A DNA stretch of 64,000 bases, from assembly GCA_021813325.1 (NCBI GenBank), contig JAKALA010000015.1, forward strand, positions 1-64,000, written 5' to 3'. How positions within the stretch are numbered: the stretch's first letter is position 1; every line of letters begins with the position of its first letter. A program made the position numbers and the translations under genes. The DNA comes from a bacterium. GTDB taxonomy: Bacteria > Verrucomicrobiota > Verrucomicrobiia > Limisphaerales > UBA11358. Shown here piece after piece: positions 1-64,000 of this stretch. The notes under the pieces were generated by a model, which made no database searches, was not told where the DNA came from, and saw only the letters and a list, made by a program, of their open reading frames with translations.

Positions 1-742
1 CATCCTGCCACCGATGAACTTCCGAATGCCCGTCGGCAAAGGCCAATCCTGCCGAGCGATTGTGATACGTTCCCGGCCAATCAATCATCTCCGTGGGCGT
101 GGTCATGGACACCGCAAACGCGCCGTCGTTGATGTTGTATTGGTTTTCATCCATGAACACCCACAAATCCGCCGGGTCAGGCTTGATCATATCGGTAAAT
201 CGCCCATACGTCCGCCACGGTTGATTCGCCTTGTGGTGTCGGGTGCCATCCAGCCACGGCCCGTTCACCGCTGCCCGCACATCCGGCTTGCTTCCCACCG
301 CCTGGCTCAGGGAATACGTCCGCACATGGTTGCTGGTGTCGCCGGGACATTTGAAGATTTTCAGCGAGCCACCGTCATACGGAGCCAAGGCAGACTGCGA
401 CAGCAACGTGGTATTGGTGGCGTCTTCGGGCAGTCCCATCTGCCCTTTCACCCACATGTTGGAGCTGTTGTAATCGGGATTGGGTGGCAGCCAGCCGCCG
501 GCATCATCGGCATACAGATGCAGGGCCACCATCATTTGCTTGCTGTTGTTGAGGCAATAAACCCCCTGCGCCTTTTGCTTGGCAGCGGAGAGCGTAGGCA
601 GCAGCAGCGCCGCCAGAATGCCAATGATGGCAATCACCACGAGCAGTTCCAGCAGGGTGAAGGCCGCGTTGCCAAGGTGAAAGCCTTCCTTGTCCCGTTC
701 ATGCAGACCCGGAAGGTCGTTGGATTTGGTAGGCGTCATCAT
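1..742 (-). CDS. Type II/IV pseudopilin-like protein (partial, 3' end off window)
   Basis: Read on the minus strand, the product begins [14 protein letters not shown] and carries a prepilin signature, [18 protein letters not shown], at about residues 21-38. A prepilin peptidase would cleave just before the Phe. Downstream comes [18 protein letters not shown], a stretch typical of this family. Near the window edge the frame reads [12 protein letters not shown], the H-x9-DG motif of the large Planctomycetes/Verrucomicrobia pseudopilin family (DUF1559-like). Such proteins are anchored in the inner membrane by the N-terminal helix and are thought to serve pseudopili or secretion. The start is one of two consecutive ATGs at 742 and 739. 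No clear Shine-Dalgarno site is seen. The stop lies beyond position 1. A prepilin peptidase gene lies at 20554-21666. Confidence 0.88.
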
Positions 743-1843
743 GCTGCCCGGCCCAACATTCCCGCCACAAGAGCGGCTGTCAGCCAGCCAGTTACGACAG
801 GAATGGTTATGTCAAGATATTGCGCCCCCCCCCAGCCCCGTCAAGAAACAATTTACAAAAAGTGATGTAGCCAATCCACTTAACTGATACCCGCTTTATT
901 TGCACACCACCCCGGCACCTCAATCCAGAAAAGGTTCCAACGCGTGGTTAAAATGCAGGAGCGTGTTCGCCCGGATGTTGAAGTATGTCGAAACGCTTAC
1001 TGCTTGCTTCAGCCGGAAAATGTGACTTGCCGGGTGTTTTTTTGGGGGGTATTTTACCAATTCCGTGAGTGAGACTTGCGGCGTTTATAGACCCGGCACC
1101 CTTGCTCTGCAACATCTTTCCCTTGAATTATTCCACATGGGCGCAGGTCATGTCATGCCACAACGGTTGGCTTTTGATATTATGAGAAGCCGCTCTACGT
1201 CCCTTTAAAGCAAGAACTTCACACACCAACTATGACACGCTTGGCGCCAGTGAGTGAATAAGCGCTGGAGTGGCTTCTCGGCTACGAACATTTCGCGCTG
1301 AAACCTCTGACTAAACCGCCAAACGCCTGCCCCAGCTCGTGGCGCTGTCCCGGTCAAAGTAAATTCAGCGCGAACACAATTACTTTGTCCCGCAGGCTCA
1401 TCGGACGAACTATCAAACCTTGGCAAAACGCGAATGACCCATTGGCTCAGGGGCCGTTGAATCGGCCGGCAAAAGCGATGCCGTTTCCAGTGCTGCGGAC
1501 AGTTCTGAACACAGTCCGGTTGCGCCACCTCTGCGCTTTGGATGAAGCCCGCCGCAACCATCACTGGGATGAACTCTGGACCAAAAATCAAGGACCGTGT
1601 TCAGATGCGCCCGGTTAAACCGGATTACCCTTGGATTTATTTAAAAATCGCTTATTATAGACGCATTGAGTCGAACCATTGGGTTCAATCCCGGCAGTTG
1701 GCTCCACTTTGAACCCAGCCCGCGCTTTGCTTGAATGAAGCGTCCTGAGTTTCGTGCCACCGGATGCAATCCAAGGTTATTGACGCGCAATTTAATGTAA
1801 CCACTTCCCTTTTCATAACATCCACATCACCGGTAGTTTGATC
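743..1843. other. Intergenic region without a supported gene
   Basis: About 1.1 kb separates the pseudopilin start from the GH92 gene. Two short overlapping open frames around 1205-1618 lie on opposite strands, show no recognisable motif and no ribosome site, and are probably chance. The stretch holds poly-C/poly-G runs near 823-834 and 1038-1048 and probably the promoters of both flanking genes. I see no RNA gene or repeat. Confidence 0.5.
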
Positions 1844-4132
1844 ATGAACTTGTTCCCCCCGAAACTCATCGTGACCGCGATTCTGCTTGGCGGTCTTTCT
1901 GGCAATGTTTTTGGCGCCAAAGCGCCCGTGGATTATGCGAATCCGCTGGTCGGCACGGCTTCGTTGGATGATCCCAAGTTGCTGGGCAACGCCCCGCCGC
2001 CTGGCGAAGAAGCTTACACCGGTTTCACTTTTCCCGGCCCAACCTTGCCGCACCGTGACTGCATTCTCGGACCGATCAACAAAGATTTGACTGAGGCGGC
2101 GGGCAATCACGGCATCATTTTTCCCTACATTCATTCGCGCCGGACGATGCTGGGATTTTCCTCGCCCATGCCCGGTTTAACCATCATGCCAGTCATTGGC
2201 AACTGGACGGTGCCGCCGGATCGTTGTTACGCCTCGCCTTATGACAAACAATCCGAAAAAGCGTCGCCCGGTTATTACTCCGTATTTTTTCCCGACACGG
2301 GGATTCGAACCGAGCTCACCGCGACCGAACGCACGGGATACTACCGTTTCACTTTTCCGCAAACCGACCGTGGCACCGTGTTAATCGATCTTAGCGCCGG
2401 GGAAAACCACATTGAAATCGTCGATGACCATACCATTCGCGGACGCAGCCAGCGCGGGGGCCGCAACTTCGTGGCGGAATTTTCCAAGCCTTTCAAGTCG
2501 TTCGGCACTTTCTGCCAAAACCAGCCGCGCCTGGAAGGTGCCCGCGTCCGGCGCGACGACACCGTCGATGCCGGTTCATGTGCCATGTCGGGAAGTTATG
2601 CGGGCGTCTATTTGGAATTTGCCACCAAGGCCGGCGAGCAAATCACCGTGCGCATTGCCTCCTCCTGGTCATACGAAGCGGCCAAAGAACAGCTGCAAAA
2701 AGACACCGCCAGTTTTGATGAAGTGCATCAAGCCGCGCGGAATGCGTGGAGCGAAAAACTAAATCTCGTCCAGGTCAAGGGCGGCACGGAAAAACAGCGG
2801 ATGCTGTTCTATTCCACGCTCTACAATTCACTGCTCACGCCCCGGTTAATTTGGAAAAAAGGTTCACCTGTTCACAGACGCAATGGCGAATCCCAGATCG
2901 CCGACTACGACCGGTATAGCCCCATTGCGTTTTGGGACACCGGCCGCAATCAGATCATGCTGCTCACGTTGCTGGAACCCGACGTCACCACCAACATTCT
3001 GCGCACCCATCTCGAAATGGCCCGTGAATCCGGCTGGATGCACACTTCGTTTTACGGCGACCACGCGGTGTTGATGTATCTCGGCGATTGGGAGCGCGGC
3101 GTGCCCTTCGATTACGCCTCGGTTTACGAATATCTCCGCAAAAACGCCATGGATCCCGCCGGCCCGCGCGGTGATCTGGCCGAATATTTGAAAAACGGCT
3201 GGGTGCATGATGATTTTATGGAACATCCCAGTCCGCCGGAAGCCGGTGGCCATGCCGGTGTGGACAAGACGCTGGAATACAGTTGGGATGATCACGCGCT
3301 CGCCCTGTTCGCCAAAAAACTGGGCAAAGAAGACGATTACCAGATGTTCCTTGCCCGGGCGCACAACTATACGAATGTCTTCGATCCTTCTACCGGCTTC
3401 ATGCGCGGACGGCAAGCGGATGGCTCTTGGATTTCGCCTTACGACCCGTTTGAACCCTATTACAACTACATGTCCAAGGAGGCCAGCGGCTGGCAAAATT
3501 TCTGGCTCGTTCCTCACGACGTGCAAGGCTTGATCGACTTGGTTGGCGGCCGCGAGAAATTCATTCAGAAACTCGACACGTTTTTCAACACACCCTACAA
3601 CCCGAAAGGCATTGCCCGCGACGTCACCGGCATGATCGGGCTTTATTGCCAGGGCAACCAGCCGGATCAGCAAACCGCCTATTATTATGATTACGCCGGT
3701 CAGCCGTGGAAGACCCAAAAACTGACCCGCGAAATTCTCAAGCTGATGTATGGCAGCGATAAATTCAGCCTCGCCTACCCGGGCATGGATGATCAAGGCT
3801 CCACCTCGTCGTGGTATGTTTTCAGCGCCATGGGTTTTTATACCGTGGACCCGTCCACGCCGGATTACATCATCGGTTCACCGATTTTTGATGAAGTCAC
3901 CATTCACCTGGGCGGTGGCAAAGACCTGATCATTGAAGCGAAACACAACTCGGAAAAGAACTGCTACATCCAGTCAGCCACGCTCAATGGCAAACCCTGG
4001 AACAAACCCTGGTTCAGCCACGCCGATATTGCCAACGGCGGCAAATTCGTGTTCCAGATGGGAGCAAAACCCAATCCGAACTGGGGCAGCGCCCCCGAGG
4101 ATGCGCCGCCATCCATGTCCAAGCCGGATTAA
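1844..4132 (+). CDS. GH92 family alpha-mannosidase, secreted
   Basis: A 762-residue protein with an N-terminal signal peptide (MNLFPPKLIVTAILLGGLSG) followed by DYANPLVGT, the usual opening of GH92 enzymes. The central FWDTGRNQIMLL and the C-terminal DDQGSTSSWYVFSAMGFYTV and YIIGSPIFDEV blocks match the catalytic (alpha/alpha)6 domain of this family. GH92 enzymes are calcium-dependent exo-mannosidases that remove alpha-linked mannose from glycans. The frame could open at a TTG at 1838, but the ATG at 1844 gives a cleaner signal peptide. The gene stands alone and converges on recQ. The exact linkage specificity cannot be read from sequence. Confidence 0.93.
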   Translation: MNLFPPKLIVTAILLGGLSGNVFGAKAPVDYANPLVGTASLDDPKLLGNAPPPGEEAYTGFTFPGPTLPHRDCILGPINKDLTEAAGNHGIIFPYIHSRRTMLGFSSPMPGLTIMPVIGNWTVPPDRCYASPYDKQSEKASPGYYSVFFPDTGIRTELTATERTGYYRFTFPQTDRGTVLIDLSAGENHIEIVDDHTIRGRSQRGGRNFVAEFSKPFKSFGTFCQNQPRLEGARVRRDDTVDAGSCAMSGSYAGVYLEFATKAGEQITVRIASSWSYEAAKEQLQKDTASFDEVHQAARNAWSEKLNLVQVKGGTEKQRMLFYSTLYNSLLTPRLIWKKGSPVHRRNGESQIADYDRYSPIAFWDTGRNQIMLLTLLEPDVTTNILRTHLEMARESGWMHTSFYGDHAVLMYLGDWERGVPFDYASVYEYLRKNAMDPAGPRGDLAEYLKNGWVHDDFMEHPSPPEAGGHAGVDKTLEYSWDDHALALFAKKLGKEDDYQMFLARAHNYTNVFDPSTGFMRGRQADGSWISPYDPFEPYYNYMSKEASGWQNFWLVPHDVQGLIDLVGGREKFIQKLDTFFNTPYNPKGIARDVTGMIGLYCQGNQPDQQTAYYYDYAGQPWKTQKLTREILKLMYGSDKFSLAYPGMDDQGSTSSWYVFSAMGFYTVDPSTPDYIIGSPIFDEVTIHLGGGKDLIIEAKHNSEKNCYIQSATLNGKPWNKPWFSHADIANGGKFVFQMGAKPNPNWGSAPEDAPPSMSKPD

Positions 4133-4345
4133 ACTTAAAATCCGCCGTCGGAACGATCCGCGAAGCAACAAAACATCCGCGAAATAAATCAACGGGCACC
4201 CGGTTCGTCCCGCTCAAATGGTTTTCCCCTTGAACCAAAAATCGTGCTTTCAGGGGAATCCGTTTTCTTGGCGCGGGTTTTGCCGATTTAGCGATTGCCA
4301 CGGCGCCTTTCAAGTTGACCGCTCCGGCCAGGCCGGTAATTGATT

Positions 4346-6532
4346 TTACCGCCGGGCCTGCGCCGCCGCGCGGAACAGGCGGAGACGCCCATAGTCAATC
4401 CGGCCACCTAGCGCTTCAAAAACGGGGCCGAGCGACTCGCCTCCCGCGCGGCCAAAAGCGGACGCCACTTCCGAGATTTCCGGCAGGCTGAAAAACTGCT
4501 GCAAATCCACCGGCTCGCCCTGGGCAACGGCCTCGGCGAGATGGCCGTAAATGGTGTTGGTGGTCATGCCGCGTTCGCGGGCGATTTGTTCGACGGCCTG
4601 GCCGGCGCGAAACCGCCGCAATGTTTCCCGGGCGGAATCGCCCGGACGCTGGCGCGGCGGCGGTGCGGCGGCCGGGCTGGTGAAGGAATCGTCGGCAAAG
4701 ATTTGTCGCGGATGGGTCTGCAAATACGCGGCGATTTCGCCGAGAAAGAGGCCGCCAAATTCGCGCAGTTTCTTTTCGCCCACCCCGCTGATGCGGGAAA
4801 AATCGCGGTCGTTGGCCGGATAATCCCGCGCCATCTGCCGCAACGCCACATCGGAAAACACAATATAGGCCGGCACGTCGCGCTCGTCGGCCAACATTTT
4901 GCGCAGGGCGCGCAGCCGTTCAAACAAGGCTTCGTCGCAGGCGATTTCGCCGACGTGATGCGCCGGGGGTTCCGGGGCGACGGCCGGCTGGGTGAGCGTG
5001 ATTTTCCGGCGGTCCCTGAGAGCGCCGCTGCCTTCGGCGGTCAGTTCCAGGGTGCTGAACTTTTCGCTGGTCTGGCGCAGCAAACCGAGCCGCACGAGTT
5101 CGCGTCCGATTGCCGACCATTCCGCGCGACTGTGTTCCTTGCCGATGCCGTAGGTGGAAAGTTGAGTGTGATTCCACTTGCGGATTTTTTCCGTGTCGGC
5201 GCCGACGAGCACTTCCACCACATGATTCAGGCCGGCGCCAAAGCCATTTTTCTCGCGGATGCGGAAAACGCAGGAGAGAAACTTCTGCGCGGCCAGCGTG
5301 CCGTCAAACGTGGCGCGGGGCGCAAGGCAATTGTCGCACGCGCCGCAGTTGTCTCCGGCGAACGTCTCACCAAAATAGCGCAGCAGTTCCGTGCGCCGAC
5401 AGCCGGCGCATTCGGCGTAATGAACCATTTGCTGCAATTGTTCGCGGGCGATTTTCTGCTCGCGCGGATCCGGTTTTTCGTCAATGAACCGGGTTTGTTT
5501 GATGACATCGCCGGGGCTGAACAGCAGCACGCATTCACCCGGCAAGCCGTCGCGCCCGGCGCGGCCGGTTTCCTGATAATAACCCTCGATGTTTTTCGGC
5601 AGGTCATAATGCACGACAAAACGGACGTTCGGCTTGTTGATGCCCATGCCGAAGGCGATGGTGGCGCAGACCACGCGCACGTCATCGCGCAAAAAAAGTT
5701 CCTGATGCTCGCTGCGTTCCTTGGGCGTGAGGCCGGCGTGATAAGGCCGCGCCTTGATGCCATCCCCGGTGAGATTTGCGGCGACGCGTTCGGCGGTTTT
5801 GCGTGACTGGCAGTAAACGATGCCGCTCTCCCGCGGATGCTCGCGCAGGAAATGCAGCAGTTGATTGTAGGGTTTGTTTTTGGGAACGACGTGATACGCG
5901 AGGTTGGGCCGGTTGAAGCTGGCGACGTAGGCTTTCGGCTCGCGCAATTTCAAATGCGTGATGATGTCGGCGCGGACGCGCCCGGTGGCCGTGGCGGTGA
6001 GCGCCATGAACGGCGTTTGCGGAAACCGGTCGCGAAGCTGCGCGAGCTGGCGGTATTCGGGCCGGAAATCGTGGCCCCATTCGCTGATGCAATGCGCCTC
6101 GTCCACGGCGATGAGCCGGACGTTCCAGCGCGGCAAATCTGCGAGGAACCCGGACAGCATCAGCCGCTCCGGCGCGACGTAGAGCAATTTGAATTCGCCC
6201 TGATGCAATCCGCGCAGGCGGCTCCGCGCTTCGCCAGCGGCGAGCGAAGAATTTAGAAAGGTGGCCGGCACGCCGGCGGCTTGCAGCGCGTCCACCTGGT
6301 CCTTCATCAAGGCGATGAGCGGCGAAACCACCACCGTGAGGCCGTCGCCCGCCAGGGCCGGGAGTTGAAAACAAAGCGATTTGCCGCCGCCGGTGGGCAG
6401 CAGCGCGAAGACGTCCCTGCCGGCCAGCGAATCGCGGATGATCTCCTCTTGCAACGGACGAAATGACGCGAAGCCGAAGTGTTGCTTCAGCAGCGGGAGC
6501 AGATTTTGGGGCGCGGATTTCACCGCCGCCAA
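4346..6532 (-). CDS. recQ: ATP-dependent DNA helicase RecQ
   Basis: A 728-residue superfamily 2 3'-5' helicase acting in recombination and fork repair. Walker A TGGGKS is at residues 47-52 and the DEAH box with CISEWGHDFRPEY begins at 144. The second RecA lobe has FGMGINKPNVRFVVHYDLP followed by QETGRAGRDG. A four-Cys zinc site (CAGC...CGACDNC) around 376-403 opens the RQC region. An HRDC-like domain follows, then a C-terminal helix-turn-helix (GMTTNTIYGHLAEA). The predicted start is TTG at 6532, 16 residues before the first conserved helicase residues. A GTG three codons later is an alternative. It lies 63 bases downstream of carB on the same strand and may be cotranscribed. Confidence 0.95.
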   Translation of the reverse strand: MAAVKSAPQNLLPLLKQHFGFASFRPLQEEIIRDSLAGRDVFALLPTGGGKSLCFQLPALAGDGLTVVVSPLIALMKDQVDALQAAGVPATFLNSSLAAGEARSRLRGLHQGEFKLLYVAPERLMLSGFLADLPRWNVRLIAVDEAHCISEWGHDFRPEYRQLAQLRDRFPQTPFMALTATATGRVRADIITHLKLREPKAYVASFNRPNLAYHVVPKNKPYNQLLHFLREHPRESGIVYCQSRKTAERVAANLTGDGIKARPYHAGLTPKERSEHQELFLRDDVRVVCATIAFGMGINKPNVRFVVHYDLPKNIEGYYQETGRAGRDGLPGECVLLFSPGDVIKQTRFIDEKPDPREQKIAREQLQQMVHYAECAGCRRTELLRYFGETFAGDNCGACDNCLAPRATFDGTLAAQKFLSCVFRIREKNGFGAGLNHVVEVLVGADTEKIRKWNHTQLSTYGIGKEHSRAEWSAIGRELVRLGLLRQTSEKFSTLELTAEGSGALRDRRKITLTQPAVAPEPPAHHVGEIACDEALFERLRALRKMLADERDVPAYIVFSDVALRQMARDYPANDRDFSRISGVGEKKLREFGGLFLGEIAAYLQTHPRQIFADDSFTSPAAAPPPRQRPGDSARETLRRFRAGQAVEQIARERGMTTNTIYGHLAEAVAQGEPVDLQQFFSLPEISEVASAFGRAGGESLGPVFEALGGRIDYGRLRLFRAAAQARR

Positions 6533-6595
6533 AGTAGCGGCTTTCGGGAGCCAGCCGCCATCTAAAAAACTTTGCCCCGCCCCACTCGCCAGCGG

Positions 6596-8386
6596 TTAAT
6601 GATACTCCTGCACCGTCTTCACTTCGTAACCGGATTTCTTCAGCGCGGCAATGCCCAAGGCGGCGGCCCGGGCGCTTGAAAGCGTGGTCATGATCGGCGT
6701 GCCCGTGTAAACGGCGGTCGTGCGAATTTTAACCTCGTCCGCGCGCGGCACGGCGCCGCTGGGCGTGTTGATCACGAGTTGAATTTCCTTGTTCTTCAAC
6801 AAGTCCACGGCATTGGGACGGCCTTCCTGCAATTTGTGAATGCGTTCGACTTTCAACCCGGCTTTTTCCAAAACCGTGGCGGTGCCGCCGGTGGCGATCA
6901 GTTCAAAACCAAGAGCGGTATAGTTTCTGGCCACTTCGGCAACCTGATTCTTGTGCAGGTCGCTGACGCTGATGAACACTTTGCCCTTGAGCGGCAGCGC
7001 GGAGTTTGCGGCCATCTGCGACTTGGCGTAAGCCGTGCCGAGGTCGGCATCAAGCCCCATGACTTCACCGGTGGAACGCATTTCCGGCGAGAGCAAAATA
7101 TCCTGGCCATGAAATCGGTTGAACGGGAAAACCGATTCCTTCACCGCCCAATACTTCGGCCAGATTTCTTCGGTGAAACCGAGTTCTTTCAAAGTCTTTC
7201 CCGCCATCACTTTCGCGGCGAGCTTCGCCAGCGGCTGGCCAATGGCCTTGCTCACAAACGGCACGGTGCGCGACGCGCGCGGATTCACCTCCAGCACATA
7301 AACCACTTCGCCTTTCACCGCGTATTGCACGTTCATCAAGCCGACGACCTGCAACTCCCTCGCCATCGCGTGGGTGTATTCGCGGATGGTCTCGATGACT
7401 TTTGGGGAAAGCGTGTGGGGCGGAAGCACCATCGCCGCGTCGCCGGAATGCACGCCGGCAAATTCGATGTGTTCCAACATGCCGCCGATGACAATGGTCC
7501 CGCCGTTGGGCAGACCGACGTCAGCAATGCAGTCCACGTCCACTTCCGTGGCGTCTTCCAAGAACTTGTCCACCAGCACCGGACGCTCCGGCGAAGCCTC
7601 CACGGCAAACTTCATGTAATGCGAAAGTTCGCTGTCGGAATAAACGATCTGCATCGCCCGGCCACCCAGCACGAAGCTGGGACGAACAAGCACGGGATAG
7701 GTCAATTTTTTGGCGACGGCGAGCGCTTCCTCCGGATTGGTCGCCAACCCGTTCGGCGGCTGCGGAATGTTCAGCTTGTTCAGCATGGCCGCAAACATTT
7801 TGCGGTCTTCGGCGATTTCGATGCTCTGCGGCGAGGTGCCAATGATGTTCACCCCGTTCTTCTGCAAACCGAGCGCGAGGTTCAGGGGTGTCTGCCCGCC
7901 AAACTGCGCAATGGCGCCCCAGCATTTCTCGCGTTCGTAAATGTGCAGGACGTCTTCAAGGGTGAGCGGTTCGAAAAATAGTTTGTCGCTCGTGTCGTAG
8001 TCGGTGGAAACCGTTTCGGGATTCGAATTCACCATGATGGTTTCGAAGCCGTCTTCCTTGAGCGCGAACGCGGCGTGAACACAGCAATAATCAAATTCAA
8101 TCCCCTGGCCAATGCGGTTCGGGCCGCCGCCGAGAATCATTACCTTCCTGGCGGTGTTGCCTTTGACCTCATCATCGCCGCGGTCGTAGGTGGAATAATA
8201 ATACGGCGTGTAAGCCTCGAATTCCGCGGCGCAGGTGTCCACCAGCCGGTAGCTGGGAATCAGGTTCAATTTTTTGCGAAGAGCGCGAATTTTATCCTCG
8301 GTCTGGCCGACGAGATGGGCGATCTGGCGGTCGGAAAATCCGAGCGATTTGGCGCGGGCGAGTTTTTCAGCGTTCAGTGACGACAT
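6596..8386 (-). CDS. carB: Carbamoyl-phosphate synthase large subunit, C-terminal half (split CarB)
   Basis: This 596-residue protein aligns with roughly the second half of E. coli CarB (1073 residues). The N-terminus (LARAKSLGFSDRQIAHLVG) is the end of the oligomerisation domain, with RVDTCAAEF just after. The second ATP-grasp domain follows (ILGGGPNRIGQGIEFDYCC, VLEVNPRASRTVPFVSKA). The C-terminal MGS-like allosteric domain ends the protein. This half phosphorylates carbamate in the last step of carbamoyl phosphate synthesis for pyrimidines and arginine. The first ATP-grasp half is absent from the window: the upstream neighbour is a divergent outer-membrane gene. ATG start at 8386. Split carB genes are known in Methanocaldococcus and Aquifex, so a natural split is more likely than decay, since the frame is intact from ATG to stop. 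Confidence 0.92.
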   Translation of the reverse strand: MSSLNAEKLARAKSLGFSDRQIAHLVGQTEDKIRALRKKLNLIPSYRLVDTCAAEFEAYTPYYYSTYDRGDDEVKGNTARKVMILGGGPNRIGQGIEFDYCCVHAAFALKEDGFETIMVNSNPETVSTDYDTSDKLFFEPLTLEDVLHIYEREKCWGAIAQFGGQTPLNLALGLQKNGVNIIGTSPQSIEIAEDRKMFAAMLNKLNIPQPPNGLATNPEEALAVAKKLTYPVLVRPSFVLGGRAMQIVYSDSELSHYMKFAVEASPERPVLVDKFLEDATEVDVDCIADVGLPNGGTIVIGGMLEHIEFAGVHSGDAAMVLPPHTLSPKVIETIREYTHAMARELQVVGLMNVQYAVKGEVVYVLEVNPRASRTVPFVSKAIGQPLAKLAAKVMAGKTLKELGFTEEIWPKYWAVKESVFPFNRFHGQDILLSPEMRSTGEVMGLDADLGTAYAKSQMAANSALPLKGKVFISVSDLHKNQVAEVARNYTALGFELIATGGTATVLEKAGLKVERIHKLQEGRPNAVDLLKNKEIQLVINTPSGAVPRADEVKIRTTAVYTGTPIMTTLSSARAAALGIAALKKSGYEVKTVQEYH

Positions 8387-8499
8387 GGTAAAATCAAAGT
8401 CGGCATAGTAAGCCGAAATTTACCCCTGCTGTCCAGCAAGAGTGTAGGGCTTTTGGGAAGGCGCTTGCGGCTGAAGCCGAATTCCTTTATCAATCGCCC

Positions 8500-9708
8500 A
8501 TGCGGTGGTGTTTCCGAACAATCCTTGTCCTCATTTTGGCGTCCCCGACATGGTGCCAGGCGCAAATTGATCCGGTCAAACGCGACCTCATCCAGATGGG
8601 TTATAATCAGCCGCTTGAAGGCCAATCTCCCATTGCCGGCTACGCGTATTACTATCATAACCAGCCGGATTTTCTGCGCACCAACGTAACCCTCCGGCTG
8701 GCCCTGGCGCCGGTTTATTTGGATTCCGAAGTCGGCTTTGTTCATGGTCTGGGACCGAAAACTGATTTTGCCATTGGCGCCGCTGGGGGTGGTTTTGCCG
8801 ACAGTTATAACGAAATTGACAACGGCCAATACGTTAAAGGCCAGTCATTCGGTGGCAACTGCTGCGAGCTTTCCACCAGCCTTTATCATTTATTTAATCC
8901 GAACGATTTGATTCCGCTGAATTTCGTCCTGCGCGCCTCCGCCCATTATTCGGCTTACGAACGATCCGACACCACGGCGGACAATTTTCAACTGCCGGCC
9001 AACGGCACCACCTACGCCGTTCGCACCGGCCTGCGCTGGGGCGGCATCGAACCGACCTTGTATCCGGCTCTGGCCATGGAACTGTCGGTTTGGTATGAAG
9101 GTTTATTTCGCGTCAATCCGTCCAGTTATGGGTTCAACCATGATCGGGAAATTGAGCCTTCCTCGCATCTGTTCTGGTCCTCTGCGGCCCTTTCCTACAC
9201 GTTGCCAGACAGCCAGCAAAATTTCTTTGCCCGTCTCATTGGCGGAACCACGGTTAATGCCGACCGCTTCAGCGCCTTTCGCCTTGGCGGTTTTTTGCCG
9301 CTGGTCGCCGAATATCCGCTTTCCCTGCCCGGTTACTACTATCAGGAATTCAGCGCGCGACAATTTGCCCTGTTCAACGCCAGCTACCTGCTGCCCATCG
9401 CCCCCAACCAGCGTTGGAATTTGAATTTCACCGCTGCCACCGGATGGATCGATTATTTGCCGGGCACCGGTCAATCAGGGAATTCGGTCAGCGGCTTGGG
9501 TGGCGGGATTTTATACCGGGCGCCTTCGGAACGATTCCGCTTCATTGTAAACTACGGCTACGGCATCAACGCGCGGCGTGATCATGAACAGGGCGCCAAC
9601 AGCATCGGCATCCTGCTCCAAATCGACTTGGACAAGCCCCAAGGCGCGGCCTTCAACGCGACGCAACCCAATCGTTGGCGCGGATGGAACTGGCTTCTGG
9701 GGCGGTAA
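8500..9708 (+). CDS. Outer-membrane beta-barrel protein, function unknown
   Basis: A 402-residue protein with a signal peptide (MRWCFRTILVLILASPTWCQA). The rest is rich in alternating aromatic/polar strands such as FRFIVNYGYGINA. The segment FRLGGFLPLVAEYPLSLPGY followed by FALFNASYLLPI recalls the barrel of Omp85/surface-antigen proteins, where F-R-L-G-G precedes a P-G-Y turn, but no POTRA domain is present. It is likely an outer-membrane protein of 12-16 strands; the ligand is unknown. The ATG is 113 bases from the divergent carB start, so the two genes share a promoter region. The tRNA-Leu gene follows 47 bases after the stop. Confidence 0.7.
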   Translation: MRWCFRTILVLILASPTWCQAQIDPVKRDLIQMGYNQPLEGQSPIAGYAYYYHNQPDFLRTNVTLRLALAPVYLDSEVGFVHGLGPKTDFAIGAAGGGFADSYNEIDNGQYVKGQSFGGNCCELSTSLYHLFNPNDLIPLNFVLRASAHYSAYERSDTTADNFQLPANGTTYAVRTGLRWGGIEPTLYPALAMELSVWYEGLFRVNPSSYGFNHDREIEPSSHLFWSSAALSYTLPDSQQNFFARLIGGTTVNADRFSAFRLGGFLPLVAEYPLSLPGYYYQEFSARQFALFNASYLLPIAPNQRWNLNFTAATGWIDYLPGTGQSGNSVSGLGGGILYRAPSERFRFIVNYGYGINARRDHEQGANSIGILLQIDLDKPQGAAFNATQPNRWRGWNWLLGR

Positions 9709-9755
9709 AAAAACTTGCTTCCGCGAGTTGCTCAGGCACAATTCACAGCCCGGTT

Positions 9756-9840
9756 GCGCATATGGTGGAATTGGCAGACACGCTACTTTGAGGTGGTAGT
9801 GCCGCAAGGCGTGCAGGTTCAAGTCCTGCTATGCGCACCA
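9756..9840 (+). tRNA. tRNA-Leu (anticodon GAG)
   Basis: The acceptor stem GCGCATA pairs with TATGCGC at 9830-9836, followed by discriminator A and an encoded CCA. The D arm is TGGTGGAATTGGCAGACAC. The anticodon arm is CTACT-TTGAGGT-GGTAG, giving GAG (reads CUC/CUU). A short variable arm and the T arm GCAGGTTCAAGTCCTGC complete a class II tRNA of 85 nt. Confidence 0.95.
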
Positions 9841-10139
9841 ACAGTATCAACGGTTATAAAGCTACGGTGATGTTGTGCGGTTTCGCTTAAAAGGCCTGAA
9901 TAGGTTCTTCGCTGTTTTCAGTGGAATTAGATTTGTGGAAAGCGAAGCTTTCCGGAGATGAAGTAAAGCATGGCAATCAAGTGAGTGGTTGGCGGCGTTG
10001 CGACCGGGGGAATTTATCGCCTGCAACCGCGAAACCGGCGGGGAGCGGGCGGGCAGGGTGTTTTAGCTGTCGCCCGGTTTCCGTCAAACTTCCCCCAGCT
10101 TTCCCCGAAGGTCGAAATTCGGTCAGCCGAACCGGTGTT
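9841..10139. other. Intergenic region after tRNA-Leu
   Basis: About 300 bases between the tRNA and the toxin stop codon. It contains G/C-rich runs but no convincing gene, terminator or tRNA attachment-site duplication that I could find. The open frame on the plus strand across it runs antisense into the toxin gene and is likely spurious. Confidence 0.4.
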
Positions 10140-10517
10140 TTAGGCCACGATGACTTGCGCCGGGTGTTTTGCTTTCGCGTCCAGCGTCGCCCATTGCAGG
10201 CCGTGAGCTTGGGCGAGGTTGCCAAAATACCAGTCGGTGGTTTTTTGCGAACTGGGGGCGACTTCTCCGGCCAGCGCCCGGACATCGGCGGGAATGAATT
10301 CCGGCTTTTCAGTCTTCAGAAATGCTTCCAAGGCGGCGCGGGCTTCTGGCATGGTGGCATTAAAAGCCGGGCTGGTGGAGACGCGCATAAACCCCAGCTC
10401 GGTGAGCGGGCAAACCACTAATTTCTTGCCGCTGACCCAGCGGCTGACCTTGGCATGGTCAACGTGGTTTTGCCACAGCAAGGCTACGAGGGTGGAAACG
10501 TCCAGCAGATGCTTCAC
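10140..10517 (-). CDS. PIN-domain toxin (VapC-like ribonuclease)
   Basis: A 125-residue protein opening MKHLLDVSTLVALLW, the first PIN strand with acidic D6. Other candidate Mg2+ ligands are E40 (PLTELGF), D95 (KTTDWYFG) and D113 (ATLDAK), in the order and spacing of VapC-type PIN RNases. These toxins cut tRNA or rRNA when not bound by their antitoxin. The ATG overlaps the stop of the upstream small gene by four bases (ATGA at 10514-10517), the usual antitoxin-toxin arrangement. The family is recognised with confidence; the RNA target cannot be told. Confidence 0.88.
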   Translation of the reverse strand: MKHLLDVSTLVALLWQNHVDHAKVSRWVSGKKLVVCPLTELGFMRVSTSPAFNATMPEARAALEAFLKTEKPEFIPADVRALAGEVAPSSQKTTDWYFGNLAQAHGLQWATLDAKAKHPAQVIVA

Positions 10518-10744
10518 AGAAAGTCCTCCATGGCCCGTTGCGTGTCTTCATTGCTAACGGGCTGGTTGGAAGTAAGGAGCACCAGCCCGGATTTTTTTAC
10601 CGCCTTGGCCACCGGCGGCTGTTTTTCAACCAGTTCCACAATCATAATGCGCCCATCCGGCAACCGCTTGGCGTCAAAAGCGGTTCGTGGCGTAAAAAGT
10701 TCCATTGAGCAAATCCTTCCGTGCTTGTCGGCTACCAGTTTCAT
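10514..10744 (-). CDS. Antitoxin partner of the PIN toxin
   Basis: A 76-residue protein immediately upstream of the toxin with a 4-base overlap. The N-terminal part (VADKHGRI...FDAKRLPDGRIMIVEL) alternates short beta strands around G-R-I, vaguely like an AbrB swapped-hairpin DNA-binding domain. The C-terminal part (QPVSNEDTQRAMEDFL) would form the helix that covers the toxin. The antitoxin role is inferred mainly from position; the family assignment is weak. ATG start at 10744. Confidence 0.7.
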   Translation of the reverse strand: MKLVADKHGRICSMELFTPRTAFDAKRLPDGRIMIVELVEKQPPVAKAVKKSGLVLLTSNQPVSNEDTQRAMEDFL

Positions 10745-11231
10745 AATGGAGTAATCCCATTGCTTAATGGCTTTGTCAACCGTTTTGCCCGGATATCTCA
10801 GGAACGGAATTGCGGCAAAAAGTTTCCGGGGTGAGGAAAAGCGGAAGGCTTGCGGCGGAAGGCGGAAGCGGAAAACTGGCGGAAAGCCCCGGTTTTGAGG
10901 CGGAAACGGGATATTGCGGAAGGCAAACCCGCTCCGCTGTGCCCTCCTGACAGTTTCCGGCTTCCGGGTTCATCCATTTCGCCATGATTCGCATCGAACT
11001 CCGCCAGTTGGTCTAACTACGCAAAAATGAACTTTAAAACGGTCTCTAACTCCACCGAAAACAACGGGGAACGATATTTTCACCTTGGGTTGTCGTTATT
11101 TTGTCTCGGATGAAGAAGTCATTTTTCCTTTCACCATTATGGTGCAGATGTCAAGTTGCACCCTTGCGTCTGCCCTGTATTAAGCAGCGCTTGAACACAG
11201 GAACACAATAAATTATCCTTTTCGTTCGCTT
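10745..11231. other. Divergent intergenic region with purine-rich GCGGAA repeats
   Basis: About 490 bases between the toxin-antitoxin operon and the sulfite reductase gene. From about 10840 to 10925 the plus strand repeats GCGGAA-type hexamers at irregular spacing, a low-complexity purine tract. The rest presumably holds the promoters of both divergent transcripts. I looked for an S-box (SAM) riboswitch before the sulfite reductase and did not see its core. Confidence 0.4.
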
Positions 11232-12911
11232 ATGAGCGCTGATACGACCGCCAAATTGACCCACAACGAAGAAATCAAGGCCGCCATTCCCACCTTGGCC
11301 GGCACCATCGCCGCGACCATTGCCGATCCCGCAGTGGATCATTTCTCGGACGATGACAACCAATTTTTAAAATTTCACGGTTCCTACCAGCAAGATGACC
11401 GCGACCTGCGCAAGACTGGAAAGAAATACATCATGATGGTTCGCGGGCGCATCCCCGGCGGTGTCATGACCGCGAACCAATACAGCGTTTTTGATACGCT
11501 CGCCACCAAATACGGCAACAACACCCTGCGCGTCACTACCCGCCAGAGCATCCAGTTTCACGGCGTGGTGCAATCAAACCTGCGCCCGGTCATCAAAGCC
11601 ATCAACGAATCCTTGTTGTCCACGCTGGCGGCCTGCGGCGACGTCAACCGCAACGTGCTCGCCCCGCCAACACCGGCCTACACCAAAGCACGCGATCAAG
11701 TTTATGCTTATGCTCACAAGGTGGCCATGGCGCTGGCACCGCAAACCAAGGCCTATCATTCCATCTGGATCGACGGCGCGCAGCTCGACAACGACGCGGC
11801 GGAAAACAAGAATTTCGTGGACCCGCTCTACGGCAAAACTTATCTGCCGCGCAAATTCAAGATCGCCTTCGTCATTCCACCGGTGAACGACTTGGACGTC
11901 TTTACCAACGACCTTGGGTTTATTGCCATCGTGGAAAATGACCAGCTCGTCGGTTACAACCTATGCGTTGGCGGCGGCATGGGACGCAGCCACGGCAATG
12001 AACAAACCTATCCGCGCCTGGCCGATGTTCTGGGTTTCATTACGCCTGACCAAGTGGTGGCCGTCGCCAAGGCCGTGCTCACGATTCATCGCGATTTTGG
12101 CGATCGCACCGACCGCAAACATGCACGCTTGAAATACGTCATCGCCGAACGCGGCGTGGACTGGGCGCGCAATGAAGTCAGCCAACGCGCCGGGATTACG
12201 CTCGCCCCGCACAAGCCGTATCAGTTCACCACCACCGGCGACCTGCTGGACTGGCGCAAAGCCGTGGACGGACGCTGGTTTTTGGGCCTGTTTATTGAAT
12301 CCGGGCGCATTAAAGATGCCGGCGGCTATAAATTGAAGACGGCCTTGCGCCATGTGGCCGATGCCTTCAAATCTGTGGAATTCCGCCTGAGCGCCAACCA
12401 GAACATCATCCTGGCCAATGTCAGCGACGACGACAAACATCCCATCAACATGTTGCTGGCGGCTTACGGGGTGAAAACCGAAAAGCAAACCGCCGCGCTG
12501 CATGCCGCCGCCATGGCCTGCCCGGCTTTGCCGACCTGCGGCCTGGCCCTCGCGGAATCGGAGCGCGCCCTGCCCGGCCTGATCGATCGCCTTGAAAAAA
12601 TGCTCGCCGAAGTCGGCCTGGCCAACGAGGAAATCATCATCCGCTCGACGGGCTGCCCGAACGGCTGTGCCCGTCCATACATGGCGGAAATCGCCTTCGT
12701 CGGCAAGGCGCCCGGACGCTACCAAGTCTGGCTCGGCGGCGATGTCGCCGGCACCCGACTCAACCGGATTTGGAAAGACGTCATCAACGAAGCCGAGTTG
12801 GAAAACGAATTTCGCCCCATGTTCACACGCTTTGCCCAGGAACGCCATCCCGGTGAACGCTTCGGCGACTGGTGCTCGCGGGCGCTGCTGAACACCACGG
12901 CCACCTCCTAA
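11232..12911 (+). CDS. cysI: Assimilatory sulfite (or nitrite) reductase, siroheme hemoprotein
   Basis: A 559-residue siroheme/[4Fe-4S] reductase that converts sulfite to sulfide. FSDDDNQFLKFHGSYQQDDR near the N-terminus and TRQSIQFHGV are typical of the CysI/Sir family, including the siroheme-pocket arginines. The iron-sulfur ligands are C430 and C436 (CPALPTC) and C475 and C479 (CPNGC). No flavoprotein partner (cysJ) is adjacent, so electrons may come from ferredoxin or a flavoprotein elsewhere. The ATG at 11232 follows a weakly A/T-rich leader. Nitrite reductases share the fold, but the CysH/CysD/CysN neighbours favour sulfite. Confidence 0.9.
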   Translation: MSADTTAKLTHNEEIKAAIPTLAGTIAATIADPAVDHFSDDDNQFLKFHGSYQQDDRDLRKTGKKYIMMVRGRIPGGVMTANQYSVFDTLATKYGNNTLRVTTRQSIQFHGVVQSNLRPVIKAINESLLSTLAACGDVNRNVLAPPTPAYTKARDQVYAYAHKVAMALAPQTKAYHSIWIDGAQLDNDAAENKNFVDPLYGKTYLPRKFKIAFVIPPVNDLDVFTNDLGFIAIVENDQLVGYNLCVGGGMGRSHGNEQTYPRLADVLGFITPDQVVAVAKAVLTIHRDFGDRTDRKHARLKYVIAERGVDWARNEVSQRAGITLAPHKPYQFTTTGDLLDWRKAVDGRWFLGLFIESGRIKDAGGYKLKTALRHVADAFKSVEFRLSANQNIILANVSDDDKHPINMLLAAYGVKTEKQTAALHAAAMACPALPTCGLALAESERALPGLIDRLEKMLAEVGLANEEIIIRSTGCPNGCARPYMAEIAFVGKAPGRYQVWLGGDVAGTRLNRIWKDVINEAELENEFRPMFTRFAQERHPGERFGDWCSRALLNTTATS

Positions 12912-12943
12912 AAACGGTGAACACGGCCGGCGCGATTTCAGCC

Positions 12944-12981
12944 TTAAAAAACGGACGCCCGATCACAACCGGACGTCCGTT
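12944..12981 (-). terminator. Rho-independent terminator of the peroxiredoxin gene
   Basis: Arms AACGGACGCCCG (12950-12961) and CGGACGTCCGTT (12970-12981) pair at 11 of 12 positions around an 8-base loop. On the minus strand the stem is followed by a T run (A run at 12945-12951 on plus), so it terminates transcripts from 13007. It lies between two convergent genes. Confidence 0.8.
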
Positions 12982-13006
12982 CGGGAATCGTTCTGTTCCC
13001 GGCGGT

Positions 13007-13636
13007 TTAACCGTGCAGCGCCTCGTAAACCTTGCCCACCATTTTTTCGTCGGGCTTCAGGGTTTTGGCGCCTTGTTTCCATTTGGCCGGGCACGCTTCG
13101 GCAGGGTGGGCCAGCAGATAGACGTTGGCTTCCACCTTCCGGACCAGTTCGTCGGCGTCGCGCCCGACGTTGTAGAAATTGATCTCGGAAGAAACCAGCT
13201 TGCCCTGCGGGTTGATGATAAACGTGCCGCGCAACGCCAGGCCGCTCGCCTCGTCGTAAACGCCAAACAGGCGGCTCACTTCGCCCGTGGGATCGGCGCC
13301 CATCAAGTAATCCACCTTGGAAAGCAGCTTCTCCGAATCGCGCCAGGCCAGATGAGCAAAGTGCGTGTCGGTGGAAACGGAAATGACCTCCGCACCCAGC
13401 TTCTTCAGCAAGGCGTGCTTTTCCGCCAAATCGGCCAGCTCCGTGGGGCAGACAAATGTGAAATCCGCCGGGTAAAACACCAGCACGGTCCACTTGGCCT
13501 GCTTTTTAAATTCCTCCAGCGCCACCTTGCCAAACGCACGGTTCACCGGGTCAAAAACATCCAACGTAAAATTCGGCACGTCCATGCCGACCGACACCGA
13601 AACGGATTCACAACAACCGCAATCTTGCTCGCTCAT
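13007..13636 (-). CDS. 2-Cys peroxiredoxin (AhpC/Prx1 type)
   Basis: A 209-residue peroxidase reducing H2O2 and organic peroxides. The peroxidatic cysteine is C63 in DFTFVCPTE and the resolving cysteine is C182 in EACPAKW, near the C-terminus. An extra Cys-rich N-terminus (EQDCGCCES) is unusual and may bind metal or form extra disulfides. Two ATGs are possible. The one at 13636 is preferred because AAAGGA lies at proper distance, whereas that motif abuts the ATG at 13642 with no spacing. The gene is transcribed against the flanking sulfate-assimilation genes and ends in its own terminator. Confidence 0.94.
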   Translation of the reverse strand: MSEQDCGCCESVSVSVGMDVPNFTLDVFDPVNRAFGKVALEEFKKQAKWTVLVFYPADFTFVCPTELADLAEKHALLKKLGAEVISVSTDTHFAHLAWRDSEKLLSKVDYLMGADPTGEVSRLFGVYDEASGLALRGTFIINPQGKLVSSEINFYNVGRDADELVRKVEANVYLLAHPAEACPAKWKQGAKTLKPDEKMVGKVYEALHG

Positions 13637-13747
13637 TTTCATCCTTTGGTTTTAATTGAAACAGGTTGGAAACAACCCCGGCTCCTCACCGGGCACATAG
13701 CTTAATTGAATCCAACCCCGTCAAAAAGTGAAATTCATGCTCTCGCC

Positions 13748-14422
13748 ATGACCAACGACAACATCACCCAGGCCAACCTTGAATTGCACGACCAATCGCC
13801 CTTGGACATCATCCGTTGGGCCATTGCCCAGGCCAATGGTCGCGCCATCGTTTCCACCAACTTTCGCCCTTACGAAGCCGTGATTCTGCACCTTGCGACC
13901 CAGGTGCAGGCTGACATTCCGGTGCTCTGGGTCGATCACGGCTATAATCGTCCGGCAACGTATCGCCATGCCGAGCAGGTCAAAAACTTGCTCAAACTCA
14001 ACCTCAAGGCGTATTTGCCGAAAATGACCGCGGCTCATTACGACGCGGCCTTCGGCGGCATGCCTGAGCCGACCTCGGAAAACGAGGAAAAGATCAAGGC
14101 ATTCAGCACCACTATGAAGTTGGAACCGTTCCAGCGTGGCATGCAGGAGCTTGCCCCCACGGTCTGGCTCACCGCCTTGCGCAAGGTGCAAAACCCCAAT
14201 CGCGCCAGCCTCGACATTGTCAGCGAGGACAAGAACTTCAACTCAATAAAAGTAAGCCCGCTTTTCCATTGGAGCGATGCCGACATGGAAAATTACCTGA
14301 AACAGCATAACCTGCCGAATGAGTGGGATTATTTTGATCCCGCCAAGGCGGATGAAAAACGTGAGTGCGGCCTGCACGCGAGCTGGGGCGGACGGGCAGT
14401 TTCCGGTGGAGCCGGAATTTAA
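13748..14422 (+). CDS. cysH: Phosphoadenylyl-sulfate (PAPS) reductase
   Basis: A 224-residue member of the CysH family that reduces activated sulfate to sulfite. The adenylyl-binding region reads VSTNFRPYEAVILH, and the C-terminal ECGLH carries the catalytic C207, the only cysteine in the protein. APS reductases carry extra Cys pairs for a [4Fe-4S] cluster; their absence points to the thioredoxin-linked PAPS type. The frame is open upstream to a TTG at 13706, but the ATG at 13748 is a better start. It is followed after 95 bases by cysD on the same strand, with a palindromic repeat in the gap. Confidence 0.87.
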   Translation: MTNDNITQANLELHDQSPLDIIRWAIAQANGRAIVSTNFRPYEAVILHLATQVQADIPVLWVDHGYNRPATYRHAEQVKNLLKLNLKAYLPKMTAAHYDAAFGGMPEPTSENEEKIKAFSTTMKLEPFQRGMQELAPTVWLTALRKVQNPNRASLDIVSEDKNFNSIKVSPLFHWSDADMENYLKQHNLPNEWDYFDPAKADEKRECGLHASWGGRAVSGGAGI

Positions 14423-14426
14423 TCCG

Positions 14427-14502
14427 GCCACAGATTTTCACAGATGAACTCAGAGAAAAATCCGTTTGCGAAATCTGTGTTTCATCTGCGTCCATCTGTG
14501 GC
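14427..14502. repeat. Palindromic intergenic repeat between cysH and cysD
   Basis: The left arm starts GCCACAGATTTTCACAGATG at 14427. The right arm (14479-14502) read in reverse starts GCCACAGATGGACGCAGATG. The arms match at most positions over about 23 bases, and each contains CACAGAT-like subunits. It probably forms a hairpin in the cys mRNA and resembles a dispersed intergenic repeat rather than a terminator, since no T run follows. Confidence 0.7.
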
Positions 14503-14517
14503 TAAAATAATTTAGAA

Positions 14518-15456
14518 ATGAGCAGTTATCATCTCGACCATTTGCAGTATCTGGAAACCGAGGCGATTCACGTCATGCGTGAGGTCGCCGCCGAGTTTGA
14601 ACGCCCCGCCCTGCTCTTTTCCGGCGGCAAAGATTCCATCTGCCTGTTGCGGCTGGCCGAAAAGGCCTTTCGTCCGTCGGATCTTCCCATGCCGTTTTTG
14701 AACGTTGAAACCGGCCATGAGTTTCCCGAGCTGATTGAGTTTCGAGACCGTCGGGCCAAGGAACTGGGGGTTAAGCTCATTGTGCGCACCGTGGAAGAGG
14801 CCTTTCAAAAAGGCATCGCGCAACCCACGCCCGGAGTGGTCAGCCGCAACCAGCTCCAAATTCCGGTGCTGCTGGCCGCGATCGAGGAGTTTCAATTTGA
14901 TTGCTGCATTGGCGGGGCCCGCCGCGACGAGGAAAAGGCGCGCGCCAAGGAACGGTTCTTCAGCTTCCGCGATTCCTTCGGCCAGTGGGATCCGAAGAAT
15001 CAGCGCCCGGAAATCTGGAATCTTTACAACGCTCGTGTGAATCCCGGCGAAAACATGCGCGTGTTCCCGCTCTCCAACTGGACGGAGATGGACGTGTGGG
15101 AATACATCAAAAAAGAAAAGCTCGAGGTGCCGAACATTTATTTCAGCCACGAGCGCGAATGTTTTCGTCGCGGCGGCCAATGGCTGCCCATTCCGCCACC
15201 GCACACGGACGCGACCAAGCCCGATCCTTACGCCGGCGCGCGCCCGAAGCCGACCGACACCGTGAAGAAAATGGTCTGCCGCGTCCGCACCATCGCCGAC
15301 ATGATCAGCACCGGGATGATCGAGTCGCCTGCCGACAGCGTGGACGACATCATTGGTGAAGTTTCGGCGGCGCGAGTCACCGAACGCGGAACACGAGCGG
15401 ATGACAAAGCTTCCGAGGCGGCCATGGAAGACAGAAAAAAGGCTGGGTATTTTTAA
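14518..15456 (+). CDS. cysD: Sulfate adenylyltransferase subunit 2
   Basis: A 312-residue ATP-pyrophosphatase that makes APS from sulfate and ATP together with CysN. The PP-loop is SGGKDS at 35-40. Family blocks RRDEEKARAKERFFSFRD, FPLSNWTEMDVWEYI and YFSHER are all present, and the length matches typical CysD. ATG at 14518. Its partner cysN starts 533 bases after the cysD stop, with one extra gene in between, whereas the two are usually adjacent. Confidence 0.96.
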   Translation: MSSYHLDHLQYLETEAIHVMREVAAEFERPALLFSGGKDSICLLRLAEKAFRPSDLPMPFLNVETGHEFPELIEFRDRRAKELGVKLIVRTVEEAFQKGIAQPTPGVVSRNQLQIPVLLAAIEEFQFDCCIGGARRDEEKARAKERFFSFRDSFGQWDPKNQRPEIWNLYNARVNPGENMRVFPLSNWTEMDVWEYIKKEKLEVPNIYFSHERECFRRGGQWLPIPPPHTDATKPDPYAGARPKPTDTVKKMVCRVRTIADMISTGMIESPADSVDDIIGEVSAARVTERGTRADDKASEAAMEDRKKAGYF

Positions 15457-15459
15457 TTT

Positions 15460-15984
15460 GTGACGCCGGAACAAACAACTGAACTCCTCAAGGCACTTAA
15501 CCAACATAATTGGTTTCCGGTTGTTTGTGGAATCATTTGGCTTTTAGGAACAATTTTGCAGTTTCTAATCGTTTCAAAGTTTAAGTCGGCGATCGAAAAC
15601 AAGCAACACTTCACCCGCAGTCGTTTTGCAGGCGAAATGGAAGTTTACCAAAAAGTTTGGCCAAAATTGATGGACTTTTTTCAAGCAACATACCTAAGAG
15701 AAGACATTGACCAAACATCGACGCAAAACCGTTACGTCGAGGCTAAAGATGCAGTAATCAGAGTCATCCGCGAAAATTTGCCATTTTTTGCAAAAGAGGT
15801 TCGACAAGAAATTTTGGCATTTCAGCTTTTGTGCGACCAACACAGAAGTTACGAGAGCTTCATGCGCAGACGTGACTTAACTCCAGAAGAGTCAAAAAAT
15901 TATGCGGCATCGCACAGCAAAATTAAATCTCAGTTAGACAAAGTTGAAGAAGCCATTCGGAATCGGCTCAGTAAATTTGATTAA
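15460..15984 (+). CDS. Small membrane protein of unknown function inside the cys operon
   Basis: A 174-residue protein beginning with GTG at 15460, four bases after the cysD stop, and ending six bases before the cysN ATG. One transmembrane segment (WFPVVCGIIWLLGTILQFLI, about residues 18-37) is followed by a mostly helical, charged cytoplasmic domain of about 135 residues. No known family is recognised. Base composition differs sharply from its neighbours: hand counts give 35% GC on the line 15541-15600 against 55% on 16201-16260 in cysN. This suggests recent acquisition. The tight spacing implies cotranscription with cysDN, but nothing visible links it to sulfur. Confidence 0.72.
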   Translation: MTPEQTTELLKALNQHNWFPVVCGIIWLLGTILQFLIVSKFKSAIENKQHFTRSRFAGEMEVYQKVWPKLMDFFQATYLREDIDQTSTQNRYVEAKDAVIRVIRENLPFFAKEVRQEILAFQLLCDQHRSYESFMRRRDLTPEESKNYAASHSKIKSQLDKVEEAIRNRLSKFD

Positions 15985-15989
15985 TTTCC

Positions 15990-17309
15990 ATGCCCCACTC
16001 ACAGCACCCAATCGAACTTTTGCGCTTCAACACCTGCGGGTCCGTTGATGACGGCAAGTCCACGCTTATCGGCCGCTTGCTTTACGATTCCAAGTCGCTG
16101 ATGGAGGACCAGGTCGAGGCGCTGGAAAAATCCGCCGACATCACCGGCGGCGGCCAGATCAACCTGGCCAATCTCACCGACGGCCTTCGCGCCGAGCGCG
16201 AACAGGGCATCACGATTGACGTCGCCTACCGCTATTTTGCCACGCCGAAGCGCAAGTTCATCGTCGCCGACACGCCCGGCCATGTGCAATACACGCGCAA
16301 CATGGTCACGGGCGCCAGCACCGCCAATCTTTCCATCGTGCTGGTGGACGCGCGTCAGGGCGTCATCGAACAGACGCGCCGGCACACTTACATCGCCGCG
16401 TTGCTTGGCATTCCGCATTTGGTGATTGCGGTAAACAAGATGGATCTGGTCGATTGGAGTCAGGCGCGCTTCCAGGAAATTCGGGATGAAATTGAAGATT
16501 TTCTGCCGAAGCTCGATGTCTTCCGCGATGTGAAGTTCATTCCCATGAGCGCGCTCAACGGCGACAACGTGGTGGACGCCTCGCCGCACACCCCTTGGTA
16601 TGAAGGGCCAAGTTTGCTCGCCCATTTGGAAACGGTTCATATCGCGAGCGATTGGAATTTGAATTCGTTTCGCTTCCCGGTGCAATGGGTCAACCGTCCG
16701 AACAATCCCACGGACCCGTCGCTCCATGACTTTCGTGGTCTGAGCGGTCAGATTGCCAGCGGTATCATTCGCAAAGGCCAGCAGGTCGTCGTTTTGCCCA
16801 TCGGAATTAAAACCACGGTTAAAGACATCTGGAGCCATGACGGGACGCTTGATGAAGCGTTTTGTCCACAGTCCGTGACGCTTTGTTTGGAACACGACAT
16901 TGACATCAGCCGCGGCGACATGATCGTGGGAATTGAAAACCTTCCGGGCCGCAATGCGGAACTTACCGCGCGCGTTTGCTGGATGCATCAGCGTCCGTTG
17001 CAGCCGGGCAAAAAATATTTCTTGAAGCACACCACGCAAACGGTGCAAGCGGTCGTGGCGGCGGTGGAAAACAAAATCAACTTCAACACGCTCGAAGCGG
17101 AGGAAACCAACGCCCCGCTCGGCATCAACGACATCGGCACGGTCAGAATTAGAACGGCCAAGCCGCTGGTCTATGACGGCTATGGCACCAACCGGCTGAC
17201 CGGATCGTTCATCCTGATCGAGCAAGGCACCAATCTCACCGTTGGCGCCGGCATGCTGAATGCCCCGACAGAAGCGGTAAAACCGGAATACACGGATTTT
17301 GCGATTTGA
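15990..17309 (+). CDS. cysN: Sulfate adenylyltransferase subunit 1 (GTPase)
   Basis: A 439-residue elongation-factor-like GTPase that powers APS synthesis by CysD. G1 is GSVDDGKS (17-24), G3 is DTPGHVQYTRNM, and G4 is NKMDLVDW. Domains 2 and 3 follow (beta barrels, including RPLQPGKKYFLKHTTQTVQA). The protein ends there: it lacks the C-terminal APS kinase found in CysNC fusions. A weak hairpin (CGCCA...TGGCG, 17333-17363) followed by ATTTTAATTT may end the operon. Confidence 0.96.
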   Translation: MPHSQHPIELLRFNTCGSVDDGKSTLIGRLLYDSKSLMEDQVEALEKSADITGGGQINLANLTDGLRAEREQGITIDVAYRYFATPKRKFIVADTPGHVQYTRNMVTGASTANLSIVLVDARQGVIEQTRRHTYIAALLGIPHLVIAVNKMDLVDWSQARFQEIRDEIEDFLPKLDVFRDVKFIPMSALNGDNVVDASPHTPWYEGPSLLAHLETVHIASDWNLNSFRFPVQWVNRPNNPTDPSLHDFRGLSGQIASGIIRKGQQVVVLPIGIKTTVKDIWSHDGTLDEAFCPQSVTLCLEHDIDISRGDMIVGIENLPGRNAELTARVCWMHQRPLQPGKKYFLKHTTQTVQAVVAAVENKINFNTLEAEETNAPLGINDIGTVRIRTAKPLVYDGYGTNRLTGSFILIEQGTNLTVGAGMLNAPTEAVKPEYTDFAI

Positions 17310-17436
17310 CATTTATACAGAGCATTCCCTAACGCCAACCGATGCAAATGGCATGCGCTGGCGATTTTAATTTGTCTTGTTGGAAGAAACCGTTGACGCC
17401 GGACAGCTTTGGTCGGAGACTTGAACCAGAGGATTT

Positions 17437-20400
17437 ATGAGTCGGCCCAATTGGAATTTTCCTTCTCCGCGACTGCGCAAACTCATCACTTGGCTGGTTG
17501 TTCTGATTGGGTTGTATGCGCTCATCGGCTTCCTGATCTTGCCACCCATCATCCGAAGCGTGGCCGCCAGGCAAATCGCCAAGCAACTGGGACGCGAGGT
17601 TTCCATCCAGTCCATCAAGATCAATCCGTTCGCGCTGTCCACGACGATTCGCGGTTTGCTGATCAAGGACAAAGATGGCCAGCCGTTCGTTTCTTGGGAT
17701 GAAGTTTATGTAAATTTCCAGCTTTCTTCTCTCTTTACTCACTCGCTGAATTTCTCGGAGATCAGCGCCATCAAACCCTGCGTTCGCGCGGAGATGCATC
17801 CGGATGGAACGTTTAATTTCTCCGACATTGTGGCGAAATTCCCGGCCAAGGAGTCACCCGCCACACCCAAGAAAGCAACGCGCCCCATCGCATTGCGCAT
17901 TGGCCACCTGCAAATCACCGGCCTCAAAGCGTATTATGCCGATTGCACCACGCGCACTCCGTTCAAACACACCTTCGGTCCGTTGTCCATCCGGCTGGAT
18001 GATTTCCGCACCGATCCGGACAATAAAAATCCCTACGCGTTTTCCGGCACCACGGATTCGGGCGAACGCATCTCCTGGAATGGCTATTTTTATCTCGATC
18101 CTTTGCGATCACACGGCGAATTGAAGCTGTTCAACCTGGCCATCAACAAATACGCCCCGCTTTACCAGGATCTGGTGAAATTTGAAATTCGCAACGGAAC
18201 CGTCGGTTTGGACATCCATTACCGGATTGATCTGAGTTCCACCAACCGCGTTTGTGAAGTGGACCACAGCGCCTTTGGCCTGCGCCATTTCCAGTTGGGA
18301 ATGCCGGGAGCCAGCAACAATATCATCGACCTGCCAGTCTTCACCCTCAACGGCGTCAACGCCGACATCCAGAACCGGCAGGCAACCGTGGATGCCATTC
18401 ACTTGGATGGAGCTAAAATAGATTTGCAACGCGGCCATGACGCCAGCATCAACGTCGTGGAAATGGCCCAGCCAAACACAACTTCCGCTAAGGCGTCCGG
18501 CGGGGTGCTCCTGCTGGCCAGCTCACTGACCAATGCCGTGGCCGCATTGCTGCAAAGCACCAACCAGTGGAGTGGTTTGATCCGTCAAATCGACCTCACA
18601 AACTGCGACGTGCATCTGGAAGATTCTGTGAATTCGCGTCCGGCCAAACTGGAGCTGTCAGACATTTCCCTGGAAGCCGGAAATCTTTCCAACCTTGCCG
18701 GCACCAATTTGACGGCGGCATTGTCGCTGCACTGGAACACCAATGGCTCGGTCAAACTGGCCGCGAAAGCCGCGTTGCAGCCGCTCAACGCGAAGGTTCA
18801 AATTGACCTGGACCGGCTCAACTTGAGCTCGCTGGATCCGTATCTCGAACCGAAACTGAATCTTTTCATTCTGGACAGCCAACTGAATTTCCACGGCCAG
18901 GTTCAAGTTCATGCCCGCAACCAAGACGAGCTGCCGGATGTGACATTCCAAGGCAGCACCAGCCTGGATCAGGTTCACACGGTTGACGGCGTGCTGGGAG
19001 AAGATTTGGTGAAGTGGCGCTCACTTGCCCTCAATCAAATCGATGCCAGCCTGAATCCACCGGCCATCGCCATCCAAAACATCATTCTGGACGATGCCTA
19101 TGCCCGGCTGATTATAGAGTCCAACAAAACCGTCAATCTCCTGAACGCGCTTCGCCTGACCACCCCCCATTCACCAGCCACCAATAGCGTCACTCTGGCA
19201 GGCCAGACGCCAGCGACAAATGCTCCCGCCCTGCCAAAGATTTCGATTGGCGCCATCATCGTCACCAACAGTGCCATCACCTTTGACGACCGCTCCATCG
19301 CCCCGCCCGTGAACTTGTCCGTTCAAGACATTGACACCACGGTCGCCGGACTTTCGAGCGAGCAGTTGCAACATGCCGATCTGAATTTATCCGCCAAAGT
19401 CGATGGGCTTGGCCCTATCGACATCAACGGCACGTTGAATCCATTCAGTGACCAGCAAACGAATGCCTTCAAGATTTCCTTCAAAGATGTGGATCTCACT
19501 CCCATCAGTCCGTATGTAGGCAAATTTGCCGGCTATCGTTTGGCCGAAGGCAAACTCAATTTGGACCTTGATTACGAAATCGTTGGCAAACGGCTGGATT
19601 CAAAAAATGTCATCACCTTGGATCAGTTTACGTTTGGTGAAAAGACCGACAGCCCGGAAGCCACTCATCTGCCGGTGCGGCTGGCCGTCGCCATCATGAA
19701 AGATCGCGCGGGCAAAATTGTGCTGGATGTGCCAGTGGAAGGCCGTTTGGACGACCCGCAATTTCGGATTCGCAAGGTCGTTCTCCGCGCCGTGGTAAAC
19801 ATTCTCGAAAAAGCCGCGACCTCGCCCTTCACCCTGCTGGGCGCGATTTTTGGCGGTGGCGGCCAGGAGCTCGCGGAACAGGATTTTGCCCTGGGCAGTG
19901 CCAGTCTGACTGCAACTGATTGCCAAAAATTGGATTCCCTAGCCAAAGGACTTTATGAGCGTCCCGGGCTTAATTTGGAAATTGTGGGAAGCGTTGATCC
20001 GACCGGCGATTTGGAAGGACTACAGCGGGCCGCGCTGGATCGGGAAATTCGCACCCGCATCTGGATGAAACTGCGCAAAACCGAGCAAGCCCCCAATTCC
20101 GCCAGCGATTTGGTCCTGAATGCCGACGACCGCGCGGAATGGATTGAAACCCTTTATAAGGAATCCGTCGCCGCCGGCAAAATCACGCCGGAATCAATTA
20201 CCGCCAACACCAATCTCGCCGCCTATGCCGCTCAGATTTCAACCCGCCCCAATGAAATCGAGAAAGGGGCTGCCCGCCTGATGAACCCCAGCAAACCTGC
20301 GGAAAAAATGTCACCACAAGCAGCCGGTTACCATACGAAACTGGTGCCGCCGCCTTCACCCATGGAAGCGGTTTTGCTCACCACCTACCCGGTCGCCGCC

Positions 20401-20544
20401 GGCGATTTGGATGCGCTGGCCACACGCCGCGCCAGGGCGGTTCAAGCTTACTTGCAAGGCAAAGGCAACGTGGCTGCGGCCCGTCTGTTTCTCAAGGACG
20501 CCCGCCGCAACGATGGCAGCCGCACTTTCCTGCAATTTCGCTAA
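17437..20544 (+). CDS. DUF748 family (AsmA-like) envelope protein
   Basis: A 1035-residue protein with one N-terminal transmembrane helix (about 18-38, WLVVLIGLYALIGFLILPPI). A long beta-rich periplasmic region follows, with the opening pattern of DUF748 proteins (LGREVSIQSIKINPFALSTT, then SAIKPCVRAEMHPDGTFNFS). AsmA/DUF748 proteins are proposed to bridge the two membranes and move lipids. The C-terminal third (LAKGLYERPGLNLEIVGSVD) is the characteristic end of this family. It is monocistronic and converges on the prepilin peptidase gene nine bases away. The lipid-transfer role is family knowledge, not shown here. Confidence 0.85.
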   Translation: MSRPNWNFPSPRLRKLITWLVVLIGLYALIGFLILPPIIRSVAARQIAKQLGREVSIQSIKINPFALSTTIRGLLIKDKDGQPFVSWDEVYVNFQLSSLFTHSLNFSEISAIKPCVRAEMHPDGTFNFSDIVAKFPAKESPATPKKATRPIALRIGHLQITGLKAYYADCTTRTPFKHTFGPLSIRLDDFRTDPDNKNPYAFSGTTDSGERISWNGYFYLDPLRSHGELKLFNLAINKYAPLYQDLVKFEIRNGTVGLDIHYRIDLSSTNRVCEVDHSAFGLRHFQLGMPGASNNIIDLPVFTLNGVNADIQNRQATVDAIHLDGAKIDLQRGHDASINVVEMAQPNTTSAKASGGVLLLASSLTNAVAALLQSTNQWSGLIRQIDLTNCDVHLEDSVNSRPAKLELSDISLEAGNLSNLAGTNLTAALSLHWNTNGSVKLAAKAALQPLNAKVQIDLDRLNLSSLDPYLEPKLNLFILDSQLNFHGQVQVHARNQDELPDVTFQGSTSLDQVHTVDGVLGEDLVKWRSLALNQIDASLNPPAIAIQNIILDDAYARLIIESNKTVNLLNALRLTTPHSPATNSVTLAGQTPATNAPALPKISIGAIIVTNSAITFDDRSIAPPVNLSVQDIDTTVAGLSSEQLQHADLNLSAKVDGLGPIDINGTLNPFSDQQTNAFKISFKDVDLTPISPYVGKFAGYRLAEGKLNLDLDYEIVGKRLDSKNVITLDQFTFGEKTDSPEATHLPVRLAVAIMKDRAGKIVLDVPVEGRLDDPQFRIRKVVLRAVVNILEKAATSPFTLLGAIFGGGGQELAEQDFALGSASLTATDCQKLDSLAKGLYERPGLNLEIVGSVDPTGDLEGLQRAALDREIRTRIWMKLRKTEQAPNSASDLVLNADDRAEWIETLYKESVAAGKITPESITANTNLAAYAAQISTRPNEIEKGAARLMNPSKPAEKMSPQAAGYHTKLVPPPSPMEAVLLTTYPVAAGDLDALATRRARAVQAYLQGKGNVAAARLFLKDARRNDGSRTFLQFR

Positions 20545-20553
20545 ACCACCGGC

Positions 20554-21666
20554 TTACGGGAAAAGCGCGTAGAAAAGTTTGTATCCACCAAACAACCAGA
20601 TCACCGCCGCCATGGCGATGTAAGGTCCGTATGGCATGCGTGAAGACCATTCACGCTTGCGGGCAATAATCAGGCTGATGCCAACCACCGAGCCGATCAG
20701 CGAACTGGCCAGCAGCGAAAACAATGCGCCCTGCCAGCCGATGAAGGCACCAATGGCCGCCATGAATTTCACATCACCCAGCCCCATCGCCTCGCGCGGC
20801 AACACAATTTCGGAACAGACCACCTCAAAACACGCCAAAGTTTCGGGGTCAATTTGCTCGTCATCAATCCTCAAAAGTTCCGGAGAAAGCTTCACCATCA
20901 CATCGCGGTATCCCCGGTCCACCAGTTCCACCGTTTTGGCCTGGAGCACAATCGAATCGGTTTTGCGATAAAAAATCTCCTCGTATGGCACGGTTTGATC
21001 CGGCAAACAAAGGGCGGTTTCGGTGAACACCAGCGTGGTTTCTCCCGGCAATTTGATTTTCTGCCGGCCGAACAACACTTTGCCCAGCCGCAACACGGCG
21101 TAAACCACGCCACCGCCAACGGCGATCCCGATGGCTCCACGCACAAGGCCTTCGCCAAAATTTCGGGCTTCATGCAACTGCGGCAGCAGGCAGGAAATGA
21201 TAAAGCCCGCCACCGCCCCGCCTAGCGTGATTTCATCCGGAATGATGAAGTGTTCAAAATCAATGAACGTGGCCACAATCAGTCCGGACAAAAAGAGGCA
21301 ATAGACCAGGGCCAGCCCGGCGGAATGGCGGCCAAATGCCAGCCAGCAGGCCAGAAACGCTAGGCCGGTCAACAATTCCACGGTGAAATAGCGGGCCGAA
21401 ATGCCGGCTCCGCAATTTTTGCAACGTCCGCGCAGCGCCAGCCACGTGATCAAGGGAATATTCAGATAAAATGGAATGGCATATTTGCAGTGCGGACAAT
21501 GTGACGGCGGCGAAACTACGCTCAGGCCCAACGGCATCCGATAAATGCAAACGTTTAAAAAACTGCCTACGATCGAACCAAAGGCAAAAAACACCAGCGA
21601 CCAGAAATGAAAGGGAACTGCCGACCAGTTTTGTGGATTGAAAATATTGTCAAACACCAGACTCAT
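20554..21666 (-). CDS. pilD: Prepilin leader peptidase / N-methyltransferase
   Basis: A 370-residue polytopic membrane aspartyl protease (A24 family) that cleaves and N-methylates prepilins. The N-terminal domain has GSFLNVCIYRMP and two zinc CxxC pairs (CPHC, CKNC). The catalytic aspartates are in FIDFEHFIIPDE and GLGDVKFMAAIG. Between these two motifs lies a soluble insertion of roughly 80 residues (VLFGRQKIKLPGETTLVFTE onward), making the protein longer than typical PilD (about 290). The ATG overlaps the aroE stop by four bases. A likely substrate is the pseudopilin at 1-742. Confidence 0.93.
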   Translation of the reverse strand: MSLVFDNIFNPQNWSAVPFHFWSLVFFAFGSIVGSFLNVCIYRMPLGLSVVSPPSHCPHCKYAIPFYLNIPLITWLALRGRCKNCGAGISARYFTVELLTGLAFLACWLAFGRHSAGLALVYCLFLSGLIVATFIDFEHFIIPDEITLGGAVAGFIISCLLPQLHEARNFGEGLVRGAIGIAVGGGVVYAVLRLGKVLFGRQKIKLPGETTLVFTETALCLPDQTVPYEEIFYRKTDSIVLQAKTVELVDRGYRDVMVKLSPELLRIDDEQIDPETLACFEVVCSEIVLPREAMGLGDVKFMAAIGAFIGWQGALFSLLASSLIGSVVGISLIIARKREWSSRMPYGPYIAMAAVIWLFGGYKLFYALFP

Positions 21667-22625
21667 GATTTCAAGGTTTCGCCGTAAACACTCATTTCAA
21701 CCGCCTCACGCATGATATTTAGCGGCGGCGTCTGCCCGGTCCAGATCTCAAAAGCCTTGGCGCCTTGATGCACCAACATGCCAATGCCATTGGCCGTCTG
21801 GCATGCTGAGTAGCCTTCAGCAGTAATTGATGCTGCTTTGGCTTCTCGCAAGAAAGCTGTTTCCGCTGGGCGATAGATCATATCAAACACGCGTTTTGGA
21901 CGGCGAGTTTTTAACCAATTCAGTTGGATGGGCAACGCATCATCTGGCTTCAATCCCAATGAGGTAGCGTTTACGACCAAATCAACAGGATCATGTGGAT
22001 ATCCTTCCGCAATTTTGTGATTTGCAATAAATTCAATCAATACAGAGGGGTTTTGCTCTTCAGTTTCCCGTTTCAATTGCAAAGCATTAGTTTCCGTCCG
22101 ATTGACCAAAAATAATTTAGAAATCCCTTCCTGCGCCAATCTAAGTGCCGTTGATTTTGCAGCCCCCCCAGCACCCAGCAAAAGAATCGCAGCCCCGTTT
22201 AGATCAGACCATTTGAAATCATCTTTTATAGTTCGAACAACCGCATCCGCATCGGTATTGAACCCAATCGCGCGCACTTTACCCGCAGCGTCAGGCTCAA
22301 ACTTGATGGTATTCACGGCCCCCCAGGTTTTGGCTGAGATGTCCAGTTCATCGACCATATCCATGGCCAGCAGCTTGTGCGGCACGGTGAGATTCAAGCC
22401 GGCAAAATTCATGGCCCGGGATCCTTCAATCGCGGCGCGCAGGTTTTTGGGGTCCACCTCAAAGGCGAGATAACGCCAGTTCAGCCCCAGCGCCGCAAAA
22501 GCCGCGTTGTGCATGGCTGGCGAAGCGGAATGCCGGATGGGCGACCCCAGCACCGCGCAGAGGCGCGTGGCGGCGTTGATCGGAGCTGGATGGCTTTGTG
22601 ACACGCGGAATTTATACGCGGCCAC
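21663..22625 (-). CDS. aroE: Shikimate dehydrogenase
   Basis: A 320-residue NADPH-dependent enzyme of the shikimate pathway. The substrate domain has VLGSPIRHSASPAMHNAAF and GLNLTVPHK with the catalytic Lys. The nucleotide domain has LLLGAGGAAKSTALRLA and the NRT motif for NADP. ANGIGMLVHQGAKAFEIWTG near the end is a family hallmark. The start may be GTG at 22625 or GTG at 22604; the first gives an extra N-terminal tail. The middle of the gene looks AT-richer than its neighbours. It is translationally coupled to pilD. Confidence 0.93.
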   Translation of the reverse strand: MAAYKFRVSQSHPAPINAATRLCAVLGSPIRHSASPAMHNAAFAALGLNWRYLAFEVDPKNLRAAIEGSRAMNFAGLNLTVPHKLLAMDMVDELDISAKTWGAVNTIKFEPDAAGKVRAIGFNTDADAVVRTIKDDFKWSDLNGAAILLLGAGGAAKSTALRLAQEGISKLFLVNRTETNALQLKRETEEQNPSVLIEFIANHKIAEGYPHDPVDLVVNATSLGLKPDDALPIQLNWLKTRRPKRVFDMIYRPAETAFLREAKAASITAEGYSACQTANGIGMLVHQGAKAFEIWTGQTPPLNIMREAVEMSVYGETLKS

Positions 22626-22802
22626 CGCACGGCTTCAAAGCGCAATTTCCGGGTTTGTTCTCTGGATGCAGGCGGGGCAAGTTCTCAACCGGCGAATTTT
22701 ACATTATTTTTGAGCCTTTGAGAACTGTCGGAAGTCTGATAACCTAGTGGTGAATTTCGAGGACGGTTTATCAACAAATCACAACCTTAAACTCTGAATT
22801 TT

Positions 22803-25800
22803 ATGTCTGAAACCAAGACGAACGCCCCCAAACGCGGTGGATGGCTCCGCAAACTGGTATGGATCGCCAGCATTCTGATGTTGTTGCTGGTGGTGGTTTA
22901 TTTCGTGGCCACCAGCTCGGGATTTTTGACCGGGTTCATTCTTCCCAAAGTCAGCAAGTCGCTCGGTGTTGACGTCACCCTGGCCAGCGCGGAAATCAGC
23001 CCCTTCAGCCGCGTGGCCTTGCAGGATCTCAAGGTTCAGCCGCCCGGGGGTGAGCCGCTGGTTACGGTCAAGGCAGTTAAAGCCAATTACAGTCTCTGGT
23101 CCATCATCGGAGGCAACATTGCCGTCTCGGAAGTGACAGTGGATTCGCCAACCGTCACGATCATCCTAAATGCTGACGGCACCTGCAACCTGGATGCCCT
23201 GACCAAATCTGGAACCAAGGCATCGAAACCAAGCGCGTCTTCGTCTACCTCGACAGCGAAACCGCTCCAAATCGACATCAAGAAAATTGCCCTGAACAAC
23301 GCCACCGTGCGGCTGGTAAAAAAATATGCGAATGGCAGCCAGGATGTCGTGGAAGTCTCCGGCCTGAATTTTTCCGTCACGGATTTAAAGAATGGCCAGA
23401 CTGGAAAAATTGCCGTGGCCGCCAGCATCGCCGTGCAAAAAGCCGCCCAAACCAATGCCGCAGCCGCCACCGTGCAGGCCGAGCTTGAGGGCGGTTTTGG
23501 TGTGGCTCTGACTTCCGATCTGAAGCCAGGTTCAGTCCAGGGCAAAACGACTTTTGCCATCAGCCAGGCAACCGGTCCATTGGCCGATCTCAATACGTTC
23601 GCCGCCACGTTGAACTGCAATTTGACGCCGACCGAGCTGAAAGAACTGGCCCTGCGCCTCACAAAAGGTGACGCCTCCTTGGGACAAATTGATGTCAGCG
23701 GTCCTTTCGATGCCGCCAAACTGGAAGGCAAATTAAAGCTGGAAATCACCGGCATCAATAAACAGGTCTTGAATCTGGCCGGCGCGGCGAGCGGCATGGA
23801 TTTTGGTTCCGCCACTTTTAATTGCACCAATGACATTGAAATTGCCAAAGGCGGGAAAGCGATTTCTCTCGATGGAAATTTCAACTTGGCCCAGCTTCAA
23901 GTGAAGCGGCAGAACCAGATTTCGCCGACGTTGGATTTACAGGCCGATTATGCCGTGAAGGTGGATCAAACCACTTCTTCCGCCGTGCTGCAAAAACTGA
24001 ATTTGAACGGCAGGGAGAACTCCAATCCGATGCTCCAGATGGGCCTGTCCGATCCCATGACGATTTCCTGGGGCAGCTCCAGCGGCACCGTCGGCGACGC
24101 CACACTCAATCTGCTCGTCACCAATCTGGACTTGGCGGACTGGAAGGCGTTTGCCGGCAACACCGCGCCCGGCGGCGTTTTGAATCTGGCAGTGAAACTG
24201 GTTTCGCAGCAGTCCGGCAAACAACTGGCGTTTGATGTGGACACGCATCTGGACAATATCACAACCGGCACCGGCAGCGCCGCCGTCAGCCAAGGCAACG
24301 TGCGCGTGCAGGTCAACGGCACGCTGGCGGACATGAAACAACTTCAACTGAACCTGTGCCAGGTGGACCTTACGCGGGCCGGACAGTCGCTCGGCAAAGT
24401 TTCGGTGAGCGGCGCGCTCAACACGGCGAGTCAGGAAGGCAAAATCAAGGTGGATATTTCCGGCATCAACAAGGACGCGTTGAACATTGCCGGCGCCGCC
24501 AGCGGTCTGGATTTTGGCACCACCACCGTCAATGGCAGCAATACCATCGAACTGGCCAAAAGCGGCAATTCGATTTCGCTTTCCGGCCAGTTGAACATTG
24601 CGAATCTTCAGGTCAAGCGGCAGAATCAGATTTCGCCCACGCTGAATTTGCACAGCGATTATGACGTGACGGTGGATCGCGCCGCATCCTCCGCCGTGCT
24701 GCAAACCTTCAACGTCTCGGGCACTGAGAATTCGCAAAACCTGCTGCAAATGGGCCTGTCCAGCCCGATGGCCATCGGATGGGGCACATCCGGCAACAAC
24801 GTGGGCGAAGCGAGGCTGAACCTGGTCGTGACCAATTTGAATTTGGCGGACTGGAAGGCGTTCGCCGGCGAGGCCGCGCCCGGAGGTGTCGTGAATGTGG
24901 CGCTGGAGCTCGATTCGCAAAAAGCCGGACAGCAGCTCAAGTTCAATCTGGATACGCATGTGGATCAGCTCACGACCGGCGCCGGAAATACCCGCGTCAA
25001 CCAGGGCGATTTGCGCGCCCAGCTTCAGGGCAGCGTGGCCAACCTGCAACAGATCAAGCTGGACAACTTGCACGTCGATTTGAGCCGCGCGGGAAAACTG
25101 GTCGCGTCCGTGGCGGGCAACGGAACCGTTGACAGCAAAACCCAGGACGCGGACCTCCAATTGGCCGTGCAGGCGGCGCTCGCCCAGTTGCTTCCGCTTC
25201 CCAGTAACAGTGCGACGAATTGCGGCCTGGCTTTCAAAGGCCACGTCACCAACCAGCAGAAAAAAATCACGATCGCCAGCGAAGTCGATTTGACGCCCAC
25301 CGACCGCGCCAAAAATGTCCTGCAACTTAACGGCAACGTGGATGTCAATAATACCGCCGCCATCTCAGGCAATTTCAAAGTGGCGGCGGATTCATTGGAT
25401 CTCACCGCGTATTACGATTTGTTGTCCAGCCTCAAACCCGCCGCGTCCAATAATCCAGCCAAGCCCGCCGCGACGCCGGCGCCAGCAGCCAACCCCAATC
25501 AGGAACCGGCGGCTGTGAATCTACCGCTTCAGAATTTCACCTTTGATCTGAACATCGGCCACCTGTTCCTGCGCGAAATCGACGTGGCCAACTGGCAGAC
25601 CACCGCAAAAATCGCCGGCAATCAGATCCATATCAATCCCTGCCAGTTGGCCATCAACGGCGCGCCCATAAAAGCTACCACGGACTTAAACTTGGGCGTT
25701 CCAGGTTACATCTACAATGTCGCCTTTAATGCCGACGCCATTCCGCTCACGCCACTGGTCAACAGTTTTGCCCCGGATCGCAAGGGACAATTGGCCGGCA

Positions 25801-26549
25801 CCACCACCATTGGCGCGCAGATCACAGGCGCGGGCATTACCGGCGCCAGTTTGCAAAAAAATCTTGCCGGCCAGTTCCTGTTCAACACCACCAACATGGA
25901 TCTGGCGATTCCCAACATTCGCCAGCCGGTTGTCACGACGATTGTCAACGCCATCATTGGCCTGCCCGAATTGATCGCCAACCCGGCGACCACCTTGGGC
26001 AACTTGCTGGGTGGAACCCACAAGAGCGGGTGGACGGATGCGCTCATGTCCTCACCGCTGGATGCGATCTCCATGCAGGCAAACATCGCCGATGGCAAAG
26101 TGAATCTGCAATCCGCCCTGGTTCAAAGTCCCGCGTTTCAAGCGATGGCTTCAGGCCAGATCGTCCTGGATAAAAACCTGACCAATTCCGCGATTGAAAT
26201 CCCGGTCAAAGCCACGTTGAGCCGCTCGCTGGGCAGCCAGATTGGCTTGGTGGATGCCAACACTCCCGCCAACGCGGCCTACGTTGCCCTCCCGGATTTC
26301 TTGACGGTGGAAGGCACGGTCGGCAATCCAAAGGAAAAATTAGACAAACTGGCCCTGGCGGGACTGGCGGTTAAAACCGGTGGCGGCATCGCGGAGAGAA
26401 TTGGTGGAGCGACGGGTTCGAAAATCGGATCGGCTCTGAGCGGCGTGGAAAGTTTGTTTGGCGGAAGCAAGAGCACCACGTCCACCAACGCGCCGGCCAA
26501 AACCAATTCGTCGCCAATCGGCGGCCTGCTCAATTTGTTCAAGAAATAG
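22803..26549 (+). CDS. Giant AsmA-like envelope protein with internal duplication
   Basis: A 1248-residue protein with a single N-terminal transmembrane helix (about 18-38) and a long beta-rich periplasmic body. The opening resembles AsmA/TamB-type proteins (VDVTLASAEISPFSRVALQD, then VTVDSPTVTIILNADGTCNL). The C-terminal part (PLVNSFAPDRKGQLAGTTTI... AMASGQIVLDKNLTNSAIEI) matches the AsmA C-terminal domain. The middle contains two copies of a 237-residue unit, each with QLQVKRQNQISPTL or LQVKRQNQISPTLNL and LADWKAFAG. A Pro/Ala linker lies near residues 880-900. A role in lipid transport or outer-membrane maintenance is family inference. Confidence 0.82.
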   Translation: MSETKTNAPKRGGWLRKLVWIASILMLLLVVVYFVATSSGFLTGFILPKVSKSLGVDVTLASAEISPFSRVALQDLKVQPPGGEPLVTVKAVKANYSLWSIIGGNIAVSEVTVDSPTVTIILNADGTCNLDALTKSGTKASKPSASSSTSTAKPLQIDIKKIALNNATVRLVKKYANGSQDVVEVSGLNFSVTDLKNGQTGKIAVAASIAVQKAAQTNAAAATVQAELEGGFGVALTSDLKPGSVQGKTTFAISQATGPLADLNTFAATLNCNLTPTELKELALRLTKGDASLGQIDVSGPFDAAKLEGKLKLEITGINKQVLNLAGAASGMDFGSATFNCTNDIEIAKGGKAISLDGNFNLAQLQVKRQNQISPTLDLQADYAVKVDQTTSSAVLQKLNLNGRENSNPMLQMGLSDPMTISWGSSSGTVGDATLNLLVTNLDLADWKAFAGNTAPGGVLNLAVKLVSQQSGKQLAFDVDTHLDNITTGTGSAAVSQGNVRVQVNGTLADMKQLQLNLCQVDLTRAGQSLGKVSVSGALNTASQEGKIKVDISGINKDALNIAGAASGLDFGTTTVNGSNTIELAKSGNSISLSGQLNIANLQVKRQNQISPTLNLHSDYDVTVDRAASSAVLQTFNVSGTENSQNLLQMGLSSPMAIGWGTSGNNVGEARLNLVVTNLNLADWKAFAGEAAPGGVVNVALELDSQKAGQQLKFNLDTHVDQLTTGAGNTRVNQGDLRAQLQGSVANLQQIKLDNLHVDLSRAGKLVASVAGNGTVDSKTQDADLQLAVQAALAQLLPLPSNSATNCGLAFKGHVTNQQKKITIASEVDLTPTDRAKNVLQLNGNVDVNNTAAISGNFKVAADSLDLTAYYDLLSSLKPAASNNPAKPAATPAPAANPNQEPAAVNLPLQNFTFDLNIGHLFLREIDVANWQTTAKIAGNQIHINPCQLAINGAPIKATTDLNLGVPGYIYNVAFNADAIPLTPLVNSFAPDRKGQLAGTTTIGAQITGAGITGASLQKNLAGQFLFNTTNMDLAIPNIRQPVVTTIVNAIIGLPELIANPATTLGNLLGGTHKSGWTDALMSSPLDAISMQANIADGKVNLQSALVQSPAFQAMASGQIVLDKNLTNSAIEIPVKATLSRSLGSQIGLVDANTPANAAYVALPDFLTVEGTVGNPKEKLDKLALAGLAVKTGGGIAERIGGATGSKIGSALSGVESLFGGSKSTTSTNAPAKTNSSPIGGLLNLFKK
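23688..25109 (+). repeat. Tandem 711-bp coding duplication in the AsmA-like gene
   Basis: Two consecutive units of 711 bp (237 codons) show strong similarity. CTGGAAGGCA at 23721 corresponds to CAGGAAGGCA at 24432. Both copies encode the blocks GINK..LN.AGAASG.DFG, VKRQNQISPTL and NL.LADWKAFAG. Unit edges are approximate. Confidence 0.8.
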
Positions 26550-26562
26550 GCGTTGCGCCGGC

Positions 26563-27273
26563 CTAGCCACGTGGCGGCAGCTTCAACTGGTCAGAAGAAA
26601 AAAGGACTATGACCTTGACGTTGAAGGCGCTGAAGAGGTCGCGAAAACGCGTTTCAATCATCTGCCTGGCATCGCTGATGGCCAGCGCCGAATCCGCGCT
26701 TCGTCGGGCCTGTTCCTTGAGTTGCAGCAAAATTTCCTGGTGATCCTCGGTGGTGATGCGGTTGATCAAGCCGCTTTCGGCCAGATAATAGGTCGGCGCG
26801 GCGTTCATGGCTTCCAGCGACAAAATCTTGGGTTGCGGGAGGACAATGGTTACGACTTGATTCGAGGGATCGAATAAAGCGGAAAATTTGGCCGCGAGAT
26901 CAAATCCAATTTTTGCCACGAACGTCTGCTCGGCGATGATGTGTTTGTTGCTGCCCAGATCCGTTTTGGAATAATCCACAATTTCGCGAATGTTCCGCCG
27001 CAGCACCGCCAACTCGGCAATGGGCGTGGCGTCGCAAACGGTCGAGGACGCCACGACATTCACCTGGGATTGAAAGATGGCATTGAACGCTTCCGCCGCC
27101 TTGCCCATGCCGTATTTACCCAACTCGGCGACGGTATCAACCCCGTGACTGGCAAGTTCGCCGATGGCCGAAGCCCCTTGCTGAACCGGACGCGCCACGT
27201 TCAAATAAACCACCACGCCAACGGTCAACGCCAGCAGGGAAAGGCCGATGAAAAAGGACAGAATTTTGTTCAT
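26563..27273 (-). CDS. Membrane-anchored DUF4230-like protein
   Basis: A 236-residue protein with an N-terminal transmembrane helix (ILSFFIGLSLLALTVGVVVY). A soluble region follows with the pattern SVVA-type entry, VAKIGFDLAAKF and VTIVLPQPKILSLE, as in DUF4230 proteins, then an amphipathic helical tail (KEQARRSADSALAISDARQM). The assignment to DUF4230 rests on this overall pattern and is moderate. It is convergent with the AsmA-like gene, 13 bases apart. Function unknown. Confidence 0.6.
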   Translation of the reverse strand: MNKILSFFIGLSLLALTVGVVVYLNVARPVQQGASAIGELASHGVDTVAELGKYGMGKAAEAFNAIFQSQVNVVASSTVCDATPIAELAVLRRNIREIVDYSKTDLGSNKHIIAEQTFVAKIGFDLAAKFSALFDPSNQVVTIVLPQPKILSLEAMNAAPTYYLAESGLINRITTEDHQEILLQLKEQARRSADSALAISDARQMIETRFRDLFSAFNVKVIVLFSSDQLKLPPRG

Positions 27274-27362
27274 AGGAACAACACAAACTGCCGTGAGCGA
27301 AACGGGGAGAATTTGATGAAGCCTGCCGACATCATTGGTCGCTTCCGGATATTAAAGTCTTT

Positions 27363-27572
27363 TCATGCCGCCAGCAAATCAGCCACCAACGGCTGGTTTT
27401 TCTTGAAACGGCTCACCCCGAGAATACTGAATCCGATGACTTTACCTTGCGCGTCCACACGTTCCATCACGGCATCATTGCCGGTGGCTTTTTCGTAACC
27501 GGCTGCCTCCGAAAACCTCACTTCAAGATAATCGGCTTCCGCATCAAACCAGACTTTTACTTTGTCGGCCAT
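27363..27572 (-). CDS. DUF2283 family small protein
   Basis: A 69-residue protein, MADKVKVWFDAEADYLEVRF at its start, matching the short DUF2283 fold (aspartate-rich YD..ADYL.V.F opening, then V..RVDAQGKVIGFSIL). The start at 27572 is chosen because AGGAG lies at 27580-27584 on the minus strand with good spacing. That ribosome site overlaps the end of the upstream AlbA-type gene, so translation is likely coupled. DUF2283 genes often occur near toxin-antitoxin-like loci; the function here is unknown. Confidence 0.75.
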   Translation of the reverse strand: MADKVKVWFDAEADYLEVRFSEAAGYEKATGNDAVMERVDAQGKVIGFSILGVSRFKKNQPLVADLLAA

Positions 27573-27582
27573 AAATCTTCTC

Positions 27583-29442
27583 CTACACAAGGTGGGTTTG
27601 AAGGTAATCCTGATTTAAATGATACCCTCGGGCCTCCGTCTTTTTAACAACAAAGCCAGCCTTTTCCAATTTGTTAAAGGCAAAACGGACTTTTCTATAA
27701 AGCCGGTCAAACTCCTTGATATCATCGTTTGCCGTATCCAAGTCAAACCAAAGGGCGAAACTAGCCTGCTTGGCGCTGACGACTTTTGCCTTTGAAAAGT
27801 TATTGTGCCGGTAAACCACACCCAATACTTGTTTCAACGTCTCATCCAGCCCATCAAAACCAGCTCCGAAAACTTTGCGTAATTCAGAAAGGTAATTGTT
27901 TCTGATCAACACGCGGTCAACCACGTAGATGGGATAAACGGCTGTGCTCAATTTATGTTTCGAAATCAAGCCCGCCTGTTCCAGTGCGAGCAATGCCTTG
28001 AAATGGTTGTTGTCGGGCGTCAGCAAAATCGTATAACCAAGCTTTTCATTTGCCCACTCTGATTTGATTAAATAGCTCAATACGAGCCTTTGCTCCAAAC
28101 TCAGCTCGTTGCCTTGCAATTTGGCCTCAAAATAACCATCAAAAGATTGAAACAATCTTTCCATGCGCTCGTCCAAAATTTTCCCAGCGCAGATGTGCAA
28201 ACAAACTTCTTCGGAGAACAACCGGTAAAACGGAAGGTCAATCTGGTTCTGCAAGCATAAATTGACCAGAGTTGCCATGCCAATGCCACGTCCTTCCCAC
28301 TTTCGATATACGCGTAATACGTCCGCCAGCTTTGGGTTGCGCGGCTTGGCTTCGGGAATAATCCGACGCAACGGAATAGCATCGTCGGGCGCTTCGATGA
28401 GAAGATGGCTGCGAAATGAGCCAGGGTTTCGGATGGCAATGTGAGCCCCAGGCTTGATGGCAATGATTGCCTGTTTGTTGATGGAATAATCTCGATGAGC
28501 CAATGCATTGTTGACTGTCTCACGCAAAAGCTGTTCTGGATACTGTGGTGCGCTTTGCCCGCCTTGTTGCGCGGAAACTCCGACCTGAATGTTACGCAAG
28601 ATATATGCAAGGCTGCCTTCCATCAGCGGCAAAATATTGTCAGCCAAATCTTGTTTGTCCCTCGCAATTTCCTGTGGCACGTCCACATAACCATGCACCT
28701 GGCAGCGAAATCCCAAATTATCCACGGCATTTTTCCCGCAAACCAAAGCACCAAGGGTTGTCACCCGTCCGTCCTTAATGAAACATTTGCGCTCTAAAAA
28801 TGGCATCGCCCCGGCAATATCCGCCTTAATGGTTTCCACCTTCACCGGACGGTTCAAGTGAGTGATGTATTCATTCAGCTTGTCTAGATCGAAGTCAGCT
28901 TGAGTCAAGCCCGCGACTGGTTGCAACTCACGCGCATGAACCGCCTCTTCCTTGAATTCTTCTTGGGCATCAACGTCAGCATCAGAAATTTTGTGATCGC
29001 CAGTCAGAATGCGCTTGTAAGCAGTTCCTTTGTAAAAAACAAATTTCCGATCCGAGGCCAGTTCATCCACATATAACACGGCAACCCGACCACCCTGAAA
29101 CTCTTTAATCTCCGGAGGCGGGAAACAATCAGATAAGTCCAACGGAGAGCCTTTGCGGTCGGAAAACAACTTGGGGATCTCTTTCAAGTTAGGCTCGGCA
29201 TAACCCTGCCAGCCAGTGAACACATAGCGTCTGTCTGAACCGAAACCTTCTTCTTTTACTCCAAAAATAACGATCCCACCGCGAGTATTAAGCAAAGCGT
29301 TGATGCTTTTATGTCGCTCCTTCCAATCGCCACCTGAAGCTGGAACCGGCTTGATTTCCAAGCCTTCCGTTTCGAGTTCTTCAAAACGGCTTTGCTGAAT
29401 CAGCTCGCCCAGCTTGATCAAAATACGATCAACAACTTTCAT
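27583..29442 (-). CDS. AlbA_2/Schlafen-like ATP-binding regulator
   Basis: A 619-residue protein. The N-terminal third (TEGLEIKPVPASGGDWKERH, then SINALLNTRGGIVIFGVKEE) is the AlbA_2 divergent AAA-4/Schlafen nuclease-like domain. The centre (LLRETVNNALAHRDYSINKQ, IRNPGSF) is the HATPase-like domain seen in these regulators. The C-terminal region (LALEQAGLISKHKL, and KVRFAFNKLEKAGFVVKKTE) looks like winged helices. Such proteins are annotated as transcriptional regulators or as defence-associated; which applies here is not visible. The gene is moderately AT-richer (27 of 60 GC at 27901-27960). It forms a two-gene unit with the DUF2283 gene. Confidence 0.8.
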   Translation of the reverse strand: MKVVDRILIKLGELIQQSRFEELETEGLEIKPVPASGGDWKERHKSINALLNTRGGIVIFGVKEEGFGSDRRYVFTGWQGYAEPNLKEIPKLFSDRKGSPLDLSDCFPPPEIKEFQGGRVAVLYVDELASDRKFVFYKGTAYKRILTGDHKISDADVDAQEEFKEEAVHARELQPVAGLTQADFDLDKLNEYITHLNRPVKVETIKADIAGAMPFLERKCFIKDGRVTTLGALVCGKNAVDNLGFRCQVHGYVDVPQEIARDKQDLADNILPLMEGSLAYILRNIQVGVSAQQGGQSAPQYPEQLLRETVNNALAHRDYSINKQAIIAIKPGAHIAIRNPGSFRSHLLIEAPDDAIPLRRIIPEAKPRNPKLADVLRVYRKWEGRGIGMATLVNLCLQNQIDLPFYRLFSEEVCLHICAGKILDERMERLFQSFDGYFEAKLQGNELSLEQRLVLSYLIKSEWANEKLGYTILLTPDNNHFKALLALEQAGLISKHKLSTAVYPIYVVDRVLIRNNYLSELRKVFGAGFDGLDETLKQVLGVVYRHNNFSKAKVVSAKQASFALWFDLDTANDDIKEFDRLYRKVRFAFNKLEKAGFVVKKTEARGYHLNQDYLQTHLV

Positions 29443-29496
29443 TTAGTAGGGCAAGCCTAATACGGATTCGCAGTGGTTGCACCATGTAATTTGCCG

Positions 29497-30375
29497 TTAA
29501 TAAAGCCATTTCTGAATCGTGCCGCCTGCTTCCAGCGTGACACCTTGACGACGAAACGCCCAGCACATGTAGCTGACGCTGACGAAATAAGATGCCGGCA
29601 CGCGGTTTGCCACGCAAATCTTCACGCCCAATAACGTGGTTTTGCCGCCAAATCCCATCGGACCAATGCCCAGTTCATTGGCGGTTTTCAGGATGCCTTG
29701 CTCCAGCTCATCCAATTTTGGCTCGGGATTGTGGTCATCCAAGCGCCGGAGGAATTGCGTTTTGCTCATTTCATAACCCGTCGCGCGATCGCCGCCAATG
29801 CAAACCCCCAACACACCCGGCCCGCAGCCTTTGCCTTGGGCCTGCAAAACGGCATCCAGAATGACTTTGCGACAGCCATTTAAATCGCGGTTGGCCTTCA
29901 AGTTGTCATCCGGCAGGGAATATTGCGCGCCGACATTTTCGCAGCCGCCACCTTTCAACGCCAATCGCACGCGAACCTCCGGCAAACGGTGCTGATGAAA
30001 ATGAAACGCGGGGGCGCCGGGACCGCAATTGGTGCCATCATTTTTGCCGGTCAAAGAATCCACCGAATTCTGCCGTAAATAGCCTTTCTTGGTCGCGAGT
30101 TTTACCGCCTCCCGGGCCGTCTCGGCAAAAGTGATTTGGTCATAACCGATCGGCACATCCACGTAAAAAAGTATGCTCCCGGTATCCTGGCAAATCGGCT
30201 GGGATTTGGTTTTGGCCAGCGCGATGTTTTGGTCGATGATTTTGATGGCATTGGCCGCGAGCGACTCCTGCTTCTCGTTTTCCAGTGAGGCCAGAATGGC
30301 GCGATGCACATCATCAGGGATTTCAGCCGATGTGCGACGGATGAGTTCGACGAGAGAATCTTGGAGTTGGCTCAT
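29497..30375 (-). CDS. Class I fumarate hydratase, alpha subunit (or related Fe-S hydro-lyase)
   Basis: A 292-residue N-terminal-type domain of iron-sulfur dependent fumarase/tartrate dehydratase. The likely [4Fe-4S] cysteines are in SQPICQDTGSILF, KGGGCENVGAQY and GPGVLGVCIGGDRATGYE. In this split form a separate beta subunit (about 200 residues) completes the active site; no such gene lies next to it, since downstream is the AlbA-type regulator and upstream a divergent membrane protein. Fumarase in the TCA cycle is the likeliest role, but tartrate dehydratase alpha looks similar. ATG at 30375. Confidence 0.88.
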   Translation of the reverse strand: MSQLQDSLVELIRRTSAEIPDDVHRAILASLENEKQESLAANAIKIIDQNIALAKTKSQPICQDTGSILFYVDVPIGYDQITFAETAREAVKLATKKGYLRQNSVDSLTGKNDGTNCGPGAPAFHFHQHRLPEVRVRLALKGGGCENVGAQYSLPDDNLKANRDLNGCRKVILDAVLQAQGKGCGPGVLGVCIGGDRATGYEMSKTQFLRRLDDHNPEPKLDELEQGILKTANELGIGPMGFGGKTTLLGVKICVANRVPASYFVSVSYMCWAFRRQGVTLEAGGTIQKWLY

Positions 30376-30471
30376 AAATGTTCAAACAGCCTAAGACCTG
30401 AGGTTGCACTCGTCAATTGTCGGCACGTGAAAACGCCACGCAACTTGCGGAGGAATTTCACTTCGTCCGCA

Positions 30472-32913
30472 ATGCCACGCTCCGCGCATCATCAGAATCC
30501 CGCTGAATTGCTGGTGATTGCTTTTCCGAGGCCCACTGGGTTTAATTTCTGCGTGCAGCCGGAGAGCCAACCAGGATTTGCCGAGAAATTCTTTACGCCG
30601 TGGCGTTTTGGATTATTGCTCGCATTGCTGATCTTTGCAGAATTTCCACAGGTGTTGCTCGGCATGGAAACCTTTGTCGCCCGGGATTACGGATTTTTTG
30701 TCTATCCGCTGGCCTATTTCCAAAAGAATTGTTTTCTCCATGGCGAAATTCCGCTGTGGAATCCTTTCAACCAGTGCGGCGTGCCGTTTTTGGCGCAATT
30801 AAACACCATGCCGCTGTATCCCCCGGCATTGATTTACCTCGGCTTGCCGCTCGGCTGGGCGATCAGCTTTTTCAGTCTGTTGCACCTGTGGTTTGGCGGA
30901 CTGGGCATGTATCAACTGGCCCGGCGCTGGACCCATAATAACTTCGCGGCCGCGTTTGCCGGAACCGTCTTTGTCTTCAATGGCTACTCGATCAATCTTC
31001 TGATGTGGCCTAGTCATGTGGCGACGTTCGCGTGGATGCCGTGGGTCGTTTTGGCCACCGAACTCGCCTGGCGCGAGGGAATGCAGAAAATCTGTCTCGC
31101 CGCCTTTGCCGGCGCACTTCAAATCCTCGCCGGCGCACCGGAGACGATTTTGCTGACCTGGCTGATCATCGCCGCTTTATGGCTGCAACAATTCATTGCC
31201 CGCGAATCCCCACGCGTCGCCATATTTTGGCGTTTTCCACTGGTTGTCGTTCTTGTGATCGCGCTGGCGGCGGCGCAATTATTTCCGTTTTTGGATCTGA
31301 TTGCGCACTCACAACGTCATGAAGGCTTTGCCGATTTACGCTGGTCCATGCCGGGGTTTGGCTGGGCAAATTTTCTGGTGCCCATGGCGTTTGGCGTGAT
31401 CGGGTCCGGCGGTGTCTTTGTTCAGCCGGACCAGTTCATGACTTCGTCCTATTATCTTGGGATGGGGAGCCTTTGGCTTGCCCTTTTGGCTGTTCTTGGA
31501 TTTCAAGAACACTGGATCCACCGGCTTGGCAAGCAAACTGGCCTGATTCGTGTCTTCAATGCAAAACTATTTGACTGGTTGGGTCATCGGGTTTGCTGGC
31601 TGACGATGATCTGTGTCGTCGGATTCATTTTCGCGTTGGGAGAAAACACTCCGGTTTTACCTGCCATTCGCCGGTTCATTCCCCAATTAAGCCTGATCAC
31701 CTACCCCATCAAATACGTCATGGTGATCGTTTTTGCCGTGCCGCTTCTGGCGGCCATGGCTTTGGCCGACCTGCCTCAACTCAAGCGCCGTCTCCTGCCC
31801 TTGGGAGCCATTTTGCTGGCGATGATTTTGGGCATCATTGTCTGGAGCCAGATGGTGCCTTATCCGGCAGGCAATGCGTCACTGGCACTGGCCAGCGGCC
31901 TTTCCCGCATCGGTTTTCTGGCCATTACCGGCCTGCTGTTACTGGCGATGGCGCGGCAGGCTCATTCCGCCTTGGCCCGAATGCTCCCTTTTCTGCTCAT
32001 ACTGATTACATGGGCAGACGTATTCACGCACGAACCCATTCAAAACCCGACCGTTCCTCCATCAGTTTATGATCCGGGCTTGGCCCGCGAAAAGTTGGAT
32101 CTCCAACCAACGCCGCAGTTGGGAATATCGCAGGCCATGATTTCGCCGATGGCCGCCAACCAGCTCATCACCTTTGCGCTGCTGAATCCCAAGGAAAATT
32201 ATTTGGCCAAGCGGCTCGCCTTCTGTGGCGACTGCAACCTCCTCGATGACATCCCAAAAGCCGATGGATTTTTCTCCCTGACACCGTGCGAGAGCGACGA
32301 AGTATTGTCCCTGTTTTATTCAACCACCAACGCCAGTTATCCGAATCTGGAGGCGTTCATGGGCATTTCCCAAATCACCGCACCCGACTCGGTTCTGCAC
32401 TGGCGATCTCGCCCCCATTTTCTCCCTCTGGTTTTAGGCGGGCAGAAACCGGTCTTTCTCGAAGATTCCAACGCGCTGTATGCGCTGACTCAACCCTATT
32501 TCGAAGGCGATAAAATCGTATTGCTGCCCCAATCCGAAGAATCCCATGTCACCGTCAGCAATCGAACTTCAGTAAAAATCCTCAGCTCAAAATTCAGTTT
32601 AAACTCCGTGGACATTGAGGCGGAAGCCGACGCACCTTCGCTCATCACCATTGCCCAGACCTATTATCACAACTGGCAGGCGGAAATCGATGACCAGCCG
32701 GCTGATCTGCTCCGCGCCAACGTCGCTTTTCAAGCCGTCCAAATGCCCGCTGGAAAACATCACCTCCATCTGGGCTATCGCGATCTGGCTTTTGAAATTG
32801 GCGCCGCCATCTCCCTTTGCATGTGGGTCAATTGCGGGTTGACCTATCTGATGATGCGCCGTCGCCTGACGGGCTTACGTCGAGAAGAAAAAACAAAAGC
32901 CGCCGCCGCCTAA
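30472..32913 (+). CDS. YfhO-like multispanning membrane protein
   Basis: An 813-residue protein with about a dozen hydrophobic segments between residues 40 and 530 and a soluble C-terminal domain ending in another helix. RDYGFFVYPLAYFQKNCFLH followed by GEIPLWNPFNQCGVPFLAQL is the signature extracytoplasmic loop of YfhO/GT-C-like proteins. The late block ITIAQTYYHNWQAEIDDQPA followed by LLRANVAFQAVQMPAGKHHL is typical of the YfhO C-terminus. Members are linked to polysaccharide or lipoteichoic acid glycosylation in other phyla; the substrate here is unknown. The frame is open to 30304, inside the divergent fumarase gene, but the ATG at 30472 avoids that overlap. Confidence 0.82.
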   Translation: MPRSAHHQNPAELLVIAFPRPTGFNFCVQPESQPGFAEKFFTPWRFGLLLALLIFAEFPQVLLGMETFVARDYGFFVYPLAYFQKNCFLHGEIPLWNPFNQCGVPFLAQLNTMPLYPPALIYLGLPLGWAISFFSLLHLWFGGLGMYQLARRWTHNNFAAAFAGTVFVFNGYSINLLMWPSHVATFAWMPWVVLATELAWREGMQKICLAAFAGALQILAGAPETILLTWLIIAALWLQQFIARESPRVAIFWRFPLVVVLVIALAAAQLFPFLDLIAHSQRHEGFADLRWSMPGFGWANFLVPMAFGVIGSGGVFVQPDQFMTSSYYLGMGSLWLALLAVLGFQEHWIHRLGKQTGLIRVFNAKLFDWLGHRVCWLTMICVVGFIFALGENTPVLPAIRRFIPQLSLITYPIKYVMVIVFAVPLLAAMALADLPQLKRRLLPLGAILLAMILGIIVWSQMVPYPAGNASLALASGLSRIGFLAITGLLLLAMARQAHSALARMLPFLLILITWADVFTHEPIQNPTVPPSVYDPGLAREKLDLQPTPQLGISQAMISPMAANQLITFALLNPKENYLAKRLAFCGDCNLLDDIPKADGFFSLTPCESDEVLSLFYSTTNASYPNLEAFMGISQITAPDSVLHWRSRPHFLPLVLGGQKPVFLEDSNALYALTQPYFEGDKIVLLPQSEESHVTVSNRTSVKILSSKFSLNSVDIEAEADAPSLITIAQTYYHNWQAEIDDQPADLLRANVAFQAVQMPAGKHHLHLGYRDLAFEIGAAISLCMWVNCGLTYLMMRRRLTGLRREEKTKAAAA

Positions 32914-32922
32914 AATTCCCAA

Positions 32923-32955
32923 TAAAAAACGCCACCGGCATGATCCGGTGGCGTT
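32923..32955 (-). terminator. Rho-independent terminator of the lpdA operon
   Basis: Perfect 11-bp arms AACGCCACCGG (32928-32938) and CCGGTGGCGTT (32945-32955) flank a 6-base loop. On the minus strand the stem is followed by TTTTTT (A run 32924-32929 on plus). It ends transcripts coming from the dihydrolipoyl dehydrogenase gene. Confidence 0.9.
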
Positions 32956-32978
32956 GGCTGCAAACATCAGATGTTGAT

Positions 32979-34400
32979 TCAAAGCGACGGACGCTTCTTC
33001 GCGATGGTATGCGTCGCGTGGCCGTAGAAGGCTTCGGCACATTCCATGAGCGTTTCCGAAAGCGTCGGATGCGGATGCACGGTCAGGGCAATGTCTTCCG
33101 CCGTGGCGCCCATTTCCATGGCCAGCGTCGCTTCGCCGATGAGTTCACCGGCATTCGAACCGCAAATACCAACGCCCAACACACGATCACTTTCCGGATC
33201 GACGAGCATCTTGGTGAGACCATCGGTGCGGTCAAAGCTCAAGGCGCGACCGGACGCGGACCAAGGAAATTTGGCTACTTCATACGGAATGCCCTTGGCC
33301 TTGGCTTCCTGTTCGGTCAATCCGCACCAAGCCAGCTCGGGATCGGTGAAGACCACCGCAGGAATAACGATGCCTTCATTGATGACATTCTCGCCGTTGA
33401 TGTTTTCCACGGCAATGCGCGCTTCCTTGTGCGCCTTGTGCGCGAGCAGAATACCGCCGGCGATGTCGCCAATGGCATAAATGTTTGGGTCTTCGGTCTG
33501 CTGTTGAAGGTTGACCTTGACGAAGCCCTTTTCGTCGAGCTGGATGCCGGTGTTTTCCAAGCCGAGGTCCGTGCTGTTGGGCACGCGGCCAACGGAAACC
33601 AACACGCGATCGTAAAGTTCTTCCAACCTCTGACCGTTGTATTCGATCTCCACCTTGATCTGCTTGCCAGCGGTGGACATTTTCAAAACCTTGGCCTTGA
33701 GACGAATTTCCTTAAACGCCTTCTTGGCAATGGTCACCACCGGACGGGCGAGATCCGGATCAGCACCGGCCAGAATATTGTCCATGGCTTCCACCACCGT
33801 AACCTTGCTGCCGAGCGCGGCATAGACCGTGCCCATTTCCATACCGATGTAACCGCCACCGACCACCAGCAGGCTTTCCGGCACCTCTTCAATTTCCAGC
33901 GCTTCAGTGCTGGTCATGATGCGCGGATTGCCCAAATCAAACACCTTGGGCATGGCTGCCGTGGAACCCGACGCCAAAATCGCTTTGTCATATTCCACGA
34001 ATTTTTGTCCGTCTTCCGTCTCCACGCGAAGTTTCTGGGAACCTTCAAAGTAAGCGCGCCCCTTGAGAACAGTCACATTGCGCATCTTGGCCAGCGTCGC
34101 CACGCCGCCGGCGAGTTTTTCGAGAATGGATTCTTTCCAGGCGCGCATTTTGCCCAAATCGACCGTCGGCTCGCCAAAGGCAATGCCGCGATGCGCACAT
34201 TCGCGGGCGCTGACGATTTGATGCGTGGCGTAGAGCAAAGCCTTGGAAGGAATGCAACCACGATTCAAGCAAACACCGCCGAGGCGTTTTTCACGTTCAA
34301 TGAGAATGACTTTTTTGCCAAGGTCGGCGGCGTAAAAAGCGGCGGCATATCCGCCAGGACCGGCTCCGACCACAACAATTTCCGTTTTGATGGTATCCAT
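32979..34400 (-). CDS. lpdA: Dihydrolipoyl dehydrogenase (E3)
   Basis: A 473-residue FAD flavoprotein that reoxidises lipoyl groups of 2-oxoacid dehydrogenase complexes. The FAD-binding GAGPGG is at 12-17. The redox-active disulfide is C44/C49 in GGVCLNRGCIPSKALL. The NAD domain has VVGGGYIGMEMG, and IYAIGDIAGGILLAHKA precedes the interface domain. The catalytic His/Glu pair is in HPHPTLSE near the C-terminus. It starts eight bases after the E2 stop and ends before a strong terminator. Confidence 0.97.
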   Translation of the reverse strand: MDTIKTEIVVVGAGPGGYAAAFYAADLGKKVILIEREKRLGGVCLNRGCIPSKALLYATHQIVSARECAHRGIAFGEPTVDLGKMRAWKESILEKLAGGVATLAKMRNVTVLKGRAYFEGSQKLRVETEDGQKFVEYDKAILASGSTAAMPKVFDLGNPRIMTSTEALEIEEVPESLLVVGGGYIGMEMGTVYAALGSKVTVVEAMDNILAGADPDLARPVVTIAKKAFKEIRLKAKVLKMSTAGKQIKVEIEYNGQRLEELYDRVLVSVGRVPNSTDLGLENTGIQLDEKGFVKVNLQQQTEDPNIYAIGDIAGGILLAHKAHKEARIAVENINGENVINEGIVIPAVVFTDPELAWCGLTEQEAKAKGIPYEVAKFPWSASGRALSFDRTDGLTKMLVDPESDRVLGVGICGSNAGELIGEATLAMEMGATAEDIALTVHPHPTLSETLMECAEAFYGHATHTIAKKRPSL

Positions 34401-34407
34401 AGAAAAA

Positions 34408-35694
34408 TTAAATTTTCACCAGCGCCTCGTCGAAGTTTTCGCAGGCTTTCACCAGATCCACGGTGAACCGTGCGGCGCTGCCGCCGTCGATCACGCGATG
34501 GTCATAGCTCAAGGCGATCGGCGTCAATAACCGCGCCACAACCAGACCGTCGCGAACCACCGCTTTCATGGCACCGCGGCCGAGCCCCAAAATGGCCACT
34601 TCCGGCAAATTGATAATCGGCGTGAAATGCGCACCACCAATGGCGCCTTGATTGGAGATGGTAAAGGTGCCGCCTTTCATTTCATCGGCGGAAATCTTCC
34701 GGTCGCGCGTCTTGGCCGCGAGCGTTTCCAGTTCCTTGGCCACATCGAGCATGGACTTCTTGTCCACATCGCGAATGACGGGAACCATTAATCCCTGGTC
34801 CGTATCCACGGCGATACCCAGGTGCACATATTCCTTGAGAATGATTTCATTCGCTACCTCATCGAGGCTGGAGTTGAAGACCGGGTGCTGCTTCAGTGTG
34901 GCCGCAACCGCTTTGAGCACAAACGGCGTCAATGTCAGCTTGGTGCCTTTGGCTTCGTAGGCCGCCGCGTATTTCTTCCGCAGTTCGCCGAGTTTGGTAA
35001 AATCAATCTCATCAAACTGCGTAACACGCGGCACCGCTTCCCAGCTTTCGCTCATGCGACGGGCAATGACTTTCCGCAACTGGCTGATCGGCTTCTTGAG
35101 AATCGGTCCCCATTGGGAGAAATCCACTTGAACCGGTGCCGGCTTGGCGCCTGCGGCTGGGGCCGGAGCGGGTTTCACCGCAGCCTTGGCCAGTTTGGCG
35201 AGGTAATTACGAACGTCCTGAGTGGTAATGCGACCACCGGCTTCACTACCCCGCACTTTTGAGAGATCAATGCCCAACTCCCGGGCCATGCGGCGAAGTG
35301 ACGGCGAAGCGACCGGGGCCGCGACGGGTGTGTGACCTTCTTCAGCTTCAGTAGTTTCCTCAACCACCTCTTCTTCAACTTCTTCGGGTTCCGCAGCCGG
35401 AGCAGCCTTGGCCACGGTTTTCTTGGCGGCAGGCTTTGGTGCCGGAGCGGCAGCTGGAGCAGCGCCGCCGGACAGGGTAATCAAACGCTGGCCCACGCTC
35501 ACGCGATCGCCGGATTTCACATGAATCTTTTCCACCACGCCGGCGGCTGTGGACGGAATCGAGGCCACCGCCTTTTCGTTTTCCAATTCCAGAATGGGCT
35601 GGTCCTTGGCAACCGTGTCGCCGACATTCACAAAAATACCAACCACGACGCCGGAATCAGCGCCTTCACCGAGCTTGGGAAGTTTTACATCCAT
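34408..35694 (-). CDS. Pyruvate (2-oxoacid) dehydrogenase E2, dihydrolipoamide acetyltransferase
   Basis: A 428-residue E2 component. One lipoyl domain occupies residues 1-75, with the lipoylated lysine K41 in ELENEKAVASIPS. Ala/Pro/Glu-rich linkers follow. The E3/E1-binding domain is SLRRMARELGIDLSKVRGSE onward, with GGRITTQDVRNYL. The catalytic domain ends in ALSYDHRVIDGG, with H399 and D403 of the HxxxD acyltransferase motif. The lipoyl and binding domains resemble AceF more than SucB. E1 subunits are not in the window: the next upstream gene is divergent. It forms an operon with lpdA. Confidence 0.93.
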   Translation of the reverse strand: MDVKLPKLGEGADSGVVVGIFVNVGDTVAKDQPILELENEKAVASIPSTAAGVVEKIHVKSGDRVSVGQRLITLSGGAAPAAAPAPKPAAKKTVAKAAPAAEPEEVEEEVVEETTEAEEGHTPVAAPVASPSLRRMARELGIDLSKVRGSEAGGRITTQDVRNYLAKLAKAAVKPAPAPAAGAKPAPVQVDFSQWGPILKKPISQLRKVIARRMSESWEAVPRVTQFDEIDFTKLGELRKKYAAAYEAKGTKLTLTPFVLKAVAATLKQHPVFNSSLDEVANEIILKEYVHLGIAVDTDQGLMVPVIRDVDKKSMLDVAKELETLAAKTRDRKISADEMKGGTFTISNQGAIGGAHFTPIINLPEVAILGLGRGAMKAVVRDGLVVARLLTPIALSYDHRVIDGGSAARFTVDLVKACENFDEALVKI

Positions 35695-35844
35695 AAATTA
35701 AGGCTGCAAAATGCCGCAAAACAGGGTTGGTTTCCAGCAAGAAATTTTACTGAAATACGTTAGCTCAGGACATGAACTTGGCACCCGTGGGGCTCTAAAC
35801 AAACGCAGCTTGACCAAATTTGCCTTTCATAAGACCCTTACGAC

Positions 35845-36840
35845 ATGGTTTTCAGGCAATTAATCCATCGGGTTTGGGGTATATCGTTCGTGACCATCCT
35901 CATGGCCGGCAGGGTGTATGCCCAAAGCAACCAGTCCATCGTTACCGCTCCCGCGGAAATGGGTGATTTTCAATCCGCCTCTGCTTTGACGCTGCCAGCG
36001 GTGTCCACTTTCAACGGAAAAATTGACTATGCCGGCGGCAACATGAATTCCTACGAAGGCAATAACGTTGGCGCGTCGGTTTCATTGCCGGTTTCCCACG
36101 CCTTGGGTTTTCAAGCGGATGCTCTTTACAGTCGTATTTCCGACCTCAATCTCTACAGCGGTGCCGGGCATTTATTTTGGCGCAACCCGGAAACCGGTTT
36201 GTTCGGACTCACCGGCGGTTATCTTTTCTGCGACGGCGCGAACAGCATCAACACCTATCAAATCGGTTTGGAAGGCCAGTTTTACTACCAGCAGTTCACC
36301 TTCGGAGCCTTTGCCGGCATCGGTTCGATTGACTACAAATATTCAGCACCGTTCATTGATACGAATCCAACCAAGTTTGTTGGCCGCGTTTCCGTAGATT
36401 ATTATCCGTTGGAAAATTTGCGCCTCGGAGCATCCTACATAAACTCCTTCAATAACAACTTGGGCCGGGGCGAAATCGAATACCTGACACCGATTCCCGG
36501 AGTCGCACTCACGGGAGAAGTCGCCTTTGGCGATCATGGTTATGATGACTGGCAACTGGGCATCCGCTATTATTTTGGAGGCAAAAAAACGTTGCACGAC
36601 CGGCAACGACAGGATGATCCCCCTGCCCTGACCACGCAAATCTTGCAAAGCCTCGGCTTGTATGGCGCTGAATCTTCCAAGAAAATGGCTGCCTACCACG
36701 CCGTAAATCCCGGGACGGAATATTCCGGTGGCGGTTATGGAGTTATTATAACAAGGATTGATCCCGGAAAAATTCCTCCGCTCTTACCTCCAATCCCAAC
36801 TTCTCCCCCCGCTACCGATCCTCCACCTGCGTTGCCTTGA
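35845..36840 (+). CDS. Putative outer-membrane beta-barrel protein
   Basis: A 331-residue protein with a signal peptide (FVTILMAGRVYA, cleavage after A-Q-A-like YAQ). About 200 residues of alternating aromatic and glycine-rich strands follow (GLTGGYLFCDGANS, FTFGAFAGIGSIDYKY, WQLGIRYYFGGKK). The tail from about residue 255 is Pro-rich and probably disordered (IPPLLPPIPTSPPATDPPPA). No known family is recognised. It is divergent from the E2 gene. Confidence 0.62.
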   Translation: MVFRQLIHRVWGISFVTILMAGRVYAQSNQSIVTAPAEMGDFQSASALTLPAVSTFNGKIDYAGGNMNSYEGNNVGASVSLPVSHALGFQADALYSRISDLNLYSGAGHLFWRNPETGLFGLTGGYLFCDGANSINTYQIGLEGQFYYQQFTFGAFAGIGSIDYKYSAPFIDTNPTKFVGRVSVDYYPLENLRLGASYINSFNNNLGRGEIEYLTPIPGVALTGEVAFGDHGYDDWQLGIRYYFGGKKTLHDRQRQDDPPALTTQILQSLGLYGAESSKKMAAYHAVNPGTEYSGGGYGVIITRIDPGKIPPLLPPIPTSPPATDPPPALP

Positions 36841-36888
36841 TATTCCGCGACGTATCAATTTCCAATAAAATTATTGGCGACTATAGTC

Positions 36889-38277
36889 TCAGCGCTGAAA
36901 CTGTGCCTGCTTGCTGACTTTGGCCAGTCGTTTTTCCCATTCGCCTTTGTGTGCCAGCGGATCGGCCTCGGTTCCCCACAATTTTTTAATGATTTCCCGT
37001 TGCGGCTGGAACGGACATTTGGCCTTGGGATGCTTGTGGGCGTCATCCAGTTGCCGCAACGCCAGTTGCGCGCCGGTCATCAACGCCGGTTTTTCCGGAC
37101 GCGAAAACTGCTGATTCAATTCATGGGCGGCATCATCCAGAGCCCCCCAGCGCTCCGCCTGCGTATGACCCCAAAGCGTGGGTTGCGTGTCCAGCCGGGC
37201 GAGGTTCCAGAACGCAACGCGGATTTGCCGGACCGATTTCGTCTGGCCTTCCATGATGCCCCGGAAAATCTGTTTCATCTCGGCATTGATCACGGAATTC
37301 CGAAATTGCGGATGCTGAAACCGGCGGCTGCCGCCCACCTCGGTAAAATCATCGAAGCGAATGGCCAGCGACAATTCCCGGGCCTGTAACTGTTCGCGGC
37401 GCAACTGTCCCACGAGTCGGGTAGTTTCGCTCAAGGCAAAGGTCAGCGCCGCCTCGTAATCCGGTTCGTCGTAGGGCAAAGTCGTGTTGCTGGAAATCGT
37501 GGTGCGATCCTTGACCGTCAACAGCAGCGGCTCATTCCACAAACCGTTGGCGAACAGCCAGAGTTGCTGGCCCCAGATGCCGAATTTTTGCTTCAGCAAG
37601 GTGGAAGGCATTTTCGCCACATGGTCAAAGGTCAACGCGCCCAAGGCCGCGAGCGAACGCTGCCGGTTCTTGCCGATGCCGGAAAGTTCCCGCACGGAGC
37701 GGTTTTTCAGAAATTCCTTTTCCTCGCCGGCTTTGATTTCAATGAAACCCGGTTTGGCCGCATCCGTGGCCAGCTTGGCCAGACGCGAAGAGCTGGCCAG
37801 TCCGGCAGACACGGGAATTTTCACCTCGCGCGAAATGCGCTCGCAAATTCCCTTCACATATTCTTCCGGCGACGTATTGCGCCAGACCACCTGATCCATG
37901 GTGGTGAAATCCAGGAAACCTTCATCAATCGAGATGGGCACCAAAGTTGGCGAATACTGCGCCAGCACGTGAAACATTTCCGCCGAAATGCGGCGATATT
38001 CTTCGTAATGTGGACGGCATAAAACGCCGCGGGGACACCGCCGCTTGGCTTCAAAGCACGCCATGCCGGTGGTAACCCCAAACTTCTTCGCAACGCGATT
38101 GGCGGCAATCACGATGCCATCGCCGCGCCGCCCGCCGCCCACCCACACGGGCCGGCCCGCGAGCTTTTGATTGAGCGCGATTTCGCAGCTGGCGAAAAAG
38201 CTGTCGCCATCCACATGCAAAATTCGGTTGTTCGCCGGCGTTGTCACCGTTGCAGAATTTAATCGGTTGTGAGTCAT
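36889..38277 (-). CDS. dinB: Y-family DNA polymerase (DinB/Pol IV-like)
   Basis: A 462-residue translesion polymerase. The palm carries HVDGDSFFASCE with metal ligand D23, and PISIDEGFLDF with D118 and E119. The finger region has VIAANRVAKKFGVTTGM. The thumb helix-hairpin-helix is VRELSGIGKNRQRSLAALGA. A little-finger domain follows, and the C-terminal tail (about 60 residues) is longer than in E. coli DinB. Gly after SIDE, where Ala is common, is a small deviation. ATG at 38277. An IS4-type element sits 89 bases upstream, so its promoter could have been altered. Confidence 0.93.
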   Translation of the reverse strand: MTHNRLNSATVTTPANNRILHVDGDSFFASCEIALNQKLAGRPVWVGGGRRGDGIVIAANRVAKKFGVTTGMACFEAKRRCPRGVLCRPHYEEYRRISAEMFHVLAQYSPTLVPISIDEGFLDFTTMDQVVWRNTSPEEYVKGICERISREVKIPVSAGLASSSRLAKLATDAAKPGFIEIKAGEEKEFLKNRSVRELSGIGKNRQRSLAALGALTFDHVAKMPSTLLKQKFGIWGQQLWLFANGLWNEPLLLTVKDRTTISSNTTLPYDEPDYEAALTFALSETTRLVGQLRREQLQARELSLAIRFDDFTEVGGSRRFQHPQFRNSVINAEMKQIFRGIMEGQTKSVRQIRVAFWNLARLDTQPTLWGHTQAERWGALDDAAHELNQQFSRPEKPALMTGAQLALRQLDDAHKHPKAKCPFQPQREIIKKLWGTEADPLAHKGEWEKRLAKVSKQAQFQR

Positions 38278-38357
38278 GGAGCCATGCCGAGTTGTTCACA
38301 ATCACAGGCTGGCAAAGATTTTGCCCGAAACGCATGGACAAAGGCTGTCCATGACCA

Positions 38358-38366
38358 CGTTGAGAC
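38358..38366. repeat. Left target-site duplication of the IS
   Basis: CGTTGAGAC directly abuts the left end of the insertion sequence and recurs at 39818-39826 just beyond the right end, offset by one base. The flanks agree at 9 of 10 positions if a 10-base duplication is assumed. Confidence 0.85.
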
Positions 38367-39816
38367 GGGAGTATGTAGATAGCGCAAATTGGCATCGCTT
38401 GTCACAAATACCGAAGCCCATTAACCAAGAATCCCACTAATTTGCTTCACGCCCGTCCGGCTATAAGTCCAACAGCAGTAGTTGGTTGGCATTATGGGTT
38501 GGCGGCAGTTTGAACTCGGATTCTGTAAACAGTTCAGGCAAAGGCACTTTTTCAAAAGGGTGAACGCTCAAAAGCTGCAAAGTTCGGTGCAGTGTTCCGG
38601 GCAGGTTCAACTGCTTGTGCAGGATGGCGACCATCAGGTAAACCGTGATGGCAATCCAGATTTGGGTCTTCACCGCGTTGGGACTCGTTCCGTAGTAGTG
38701 TTTGATGCGGAGGGGTCCTTTGATCCAGCGAAAGAACAACTCGATGCGCCATCGCCGTCGGTAAATCAGCGCCACCGTCAGCGCCGGGATTTCGAGTGGG
38801 TTGGTCAGAAAAGATCAAAGTCCGCTCCGTCTCGGCGTCGAAGTAACAGACCCTGCGCAACAACGAAGGAAAGGCCGTCCGTGCTTTGGGCAAAGTCGGT
38901 TTGCCAATCTGGTCGCTGCGCACAGCGGTGGCAGTCACCGGCAGCGAGCGCTGGCGGGAAAAGCGCAGGTTGTCTTTGGCTCGCGTGACGAAGAACGCGC
39001 CGGCCCGGGCGATCAAGTCCAGCCGTTTGAAATCCATGTAACCGCGATCGATCACATAAAAGGCACCCGGCTCGAAGCGGAGTGCGTCGAGCCAGCGCAC
39101 GTCGTGCTGGCGGGCACCGGTGATGTGAATGCAGGTGGGAATGGGGCCGCGCAAATCGACTTGGGGGTGCAGTTTGATGCCGGCTTTGGGGCGGCGAAAG
39201 TTGGCCCAAGGAAAGAGCGTGAGCGAAAGATCGATAGTCGTGGCGTCCAAGGCATAGATCGTGTTTTCCAGTTCCAGCCCGAGGTCTTCGCCGGCATAGA
39301 GGCTTCTGGCCTTGCGCATGAGATGCTTCGCCAAGTCTTCCCACCGCCGCCAGTCCCGTTGCTCGTTGGCTTCGGCCAAAGTGGATTTGGCAACCGGTTC
39401 GCGAACCCCCAAATGGTAAAGCGCCTCCGGCTTGGCGTTCAAGCCGGTGGCACTGTCCCGCAGCCCCTCGCGCCAAGTCAGTTGTGCAAACGCCATGCAG
39501 ATAAACTGCTGACGACAGCCGAAATGCCGCACCCGCGATGGGGCATGGTAACGTTCGACCAAACGGTCGAGCGTCTGGCGATGGACAAGGTCGAGGATTT
39601 GAGACAGCACGAAACGGCCCGAATTCATGGGCTGGCATCGTGCCGGGGAAGCAACCAGAATTCAAATGCGTCACATCCGCTTTTGTCGCCAACTCGCTCA
39701 TTTTATGTATCTTCCAAAACCTCAAAGTTCAGTTAACCGGACACCCGTGAATTTGCTTCTTCAATTCAGAACCGATGCCGGTGTTGGCGGTTCGTTTGCG
39801 TTATCTACATACTCCC
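38367..39816 (-). mobile_element. IS4-family insertion sequence, complete, about 1450 bp
   Basis: The left end reads GGGAGTATGTAGATAGCGC and the right end, in reverse complement, reads GGGAGTATGTAGATAACGC: 18 of 19 bases match as terminal inverted repeats. It is flanked by a 9-base duplication (38358-38366 and 39818-39826). The only gene inside is an IS4-type transposase with an internal frameshift. Length and target duplication size fit IS4-family elements. Confidence 0.9.
38461..39628 (-). pseudogene. IS4-family transposase, frameshifted
   Basis: The N-terminal frame begins at 39628 (MNSGRFVLSQILDLVHRQTL) and carries the first two catalytic aspartates, in YALDATTIDLSLTLFPWA and FYVIDRGYMDF. 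At about 38809-38812 (a run of four A on plus, T on minus) the reading frame is lost. The conserved continuation LTNPLEIPALTVALIYRRRW lies in another frame and runs to the stop at 38461. It contains the IS4 Y-2-R-3-E-6-K motif (YRRRWRIELFFRWIK) with the catalytic Glu. Removing one T would restore a full protein of about 388 residues. As it stands, the aspartates and the Glu are in separate frames, so the copy is probably inactive. Confidence 0.88.
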
Positions 39817-39900
39817 GCGTTGAGACACGGACAAAAGATGTTAAGCCAATCCGCCGCGATCGGCGTTTAATAGAGATGATAGGATTCACATCCTGGCAAC

Positions 39901-40275
39901 ATGAAAATACTCATTGAAAATCTACTGCAGTTACAATCACTCGAATTAGCCGCACAAACCAGCGCCGCCGCTGAAAAACAAATTGCCGAATTACGACAAA
40001 AAATCCCCGCCCAAATCCTGGGCCACTATGATCGCCTGCTGGCGCGTGGCAAAAAGGGCGTCTCCAAAGTCCACAACCAGGTCTGCTGTGAATGCCACAT
40101 GCAAGTGCCCAGAAACACCGTCCTTACCTTGATTCGTGGCGATGACATTCAAATCTGCGAAAGCTGCGGACGCTACCTGTATCTCAGCACGGAAGCACAG
40201 GCAACACCCGAGCCGGTTGTGCCCAAAAGCAAAAAGAGCGCCCGCAAGCGCGAAACCAAATTGCAAACCGCCTAA
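39901..40275 (+). CDS. C4-type zinc-ribbon protein
   Basis: A 124-residue protein. Residues 1-60 form a basic helical region (LLQLQSLELAAQTSAAAEKQ; then ARGKKGVSKV). A zinc ribbon follows, with C62/C65 (CCEC) and C86/C89 (CESC). The C-terminal tail is Lys/Arg-rich. The arrangement resembles a shortened version of the coiled-coil plus zinc-ribbon (zf-RING_7/CdsZ-like) family; the usual N-terminal coiled coil is much reduced. The right end of the IS lies 84 bases upstream. A strong terminator follows. Confidence 0.72.
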   Translation: MKILIENLLQLQSLELAAQTSAAAEKQIAELRQKIPAQILGHYDRLLARGKKGVSKVHNQVCCECHMQVPRNTVLTLIRGDDIQICESCGRYLYLSTEAQATPEPVVPKSKKSARKRETKLQTA

Positions 40276-40298
40276 GTAAACAGGCTGGTTTAAAACAG

Positions 40299-40328
40299 AA
40301 CGGCGCGGATTTTTCCGCGCCGTTTTTT
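40299..40328 (+). terminator. Rho-independent terminator
   Basis: AACGGCGCGGA and TCCGCGCCGTT form a near-perfect GC-rich stem with a short T loop. It is followed by a run of seven T, on the plus strand, 24 bases after the zinc-ribbon gene stop. Confidence 0.93.
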
Positions 40329-40398
40329 TCCAACCTTACCAGGGAATTTTACTTAGAACGGTTTAAACAATCTCGTAGCCGGAGATTCGGGGGAGAGG

Positions 40399-40560
40399 TT
40401 CTCCCTCACCCAGGCCCTCTCCCGCTGGGCGAGGGGGAAATGATCGCCGCGTCAGGGCGAATTCAACCCGGTATTCAGGTTGAAACCATTCGCGTTTTTT
40501 CAAAGCGATCAACGGCGGCTTCCCTCTCCCTACGGGAGAGGGATTGAGGGTGAGGGAGAA
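40399..40560. repeat. Large palindromic intergenic element
   Basis: The element opens TTCTCCCTCACCC (40399) and closes GGGTGAGGGAGAA (40560), perfect inverted ends. Each arm also contains its own hairpin: CCCTCTCCCGCTGGGCGAGGG in the left, CCCTCTCCCTACGGGAGAGGG in the right. About 75 bases lie between the arms. No coding potential. It resembles a MITE/REP-like repeat. Confidence 0.8.
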
Positions 40561-40601
40561 AGCACCGGCATCCCCATCCGGCCACAGTTTATGTTAAACC
40601 G

Positions 40602-42557
40602 CTAGTGCGCACCCGTTGAATTCATTCCGCGCAGGCCTTTCGCACGGCTCAGCTTGGTCCAGGAGAACGCGTAGAGCGCAATCAAAACGAAACAGACCAG
40701 CGGCATCCAGAAACTGGCGGCCATGTTGTAAACGTCTCCCAAATGGCCCATGAACTTCGGCATCAGCGCGCCACCGGTAATGGACATGACAATGAATGCC
40801 GCCGCTTTTTTCTTTGATTGCGAGCCAATGCCGAATATGCCCAGCGCAAAGATGGTCGGAAACATGATGGACATGAATAAATAGCTGAGGAACACGCCGG
40901 CCACCGAAAGCCAGCCGAGATTCGCGATGATCAGCCCGCAAACCAGAACATTGATCAGCGCAAACATGCCCAGCGTTTTATGCACGGAAGCTTTCTTCAT
41001 CACCCAGGCGCCCACCAGTCGGCCGAGCAAAAAGCACCCAAAAGCCAAGGATGACAACAAACTGGCGCCCTTGTCACTGATGGCAAAACTGGCGTCATTG
41101 TAAGCGATCATGTTGGGAAACGCGTCCGCCAGAAGCATCCGGTTCAAGCGCAAACGGGCGTTGTCGGTTGCCGGTTTTTCGGCGAGCAATGCCTGCGTTG
41201 CTTCGCTGAACTTCACCTGACTGAAGCGTTGTTCGTCATACAACGGGGCTTTCGGGTCATGTCCGCTCAATTCCTGGCGCAGGATGTCATTCAAGTCACT
41301 CAGCAGGCCAGCCGACAACGCGGCTGAATCCCCCTTTTCCAGCAGAGCGCGCGTGTCATCCGACAGATTTTCATGGATGAAACGCGCAACCGGATCATCC
41401 GGGGCTTGGAGCCGCTTTGCCAGCCCCGATAAATCAATGATGTCTCCGGGCGCCAAAGCCACGCGATGTTCCACCCAGCCGTGCTCTTGCAAAAAACCGT
41501 TCCCGACGGAAGCAGAAAGCGTGGGCACCATGCAAAATCCGGTGTTTTTATCAACGGTCATGCTGTTGATGAAAAAACTGAAAATTCCGGCCTGCGCCGC
41601 CACATAAAGGAATTGGGCAAGGGTCGCGCCGGAAAAATGCGGATGCGCCCAGATGCTGTGCGTGGAAAGTTTTTTGGCGGAGGAAAAAACCATCGGCGCC
41701 AGCAATAGGATTGGGAGCGCAAAAATCCACCAATGGGACGTCACCGTTTTTTCGGCAATGCCACAGGCCGGCAAAATGGTGTGAAGAATCAGATAAACCG
41801 AGAGACCGACGGCCGCCACGTTGAGGAACATCATGGAGCCGACCAGCACTGTGCTTTTGTTTTCGTTGACGGATGCGCTGTCATCCGTGTGATATTGGTC
41901 CGCCACGTTGATTTCCGGCACCGGCGCGCGTGAGAACAAAGCCGCTAAAATGACCACCAGAATGGCGACGCCAAGATACGGAATAAACAACTGGCCATGC
42001 GCTTTCTGCACGCCACCTTCTGAGTAGAAAAACATCGAACCGGCGATCGGACCGAGAATCCAGCCGACGCCGTTGCAGGATTGCGCCAGATTGATGCGTG
42101 ACGCCGCAAATTCCTGCGGGCCCAGCACGGTTGTGTAAGGATTGGCCACGGTTTCCAGCACGGTCAGTCCCATGGCAATCAAACATACGCCGAGCAGGAA
42201 TGCCCAGAATTGCGATATGCTCGTGGCCGGCAAAAACCAGAACCCGCCGACCGACACCAGCAGCAGCCCAAAAATAATTCCGCCTTTGTAACCAAACCGG
42301 CGCGTCAACAAACCAGCAGGCAAAGCCATGAGCGAATAGCCCATGTAATGCGCGAACTGCACCCAGGCCGATTGCGCCTTGGTCAGGTGCAGTTGATCCT
42401 GAAAATGCTTGTCCATCGTATCAATCATCCCGTTGCAGAACCCCCACAAAAGAAACAGCGACGAAACTAAAGCAAAGGTAAACCCAAGGCTTTTGCCGTC
42501 GGGAAGTTGAAACATGCCAATCTTCTTGGCGGAAGCATTCTGGGCAGATTTGCTCAT
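40602..42557 (-). CDS. fucP: FucP-like L-fucose:H+ symporter with a large soluble insertion
   Basis: A 651-residue major facilitator protein; family members are about 410-440. The first half (SSLFLLWGFCNGMIDTMDKH, then GYSLMALPAGLLTRRFGYKG) and the second half (FGCFLLGRLVGAWVMKKA, MFPTIFALGIFGIGSQSKKK) match FucP/GluP sugar permeases. Between about residues 334 and 490 lies a hydrophilic, mostly helical stretch of about 155 residues, not part of the normal transporter, between the seventh and eighth helices. The position last in the fucI-fucU-fucP operon supports L-fucose as substrate. ATG at 42557. Confidence 0.9.
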   Translation of the reverse strand: MSKSAQNASAKKIGMFQLPDGKSLGFTFALVSSLFLLWGFCNGMIDTMDKHFQDQLHLTKAQSAWVQFAHYMGYSLMALPAGLLTRRFGYKGGIIFGLLLVSVGGFWFLPATSISQFWAFLLGVCLIAMGLTVLETVANPYTTVLGPQEFAASRINLAQSCNGVGWILGPIAGSMFFYSEGGVQKAHGQLFIPYLGVAILVVILAALFSRAPVPEINVADQYHTDDSASVNENKSTVLVGSMMFLNVAAVGLSVYLILHTILPACGIAEKTVTSHWWIFALPILLLAPMVFSSAKKLSTHSIWAHPHFSGATLAQFLYVAAQAGIFSFFINSMTVDKNTGFCMVPTLSASVGNGFLQEHGWVEHRVALAPGDIIDLSGLAKRLQAPDDPVARFIHENLSDDTRALLEKGDSAALSAGLLSDLNDILRQELSGHDPKAPLYDEQRFSQVKFSEATQALLAEKPATDNARLRLNRMLLADAFPNMIAYNDASFAISDKGASLLSSLAFGCFLLGRLVGAWVMKKASVHKTLGMFALINVLVCGLIIANLGWLSVAGVFLSYLFMSIMFPTIFALGIFGIGSQSKKKAAAFIVMSITGGALMPKFMGHLGDVYNMAASFWMPLVCFVLIALYAFSWTKLSRAKGLRGMNSTGAH

Positions 42558-42622
42558 GATGAGGTTGGGGTTGGGCCGTAAAGTGAGGTTGTGCTCAGGG
42601 CAATGTCAAGCGAAGGCTGCAT

Positions 42623-43051
42623 TTATACTGGCGTAACGCCTTTCTTCAGGATGATGTTGCCGTATTTGGCCGTTTCGCCCGTCATCACCACGGCAAACGC
42701 TTTCTTTGCGCGCTCGTAAAAAGCAAAACGCTCGACGCGCTCCGGCACTTTCGCGGCGGGAACATGCTTGCGGATGACTTTCATGTAACTGGCCTCGACC
42801 TTTGGATCAAGTTTATCGCCGGTCACTACCGCCATCATTGCCAACGGCGGCGCGTAAGAATCCAGTTCCAAGATGGGCAAAATGCCATCGAGCAAGGTCG
42901 GGATATTCACGCCATCCGCGCGCAAGGTGCGGACGTTGAAAGTGTGGCCGGGGAAATGCGCATCGGCTAAAACGATTTCGTCGCCGTGGCCCATTTCGGC
43001 GAGCACTTTCAAGAGATCCGGGCTGATGCAGGGAGCGATGCCTTTGAGCAT
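42623..43051 (-). CDS. fucU: L-fucose mutarotase (RbsD/FucU family)
   Basis: A 142-residue protein that interconverts alpha and beta anomers of L-fucose. The opening [20 protein letters not shown] followed by [15 protein letters not shown] is the family signature, with the catalytic His in GHGDE. The length equals the E. coli FucU class. It starts 18 bases after the fucI stop and 65 bases before fucP. Confidence 0.94.
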
Positions 43052-43069
43052 AGAATTGGAAACTAGGGT

Positions 43070-44854
43070 TTATGCGTAGAGCGGGCCGAAGTTTTTGCAT
43101 GCGCGATAATCCGCGCTTTCCAAGTCCGCTGTGCCGAACGCGGACCAAGTGCTCGGCCGGAACACTTTTTCCGACGCCACGTTGTGCATGTAAACCGGAA
43201 TACGCAGCAGTGACGCCAGCGAAATCAAGTCCGCGCCAATGTGGCCGTAGCTGATGGAACCGTGGTTGGCGCCCCAGTTGTTCATCACCGTGTAAACGTC
43301 GCGGAAAGCGCCTTGGCCCGTGAGAATCGGCGCAAACCACGTTGTCGGCCAGGTCGGGTTCGTGCGTTGATCAAGCACGTCGTGAACATTGGCCGGCAAG
43401 TCCACCGTGTAGCCTTCGGCAATTTGCAGCACCGGTCCAAGACCTTTAATGAGGTTGATGCGGCACATCGTCACCGGCATGCCGCCCTTGGTGAGGAAGC
43501 GAGTGCTCCAGCCGCCACCGGGGAAATATTCCGTCATGCTCGGATGCCACGTCGTGGCGCCCAGGCATTTCTGCGCTTCGAATTTCGAGATTTCCCAGAA
43601 GGGTTTCATTGCAGGCTGGCCGTTCAACGATTGCTGGCCGGTGCCGTCGAGCGTCGCTGGTCCGGAGTTGATGAGATGCAAAATGCCGTTCGCCGCCGCG
43701 CCTTCGAGCGTATGACCAGAAACACGTTTCACCGATTCCGGGCTCCAGTAGGTGCGCACATCCGCAAAAATCTGCGCGGTGTTCGTGAGCAAATAGCCGA
43801 TCAGCATCGAAGCGCCGTTGAGGCAATCGTTCTCGGTCGCGACAATGTAAGGCGCGCGGATGCCGTTCCAGTCAAACGAGGTGTTCAAAATGGCTTCGAG
43901 ATAATCACCGTTGGGCTGGTAATCGGTCCACTGGCGCTGGCCTTGGAAACCGGCGGCAATGGCGTTATGCCCGTGGGATTCCTCGCCAAAGCCCATCTTC
44001 TTCAAGACCGGATTGCCCACCATCAAGTCGCGAGCGATCAGCGCCATCTTCACGGATTTTTCCCATTCGTTGTTCAATTGCTTGCGCGAACGCTTCATCT
44101 TGGGCGAGTTGTAATCCTTGCCTTCGGGGCAATTCTGTTTTGTCCACGCAAGGGCCTTCTTGTATTCAGCCTGATCGAAAATGCCTTTGTCCATGCGGCG
44201 CAGAAACTCAGTCATGTCGATCGTCTCGACGCGCATGCCTAAATAATCCTCAAAGAACGGCTGGTCCACGATGGAACCGGCGATGCCCATGGAAACGCCG
44301 CCCATGCCAAGATAAGATTTGCCGCGCATCAAGGCCACCGCCAGACCAGCGCGAGCGAATCGGAGAATCTTTTCCTGGACGTCAGCGGGAATTTCCTTGT
44401 CGCTGCTGTCCTGCACGTCGCGACCGTAAATGCTGAACGCGGGAATACCCTTCTGTGAATGACCGGCCAGCACGGCCGCCAGATAAACGGCACCGGGACG
44501 TTCGGTGCCATTGAAGCCCCAAACCGCCTTGGGCACGAGCGGGGTCATGTCCATCGTTTCGCTGCCGTAGCACCAGCAGGGCGTGATGGTGAGCGAAACG
44601 CCGACGTTTTCCTTGGCAAATTTCTCCGCGCAGGCCGCGGCTTCCGCCACGCCACCGATGCAGGTGTCGGCAATGACACATTCCACCGGCTTGCCGTTCG
44701 GATAGCACAGCGTGGAGGAAATCAGTTTCGCGGCAGCCTTCGCCTGATCCATCGTTTGTTTTTCGAGCGACTCGCGCACGCCGCCAAGGCGACCGTCGAT
44801 GGTGGGACGAATCCCAATTTTTGGAAGTGAACCGTTAAAGACAGATAACTTCAT
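43070..44854 (-). CDS. fucI: L-fucose isomerase
   Basis: A 594-residue Mn2+-dependent isomerase converting L-fucose to L-fuculose. Family blocks include [19 protein letters not shown] at the N-terminus, [40 protein letters not shown] and [20 protein letters not shown]. The length matches E. coli FucI (591). It is the first structural gene of the operon. The aldolase and kinase steps (FucA, FucK) are not in the window. There is no Shine-Dalgarno match before the ATG. Confidence 0.96.
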
Positions 44855-44881
44855 AATTTGGAGGTGGTGATGTCTTTATGA

Positions 44882-44905
44882 TGACAAATTGACCGTCAAT
44901 TGTCA
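44882..44905. promoter_or_regulatory. Candidate operator upstream of fucI
   Basis: TGACAAATTGAC-CGT-CAATTGTCA is an imperfect palindrome: TGACAA.TTGAC faces GTCAA.TTGTCA with one extra base. It lies 28 bases before the fucI ATG, between the AraC-type gene and fucI, the expected place for operator or promoter elements. Confidence 0.45.
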
Positions 44906-44978
44906 GGAAAATCCATTGGACGACGGCACGAAATTCTTGGATTTAACACAGGTCAGGTTCCGTTTGCTGCAAATCCAG

Positions 44979-45863
44979 CTAAACGGAATGGCGGGCACGA
45001 TATTCGGTCGGGGATGACTGGCAAAGTTTGGTAAAAATCCGGCTAAAATGGGCCGGATCGGGAAAGCCAACCGCATTGGCGATTTCCTTGATGGAATCCT
45101 GACTGGTCAGCAATAAATATTGGGCGCGCTCTATTCGCCGACGCGCCAGATAATCCAGCGGCCGCACGCCAACCGTGTTTTTGAACTGGTCGGAAAAATA
45201 GGTTGGATGCAACGCCACAACTTTTGCCAGGTCGCCCAGCGTAATCTTCCGAGCCATTTTCGTGTGGATGTATTCCTGCACCGCCATGAACTGGCGTGTC
45301 ACCCGCGCATGAACACCTTCATGGTTGCGGGCAGAACGCAGGAACGGCGCAAGCAGCAAATGCAAAACCCCGCGGGATTCAAAGGCGCTGATGGCATCGG
45401 CTTGGGTGCCGGACATCTGAGCGGAGACCGGAAATTGCTTATATTCCTCGCGGCTGGGATCGTAGCACGGCAATTTTCGATTGGGGTAAATCCCTTCCAG
45501 GCGTTTAAACCAGGCCAATGCCCCTTGCGGCGCTGGCAACTGGCATTGGCAATCCAACAACGAGAACAGATCAATGCCCGCGGGCAGCCGGGTGGCAAAA
45601 TGCAGATGATAATGGTTGAAGCGGTTGGAACAGGAACAATCATGCACTGTAAAAGCGGGAACGAGGTGCATCTGGCCCGGTCGCAAATCAAATTGGCGGC
45701 CATGGTGACGCACCACCGCCCGGCCACCGAGGATCAGCCAGAGCCGTGAAAAGGGACTGATGACCTGCCGGAAATTCCACCAACGGCCGGCTTCGGTGCG
45801 TTGCACCGCCAGCACCTGCATGTCCAGGGAATTCAACGCTTCGTGGTTTAGGGCGGACGTCAT
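44979..45863 (-). CDS. AraC-family transcriptional regulator
   Basis: A 294-residue regulator. The N-terminal half is a cupin-type sensing domain (LRPGQMHLVPAFTVHD, NHYHLHFATRL). The C-terminal two helix-turn-helix motifs are KITLGDLAKVVALHPTYFSD and SIKEIANAVGFPDPAHFSRI, followed by the typical PTEYRARH end. It lies directly upstream of fucI on the same strand and most likely controls the fucose operon, sensing fucose or a derivative. The frame also offers a TTG at 45872; the ATG at 45863 is preferred. Confidence 0.9.
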   Translation of the reverse strand: MTSALNHEALNSLDMQVLAVQRTEAGRWWNFRQVISPFSRLWLILGGRAVVRHHGRQFDLRPGQMHLVPAFTVHDCSCSNRFNHYHLHFATRLPAGIDLFSLLDCQCQLPAPQGALAWFKRLEGIYPNRKLPCYDPSREEYKQFPVSAQMSGTQADAISAFESRGVLHLLLAPFLRSARNHEGVHARVTRQFMAVQEYIHTKMARKITLGDLAKVVALHPTYFSDQFKNTVGVRPLDYLARRRIERAQYLLLTSQDSIKEIANAVGFPDPAHFSRIFTKLCQSSPTEYRARHSV

Positions 45864-46005
45864 GATGATCAACGGAAACCAGCTTGATTTCCCAGCGGCA
45901 AATTATCCAGCGTTTTTGCGGGGATTTCCGGCGGAAAACCGGGGGATTTCCCCGGTGAACAAATTCAACTTTGAACTCAACGTAATGACTTGATAGGCTG
46001 AGCAC

Positions 46006-48720
46006 ATGGCTAAGAAGCCGAATGGCGACTCCAATCCAAAGAATGGTTTTAACGACGTGATCGGCATTGCGCTGCTGGCGCTGGCGCTGTTGCTGCTCGT
46101 TGCGCAATGGTCGTTTGACCATCTGGATCTGCATTCGGTGGTGCGCGTGTCAACCGACGGCTCCAACAAAGGAACCCACAACTGGATTGGCAGCCTCGGA
46201 GCTTACATGGCGTGGTTTAGCTTCCTCGGTTTTGGTATTGCCGCCTATCTGCTACCGTGGATTTTAGGCGTGCTCGGAGTTTCTTACCTGTTGAATGTTT
46301 TGGGCTATTTGCGCGCACGCATTCGCTGGTTTCTGGTCTGGACTTTCGCGTTATTGCTTTCCATCACGGGCTTGCTGCATCTCGCCGGAAGAACCGAATT
46401 CATCCGGGACTGGACCAACCGAATTTACTCGATTCATGGTCCGGGAGGTTTGTTAGGCTTTATTTCCTACGGCCGGCTTTCCCAATACGACTACGGCTTC
46501 GTTCTATTGGGTAATTTGGGCGCCACCATCGTCTATGCCGCGCTCGGCTTGATCAGTCTTTTATTCCTGACCAACTTTGCGCTGGGCGACTGGATTCGCG
46601 CCTTGTGGCAATGGGAAAAGGCGGGAGAAGAAACCGAGCAATCACCGGAAGAAATCGCCTTGGAAAAACGTGCCAAGGAACTGGAAAAACAAAAGCGCGA
46701 GTTGGAAGAAGAAGTGGGACAAGCCGAAAAATCCGCCAAACCCGAGAAACCAACCAGCGGTTTGGGCGCCGACGGGTTGCCCGTGCCGGAGCCAACCGTG
46801 CGCGACCTGAGCGTGCCGCAATTTTCCACGAAAGGTCCGCGCCTGCGCAAAACCACGTTGCCACCAGAACCGGCAAAATCCCCCGGGCTAGAACCGGCTT
46901 CAGAACCGGAAGAGGCCGTTGAAGTCATTCACGCTGGTGAAATACCCGTCGCCACCACCGAAGATATTTTGGGCAAAAAGCCCGAGGAAGAACAAACCGA
47001 GCTGGAAAAACCGGCTGAAACTAAATCGACCGAGCCAGTCATCACGATTGCCGATGCTTCCACTCCGGCACCCGTAGCTCCGCGCCCCAAATTGGCGCCC
47101 AAACGGCCCAAGCCCATGACCGTGGCCAGCGTGCCCATGATCGGCAATTACCAATTACCGCCCATGGATTTTCTCCAGCACGCGGATTTGACCGTCAAAC
47201 CCACCGAATCCAAGGAGGAACTGATGGCCAATGCCCGGCTGATGCAGCAAACGCTGGCCCAGTTCGACATTGAAGTCTCTCTGGGCGACATCACCAAAGG
47301 ACCCACCATTACCCGCTACGAATTGCACCCGGCTCCCGGCGTGAAACTGGAAAAAATCCAGAATCTTTCAAACAATCTCGCCGCCGCGCTCAAAGCCGAA
47401 CGCATTCACATTCTGGCGCCAGTGCCGGGAAAATCGTCCGTCGGCATCGAAGTGCCCAATCTCATCAAGACGAAAGTCATCATGCGCGACTTGTTCGAGT
47501 CGGACGAGTGGCGCAACACCAAGGCGCGCATTCCAGTGGCTCTGGGCAAAGACGTTTACGGGCACCCCATCGTCGCCGACCTGGCCGAAATGCCGCACAT
47601 GCTGATCGCCGGCAGCACCGGCTCCGGCAAATCGGTTTGCATCAACTCCATCATCGCCTCGCTCCTTTATCGGTTTTCGCCGGATCAACTCCGCTTTGTC
47701 ATGATCGACCCGAAAGTGGTCGAACTTCAACAATACAATGCCCTGCCCCATCTCGTTGTGCCCGTGGTCACCGACCCCAAAAAAGTGCTGCTCGCCTTGC
47801 GCTGGGTGGTGAACGAAATGGAAAAACGCTACAAAATTTTTGCCCGCGTTGGCGTCCGCAACATCAAATCCTTCAATGACCGGCCCAAAAACAAGCCGCT
47901 GCCGGAACCGGAACTTGAATTGCCTTTAGCCGCCAAGAAGGAAAAAGTCGAAGCAGGCGCGGATGGATTTGCCGTGGAAGTTGACGAGGAAATCATCGTT
48001 CCGCGCGAGGAAGACATCATCATTCCCGAAAAACTGTCCTACATAGTCGTCATCGTTGACGAGCTGGCGGACTTGATGCTTGTGGCGCCGGCCGACGTGG
48101 AAATGGCCATTGCCCGCATTACGCAGATGGCGCGGGCGGCCGGCATTCATTGCATCGTGGCCACACAGCGTCCGTCCGTGGACGTCATCACCGGCGTCAT
48201 CAAAGCCAACATTCCGGCGCGTATCGCCTTCCAAGTGGCCAGCCGGGTGGATTCACGGACGATTCTCGACGCCATGGGCGCCGACAAATTGCTCGGCAAA
48301 GGCGACATGCTTTTCCTGCCGCCTGGTTCGGCCAAGTTGAACCGTGCGCAAGGCGCGCTCATCACGGATCAGGAGTTGGAAAGCATCGTCAACTTCATCG
48401 CCAAGCAAGGCAAGCCGAGCTACGAAATGGAGATTCACCAGCAACTCTCCAAGCCCAGTGCGCCGACCGACATCGAAAGCGGCATTGATGAAGATGAAGA
48501 ACTCATTCAGCAATGTATCGAAGTCATTCGCAGCGAACAAAAGGCCAGCGTTTCGCTCATGCAACGTCGTTTGCGATTGGGTTACACCCGCGCCGCCCGC
48601 ATCATGGATGAACTCGAAGGCCGCGGCATTGTCGGCCCCAGCAAAGGTGCCGAGCCACGCGATATTTTGATCGATCTGGATGGCGGCGGTGCCGATGGCG
48701 GCGGGCAAAGCGCGGTGTAA
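46006..48720 (+). CDS. ftsK: DNA translocase FtsK/SpoIIIE
   Basis: A 904-residue DNA pump for chromosome segregation at the septum. Four or five transmembrane segments lie in residues 15-200. A charged linker (about 205-390) follows, rich in E, K, P. The motor domain has Walker A GSTGSGKS (about 537-544) and Walker B VVIVDELADLMLV (about 685), with ATQRPSVDVITGVIKANIPA. The C-terminal gamma winged helix (VSLMQRRLRLGYTRAARIMD) reads polarity sequences. Between the two Walker motifs, about 50 residues (KKEKVEAGADGFAVEVDEEI) interrupt the motor more than in E. coli. ATG at 46006. Confidence 0.96.
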   Translation: MAKKPNGDSNPKNGFNDVIGIALLALALLLLVAQWSFDHLDLHSVVRVSTDGSNKGTHNWIGSLGAYMAWFSFLGFGIAAYLLPWILGVLGVSYLLNVLGYLRARIRWFLVWTFALLLSITGLLHLAGRTEFIRDWTNRIYSIHGPGGLLGFISYGRLSQYDYGFVLLGNLGATIVYAALGLISLLFLTNFALGDWIRALWQWEKAGEETEQSPEEIALEKRAKELEKQKRELEEEVGQAEKSAKPEKPTSGLGADGLPVPEPTVRDLSVPQFSTKGPRLRKTTLPPEPAKSPGLEPASEPEEAVEVIHAGEIPVATTEDILGKKPEEEQTELEKPAETKSTEPVITIADASTPAPVAPRPKLAPKRPKPMTVASVPMIGNYQLPPMDFLQHADLTVKPTESKEELMANARLMQQTLAQFDIEVSLGDITKGPTITRYELHPAPGVKLEKIQNLSNNLAAALKAERIHILAPVPGKSSVGIEVPNLIKTKVIMRDLFESDEWRNTKARIPVALGKDVYGHPIVADLAEMPHMLIAGSTGSGKSVCINSIIASLLYRFSPDQLRFVMIDPKVVELQQYNALPHLVVPVVTDPKKVLLALRWVVNEMEKRYKIFARVGVRNIKSFNDRPKNKPLPEPELELPLAAKKEKVEAGADGFAVEVDEEIIVPREEDIIIPEKLSYIVVIVDELADLMLVAPADVEMAIARITQMARAAGIHCIVATQRPSVDVITGVIKANIPARIAFQVASRVDSRTILDAMGADKLLGKGDMLFLPPGSAKLNRAQGALITDQELESIVNFIAKQGKPSYEMEIHQQLSKPSAPTDIESGIDEDEELIQQCIEVIRSEQKASVSLMQRRLRLGYTRAARIMDELEGRGIVGPSKGAEPRDILIDLDGGGADGGGQSAV

Positions 48721-49102
48721 ACTGGCGTTTGAGCCGCCGAAGAAAGTCTTCAACCTGATATTGGGGTGAGCTGTTGTTTATGTCCCTTTGAGTAATTTGA
48801 CAGCGGCATTAAAACCGCCGCTCCCGAGACGCTTCGCGAAAAGCGGACGAGGCGGCAAACGAGTTCAATTAAACCCGAAAACCGAAGTTGGCATGGGGAC
48901 CACACGCGGCTCGCGTGTGGTTTTCGGCGGCCAGCCGAAAATCTCGTTGAACCAATATTTCCCCGTTTCGTTCGGTAAAGATAAGGGTTGGACGCCGTGT
49001 TTGGCGGGCCGCCAAACACCGAGGCCAGCGGCCTGCGCTCCCCAACTTCGGAGTTCAGGTTAAATTATGCCATTGGTCAGCCCCGACTCCTTTTCCGCTT
49101 TT
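48721..49102. other. Intergenic region rich in perfect hairpins
   Basis: Three separate palindromes occur in 120 bases: CCACACGCGGCTCGCGTGTGG at 48900-48920 with TTTTCGGCGGCCAGCCGAAAA right after it, and GTGTTTGGCGGGCCGCCAAAC at 48997-49019. No T run follows the last one and no coding frame is convincing. The plus-strand reading frames here are likely noise. This could be a cluster of repeats or structured RNA. Confidence 0.5.
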
Positions 49103-49813
49103 TTAGTAACCCGTCAGGCGGTCGGATTTCCATTGGCCATCAATTTGCTTTAAATCCAACCACAATGGTTGATCGGATTGGGGCAGACCGCTGATATAGA
49201 CGGTAAAATGCGCATCGTTTTCGGAAGTCATTTGGATGTTCAGTATTTGAATGCCGGACGCTTGACTGAGACCTTGGATTTCAGCATCGGCAATTTCGGC
49301 GTCGGTCTTGTCCTTCCAAGGTCCGGAGATTCTTCGTTCCAGTTCCGCAGGCGTAAGGCTCGCGCGGATGGCGTTCATATCGCCGTTTGAAACGGCCCAC
49401 AACATGGATTGCAAGGCAGCTTCCGGTGTGCCGTAGCCAGCCAGAGTCCACGATGACCTGGGCAGATTGACAAAGCGATTGCTGCCCGGAAACGATTGAA
49501 AGGATGGGAGTGCGGTTTGGGCCGCCAACTTTGTTTGCAACGCTTGAAGTTCACGATGCTGACCTTCGACTATGCCCCGCAGACGGTTGAGTTCATCAAG
49601 CTGACTATTCCTCGTCGCCTGAGCCGCCGCCGCGGACACAGTATTGGTTAAACGGTTGTTTTCCGCGGTCAACTCACCCAAACGACCGGCCTCAGCCGCT
49701 AATGCAAGATTTTCCGCCCGCATTTTTGCCTGGGCCTGGTATTGTTGCCCCAGCCAGACCAGCTCGATAGCCGCAACCAATATGGCCAAAATGTAGATCC
49801 AAGTTTTATTCAT
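49103..49813 (-). CDS. Membrane protein sharing its C-terminal domain with the adjacent sigma factor
   Basis: A 236-residue protein with an N-terminal transmembrane helix (5-22), a coiled-coil region (about 30-95, heavy in L, E, Q, A) and an extracytoplasmic domain (about 114-236). The last part, [20 protein letters not shown], aligns with [20 protein letters not shown] in the C-terminal domain of the sigma protein just upstream. Its ATG overlaps that gene's stop (ATGA at 49810-49813), so they are cotranscribed and probably coupled. No known family is recognised. Confidence 0.75.
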
Positions 49814-51213
49814 GGGGGAATCGGGAAATCACCAATATGCCAGCCATCGCTGGACCGTTGCAGGGGCAACCGGCCAAAGCCATCCTGCCCGTCATTGTAA
49901 ACGGTGATGACGACCTGATCCGGAGTCACGAATTGCTCGGATAAAATGCGCATACCGATCACATTGGTTTCGTGGCTGGCTTCCTGACTGATCTCGGCAT
50001 CAATTTCAGCCTCGGTTTTTCCAGCAAATTCCTTGGCGGCCGCCGCTTGAGCTGCCGGTCCTAATTGCGCCAGCACCAACTGGAGGTCATGGTGATTTTT
50101 CACGTTTTGCATCATCCAACTGAGTGACTGCAACGCCGCTTCGGGCGTGGCATTTCCAGCGGTGGCCCAAGCCGATTTCGGAAAATAGTTCGTCGTGACC
50201 GGCGCGCGCAGGGCCATGGCCGCCGCTGAATTTTTCCGGGCGGTGAAGTCGGCGTTTAATTTTGCCAGTTCATTCCGCTGCATGCCCACTTCGCCGCGCA
50301 ATTTCAGCAATTCCAAATATTGATCCGGCGAAAGGGTTGGCCCGGCAGACGCTGGCCGGCTGGCCAACCTTTGATTCACTGCCTGTAGTCTCACCGCCTG
50401 ATCAGCTTGCGCTTGCAATTGGCGATGTTGATCGCGCAGGCTGGCCCAAACCCGCTGCTGTATTACCATCGGCGTCAACAGGCCCGCAACGACCAACACC
50501 CCCGCCGCGACCGTTTGAAGTTTCGTCATAGTCATTGCCTTTATAAAAGTCAGGGTGGTGCCGGTGTCAGCCCCCGCCATCGAGGCGCTGGCCAGCCCTG
50601 ACACCAGTCCGGCGGGAGCGTTTTGAACGGCATGGGCGGAAAGCACCGAACCCAGCGCCGTGACCGTCCCCAAACCTCGTCTGACCAGGAGGAGGCGGAG
50701 TTTCTCCACCGCCCGATCGACCCGCTTGCGGGCCGTGTCTTCGCTCAAGCCCAGCGCCTGGCCAATGTCCGCGAGTTGACGATTTTCAAAATATCGCAGC
50801 AAAATGACCTCACGATCGGATGCCTTGAGTTCATGCATGACGCGGTCCAGCATCGGCCGGAGTTTTTCCCAATCAAAATTAGGCGCGGCGGGCTGCAATA
50901 ATTCATTCATGAGAAAGGCCTCCTGCTCGTGCGCCTGACGGCGTCGCTCGGTGCGCACCGCTTTGGCGGCGGCAAAATGAGTGCCGGTGTAAAGCCAGCC
51001 GGTCAGCGCCGGACGCCGCGAGAGGATCGCCGCTTTGCGCGCCAGGTCCGTGAAAACCGCTTGGGCAACGTCATGGGCCAGATGCACGTCGCCGTTGACC
51101 TGACGCAAGGCTGCGGAATACACGAGATTCAGGTGCCGCCGCACCAATTCGGCGAAGGCCTCCTCGGAATGAGTCTCGGCATAAGCCCGAAGCAATTCGC
51201 CATCAGCTGTCAT
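49810..51213 (-). CDS. ECF sigma factor fused to a transmembrane anchor and C-terminal domain
   Basis: A 467-residue protein from the ATG at 51213; a TTG at 51252 is a longer option. Residues 1-85 are the sigma-70 region 2 ([34 protein letters not shown]). Residues 115-175 are region 4 with the [24 protein letters not shown] transmembrane segment lies at about 233-250 ([18 protein letters not shown]). A coiled coil follows, then a C-terminal domain (341-467) homologous to that of the next gene. ECF sigma factors with C-terminal membrane domains are known in Planctomycetes and Verrucomicrobia. The signal and target genes are unknown. Confidence 0.85.
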
Positions 51214-51658
51214 ATTCACAGGATAGCACCCGGCCGAAGCAAAATCGGACAAAAATAATGAGGGGAGAGTTTAGCCGGACAATCCAGTTGGTTGGGCAGA
51301 AAGCAGCCACTGCTCCGAAACGGAAACCGGCACGCCCCGCCTTGCAGGGCACTGGACCCAATACATTTTTCCACCTGATGCTTTAAAAGCACATGAATCC
51401 TGAATCGAATCTGAAGCTCATTCTGTTCTGTTTTGAGAGAAAAGATGCTGGAATGGTGGCGGCGACGCCTCGTCGCGATCGCCATTATTCGATCCTTTCG
51501 GCAACGAAGGCGTCGCCGCCAACTTAAAACCATCTTTGCTACAGAGCAATTCTGTTCCAGGAAATAAATGAGCTTCCAGAGCGGCTCCTCAAAGGTGCGG
51601 GAAAAAGTTCGCCATCCCCATTCGGCTATAGTTTCAAGCGTCAAATTCCGGTCTCCAA
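51214..51658. other. Intergenic region with a long inverted repeat
   Basis: No gene is supported in these 445 bases between the sigma-factor start and the sulfatase stop. They contain an inverted repeat at 51457-51521 and probably the sigma operon promoter. Near 51610-51632 the text CGCCATCCCCATTCGGCTATAG resembles GGCATCCCCATCCGGCCACAG at 40569-40589, after the palindromic element. Confidence 0.5.
51457..51521. repeat. Inverted repeat, 14-bp perfect arms
   Basis: TGGCGGCGACGCCT (51457-51470) pairs with AGGCGTCGCCGCCA (51508-51521) around a 37-base loop. No T run follows. It may be a dispersed palindromic repeat. Confidence 0.75.
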
Positions 51659-53116
51659 TCAAGGATCAACAGGCGCAGAATACGCGGGTAATGACTTTTT
51701 CCACGCGAGCGCGGCGGCCTTTAATCGGCTGGCCATTTCTTCATTGCTAGCGGCGACGTCGTTGGTTTCATTGCGATCGCTGGCGAGATTGAACAGTTCC
51801 ATTTGCGAACCGTCCGGATTGACCAGCAATTTCCAGTCGCCTTCCCGCACCGCCAGATGCGGACTGCGATCTTCAACCGGACCGGGGTAATGAAATAATT
51901 TTGATTTCCGGCCATATTCCCAAAAAATGGTTCGCGGGGATTTGGACGACTTGGTGTCAAACGCCGCCGTCATGTCCTGGCCATCAAATGAAAAGGCTGA
52001 CGGCAACGTGGCGTGGGCCACGGCGCAAAAGGTCGGGAATAAATCAACCATCTCCAACACCGTTTGTTCATCGATAGTTCCCGGCTTGGCGTGTCCCGGC
52101 CAGCGCACGATGAACGGCACCCGCGTCCCGCCCTCAAACAGGCTCAACTTGCTGCCGCGCAATCCGCCGGTGCGTGTGTGTTTGAAGTTCGGCAAAGGCC
52201 CGTTGTCACTGGTGAACACCAGCAGTGTGTTCGTGTCCAACCCAAGCGATTTTAAACCTTCAAATAAACGGCCCATTTGATGGTCGTATTCGGCGAGCAC
52301 GTCACAGAAATTTTTGCGCGATTGCCAGCCTTTCTTTGAATCCTGCTGTTCCTCATTCGCTACCCACGGGGTGTGAACATCATCGGGCCAGATCTCGACA
52401 TAACACGGCTGACCGCGATGGCGCTTGAGGAAATCCAAGGCGCGATCCACAAAATAGCCGGTGCGCTCCCAGCGTTTCACCTTGTCCTTGGGCGACCAGA
52501 TCCAATTGCTGGCAGTGATGTTGGGATCCGGTTCCGGACTTTCGTAAGTGCCGGAATGTTCATCATAGCCGTAGGCGCTGAAGAGCGGCGCGTTGGTCAC
52601 ATCCCGTCCACCGCCCAGATGCCATTTGCCAAAATGCCCGGTGACATAACCGGCGGCTTTCATGGCCCGCGCCAGCGCCGGGGCGTTGGTGGTCAGAAAA
52701 TCCACCTGCTCGCAATCGCGATTTTGAGCGCGATTATCCAGGTAGGTGGTGAAGTTCCATCGAGCCGGATACATCCCGGTGATGTAAGCGGCACGGGATG
52801 GCGAGCAAATCGGAGCATTGTCGTAAAAATGAGTAAACTTGATTCCTTCCCTGGCCAGCCCGTCGAGATTGGGTGTGGGAACGAAATTGCCACCGTAACA
52901 GCCCAAATCGCTGTAGCCCATGTCGTCCGTCAGCACAAAAACAATATTGGGCCGGTCGTCGGAAAAGGCGGTTAACGGCCACGCCCCGCCCACCGTAATC
53001 GCCGCAAGGCACAAGGCGGCGGCGCTTGAACTGAGTGGACGTTGCCGGTTGTGACTCAACAAATGGGACAATTTGCAGCGGGCATGAAAACTCAACGTCT
53101 TAAGGAGATGTGGCAT
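51659..53116 (-). CDS. Type I sulfatase (arylsulfatase family)
   Basis: A 485-residue secreted or periplasmic sulfatase. An N-terminal hydrophobic segment (SSSAAALCLAAITVGGAWPL) probably acts as signal peptide. RPNIVFVLTDDMGYSDLGCY follows with the metal aspartates D64 and D65. The active-site motif is C104-S-P-S-R, the Cys-type site oxidised to formylglycine by FGE. HFGKWHLGGG and VFTSDNGPL carry further conserved His/Lys and Asp/Asn ligands. Its substrate could be a sulfated polysaccharide, fitting the fucose genes nearby. The ATG at 53116 is preferred over TTG at 53131. The anaerobic or FGE maturase is not in the window. Confidence 0.94.
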   Translation of the reverse strand: MPHLLKTLSFHARCKLSHLLSHNRQRPLSSSAAALCLAAITVGGAWPLTAFSDDRPNIVFVLTDDMGYSDLGCYGGNFVPTPNLDGLAREGIKFTHFYDNAPICSPSRAAYITGMYPARWNFTTYLDNRAQNRDCEQVDFLTTNAPALARAMKAAGYVTGHFGKWHLGGGRDVTNAPLFSAYGYDEHSGTYESPEPDPNITASNWIWSPKDKVKRWERTGYFVDRALDFLKRHRGQPCYVEIWPDDVHTPWVANEEQQDSKKGWQSRKNFCDVLAEYDHQMGRLFEGLKSLGLDTNTLLVFTSDNGPLPNFKHTRTGGLRGSKLSLFEGGTRVPFIVRWPGHAKPGTIDEQTVLEMVDLFPTFCAVAHATLPSAFSFDGQDMTAAFDTKSSKSPRTIFWEYGRKSKLFHYPGPVEDRSPHLAVREGDWKLLVNPDGSQMELFNLASDRNETNDVAASNEEMASRLKAAALAWKKSLPAYSAPVDP

Positions 53117-53177
53117 GTAGCCTTTTAACAATTGGCGCAGCGACTTTCAAGCCAGACCCGCAACCTCCCAAGCCGCT

Positions 53178-54680
53178 TTAATTCTTCCAAACCCAGTCGC
53201 CGGCCTGCCAATCCACGCGGTCCTGTTTGCCCAGCACCACCTTGCCGCCATCGTCCTTTTCGTTCGCGCCGACCGAATAAAGAATGAATTTCCCGTCGTC
53301 AGTGCGCTGATAATGCAACGGCTGGCCGTTGATGAGGTCATGAGGCAGCTTGTCAACAAACTGCGGCGACAGTTCATCGAGTGACTTCGGATAATCGCCT
53401 TTTGCGAGGTGATACCGCTCCAGCGCACAGGCCACCCGAGCCAGATTAATTTGCGTCTGAATCATCGCGAAGCGCAGCACACTTTTGCTGACCGACGGAA
53501 ACAACTGCAAAGCTTGGAGGGTGAAAGGCCAGTAACGATTCAACAGTTCCTTGCAGGCTTGCTCACTTTGATTTAAGGCCGTCACGGACACCGTATGGTT
53601 CGTCAGATCCACCAACGGAATCACGATCTGCTGATACATCTGGGCAAAGGCCAGTTCATTGCGATAGAAATAAGCGCTGGGAACCCACCACAGGCTGTTG
53701 GTTTCCGTGCCCATCGGGCCGGTGGAAACACTTTGGCGGGTAATCCGCAGTTTTTCAAAAGCGTTGATGGCGCAGCTCCGTTCACCGCGCATGGAGGTTT
53801 GAAAATCCGCCAAATAATCCGACCGGGCGAGCAGCGCTTCCAGTTCAGCCAACTGCGCATCGTTCCATTGATGCTGCACCAAACCTTCGTATATGGGCTG
53901 GATCGCAATGGCCGTCATCGCGAGGCGAACCAGATGTGAGATTAGAAACGGCTGATTCCGCGACGTATCAATGAGGCGCAATGCCAGCTTCTCATCTTCC
54001 AGCGCCGCCTGTCCCTGCCCGGCTTGCAATTCAGCCAGCACCCGCAGTTGTAAAAACTGCGCGCTCCGCTTTTGCACGGCCAGCCAGGGCAAAAACGAGC
54101 CAACCTGCTCAAGCCCGTCTTGATAATCCAAAGGCATTCGAGCATAAGGTCGTTCGCTCGCCGCCCGGAGTTCCTCCAGCACGGGGTTGAACACACTCAG
54201 TGCCAGCAAAACGTCTTTGGCGGGCGTCTGCGGTTCCGGCGTCATGGGAAAGCCATTCGTCTGTCCGGCAGGTGATTTGCTGTAATTTCTAAAATACTGC
54301 TGCCACTCGGTCAGATCCGTCAGACGGCCACGCTGCCAGTTTCTACCGTGCTTCGGCCAGAGTTCAGAATCCCCACGATAAATATCAAAATCAATCGGGG
54401 TTCGGGCGGAGGATTCGTTTTGGACAGCTTTCAAGGCCCCGGCCACAATGGGTGCTGCGAAAAAATTTTCGGTATCCCGCACCTCGGGTGGGGTGCAGGC
54501 CGACATATCGAGTTTTTCGCCACGAGCCGCCGAAACCTGTTGATAATTCAGCCAATCACGGCGGGCACGCCAGTTGATCTCGGTCACGATAAAACCAGCC
54601 ACCGTGACCAGACATGCCAGTCCGATCAAGCTCCAACGCAATATTTTCCAACGCAATTTGTGCTCAGGATTCGGTTTCAT
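53178..54680 (-). CDS. Membrane-anchored protein of the ECF operon, unknown function
   Basis: A 500-residue protein with an N-terminal transmembrane helix (about 14-34) and a long, helical extracytoplasmic domain. The C-terminus (YHLAKGDYPKSLDELSPQFV, then LHYQRTDDGKFILYSVGANE) resembles the C-terminal part of GspG-type pseudopilin domains as found in large Planctomycetes/Verrucomicrobia proteins. No other motif is recognised. Its ATG overlaps the stop of the 137-residue gene upstream (ATGA), placing it third in a sigma operon. The sulfatase gene lies 61 bases downstream of its stop on the same strand. Confidence 0.7.
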   Translation of the reverse strand: MKPNPEHKLRWKILRWSLIGLACLVTVAGFIVTEINWRARRDWLNYQQVSAARGEKLDMSACTPPEVRDTENFFAAPIVAGALKAVQNESSARTPIDFDIYRGDSELWPKHGRNWQRGRLTDLTEWQQYFRNYSKSPAGQTNGFPMTPEPQTPAKDVLLALSVFNPVLEELRAASERPYARMPLDYQDGLEQVGSFLPWLAVQKRSAQFLQLRVLAELQAGQGQAALEDEKLALRLIDTSRNQPFLISHLVRLAMTAIAIQPIYEGLVQHQWNDAQLAELEALLARSDYLADFQTSMRGERSCAINAFEKLRITRQSVSTGPMGTETNSLWWVPSAYFYRNELAFAQMYQQIVIPLVDLTNHTVSVTALNQSEQACKELLNRYWPFTLQALQLFPSVSKSVLRFAMIQTQINLARVACALERYHLAKGDYPKSLDELSPQFVDKLPHDLINGQPLHYQRTDDGKFILYSVGANEKDDGGKVVLGKQDRVDWQAGDWVWKN

Positions 54681-55090
54681 AGGATAAAAGTATTCATAAC
54701 TTCGGTGCGTGGACGGGGAACCATTCGATGAGCCGGCTCCGCCTCAACCGACGTCGTTCGGTCGGCAAACAGTTCGCGCATGATGCGTTGCTGTTCCTGA
54801 AAGCTCAACATCACCGGCGCCGGCGCGCCGACCGGCAGCGTCGATTTATCACGTTGCGCCACGTTCAACACGATTAAAACCATCCAGGCCGCGGAAAGCG
54901 CAGCCCACATGCGGCGGCTGGGAAAAATCAATTCGCGCCAGAGCAATGCCGGCAACGCGAACAGTGGGGCCCAAACCGAAGGCCGGGGTGCTGCTCGGCG
55001 CCCGCTGGCGCAAACGGACCGGCGGATTTCATCCAGCTTCGGCTCGATCGCGCGATGCCGGTTCAATAAAACTTCACGCGGCGTTTTCAT
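54677..55090 (-). CDS. Small membrane protein, possible anti-sigma partner
   Basis: A 137-residue protein with one transmembrane segment (MWAALSAAWMVLIVLNVA, about 61-78) flanked by a basic cytoplasmic N-terminus (MKTPREVLLNRHRAIEPKLD) and an outward tail. Its start overlaps the ECF sigma gene stop by 17 bases. Position, membrane topology and size suit an anti-sigma factor, but no zinc (HxxxCxxC) anti-sigma signature is visible, so the role is inferred from context only. Confidence 0.65.
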   Translation of the reverse strand: MKTPREVLLNRHRAIEPKLDEIRRSVCASGRRAAPRPSVWAPLFALPALLWRELIFPSRRMWAALSAAWMVLIVLNVAQRDKSTLPVGAPAPVMLSFQEQQRIMRELFADRTTSVEAEPAHRMVPRPRTEVMNTFIL

Positions 55091-55637
55091 TTCCAGCCTC
55101 CAATAATTTTCGCAGCGATTTTTTTGCGTAATGCAAACGGGATTTTACCGTGCCGGTTTGCGTGCCGCTGATCCGGGCAATTTCATCAAGCGGGAACTCT
55201 TCGATGAAATGCAGCAGCAGCACTGATCGCTGTGGCGCCGGGAGTCGCTCCAGCAGTTCCATGAACCGCGCTTCCGACTCCTGACGGATGAGCAACTCAT
55301 CCGGCCCGTCCTCCAGGTCATCTGCCGCTTCGGGAATTTCTTCCACCAGCACTTCTTGGCGGCGACGCCAGTGTTGCAGCACCTTCTGATGCGCAATGCT
55401 GAACAACCAGCCGCCAAATCTGGCCTCATCGCGCAAGGCGCCCACGTGTTTAACCGCCGCAATGAAAGTCTCCTGAACCAAATCCAGACTGAGCTGTTCC
55501 TGGCGGACGAGTTCAAAAACATAAACATATAGCGGCAATTGATAGCGCCGGAACAATGTTTCCCAAGCCGCCGGATCCCCGGCGCGCGCTTGAGCCACAG
55601 GCAGTTGTTCGATATCGGCCACTTCCGGCATTGTCAT
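55074..55637 (-). CDS. ECF-family RNA polymerase sigma factor
   Basis: A 187-residue sigma-70 factor. Region 2 runs LFRRYQLPLYVYVFELVRQE with LDLVQETFIAAVKHVGAL and the -10 contact RFGGWLFSIAHQKVLQHWRR. Region 4 is LPAPQRSVLLLHFIEEFPLD followed by EIARISGTQTGTVKSRLHYA. The ATG at 55637 is chosen; the frame continues upstream to 55670 without a better start. It heads a three-gene operon with overlapping neighbours. Confidence 0.92.
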   Translation of the reverse strand: MTMPEVADIEQLPVAQARAGDPAAWETLFRRYQLPLYVYVFELVRQEQLSLDLVQETFIAAVKHVGALRDEARFGGWLFSIAHQKVLQHWRRRQEVLVEEIPEAADDLEDGPDELLIRQESEARFMELLERLPAPQRSVLLLHFIEEFPLDEIARISGTQTGTVKSRLHYAKKSLRKLLEAGNENAA

Positions 55638-55728
55638 TAAGAGGAATGCGCGAAGCGAGCCAAGGTTCAATCAAAATCAAAAATTTCCAAGATTGCCAAT
55701 GACTCGTGAAATGCGCTTAATGATGTGA

Positions 55729-55851
55729 ATGTCAACGGTTGCTGAACAATTGCGCGCGGGTCGTGAAGCCAGGATGCTGACAGTGGAACAAGTGGCGGAA
55801 CTCACCAAAATCCGCACCGACCACATCCGCGCGCTGAATTCCGTGTTGTAA
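55729..55851 (+). pseudogene. Truncated RodZ-like helix-turn-helix gene
   Basis: An open frame of 40 codons reads MSTVAEQLRAGREARMLTVE and then QVAELTKIRTDHIRALNSVL before a stop. It is a clear match to the N-terminal HTH_25 domain of RodZ-type proteins (EQLR.AREA..LT...VA..TKIR...IRALE). The rest of such a protein (linker, membrane helix, C-terminal domain) is absent, so this is a remnant cut at about position 55837. Confidence 0.72.
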
Positions 55852-56392
55852 CCGAGCAGATCAAATGCCGGGACCAGATCCAAGCTCACCTCAGCTTCCA
55901 ACCGGCCTCTCAAGGTTTGATCGGTGCCGGTTTCAAATACCCCCCCGCACTAGTGTGGTGAGCGAGAAATTCGGTTAATAATTATCCCCCACCGTTTCCA
56001 AGCAAAACCGCCGTCTTGCGCTTTTGGCATTATGCAACGAACTAATCACTCACCACACTAGAAGAACGCGGCAATTATATTCGGTCAATGAGGCTGTCCA
56101 GCAGTTAACTCAGGCGTCTGTGGCTGCGCGGCGGCGCCGGCCACAGTCAATGGGCGCACAGTTTCACCCGCCTCTGTGCGTTGATCCGCCCGGCCCGGTG
56201 GCAAAAATTGGAACAGCCAGCCGGCTTGAAGGCGGCGGGCGCTTTCTGGGCACGCCGCAGGGAGGAGATTTCTTTTTTCTCGCCTTTTGGCACTTGGCAT
56301 TCTAAAAAGTGAGCCGGCTTGAGCGCTTTAACAAAAATCATCACGCGAAAATGGCAGTTGAAGCGTTTGCGCGGTGGTTTTAGAAATCTCGC
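55852..56392. other. Scar-like intergenic region
   Basis: No intact gene is supported. Just after the HTH remnant, the minus strand reads LEAEVSLDLVPAFDLLGYNT near 55840-55900, possibly a second gene fragment in the opposite direction. An inverted-repeat element follows at 55950-56061. The plus-strand frame from 56024 shows no motif. Confidence 0.4.
55950..56061. repeat. Small inverted-repeat element (112 bp)
   Basis: CTAGTGTGGTGAG (55950-55962) and CTCACCACACTAG (56049-56061) are perfect 13-base inverted ends around an AT-richer core with no coding potential. It looks like a MITE-type element; no target duplication is obvious. Confidence 0.65.
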
Positions 56393-56614
56393 ATGAGTAT
56401 TCCCACGACTTCCAGCCAGCGTCAGCGCACGTGCCGCGCGTGCGCCAAAAAATTTGATTACCCGGTCAAAGGCAGCGCCTCCACCCGCCACCATTGCGAG
56501 GAGTGCGTGGCCATCCCGCCCGATACGCGCAAGATCCTGGAGCGCTTGAACACCCGCGTGACGCAACTGGAAAACCAGCTTCGCCGCCTGCAAGCCAAAC
56601 CGCCGGCCGGGTAG
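56393..56614 (+). CDS. Small zinc-binding protein with coiled-coil tail
   Basis: A 73-residue protein with two CxxC pairs, C14/C17 (CRAC) and C35/C38 (CEEC), which could bind one zinc ion. The C-terminal half (DTRKILERLNTRVTQLENQL) is a short leucine-patterned coiled coil likely to dimerise. It overlaps no other gene and converges with the response regulator gene. No family is recognised. Confidence 0.6.
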   Translation: MSIPTTSSQRQRTCRACAKKFDYPVKGSASTRHHCEECVAIPPDTRKILERLNTRVTQLENQLRRLQAKPPAG

Positions 56615-56628
56615 GCAACGCCAGAAAT

Positions 56629-57270
56629 TCAGCGCTGCAAAAATTTGGCCACGGCTTCGGTGCGGGTGCGGACTTGCAGTTTCTCATAAATGCGCCGGAT
56701 GTAAGTATGCACGGTTTCGTAGCCGATATTCAATTTATCGGCAATTTCCTTGTAAATCAGGCCCTGGGCGAGCAGGTCCAAAACCTGTTGTTCGCGTTCG
56801 GAAAGCTCGGTCAATTCGCCGCCGGATTGCGGGGCCGGTGCGGCCGCCGGTTTTTGCAGCGATTGCACCACCAAGCGGGCGATGTGCGTGGTCATCGGCG
56901 AGCCGCCGCGATACACCTCCTTGATGGCCTCCAACAATTCCCTGGTCGGCGTGCGCTTCAGCATGTATCCGTTTGCCCCGGAGGCGAGCGCGTTGAAGAT
57001 ATTCTCGGTATCTTCGTAAACGGTCAGCATCATGACTTGAATCTTGGGAGCGGATGTTTTCAAGCGACGAACGCATTCCACGCCGTTGATGCCGGGCAGA
57101 TTGATGTCCATTAAAACCACATCCGGCTGGGCCTTGGGCAAATCCGCCAGCGCGTCTTCGGCGTTGGAATAGTCGCTGACAAAGCGAAAGCCCTCGGAGC
57201 GGCCGATCACTTTGGCCAGCGTTCCCCGCAGTTTGTCGTTGTCTTCGACGATGGATACAGCAATGGGCAT
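56629..57270 (-). CDS. NarL/LuxR-family response regulator
   Basis: A 213-residue two-component regulator. The receiver domain (1-120) has the acidic pocket E9/D10 and the phospho-acceptor D55 in VVLMDINLPG. A Pro/Ala-rich linker follows. The LuxR-type HTH is LSEREQQVLDLLAQGLIYKE followed by IADKLNIGYETVHTYIRRIY. It starts four bases after the sensor kinase stop and is surely its partner. Confidence 0.95.
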   Translation of the reverse strand: MPIAVSIVEDNDKLRGTLAKVIGRSEGFRFVSDYSNAEDALADLPKAQPDVVLMDINLPGINGVECVRRLKTSAPKIQVMMLTVYEDTENIFNALASGANGYMLKRTPTRELLEAIKEVYRGGSPMTTHIARLVVQSLQKPAAAPAPQSGGELTELSEREQQVLDLLAQGLIYKEIADKLNIGYETVHTYIRRIYEKLQVRTRTEAVAKFLQR

Positions 57271-57274
57271 AAGC

Positions 57275-60181
57275 TTAAATGGTTGCTACCGGCACGGTCA
57301 GTTGGACCACAGTGCCACCGCTGGCGCCGGGAAGAATTTCAAATTCACCGTGAACATCAGCGAGGCGTTTGCGCATGTTTTTGAGTCCGTTGCGCAGTTG
57401 CTTGGCAGACAGATCGCCAAGGCCGCGTCCGTTGTCGGTTACGATAATCTTAAATTTGCCCGGTTCCAACTGCAACTTCACCCGCGCCTCGCTGGCGTGC
57501 GCGTGCTTGACGACATTGTTCACGGCTTCCTTGAACGCGAGGAAAACATTGTGTCGCACTTCAGGCAAAATGGGGGTGGCCGGCAGTTGCGTGGGCAATT
57601 CCGCGCGGTAACTGACGCCGGCCAGGGCGAAGTATTCCTGGGCGTATTTGCAGGCGTAGTTGGCCAATCCCTCAAGCGTGTCGTTGGACGGATTCACGGC
57701 CCAGACAATTTCATCGAGTGAACGGGTGGTGTCCCGGGCGGTTTCGGTGATCTGCTGCGCGTGCTGCTCAATCTCTTCGGGAACATTCTTGTCCACTTCA
57801 GCGAGTTCGCCCAGCAGCGTTATTTGCGTCAGATTGGCGCCGAGCTGATCGTGCAAGTCACGGGCAATGCGGGCGCGTTCCTTCTCGATCAATTCCTTCT
57901 GCCGCGCGGCGCGCAATTGACGTTTCAATTTGGCGGTGGAAAGGGAGTAAATCGTGCCAGCCAAAATCCCCAAGACACAGAGCACCATGCTGGCCACGAA
58001 CCAAGGTTTTCGCCAGAACGGCGGCGCCACCTTCACAACAAGCGAAGCGCCGGTCTCATTCCAAACCCCGTCCTCATTGCAGGCCTGCACGTGAAAGGTA
58101 TAATTCCCGGGAGGCAGTTTTTGAAAGTGGGCGACCCGTTCATTGCCAATGTCCGTCCAATTATTATCGCGGCCTTCCAGGCGGTATCGGAATCGAGTGC
58201 CAAACGGGTCGCCTTTGGAGGCGGAAAAATTGAGGCTGGCAAAATGAATTTCCAGTTGTTCATTATCCGGCTGCAAGGTGATGGGGCGATTCCAGGTCAC
58301 GCTCAAAGGATTGGTCCCCTGCTCCACGGCGTCCACGCGCACGGATTCGATGACCACGGGTGGCGGATTGGTATTGCGATGCAGCTCGGCTGGATTTACC
58401 GAGATGATGCCGCGAATGGTGGGAAACCATAACGTGCCGTCGCGGGCGCACAACGCCGCCGGCTGGGCGCCGACCGTGCATTCACGCGTGAAGAAGGTGC
58501 GACATGAAATATTTTCGGCGCCACCGTCCGATTTCCCCGAGAACGGATGTGTCTCAACGCGCATGATGCCCTCATAGGAACCCAGCCAAAGGTTGGTGGA
58601 AGCGTCCTCAATCAGATAGCCCACACTATCGGTGCGCAGGCCGTTGCGTGTGGAATACTGGTGCCATTTCTGGTTTTGATAGCGCGCCAAGCCATGCCCA
58701 AAAGTGCCGACCCACAAACCGTTGTCGTGACCCGCCAGCAAGCAGGAAATGTCGGCGACCGGCGAATTGACCGCGGTGATTTTCCCGGAACGCATTTGGA
58801 ACAAACCGCCGCCTTCCGTGCCGATCCAGAGAATTCCCTGGGCATCTTCCGCCAGCGCGCGAACGGCGCGGGCCGGCAAACCGTCATTGGTGGAAAAATA
58901 TTTCCAGACCTTGCCATCAAAACAGCCCAAACCATTTTCGCCGCCCGCCCAGACCGTCCCGTCCCGGGTTTGATACAACACATAAATCTGGCGGCCAATT
59001 TTCTCCGATCCATCGACGGGCTGGAAGTAATAGGACATGAAACGAAACAGCCCTTCGCCGCGCGATCCAGCCCACACGTTTTGTTGATTATCCACCAGCA
59101 CGGTCCAGGCATTCGATCCCGCGCCAATGCCAAAATCCCGCACCGAATTGGTGAGCCAATACGACAATCCCCGACTGTTAAACGCCATCCATATGCCGCC
59201 CCGCCGATCCTGCGCGAGTGACTGTGCCGCCCAGGGATGCACCTCCGGCGGAGACACAAAATAATTGCGGCGAATGCGATTCAAACCGCCGCCATCCGTG
59301 CCCACCCACAAGTTGCCTTCCGGGTCGAAACACAGCGAGAGCACCGTATTATGCGAAAGCCCTTGATCCGTTTTGAATTGCCGCCAGCCGTTGGTGGGAT
59401 CAAGCCAGAAGACCCCGGAATCCGTGGTGCCCACCACCAGATTGCCCGCCGGATCCACCGTGGCCACATTGATGCCGGCATCAAACGTGATGCCGCGTCC
59501 GCGAATGACGCCCGTGACCGGCGTGACGGGCCAGGGGCAGGCGCCAAAGCTTTGTTCCAGTCGGCCATTGCGCCATTTTTCGACCTGGCCATTTTGCAGG
59601 CGCCAAAACACGCCGTCCCGCCCCGGCACCCACAAATGAAAAGCCTGCGGCAAAACCGGCACGGGAATTTCTGCCGGGTGCAGATCCATTTGACTGCCGT
59701 TCCAGCGGAAACATCGTCCGCCCTGGGATAAAAACCAGACGACATTGCTGGACTGTTCGTAAGCCGAAACCACCTTTCCACCGATGCCGCTGATGTCAAA
59801 AGTTTTAAGCACCCCGTTCTTGATCGCGCAAAGATTGGCGTTCTCCGTGCCCACCCACAAGGTCTGATCACCGTCCTGAAACAAAAAAACGATCCGATTA
59901 TCCGGCAAACCCGGCGTATTGTTGACATTGAACCGCGTAAATGAGTTGCCATCAAACCGCAGCAAACCGTTAAACGTCCCCAGCCAGAGAAAACCATCGT
60001 GCGTCTGCGTCAGGGCAATCACCGAACTGGGACGCACCCCGTCTTCCGATCCCCAAACATCAATCGCATACGGAGAATCGGCCGCCAGCAGGGCGCGCGG
60101 CCAACCGGCGGCCAGGGCCGCAAGCAGCAGGAGGATGTGGAGGAGGCGCTTCAATGGCCCCAAGCATACGCGTTGAAGCAC
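57275..60181 (-). CDS. Propeller-type sensor histidine kinase (Reg_prop/Y_Y_Y/HisKA_3)
   Basis: A 968-residue sensor. From a GTG at 60181 a signal sequence follows (KRLLHILLLLAALAAGW). Then come many two-component-regulator propeller repeats (IALTQTHDGFLWLGTFNGLL, LCFDPEGNLWVGTDGGGLNR and others; residues about 40-610). The Y_Y_Y domain follows (GNYTFHVQACNEDGVWNE), then a transmembrane helix, and HisKA_3 with the phospho-accepting H777 in ERARIARDLHDQLGANL. The HATPase domain has FKEAVNNVVKHAHASEA and DNGRGLG. The open frame extends upstream to a TTG at 60313, but the GTG best places the signal peptide. These sensors typically detect oligosaccharides; the ligand here is inferred. Confidence 0.9.
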   Translation of the reverse strand: MLQRVCLGPLKRLLHILLLLAALAAGWPRALLAADSPYAIDVWGSEDGVRPSSVIALTQTHDGFLWLGTFNGLLRFDGNSFTRFNVNNTPGLPDNRIVFLFQDGDQTLWVGTENANLCAIKNGVLKTFDISGIGGKVVSAYEQSSNVVWFLSQGGRCFRWNGSQMDLHPAEIPVPVLPQAFHLWVPGRDGVFWRLQNGQVEKWRNGRLEQSFGACPWPVTPVTGVIRGRGITFDAGINVATVDPAGNLVVGTTDSGVFWLDPTNGWRQFKTDQGLSHNTVLSLCFDPEGNLWVGTDGGGLNRIRRNYFVSPPEVHPWAAQSLAQDRRGGIWMAFNSRGLSYWLTNSVRDFGIGAGSNAWTVLVDNQQNVWAGSRGEGLFRFMSYYFQPVDGSEKIGRQIYVLYQTRDGTVWAGGENGLGCFDGKVWKYFSTNDGLPARAVRALAEDAQGILWIGTEGGGLFQMRSGKITAVNSPVADISCLLAGHDNGLWVGTFGHGLARYQNQKWHQYSTRNGLRTDSVGYLIEDASTNLWLGSYEGIMRVETHPFSGKSDGGAENISCRTFFTRECTVGAQPAALCARDGTLWFPTIRGIISVNPAELHRNTNPPPVVIESVRVDAVEQGTNPLSVTWNRPITLQPDNEQLEIHFASLNFSASKGDPFGTRFRYRLEGRDNNWTDIGNERVAHFQKLPPGNYTFHVQACNEDGVWNETGASLVVKVAPPFWRKPWFVASMVLCVLGILAGTIYSLSTAKLKRQLRAARQKELIEKERARIARDLHDQLGANLTQITLLGELAEVDKNVPEEIEQHAQQITETARDTTRSLDEIVWAVNPSNDTLEGLANYACKYAQEYFALAGVSYRAELPTQLPATPILPEVRHNVFLAFKEAVNNVVKHAHASEARVKLQLEPGKFKIIVTDNGRGLGDLSAKQLRNGLKNMRKRLADVHGEFEILPGASGGTVVQLTVPVATI

Positions 60182-60299
60182 TGCGGAAAAAAGAGATTTT
60201 TCGGCATGCCGCGAAAACAAATTGCATAAACACCAGTGTTCCGTAAGCGTCGTCTCTGAAAGCGTGGGGTCATGCGACGTCCGGTTTGAACGGCCACGC

Positions 60300-61613
60300 T
60301 CAGTCACCGGCAAAATCGGAAATCGTCAATTGGGAGGTGTGTTCGGTTTTGACCGCATTGGCAAATTGTTTCGCGTCAGCGCGCTTCCATTTTACCGAAC
60401 AATGCTCCAAAACGGCATTTTGCACGTAGCGCAGATTGAACCCATCGGTCTCGTGTGGTTTGATCGGTTCGAGCACCTTGGTCGGCCGGTTGTCGTAAAC
60501 CTGACCGGGGTATTTGGTCCAACGAGCCAGTTCCAGTGAAACATTTTTGAAGCAGACATTTTGAATGTGACTTTGCGGCGATCCGTTGACGCGAATGCTG
60601 TTCTCCGCGCGACCCGTCACATTTTCAACCGTAATATCCGCAAGCGTGCCAAGCTTCGTCTCGGGCGCGCGCGGAATGGCCGTGAACGAGATGGCTTCGC
60701 CCCTGCCCCACCACGGATCGCTGTGATAACGGGAAGTAAATTCAATGTTCCTAAATACAATGTTCGACACGGTGCCCTCGTCGCGCAGTTGAATGCACAA
60801 GCCACGGCTGCTCGAAAGAATTTTGCAGCGCTCAAACAAAACATTGCGAATATCGCTGGTCGTTTCCGTGCCGATTTTCAATCCGGCATCCTGCGTGCGG
60901 ATCACACAGTCATGCACCCGAATATCCGCACACGCGCCAAAATCATTGGTCTGCCGGGTTGCCTTGACGACGATCGCGTCATCGCCGCAGGTGATCTGGC
61001 AATGGCGGATTTCCACATGCCGGCAATGATCCGGATCAATTCCATCGCAGTTTGGCACGTCCAGGCGGTTGTCAACCGTGACATTATCCACCAGCACATT
61101 TTCGCAGCCCAGCATGTGCAGGCCCCAAAACGGAGCATCGCCAAACGTGATGTCCCGCACGGTGAGATTGGCGCATCCCGTCAGGACAAACAGCTTGGGG
61201 CGCCACGGTTTGAACAGCCACCACTCGTTCGTGGCATCGTAACCGGTCATGAACGCCAGCGACTGGCCGAGGATTTTCCCATGACCGGTGATTTTCAGGT
61301 CGCGCGCATTCATCGCGGTGATCACACCATCGCCGGTGTAATCGCTTTGGTTGGTGCTGATGAGCAACGTCCCTTGGATGCAGAAATCAATCCCGCTCTT
61401 CAGCTCAAGCGTGGAAACCAGAAACGTATGTTTGCGTGGAATCAAGACCTGCCCGCCCTGACCTGCCGCCATATCAATCGTCTTTTGAATCGAAGCCGTG
61501 TCCAACGTGATCCCGTCGCCCTTGGCGCCGAAGTCGAGGGCGTTAAGCGTCTTCGCCAAGAGAGATCCACGGAAGATCAGCAGAATAAAGAGCCACACCA
61601 GTTTTGTTTTCAT
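60300..61613 (-). CDS. Glycoside hydrolase family 28 (polygalacturonase-like)
   Basis: A 437-residue secreted enzyme with a signal peptide (LVWLFILLIFRGSLLA) and the GH28 beta-helix. The start is the ATG at 61613, because the frame upstream overlaps another gene. NALDFGAKGDGITLDTASIQ begins the fold. Active-site regions are NCDG (188-191), CGDD (209-212) and AGLKIGTE (243-250). GH28 enzymes cleave pectin-type chains, including polygalacturonan and rhamnogalacturonan; the subtype cannot be assigned. It starts five bases after the PKD/CBM9 gene stop, so they form an operon. Confidence 0.92.
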   Translation of the reverse strand: MKTKLVWLFILLIFRGSLLAKTLNALDFGAKGDGITLDTASIQKTIDMAAGQGGQVLIPRKHTFLVSTLELKSGIDFCIQGTLLISTNQSDYTGDGVITAMNARDLKITGHGKILGQSLAFMTGYDATNEWWLFKPWRPKLFVLTGCANLTVRDITFGDAPFWGLHMLGCENVLVDNVTVDNRLDVPNCDGIDPDHCRHVEIRHCQITCGDDAIVVKATRQTNDFGACADIRVHDCVIRTQDAGLKIGTETTSDIRNVLFERCKILSSSRGLCIQLRDEGTVSNIVFRNIEFTSRYHSDPWWGRGEAISFTAIPRAPETKLGTLADITVENVTGRAENSIRVNGSPQSHIQNVCFKNVSLELARWTKYPGQVYDNRPTKVLEPIKPHETDGFNLRYVQNAVLEHCSVKWKRADAKQFANAVKTEHTSQLTISDFAGD

Positions 61614-61618
61614 GAAAT

Positions 61619-62725
61619 TTATTTCACAACCACATCCCAGACTTTGGATTTGCGGGATTTGCCGGCCGGCCCCGCGACATCGAGCACGACCACGTAATGA
61701 TTGGCGGTTTTGTAGGCATGTATGGGATTTTGTTCCGTGGAAGTTTCGCCGTCGCCGAAATCCCAATGCCATGAGGTGATGTTTCCCACTGACAAATCCT
61801 TGAACGCCACCAAGCGGCGGGACATGTCCACCACTTGAAATGACCACTGAGCTTCGATGGGTTTCACAAACTGCGACTCCAGCGGCATGAGCTTGAATTC
61901 GCAAAGCTGGTCGGCCTGGCCATACATCGTGTGATGACGGGATAAATTCCAAAAGCCGTTGTTTGTGGCGGCGGAATTTACATTGTCGTAATCGATCAGA
62001 GCAAAAGACAAGCCGATGATTTTATTTTCTTTCAAAACGGATTCAACGGCGCGCGGCGGACCTTCGGCTCCGGCGTAATCGAACGGCGTGATCCAAAATT
62101 CCAATACATAATGCCCGGATTGGCCCGGCTTGAAGTTGAATTTCTGCGCGGCATTCGCGTAGGGCAGTGCTTTGGCCCATTGTTCCGGCCCCCAAACCAT
62201 GCACCAATCTTTTCCCTCGGACGGTGTAAAGATGTGATAGTTCTGCGCGTGTGCTCCTTGCAAGGTGAGATAGGTCTCCCATTCGCCCAAAACCGGCTTC
62301 GCTGGCAAGAAATGTTCGATCAACGGTCCGCCAGACAAATCGCCGTCCACGACCAATTCAAACGTGTCATTGTGCAAACCGGGTTGGGAAAAATCCCAAT
62401 AATCATCGTCGGCTTCGTAAAGGCAATACAGACGGTTCAAGCCTTTCACCCAGCCAAAGCGCACGCGAATTCTGGGCGTGGACGGATCAGACCACTGATG
62501 TTTGCCATTGTCATCCACCAACTGATCGCTGCCGATGACGTAGCTGTCCGGAACGATGTTCCAATCATTTGTGTCGCCATCGACACGCGGAATTTGGTCT
62601 GCCGGAAACTGGAAGACTTTGAAAATTTCGTTCGTGCGATCCAGAGCGCTGGCATTGCTTGGAATCAAAAACACACCACCAATGGCCAACGCCATCAGGC
62701 TTGCGCAGAGACGGGTTAATTTCAC
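61619..62725 (-). CDS. Secreted CBM9-like protein with a C-terminal PKD domain
   Basis: A 368-residue protein starting at GTG 62725 with a signal peptide (LCASLMALAIGGVFLIPSNA). The middle (VDGDTNDWNIVPDSYVIG, FELVVDGDLSGG, YVLEFWITPFDYAG) has the outline of carbohydrate-binding CBM9/DOMON-like domains. A PKD domain ends it (SWHWDFGDGETSTEQNPIHA). It probably binds polysaccharide on the cell surface or helps the GH28 enzyme next to it. No catalytic residues are recognised. Confidence 0.78.
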   Translation of the reverse strand: MKLTRLCASLMALAIGGVFLIPSNASALDRTNEIFKVFQFPADQIPRVDGDTNDWNIVPDSYVIGSDQLVDDNGKHQWSDPSTPRIRVRFGWVKGLNRLYCLYEADDDYWDFSQPGLHNDTFELVVDGDLSGGPLIEHFLPAKPVLGEWETYLTLQGAHAQNYHIFTPSEGKDWCMVWGPEQWAKALPYANAAQKFNFKPGQSGHYVLEFWITPFDYAGAEGPPRAVESVLKENKIIGLSFALIDYDNVNSAATNNGFWNLSRHHTMYGQADQLCEFKLMPLESQFVKPIEAQWSFQVVDMSRRLVAFKDLSVGNITSWHWDFGDGETSTEQNPIHAYKTANHYVVVLDVAGPAGKSRKSKVWDVVVK

Positions 62726-62900
62726 AAAAGAATTGCTCCACGTTTCGCGCCTGGAGTCAATTCCCGAGACGCGCCAAAACTGGCGATGCGAGCGAATCCG
62801 TTGGCATCGCCCAGCAGGTTGCCCGGCCGATAAGTTTATCCCGAAAAGCCGAAATTGTGGCTACGAGGGCGCTGCCGCCAGTGGCAATTTCGGGTTCAAC

Positions 62901-64000
62901 TTACGGGCGGCGCAACTGGTAAAACTGTTGGCCGGCCTCGATTGGCAGGCTTACGGTGTTGCTGCCACCTTGGAGCGTGGGAGCATTGGTAACCGCCATC
63001 CAGACGGTCGGGGCGGCCAAGTTGGTCGCCATATACAACTGGTAATTCGTGGCGTATGCGGGCCAACTGAGGGAAAACTTCCGGTTGAGCAACTCGGTCA
63101 TGTTTAAAACCGGCGGCGGCATGACCTTGACGGTGAATGTGGGAGAAACCGTGGCGATGCCATCAGAGGCGGACAGGACAACTTGATAAGTGCCCGGTTG
63201 AGCATAGGTGTGCTGAGGATTCTGGGCGATGGAACTGGCACCGTCGCCAAAGGACCAATGAAACGTGCAGGTGGGATGCCCCATGAATTGGAGTTCCGAC
63301 AGTTGAACTGAATTGGCCGATGTGGGATCCGCCACTTTGTCGATCTGAAACCGATAGAGGTTATAGCTGTTCAGGTTGCTGATGTTATACGTCAGCGTCT
63401 GGTAATTTTGGGTAAACGACTGGCTTTTTTGAACGTCCAGCGTGGTCCAGGTTGAGCCTCCGTCATTGGAGCCAAGCAACCGCCAGTCGGCCGGATTCCG
63501 ATCGGAATACACTGTGGCATCGTTTGCCGAGGCGACGGTGTATTGGGAAACGAGACAGCGCATGTCGTTCGGATATTGATATTGAATCCAACTGGACCGG
63601 GTGGAGGAATCAGCATTGGCGAAATCCAGCCACTTGGTGGCCGTGGTGCCATCAAACGCATTGGCGGCCATCTCGTTTGGAGCGTTTTCCCCTTGCGCGC
63701 TGACCACGCCCAAATGATCGCTGGTGGTGCTGTAAGGCGCTCTGGACGCGTCGCCGCCGCCCGCCTGGGCGGTGAACTGGACGCTCAACGGGGCGATGCC
63801 GGAGCCGGGCAGCGCGCTGAAGTTGGCCGTCAAGGGCGTGCCGATGCTGATGAGGGCGGTGTTGGTCCCGGTTCGATCGCCACAGGTCACTCCCAGCGTC
63901 ACCGCATAGCTGCCATTGCTGGTGTAGGTATGCTGCGGATTTTGCCCGGTGGCATAACTGCCGTCGCCAAAATTCCAGGAATAAACATACTGGGGCACGC
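62901..64000 (-). CDS. Secreted PKD/discoidin protein (partial, 5' end off window)
   Basis: At least 366 residues are visible; the true start lies beyond the window. From the N-terminal side: a PKD domain (YSWNFGDGSYATGQNPQHTY), then the first half of another PKD domain (FSALPGSGIAPLSVQFTAQA). A discoidin/F5-8C-like domain follows (NAFDGTTATKWLDFAN ... RNPADWRLLGSNDGGSTWTT), then the second half of that PKD domain (FHWSFGDGASSIAQNPQHTY). A C-terminal beta-rich tail ends FYQLRRP. A hairpin with 9-base arms (62849-62893) lies just after the stop. Likely an extracellular adhesin or glycan-binding protein. Confidence 0.85.
   Translation of the reverse strand, partial: VPQYVYSWNFGDGSYATGQNPQHTYTSNGSYAVTLGVTCGDRTGTNTALISIGTPLTANFSALPGSGIAPLSVQFTAQAGGGDASRAPYSTTSDHLGVVSAQGENAPNEMAANAFDGTTATKWLDFANADSSTRSSWIQYQYPNDMRCLVSQYTVASANDATVYSDRNPADWRLLGSNDGGSTWTTLDVQKSQSFTQNYQTLTYNISNLNSYNLYRFQIDKVADPTSANSVQLSELQFMGHPTCTFHWSFGDGASSIAQNPQHTYAQPGTYQVVLSASDGIATVSPTFTVKVMPPPVLNMTELLNRKFSLSWPAYATNYQLYMATNLAAPTVWMAVTNAPTLQGGSNTVSLPIEAGQQFYQLRRP

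Follow-up and report, generated by a model that had tools for sequence, protein, structure and literature searches.

A membrane-tethered ECF sigma factor and its homologous sigma-less membrane partner in Verrucomicrobiota, with a candidate autoregulated promoter

The ECF sigma factor IutY of Pseudomonas putida is a sigma/anti-sigma hybrid of group ECF243 that acts in siderophore cell-surface signalling and requires proteolysis (PMC8999054). In Actinobacteria, ECF52 (SCO4117), ECF53 and ECF48 consist of an ECF core that is fused to a membrane helix and an outside part (PMC5826349, PMC8999054). For ECF41, a TGTC-type −35 and a single detectable target have been described (PMC3426412), and SigG1 of the SigG1-RsfG pair is co-transcribed with a partner (PMC7730460). 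The control of ECF sigma factors that lack a recognisable anti-sigma gene is an open question (PMC8103513). Here, we analysed a gene pair in a 64,000-nucleotide stretch of verrucomicrobial DNA (the window) that encodes an ECF sigma factor with its own membrane anchor and a shorter membrane protein.

Both genes lie on the reverse strand, surrounded by ftsK-like and sulfatase genes. The gene of the tethered sigma factor (49810..51213, ATG at 51213) encodes 467 amino acids and that of the partner (49103..49813) 236 amino acids. A sequence-only reading of this DNA had described a four-base overlap of the two genes and a transmembrane helix within the sigma factor, and both descriptions are correct: the common bases are the ATGA at 49810..49813, and the helix spans residues 233-251 (50461..50517), with a hydropathy of 1.94 over 19 residues. 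Residues 1-180 (50674..51213) form a sigma2-sigma4 core that is recognised by Pfam Sigma70_r2/r4, and the structure model of the core matches E. coli sigmaE (region 2, 4lup) with a Z score of 13.0. With 66 bits, the protein scores above the TIGR02937 cut-off of 42.9. It is an ECF sigma factor that possesses regions 2 and 4 and lacks regions 1 and 3. Between the core and the membrane lies a conserved cytoplasmic linker (residues 181-228, 50530..50673) with a motif around A-P-A-G-L, in which P200 and L203 are invariant among 37 aligned relatives. The membrane helix is followed by a two-part coiled coil (residues 249-335, 50209..50469; model helices H249-289 and H296-335) and by a C-terminal domain (residues 344-467, 49813..50184) that is modelled as H-H-H-H-E-E-E-E. 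The model of the sigma factor has low confidence in the linker and the membrane region. Neither a FecR-type anti-sigma extension nor a zinc-finger anti-sigma domain was matched by Pfam in the pair up to an E value of 1. Elsewhere in the window, a second, soluble ECF-like sigma factor of 187 amino acids is encoded at 55074-55637 (−) together with an overlapping gene for a small one-helix protein. With its neighbours at 54677-55090 and 53178-54680 (−), it shows the usual sigma/anti-sigma-type layout, in contrast to the pair studied here.

The partner begins with a transmembrane helix (residues 4-22, 49748..49804, hydropathy 2.07), which is followed by a two-part coiled coil (residues 23-100, 49514..49747; model helices H3-65 and H69-100) and a C-terminal domain (residues 113-236, 49106..49477). 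Its model has a mean pLDDT of 88.6, with values mostly above 90 in the C-terminal domain, which consists of four helices and then four strands. The best matches of this domain among solved structures are NTF2-like proteins, ketosteroid isomerase and the CaMKII hub, with Z scores up to 10.3. Nearly all of the 50 best matches are NTF2-like or related cystatin-like structures (Z 8.3-10.3), and the NTF2-like ectodomain of the anti-sigma factor RsgI9 (7sjy) is among the matches. A Pfam search of the outside domains gave no family over its cut-off; below the cut-off there were weak hints of Rv0361_Cterm (E 0.002) and DUF4878 (E 0.005). The C-terminal domain of the sigma factor has the identical predicted order of elements, so that unrelated folds, which would have spoken against the sequence-only reading, did not occur. 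Both domains are predicted to belong to the NTF2-like superfamily (cystatin/NTF2-like fold), the sigma domain by its element order and its homology to the partner domain.

The relationship between the two proteins extends further than a repeated C-terminal domain. In BLASTP, sigma residues 229-442 align with partner residues 1-209 at 33% identity (61 bits, E 3e-15). Shuffling the partner 500 times gave at most 25 bits against the sigma factor, so the match is not due to chance. Homology runs from the membrane helix through the coiled coil into most of the outside domain. The partner is thus a sigma factor without the sigma core and linker, and the earlier claim of a duplicated outside domain is right as to homology and too narrow as to its extent.

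By sequence comparison, the sigma factor is a member of a large paralogous family found in Limisphaerales and in Opitutaceae-type Verrucomicrobiota. The source genome encodes at least six further proteins with the same core and layout and with different C-terminal domains. Strong matches, often several in tandem, are present in 37 of 49 genomes from the GTDB family, which all belong to a single genus. A helix follows the core in 92 of 96 long ECF proteins from the sampled regions and in 91 of 92 from the named-contig set; these samples were drawn with family queries, and the proportions say nothing about ECF sigma factors at large. Its members retain the core, linker, membrane helix and coiled coil, and the outside domain is swapped between NTF2-like, TonB_C, ExbD-like, secretin, SLBB and pilin-like types. 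Pfam identified TonB_C (E down to 3e-21), Secretin (8e-7), SLBB (5e-8) and ExbD (9e-6) in the outside domains of relatives. All four are envelope domains, which supports an outside position of the C terminus. Tandem arrays of tethered sigma genes occur at loci L073, L074, L075, L076, L203 and L204, with up to about ten per contig (G295 C102). At L042, the gene of a one-helix protein lies between those of two sigma-like proteins (3468-5201 and 6146-7900) that are of another kind and have several membrane helices behind the core. Among open-licence papers we found nothing on membrane-tethered ECF sigma factors in Verrucomicrobiota, and the family is apparently little-described.

The sequence-only reading had seen no target promoter. 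A strong candidate is present directly upstream of the sigma gene, with a −35-like half (TGTCCGATTT, 51242..51251, −) and a −10-like half (GGGTGCTAT, 51223..51231, −) that ends 9 nt before the ATG. In the family, a bipartite element of the form TTGTnCGnTTT, N10 and a second half is located directly before the start codons, and the second half varies with the sigma subfamily (GGGTGCTAT, GGTTATTTA, GGCGATATG, GGCATTTATA). Of 88 sigma genes in the genus, 64 have the first half upstream, compared to 3.4% of random stretches and 3.3% of control genes; the counts for the two further sets are 24 of 31 and 50 of 77, with a background of 2-3%. Over the three sets, this amounts to 65-77% of the sigma genes. 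Among 128 sigma factors, similarity of the two half-sites correlates with sigma identity (Spearman 0.445 and 0.366), compared to 0.181 for the spacer. At 70% sigma identity or more, the half-sites match at 0.90 and 0.88 and the spacer at 0.51. Shared descent adds to all three correlations, and the spacer serves as the control for it. Coding sequence was considered as an explanation of the element and rejected: the spacing between it and the sigma core varies by amounts not divisible by three, and it is therefore read as non-coding. We regard the element as a candidate autoregulated promoter of the sigma/partner operon. Since its second half lies 9 bases before the ATG, a transcript would start at or just before the start codon. 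Elements this close to the ATG, as at 51214-51231 of the window, would give leaderless or nearly leaderless messages. In the source genome, the strict pattern occurs twice without a mismatch and once with two mismatches, and all three sites precede tethered sigma genes. A search of this genome for a regulon beyond the sigma genes gave none at 0-2 mismatches, and at three mismatches the hits equalled those of a reversed-pattern control. The same type of element also precedes three stand-alone partner genes (L073, L085, L120). At L085, the stand-alone membrane coiled-coil protein (5537-6409) takes the place where relatives syntenically have a tethered sigma factor.

To examine how far the pairing is conserved, as the sequence-only reading had proposed, we looked for partners next to other tethered sigma genes. 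Within about 2.6 kb downstream of the sigma gene, a separate match to a partner was found for 27 of 90 tethered sigma factors of the Opitutaceae-type family, and for 16 of the 77 with enough sequence in the named-contig set. About 20-30% of the sampled sigma genes are thus followed by a sigma-less partner. The pair recurs in other families of the class, but most relatives of the sigma factor are without a partner, which indicates that the basic switch does not require one. In most pairs the genes overlap or are a few tens of bases apart at most. Some pairs, including that of the window, carry the same NTF2-like domain on both proteins. In many others the NTF2-like domain is confined to the partner, and the sigma factor bears a TonB_C, ExbD-like, TPR or different domain; some partners of about 100 amino acids consist of the membrane helix and coiled coil alone. 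The homology of the outside domains therefore holds for the window pair but is not general. Helix and coiled coil are common to all partners; given the non-homologous outside domains and the partners that lack one, the possible contact that recurs is the helix/coiled coil and not the NTF2-like domain.

A tree of 49 domains divides the Opitutaceae-type family into two sigma-domain and two partner clades with matching sub-clades. These separate, mirrored clades argue that the pairing there is old and that its members diverged side by side. For one partner pair, dN/dS is about 0.28. In the tree, the window partner is closer to stand-alone partners from two further genomes than to the sigma factor beside it, with modest support, and no close relative of it was found in its own genus. 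Conservation therefore applies to this kind of pair and not to this locus. Between L234 and L285, domain types are exchanged: the sigma domain of L234 resembles the partner domain of L285 (E 1e-18), and the partner domain of L234 resembles the sigma domain of L285 (E 1e-35). This may be a coincidence, given the frequent shuffling in the family. A second tethered sigma factor in the source genome (L041; G000 C77, 428-2125) is followed by a membrane coiled-coil partner (2122-3099) with a 4-bp overlap. This partner is of another domain type, and the sigma and partner domains barely match (E 0.04). At L112 and L113, the gene of a soluble sigma factor comes first, next that of a membrane coiled-coil protein carrying a pilin-like domain, and last that of an NTF2-like membrane coiled-coil protein; at L113 the genes overlap. 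By their sequences, these operons are probably a split version of the same sigma/tether set. Fused and split versions match in their outside domains (E 6e-13), but at profile level the tether of the fused form and the membrane protein of the split form are linked too weakly (hhalign E 0.0034, probability 9.6%) to establish a common origin.

On this basis, we see roughly even chances that the pair is a one-protein transmembrane sigma switch with a sigma-less co-sensor, that is, a ToxR/ToxS-like arrangement built from a tethered ECF sigma factor. The sigma factor would reside in the inner membrane in a latent state, with its core inside and its C-terminal domain outside. Sigma factor and partner would stand side by side through their membrane helices and matching coiled coils, and we infer that the NTF2-like domains of both could form one outside sensing head. 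The partner might set the threshold, either by shielding the sigma factor from proteolysis or by keeping it latent, as ToxS does for ToxR. A putative signal acting on the head would loosen the complex, and proteolysis would then free the sigma factor, as in the P. putida hybrid IutY. A site-2 protease homologue is encoded in the source genome, as it is in all control genomes. The freed sigma factor would transcribe its own operon, giving more sensor and partner, and possibly further genes as targets. More tentatively, and with somewhat less than even chances, the family could represent a class-wide signalling system of Verrucomicrobiota: ECF sigma factors held at the membrane and fitted with interchangeable envelope sensor domains would drive their own operons, most of them leaderless, and in a fifth to a third of cases would be tuned by a sigma-less copy of their membrane-sensor half that serves as a hetero-oligomeric co-receptor.

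Other readings of the pair were weighed against this switch. It seems unlikely that the sigma factor is never released and acts membrane-bound, as ToxR and CadC do, with pairing to the partner altering its shape or its contact to RNA polymerase. The single-pass layout together with a partner that has no DNA-binding half does resemble ToxR/ToxS, as is generally known; no conserved protease site was identified, and the linker from core to membrane is conserved. On the other hand, IutY, the characterised ECF sigma factor of this layout, depends on proteolysis for its activation (PMC8999054). A role of the partner as a plain membrane anti-sigma factor, bound to the sigma core, would fit the position of its gene right after the sigma gene and the overlap of the two, and the split operon also has a membrane protein in the anti-sigma position. 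However, only about three residues precede the partner helix, which leaves nothing cytoplasmic to bind the sigma core, and Pfam found no anti-sigma domain. Lacking a cytoplasmic part, the partner is very improbable as an anti-sigma factor of this type.

We also consider it quite improbable that the partner arose as a by-product when a sigma gene of this fast-shuffling family was partially duplicated, and that it serves no function itself. Partners are present only sporadically in the genus, that of the window has no close relative there, and outside domains shuffle freely, all of which would be expected of such a by-product. Against this stand the old, mirrored clades in the Opitutaceae-type genomes, the purifying selection on one partner pair and the overlapping or near-touching genes of most pairs. 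In addition, the window domains are only about one third identical, so that the copy is not recent.

The family combines a control half fused to the sigma factor with an exchangeable sensor domain, a readable candidate promoter and a recurring sigma-less partner. The domain swaps amount to a natural set of sensors, and each of these features can be tested with a reporter in a heterologous host. The recurrence of such pairs across the class, together with a shared promoter-like element, points to a little-known sensing system. A similar arrangement outside the sigma factors is that of ToxR/ToxS and VtrA/VtrC, in which a tethered transcription protein with an outside domain has a co-transcribed membrane partner without a DNA-binding part. 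However, ToxR and VtrA are winged-helix activators and not sigma factors, and their partners are not known to be copies of half of the tethered protein. RsgI9 is likewise a sigma-control protein whose NTF2-like domain, recognised by structure match, lies outside the membrane, but it is an anti-sigma factor of a SigI-type system and not a tethered sigma factor.

Among ECF sigma factors, IutY shares with the window protein the combination of ECF core, membrane helix and outside domain in one polypeptide (PMC8999054). IutY carries an anti-sigma-type extension, whereas the window pair has no FecR-type domain by Pfam and has a sigma-less partner instead; its neighbours are the ftsK-like and sulfatase genes and not a TonB-dependent receptor gene, so it does not fall into ECF243. 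In ECF52, ECF53 and ECF48 a zinc-finger (anti-sigma) domain precedes the membrane, and their descriptions include no homologous partner; in the window sigma factor Pfam found no zinc-finger between core and membrane, which sets it apart from these groups. ECF41 and ECF56, which have a SnoaL-like extension (e.g. SigJ and SigG1-RsfG), resemble it in their NTF2-like C-terminal domain. By their descriptions, however, this domain folds onto the sigma core inside the cell, whereas in the window sigma factor a membrane helix and a coiled coil of about 90 residues separate the core from the domain, which places it outside these groups as well. RsfG, in turn, lacks any Pfam domain, and its description does not present it as a copy of the SigG1 extension. 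Membrane-bound ECF sigma factors and intracellular NTF2-like extensions are thus already known; what distinguishes the window pair is a sigma-less copy of the sigma factor's own membrane-sensor half, which is absent from the descriptions compared here.
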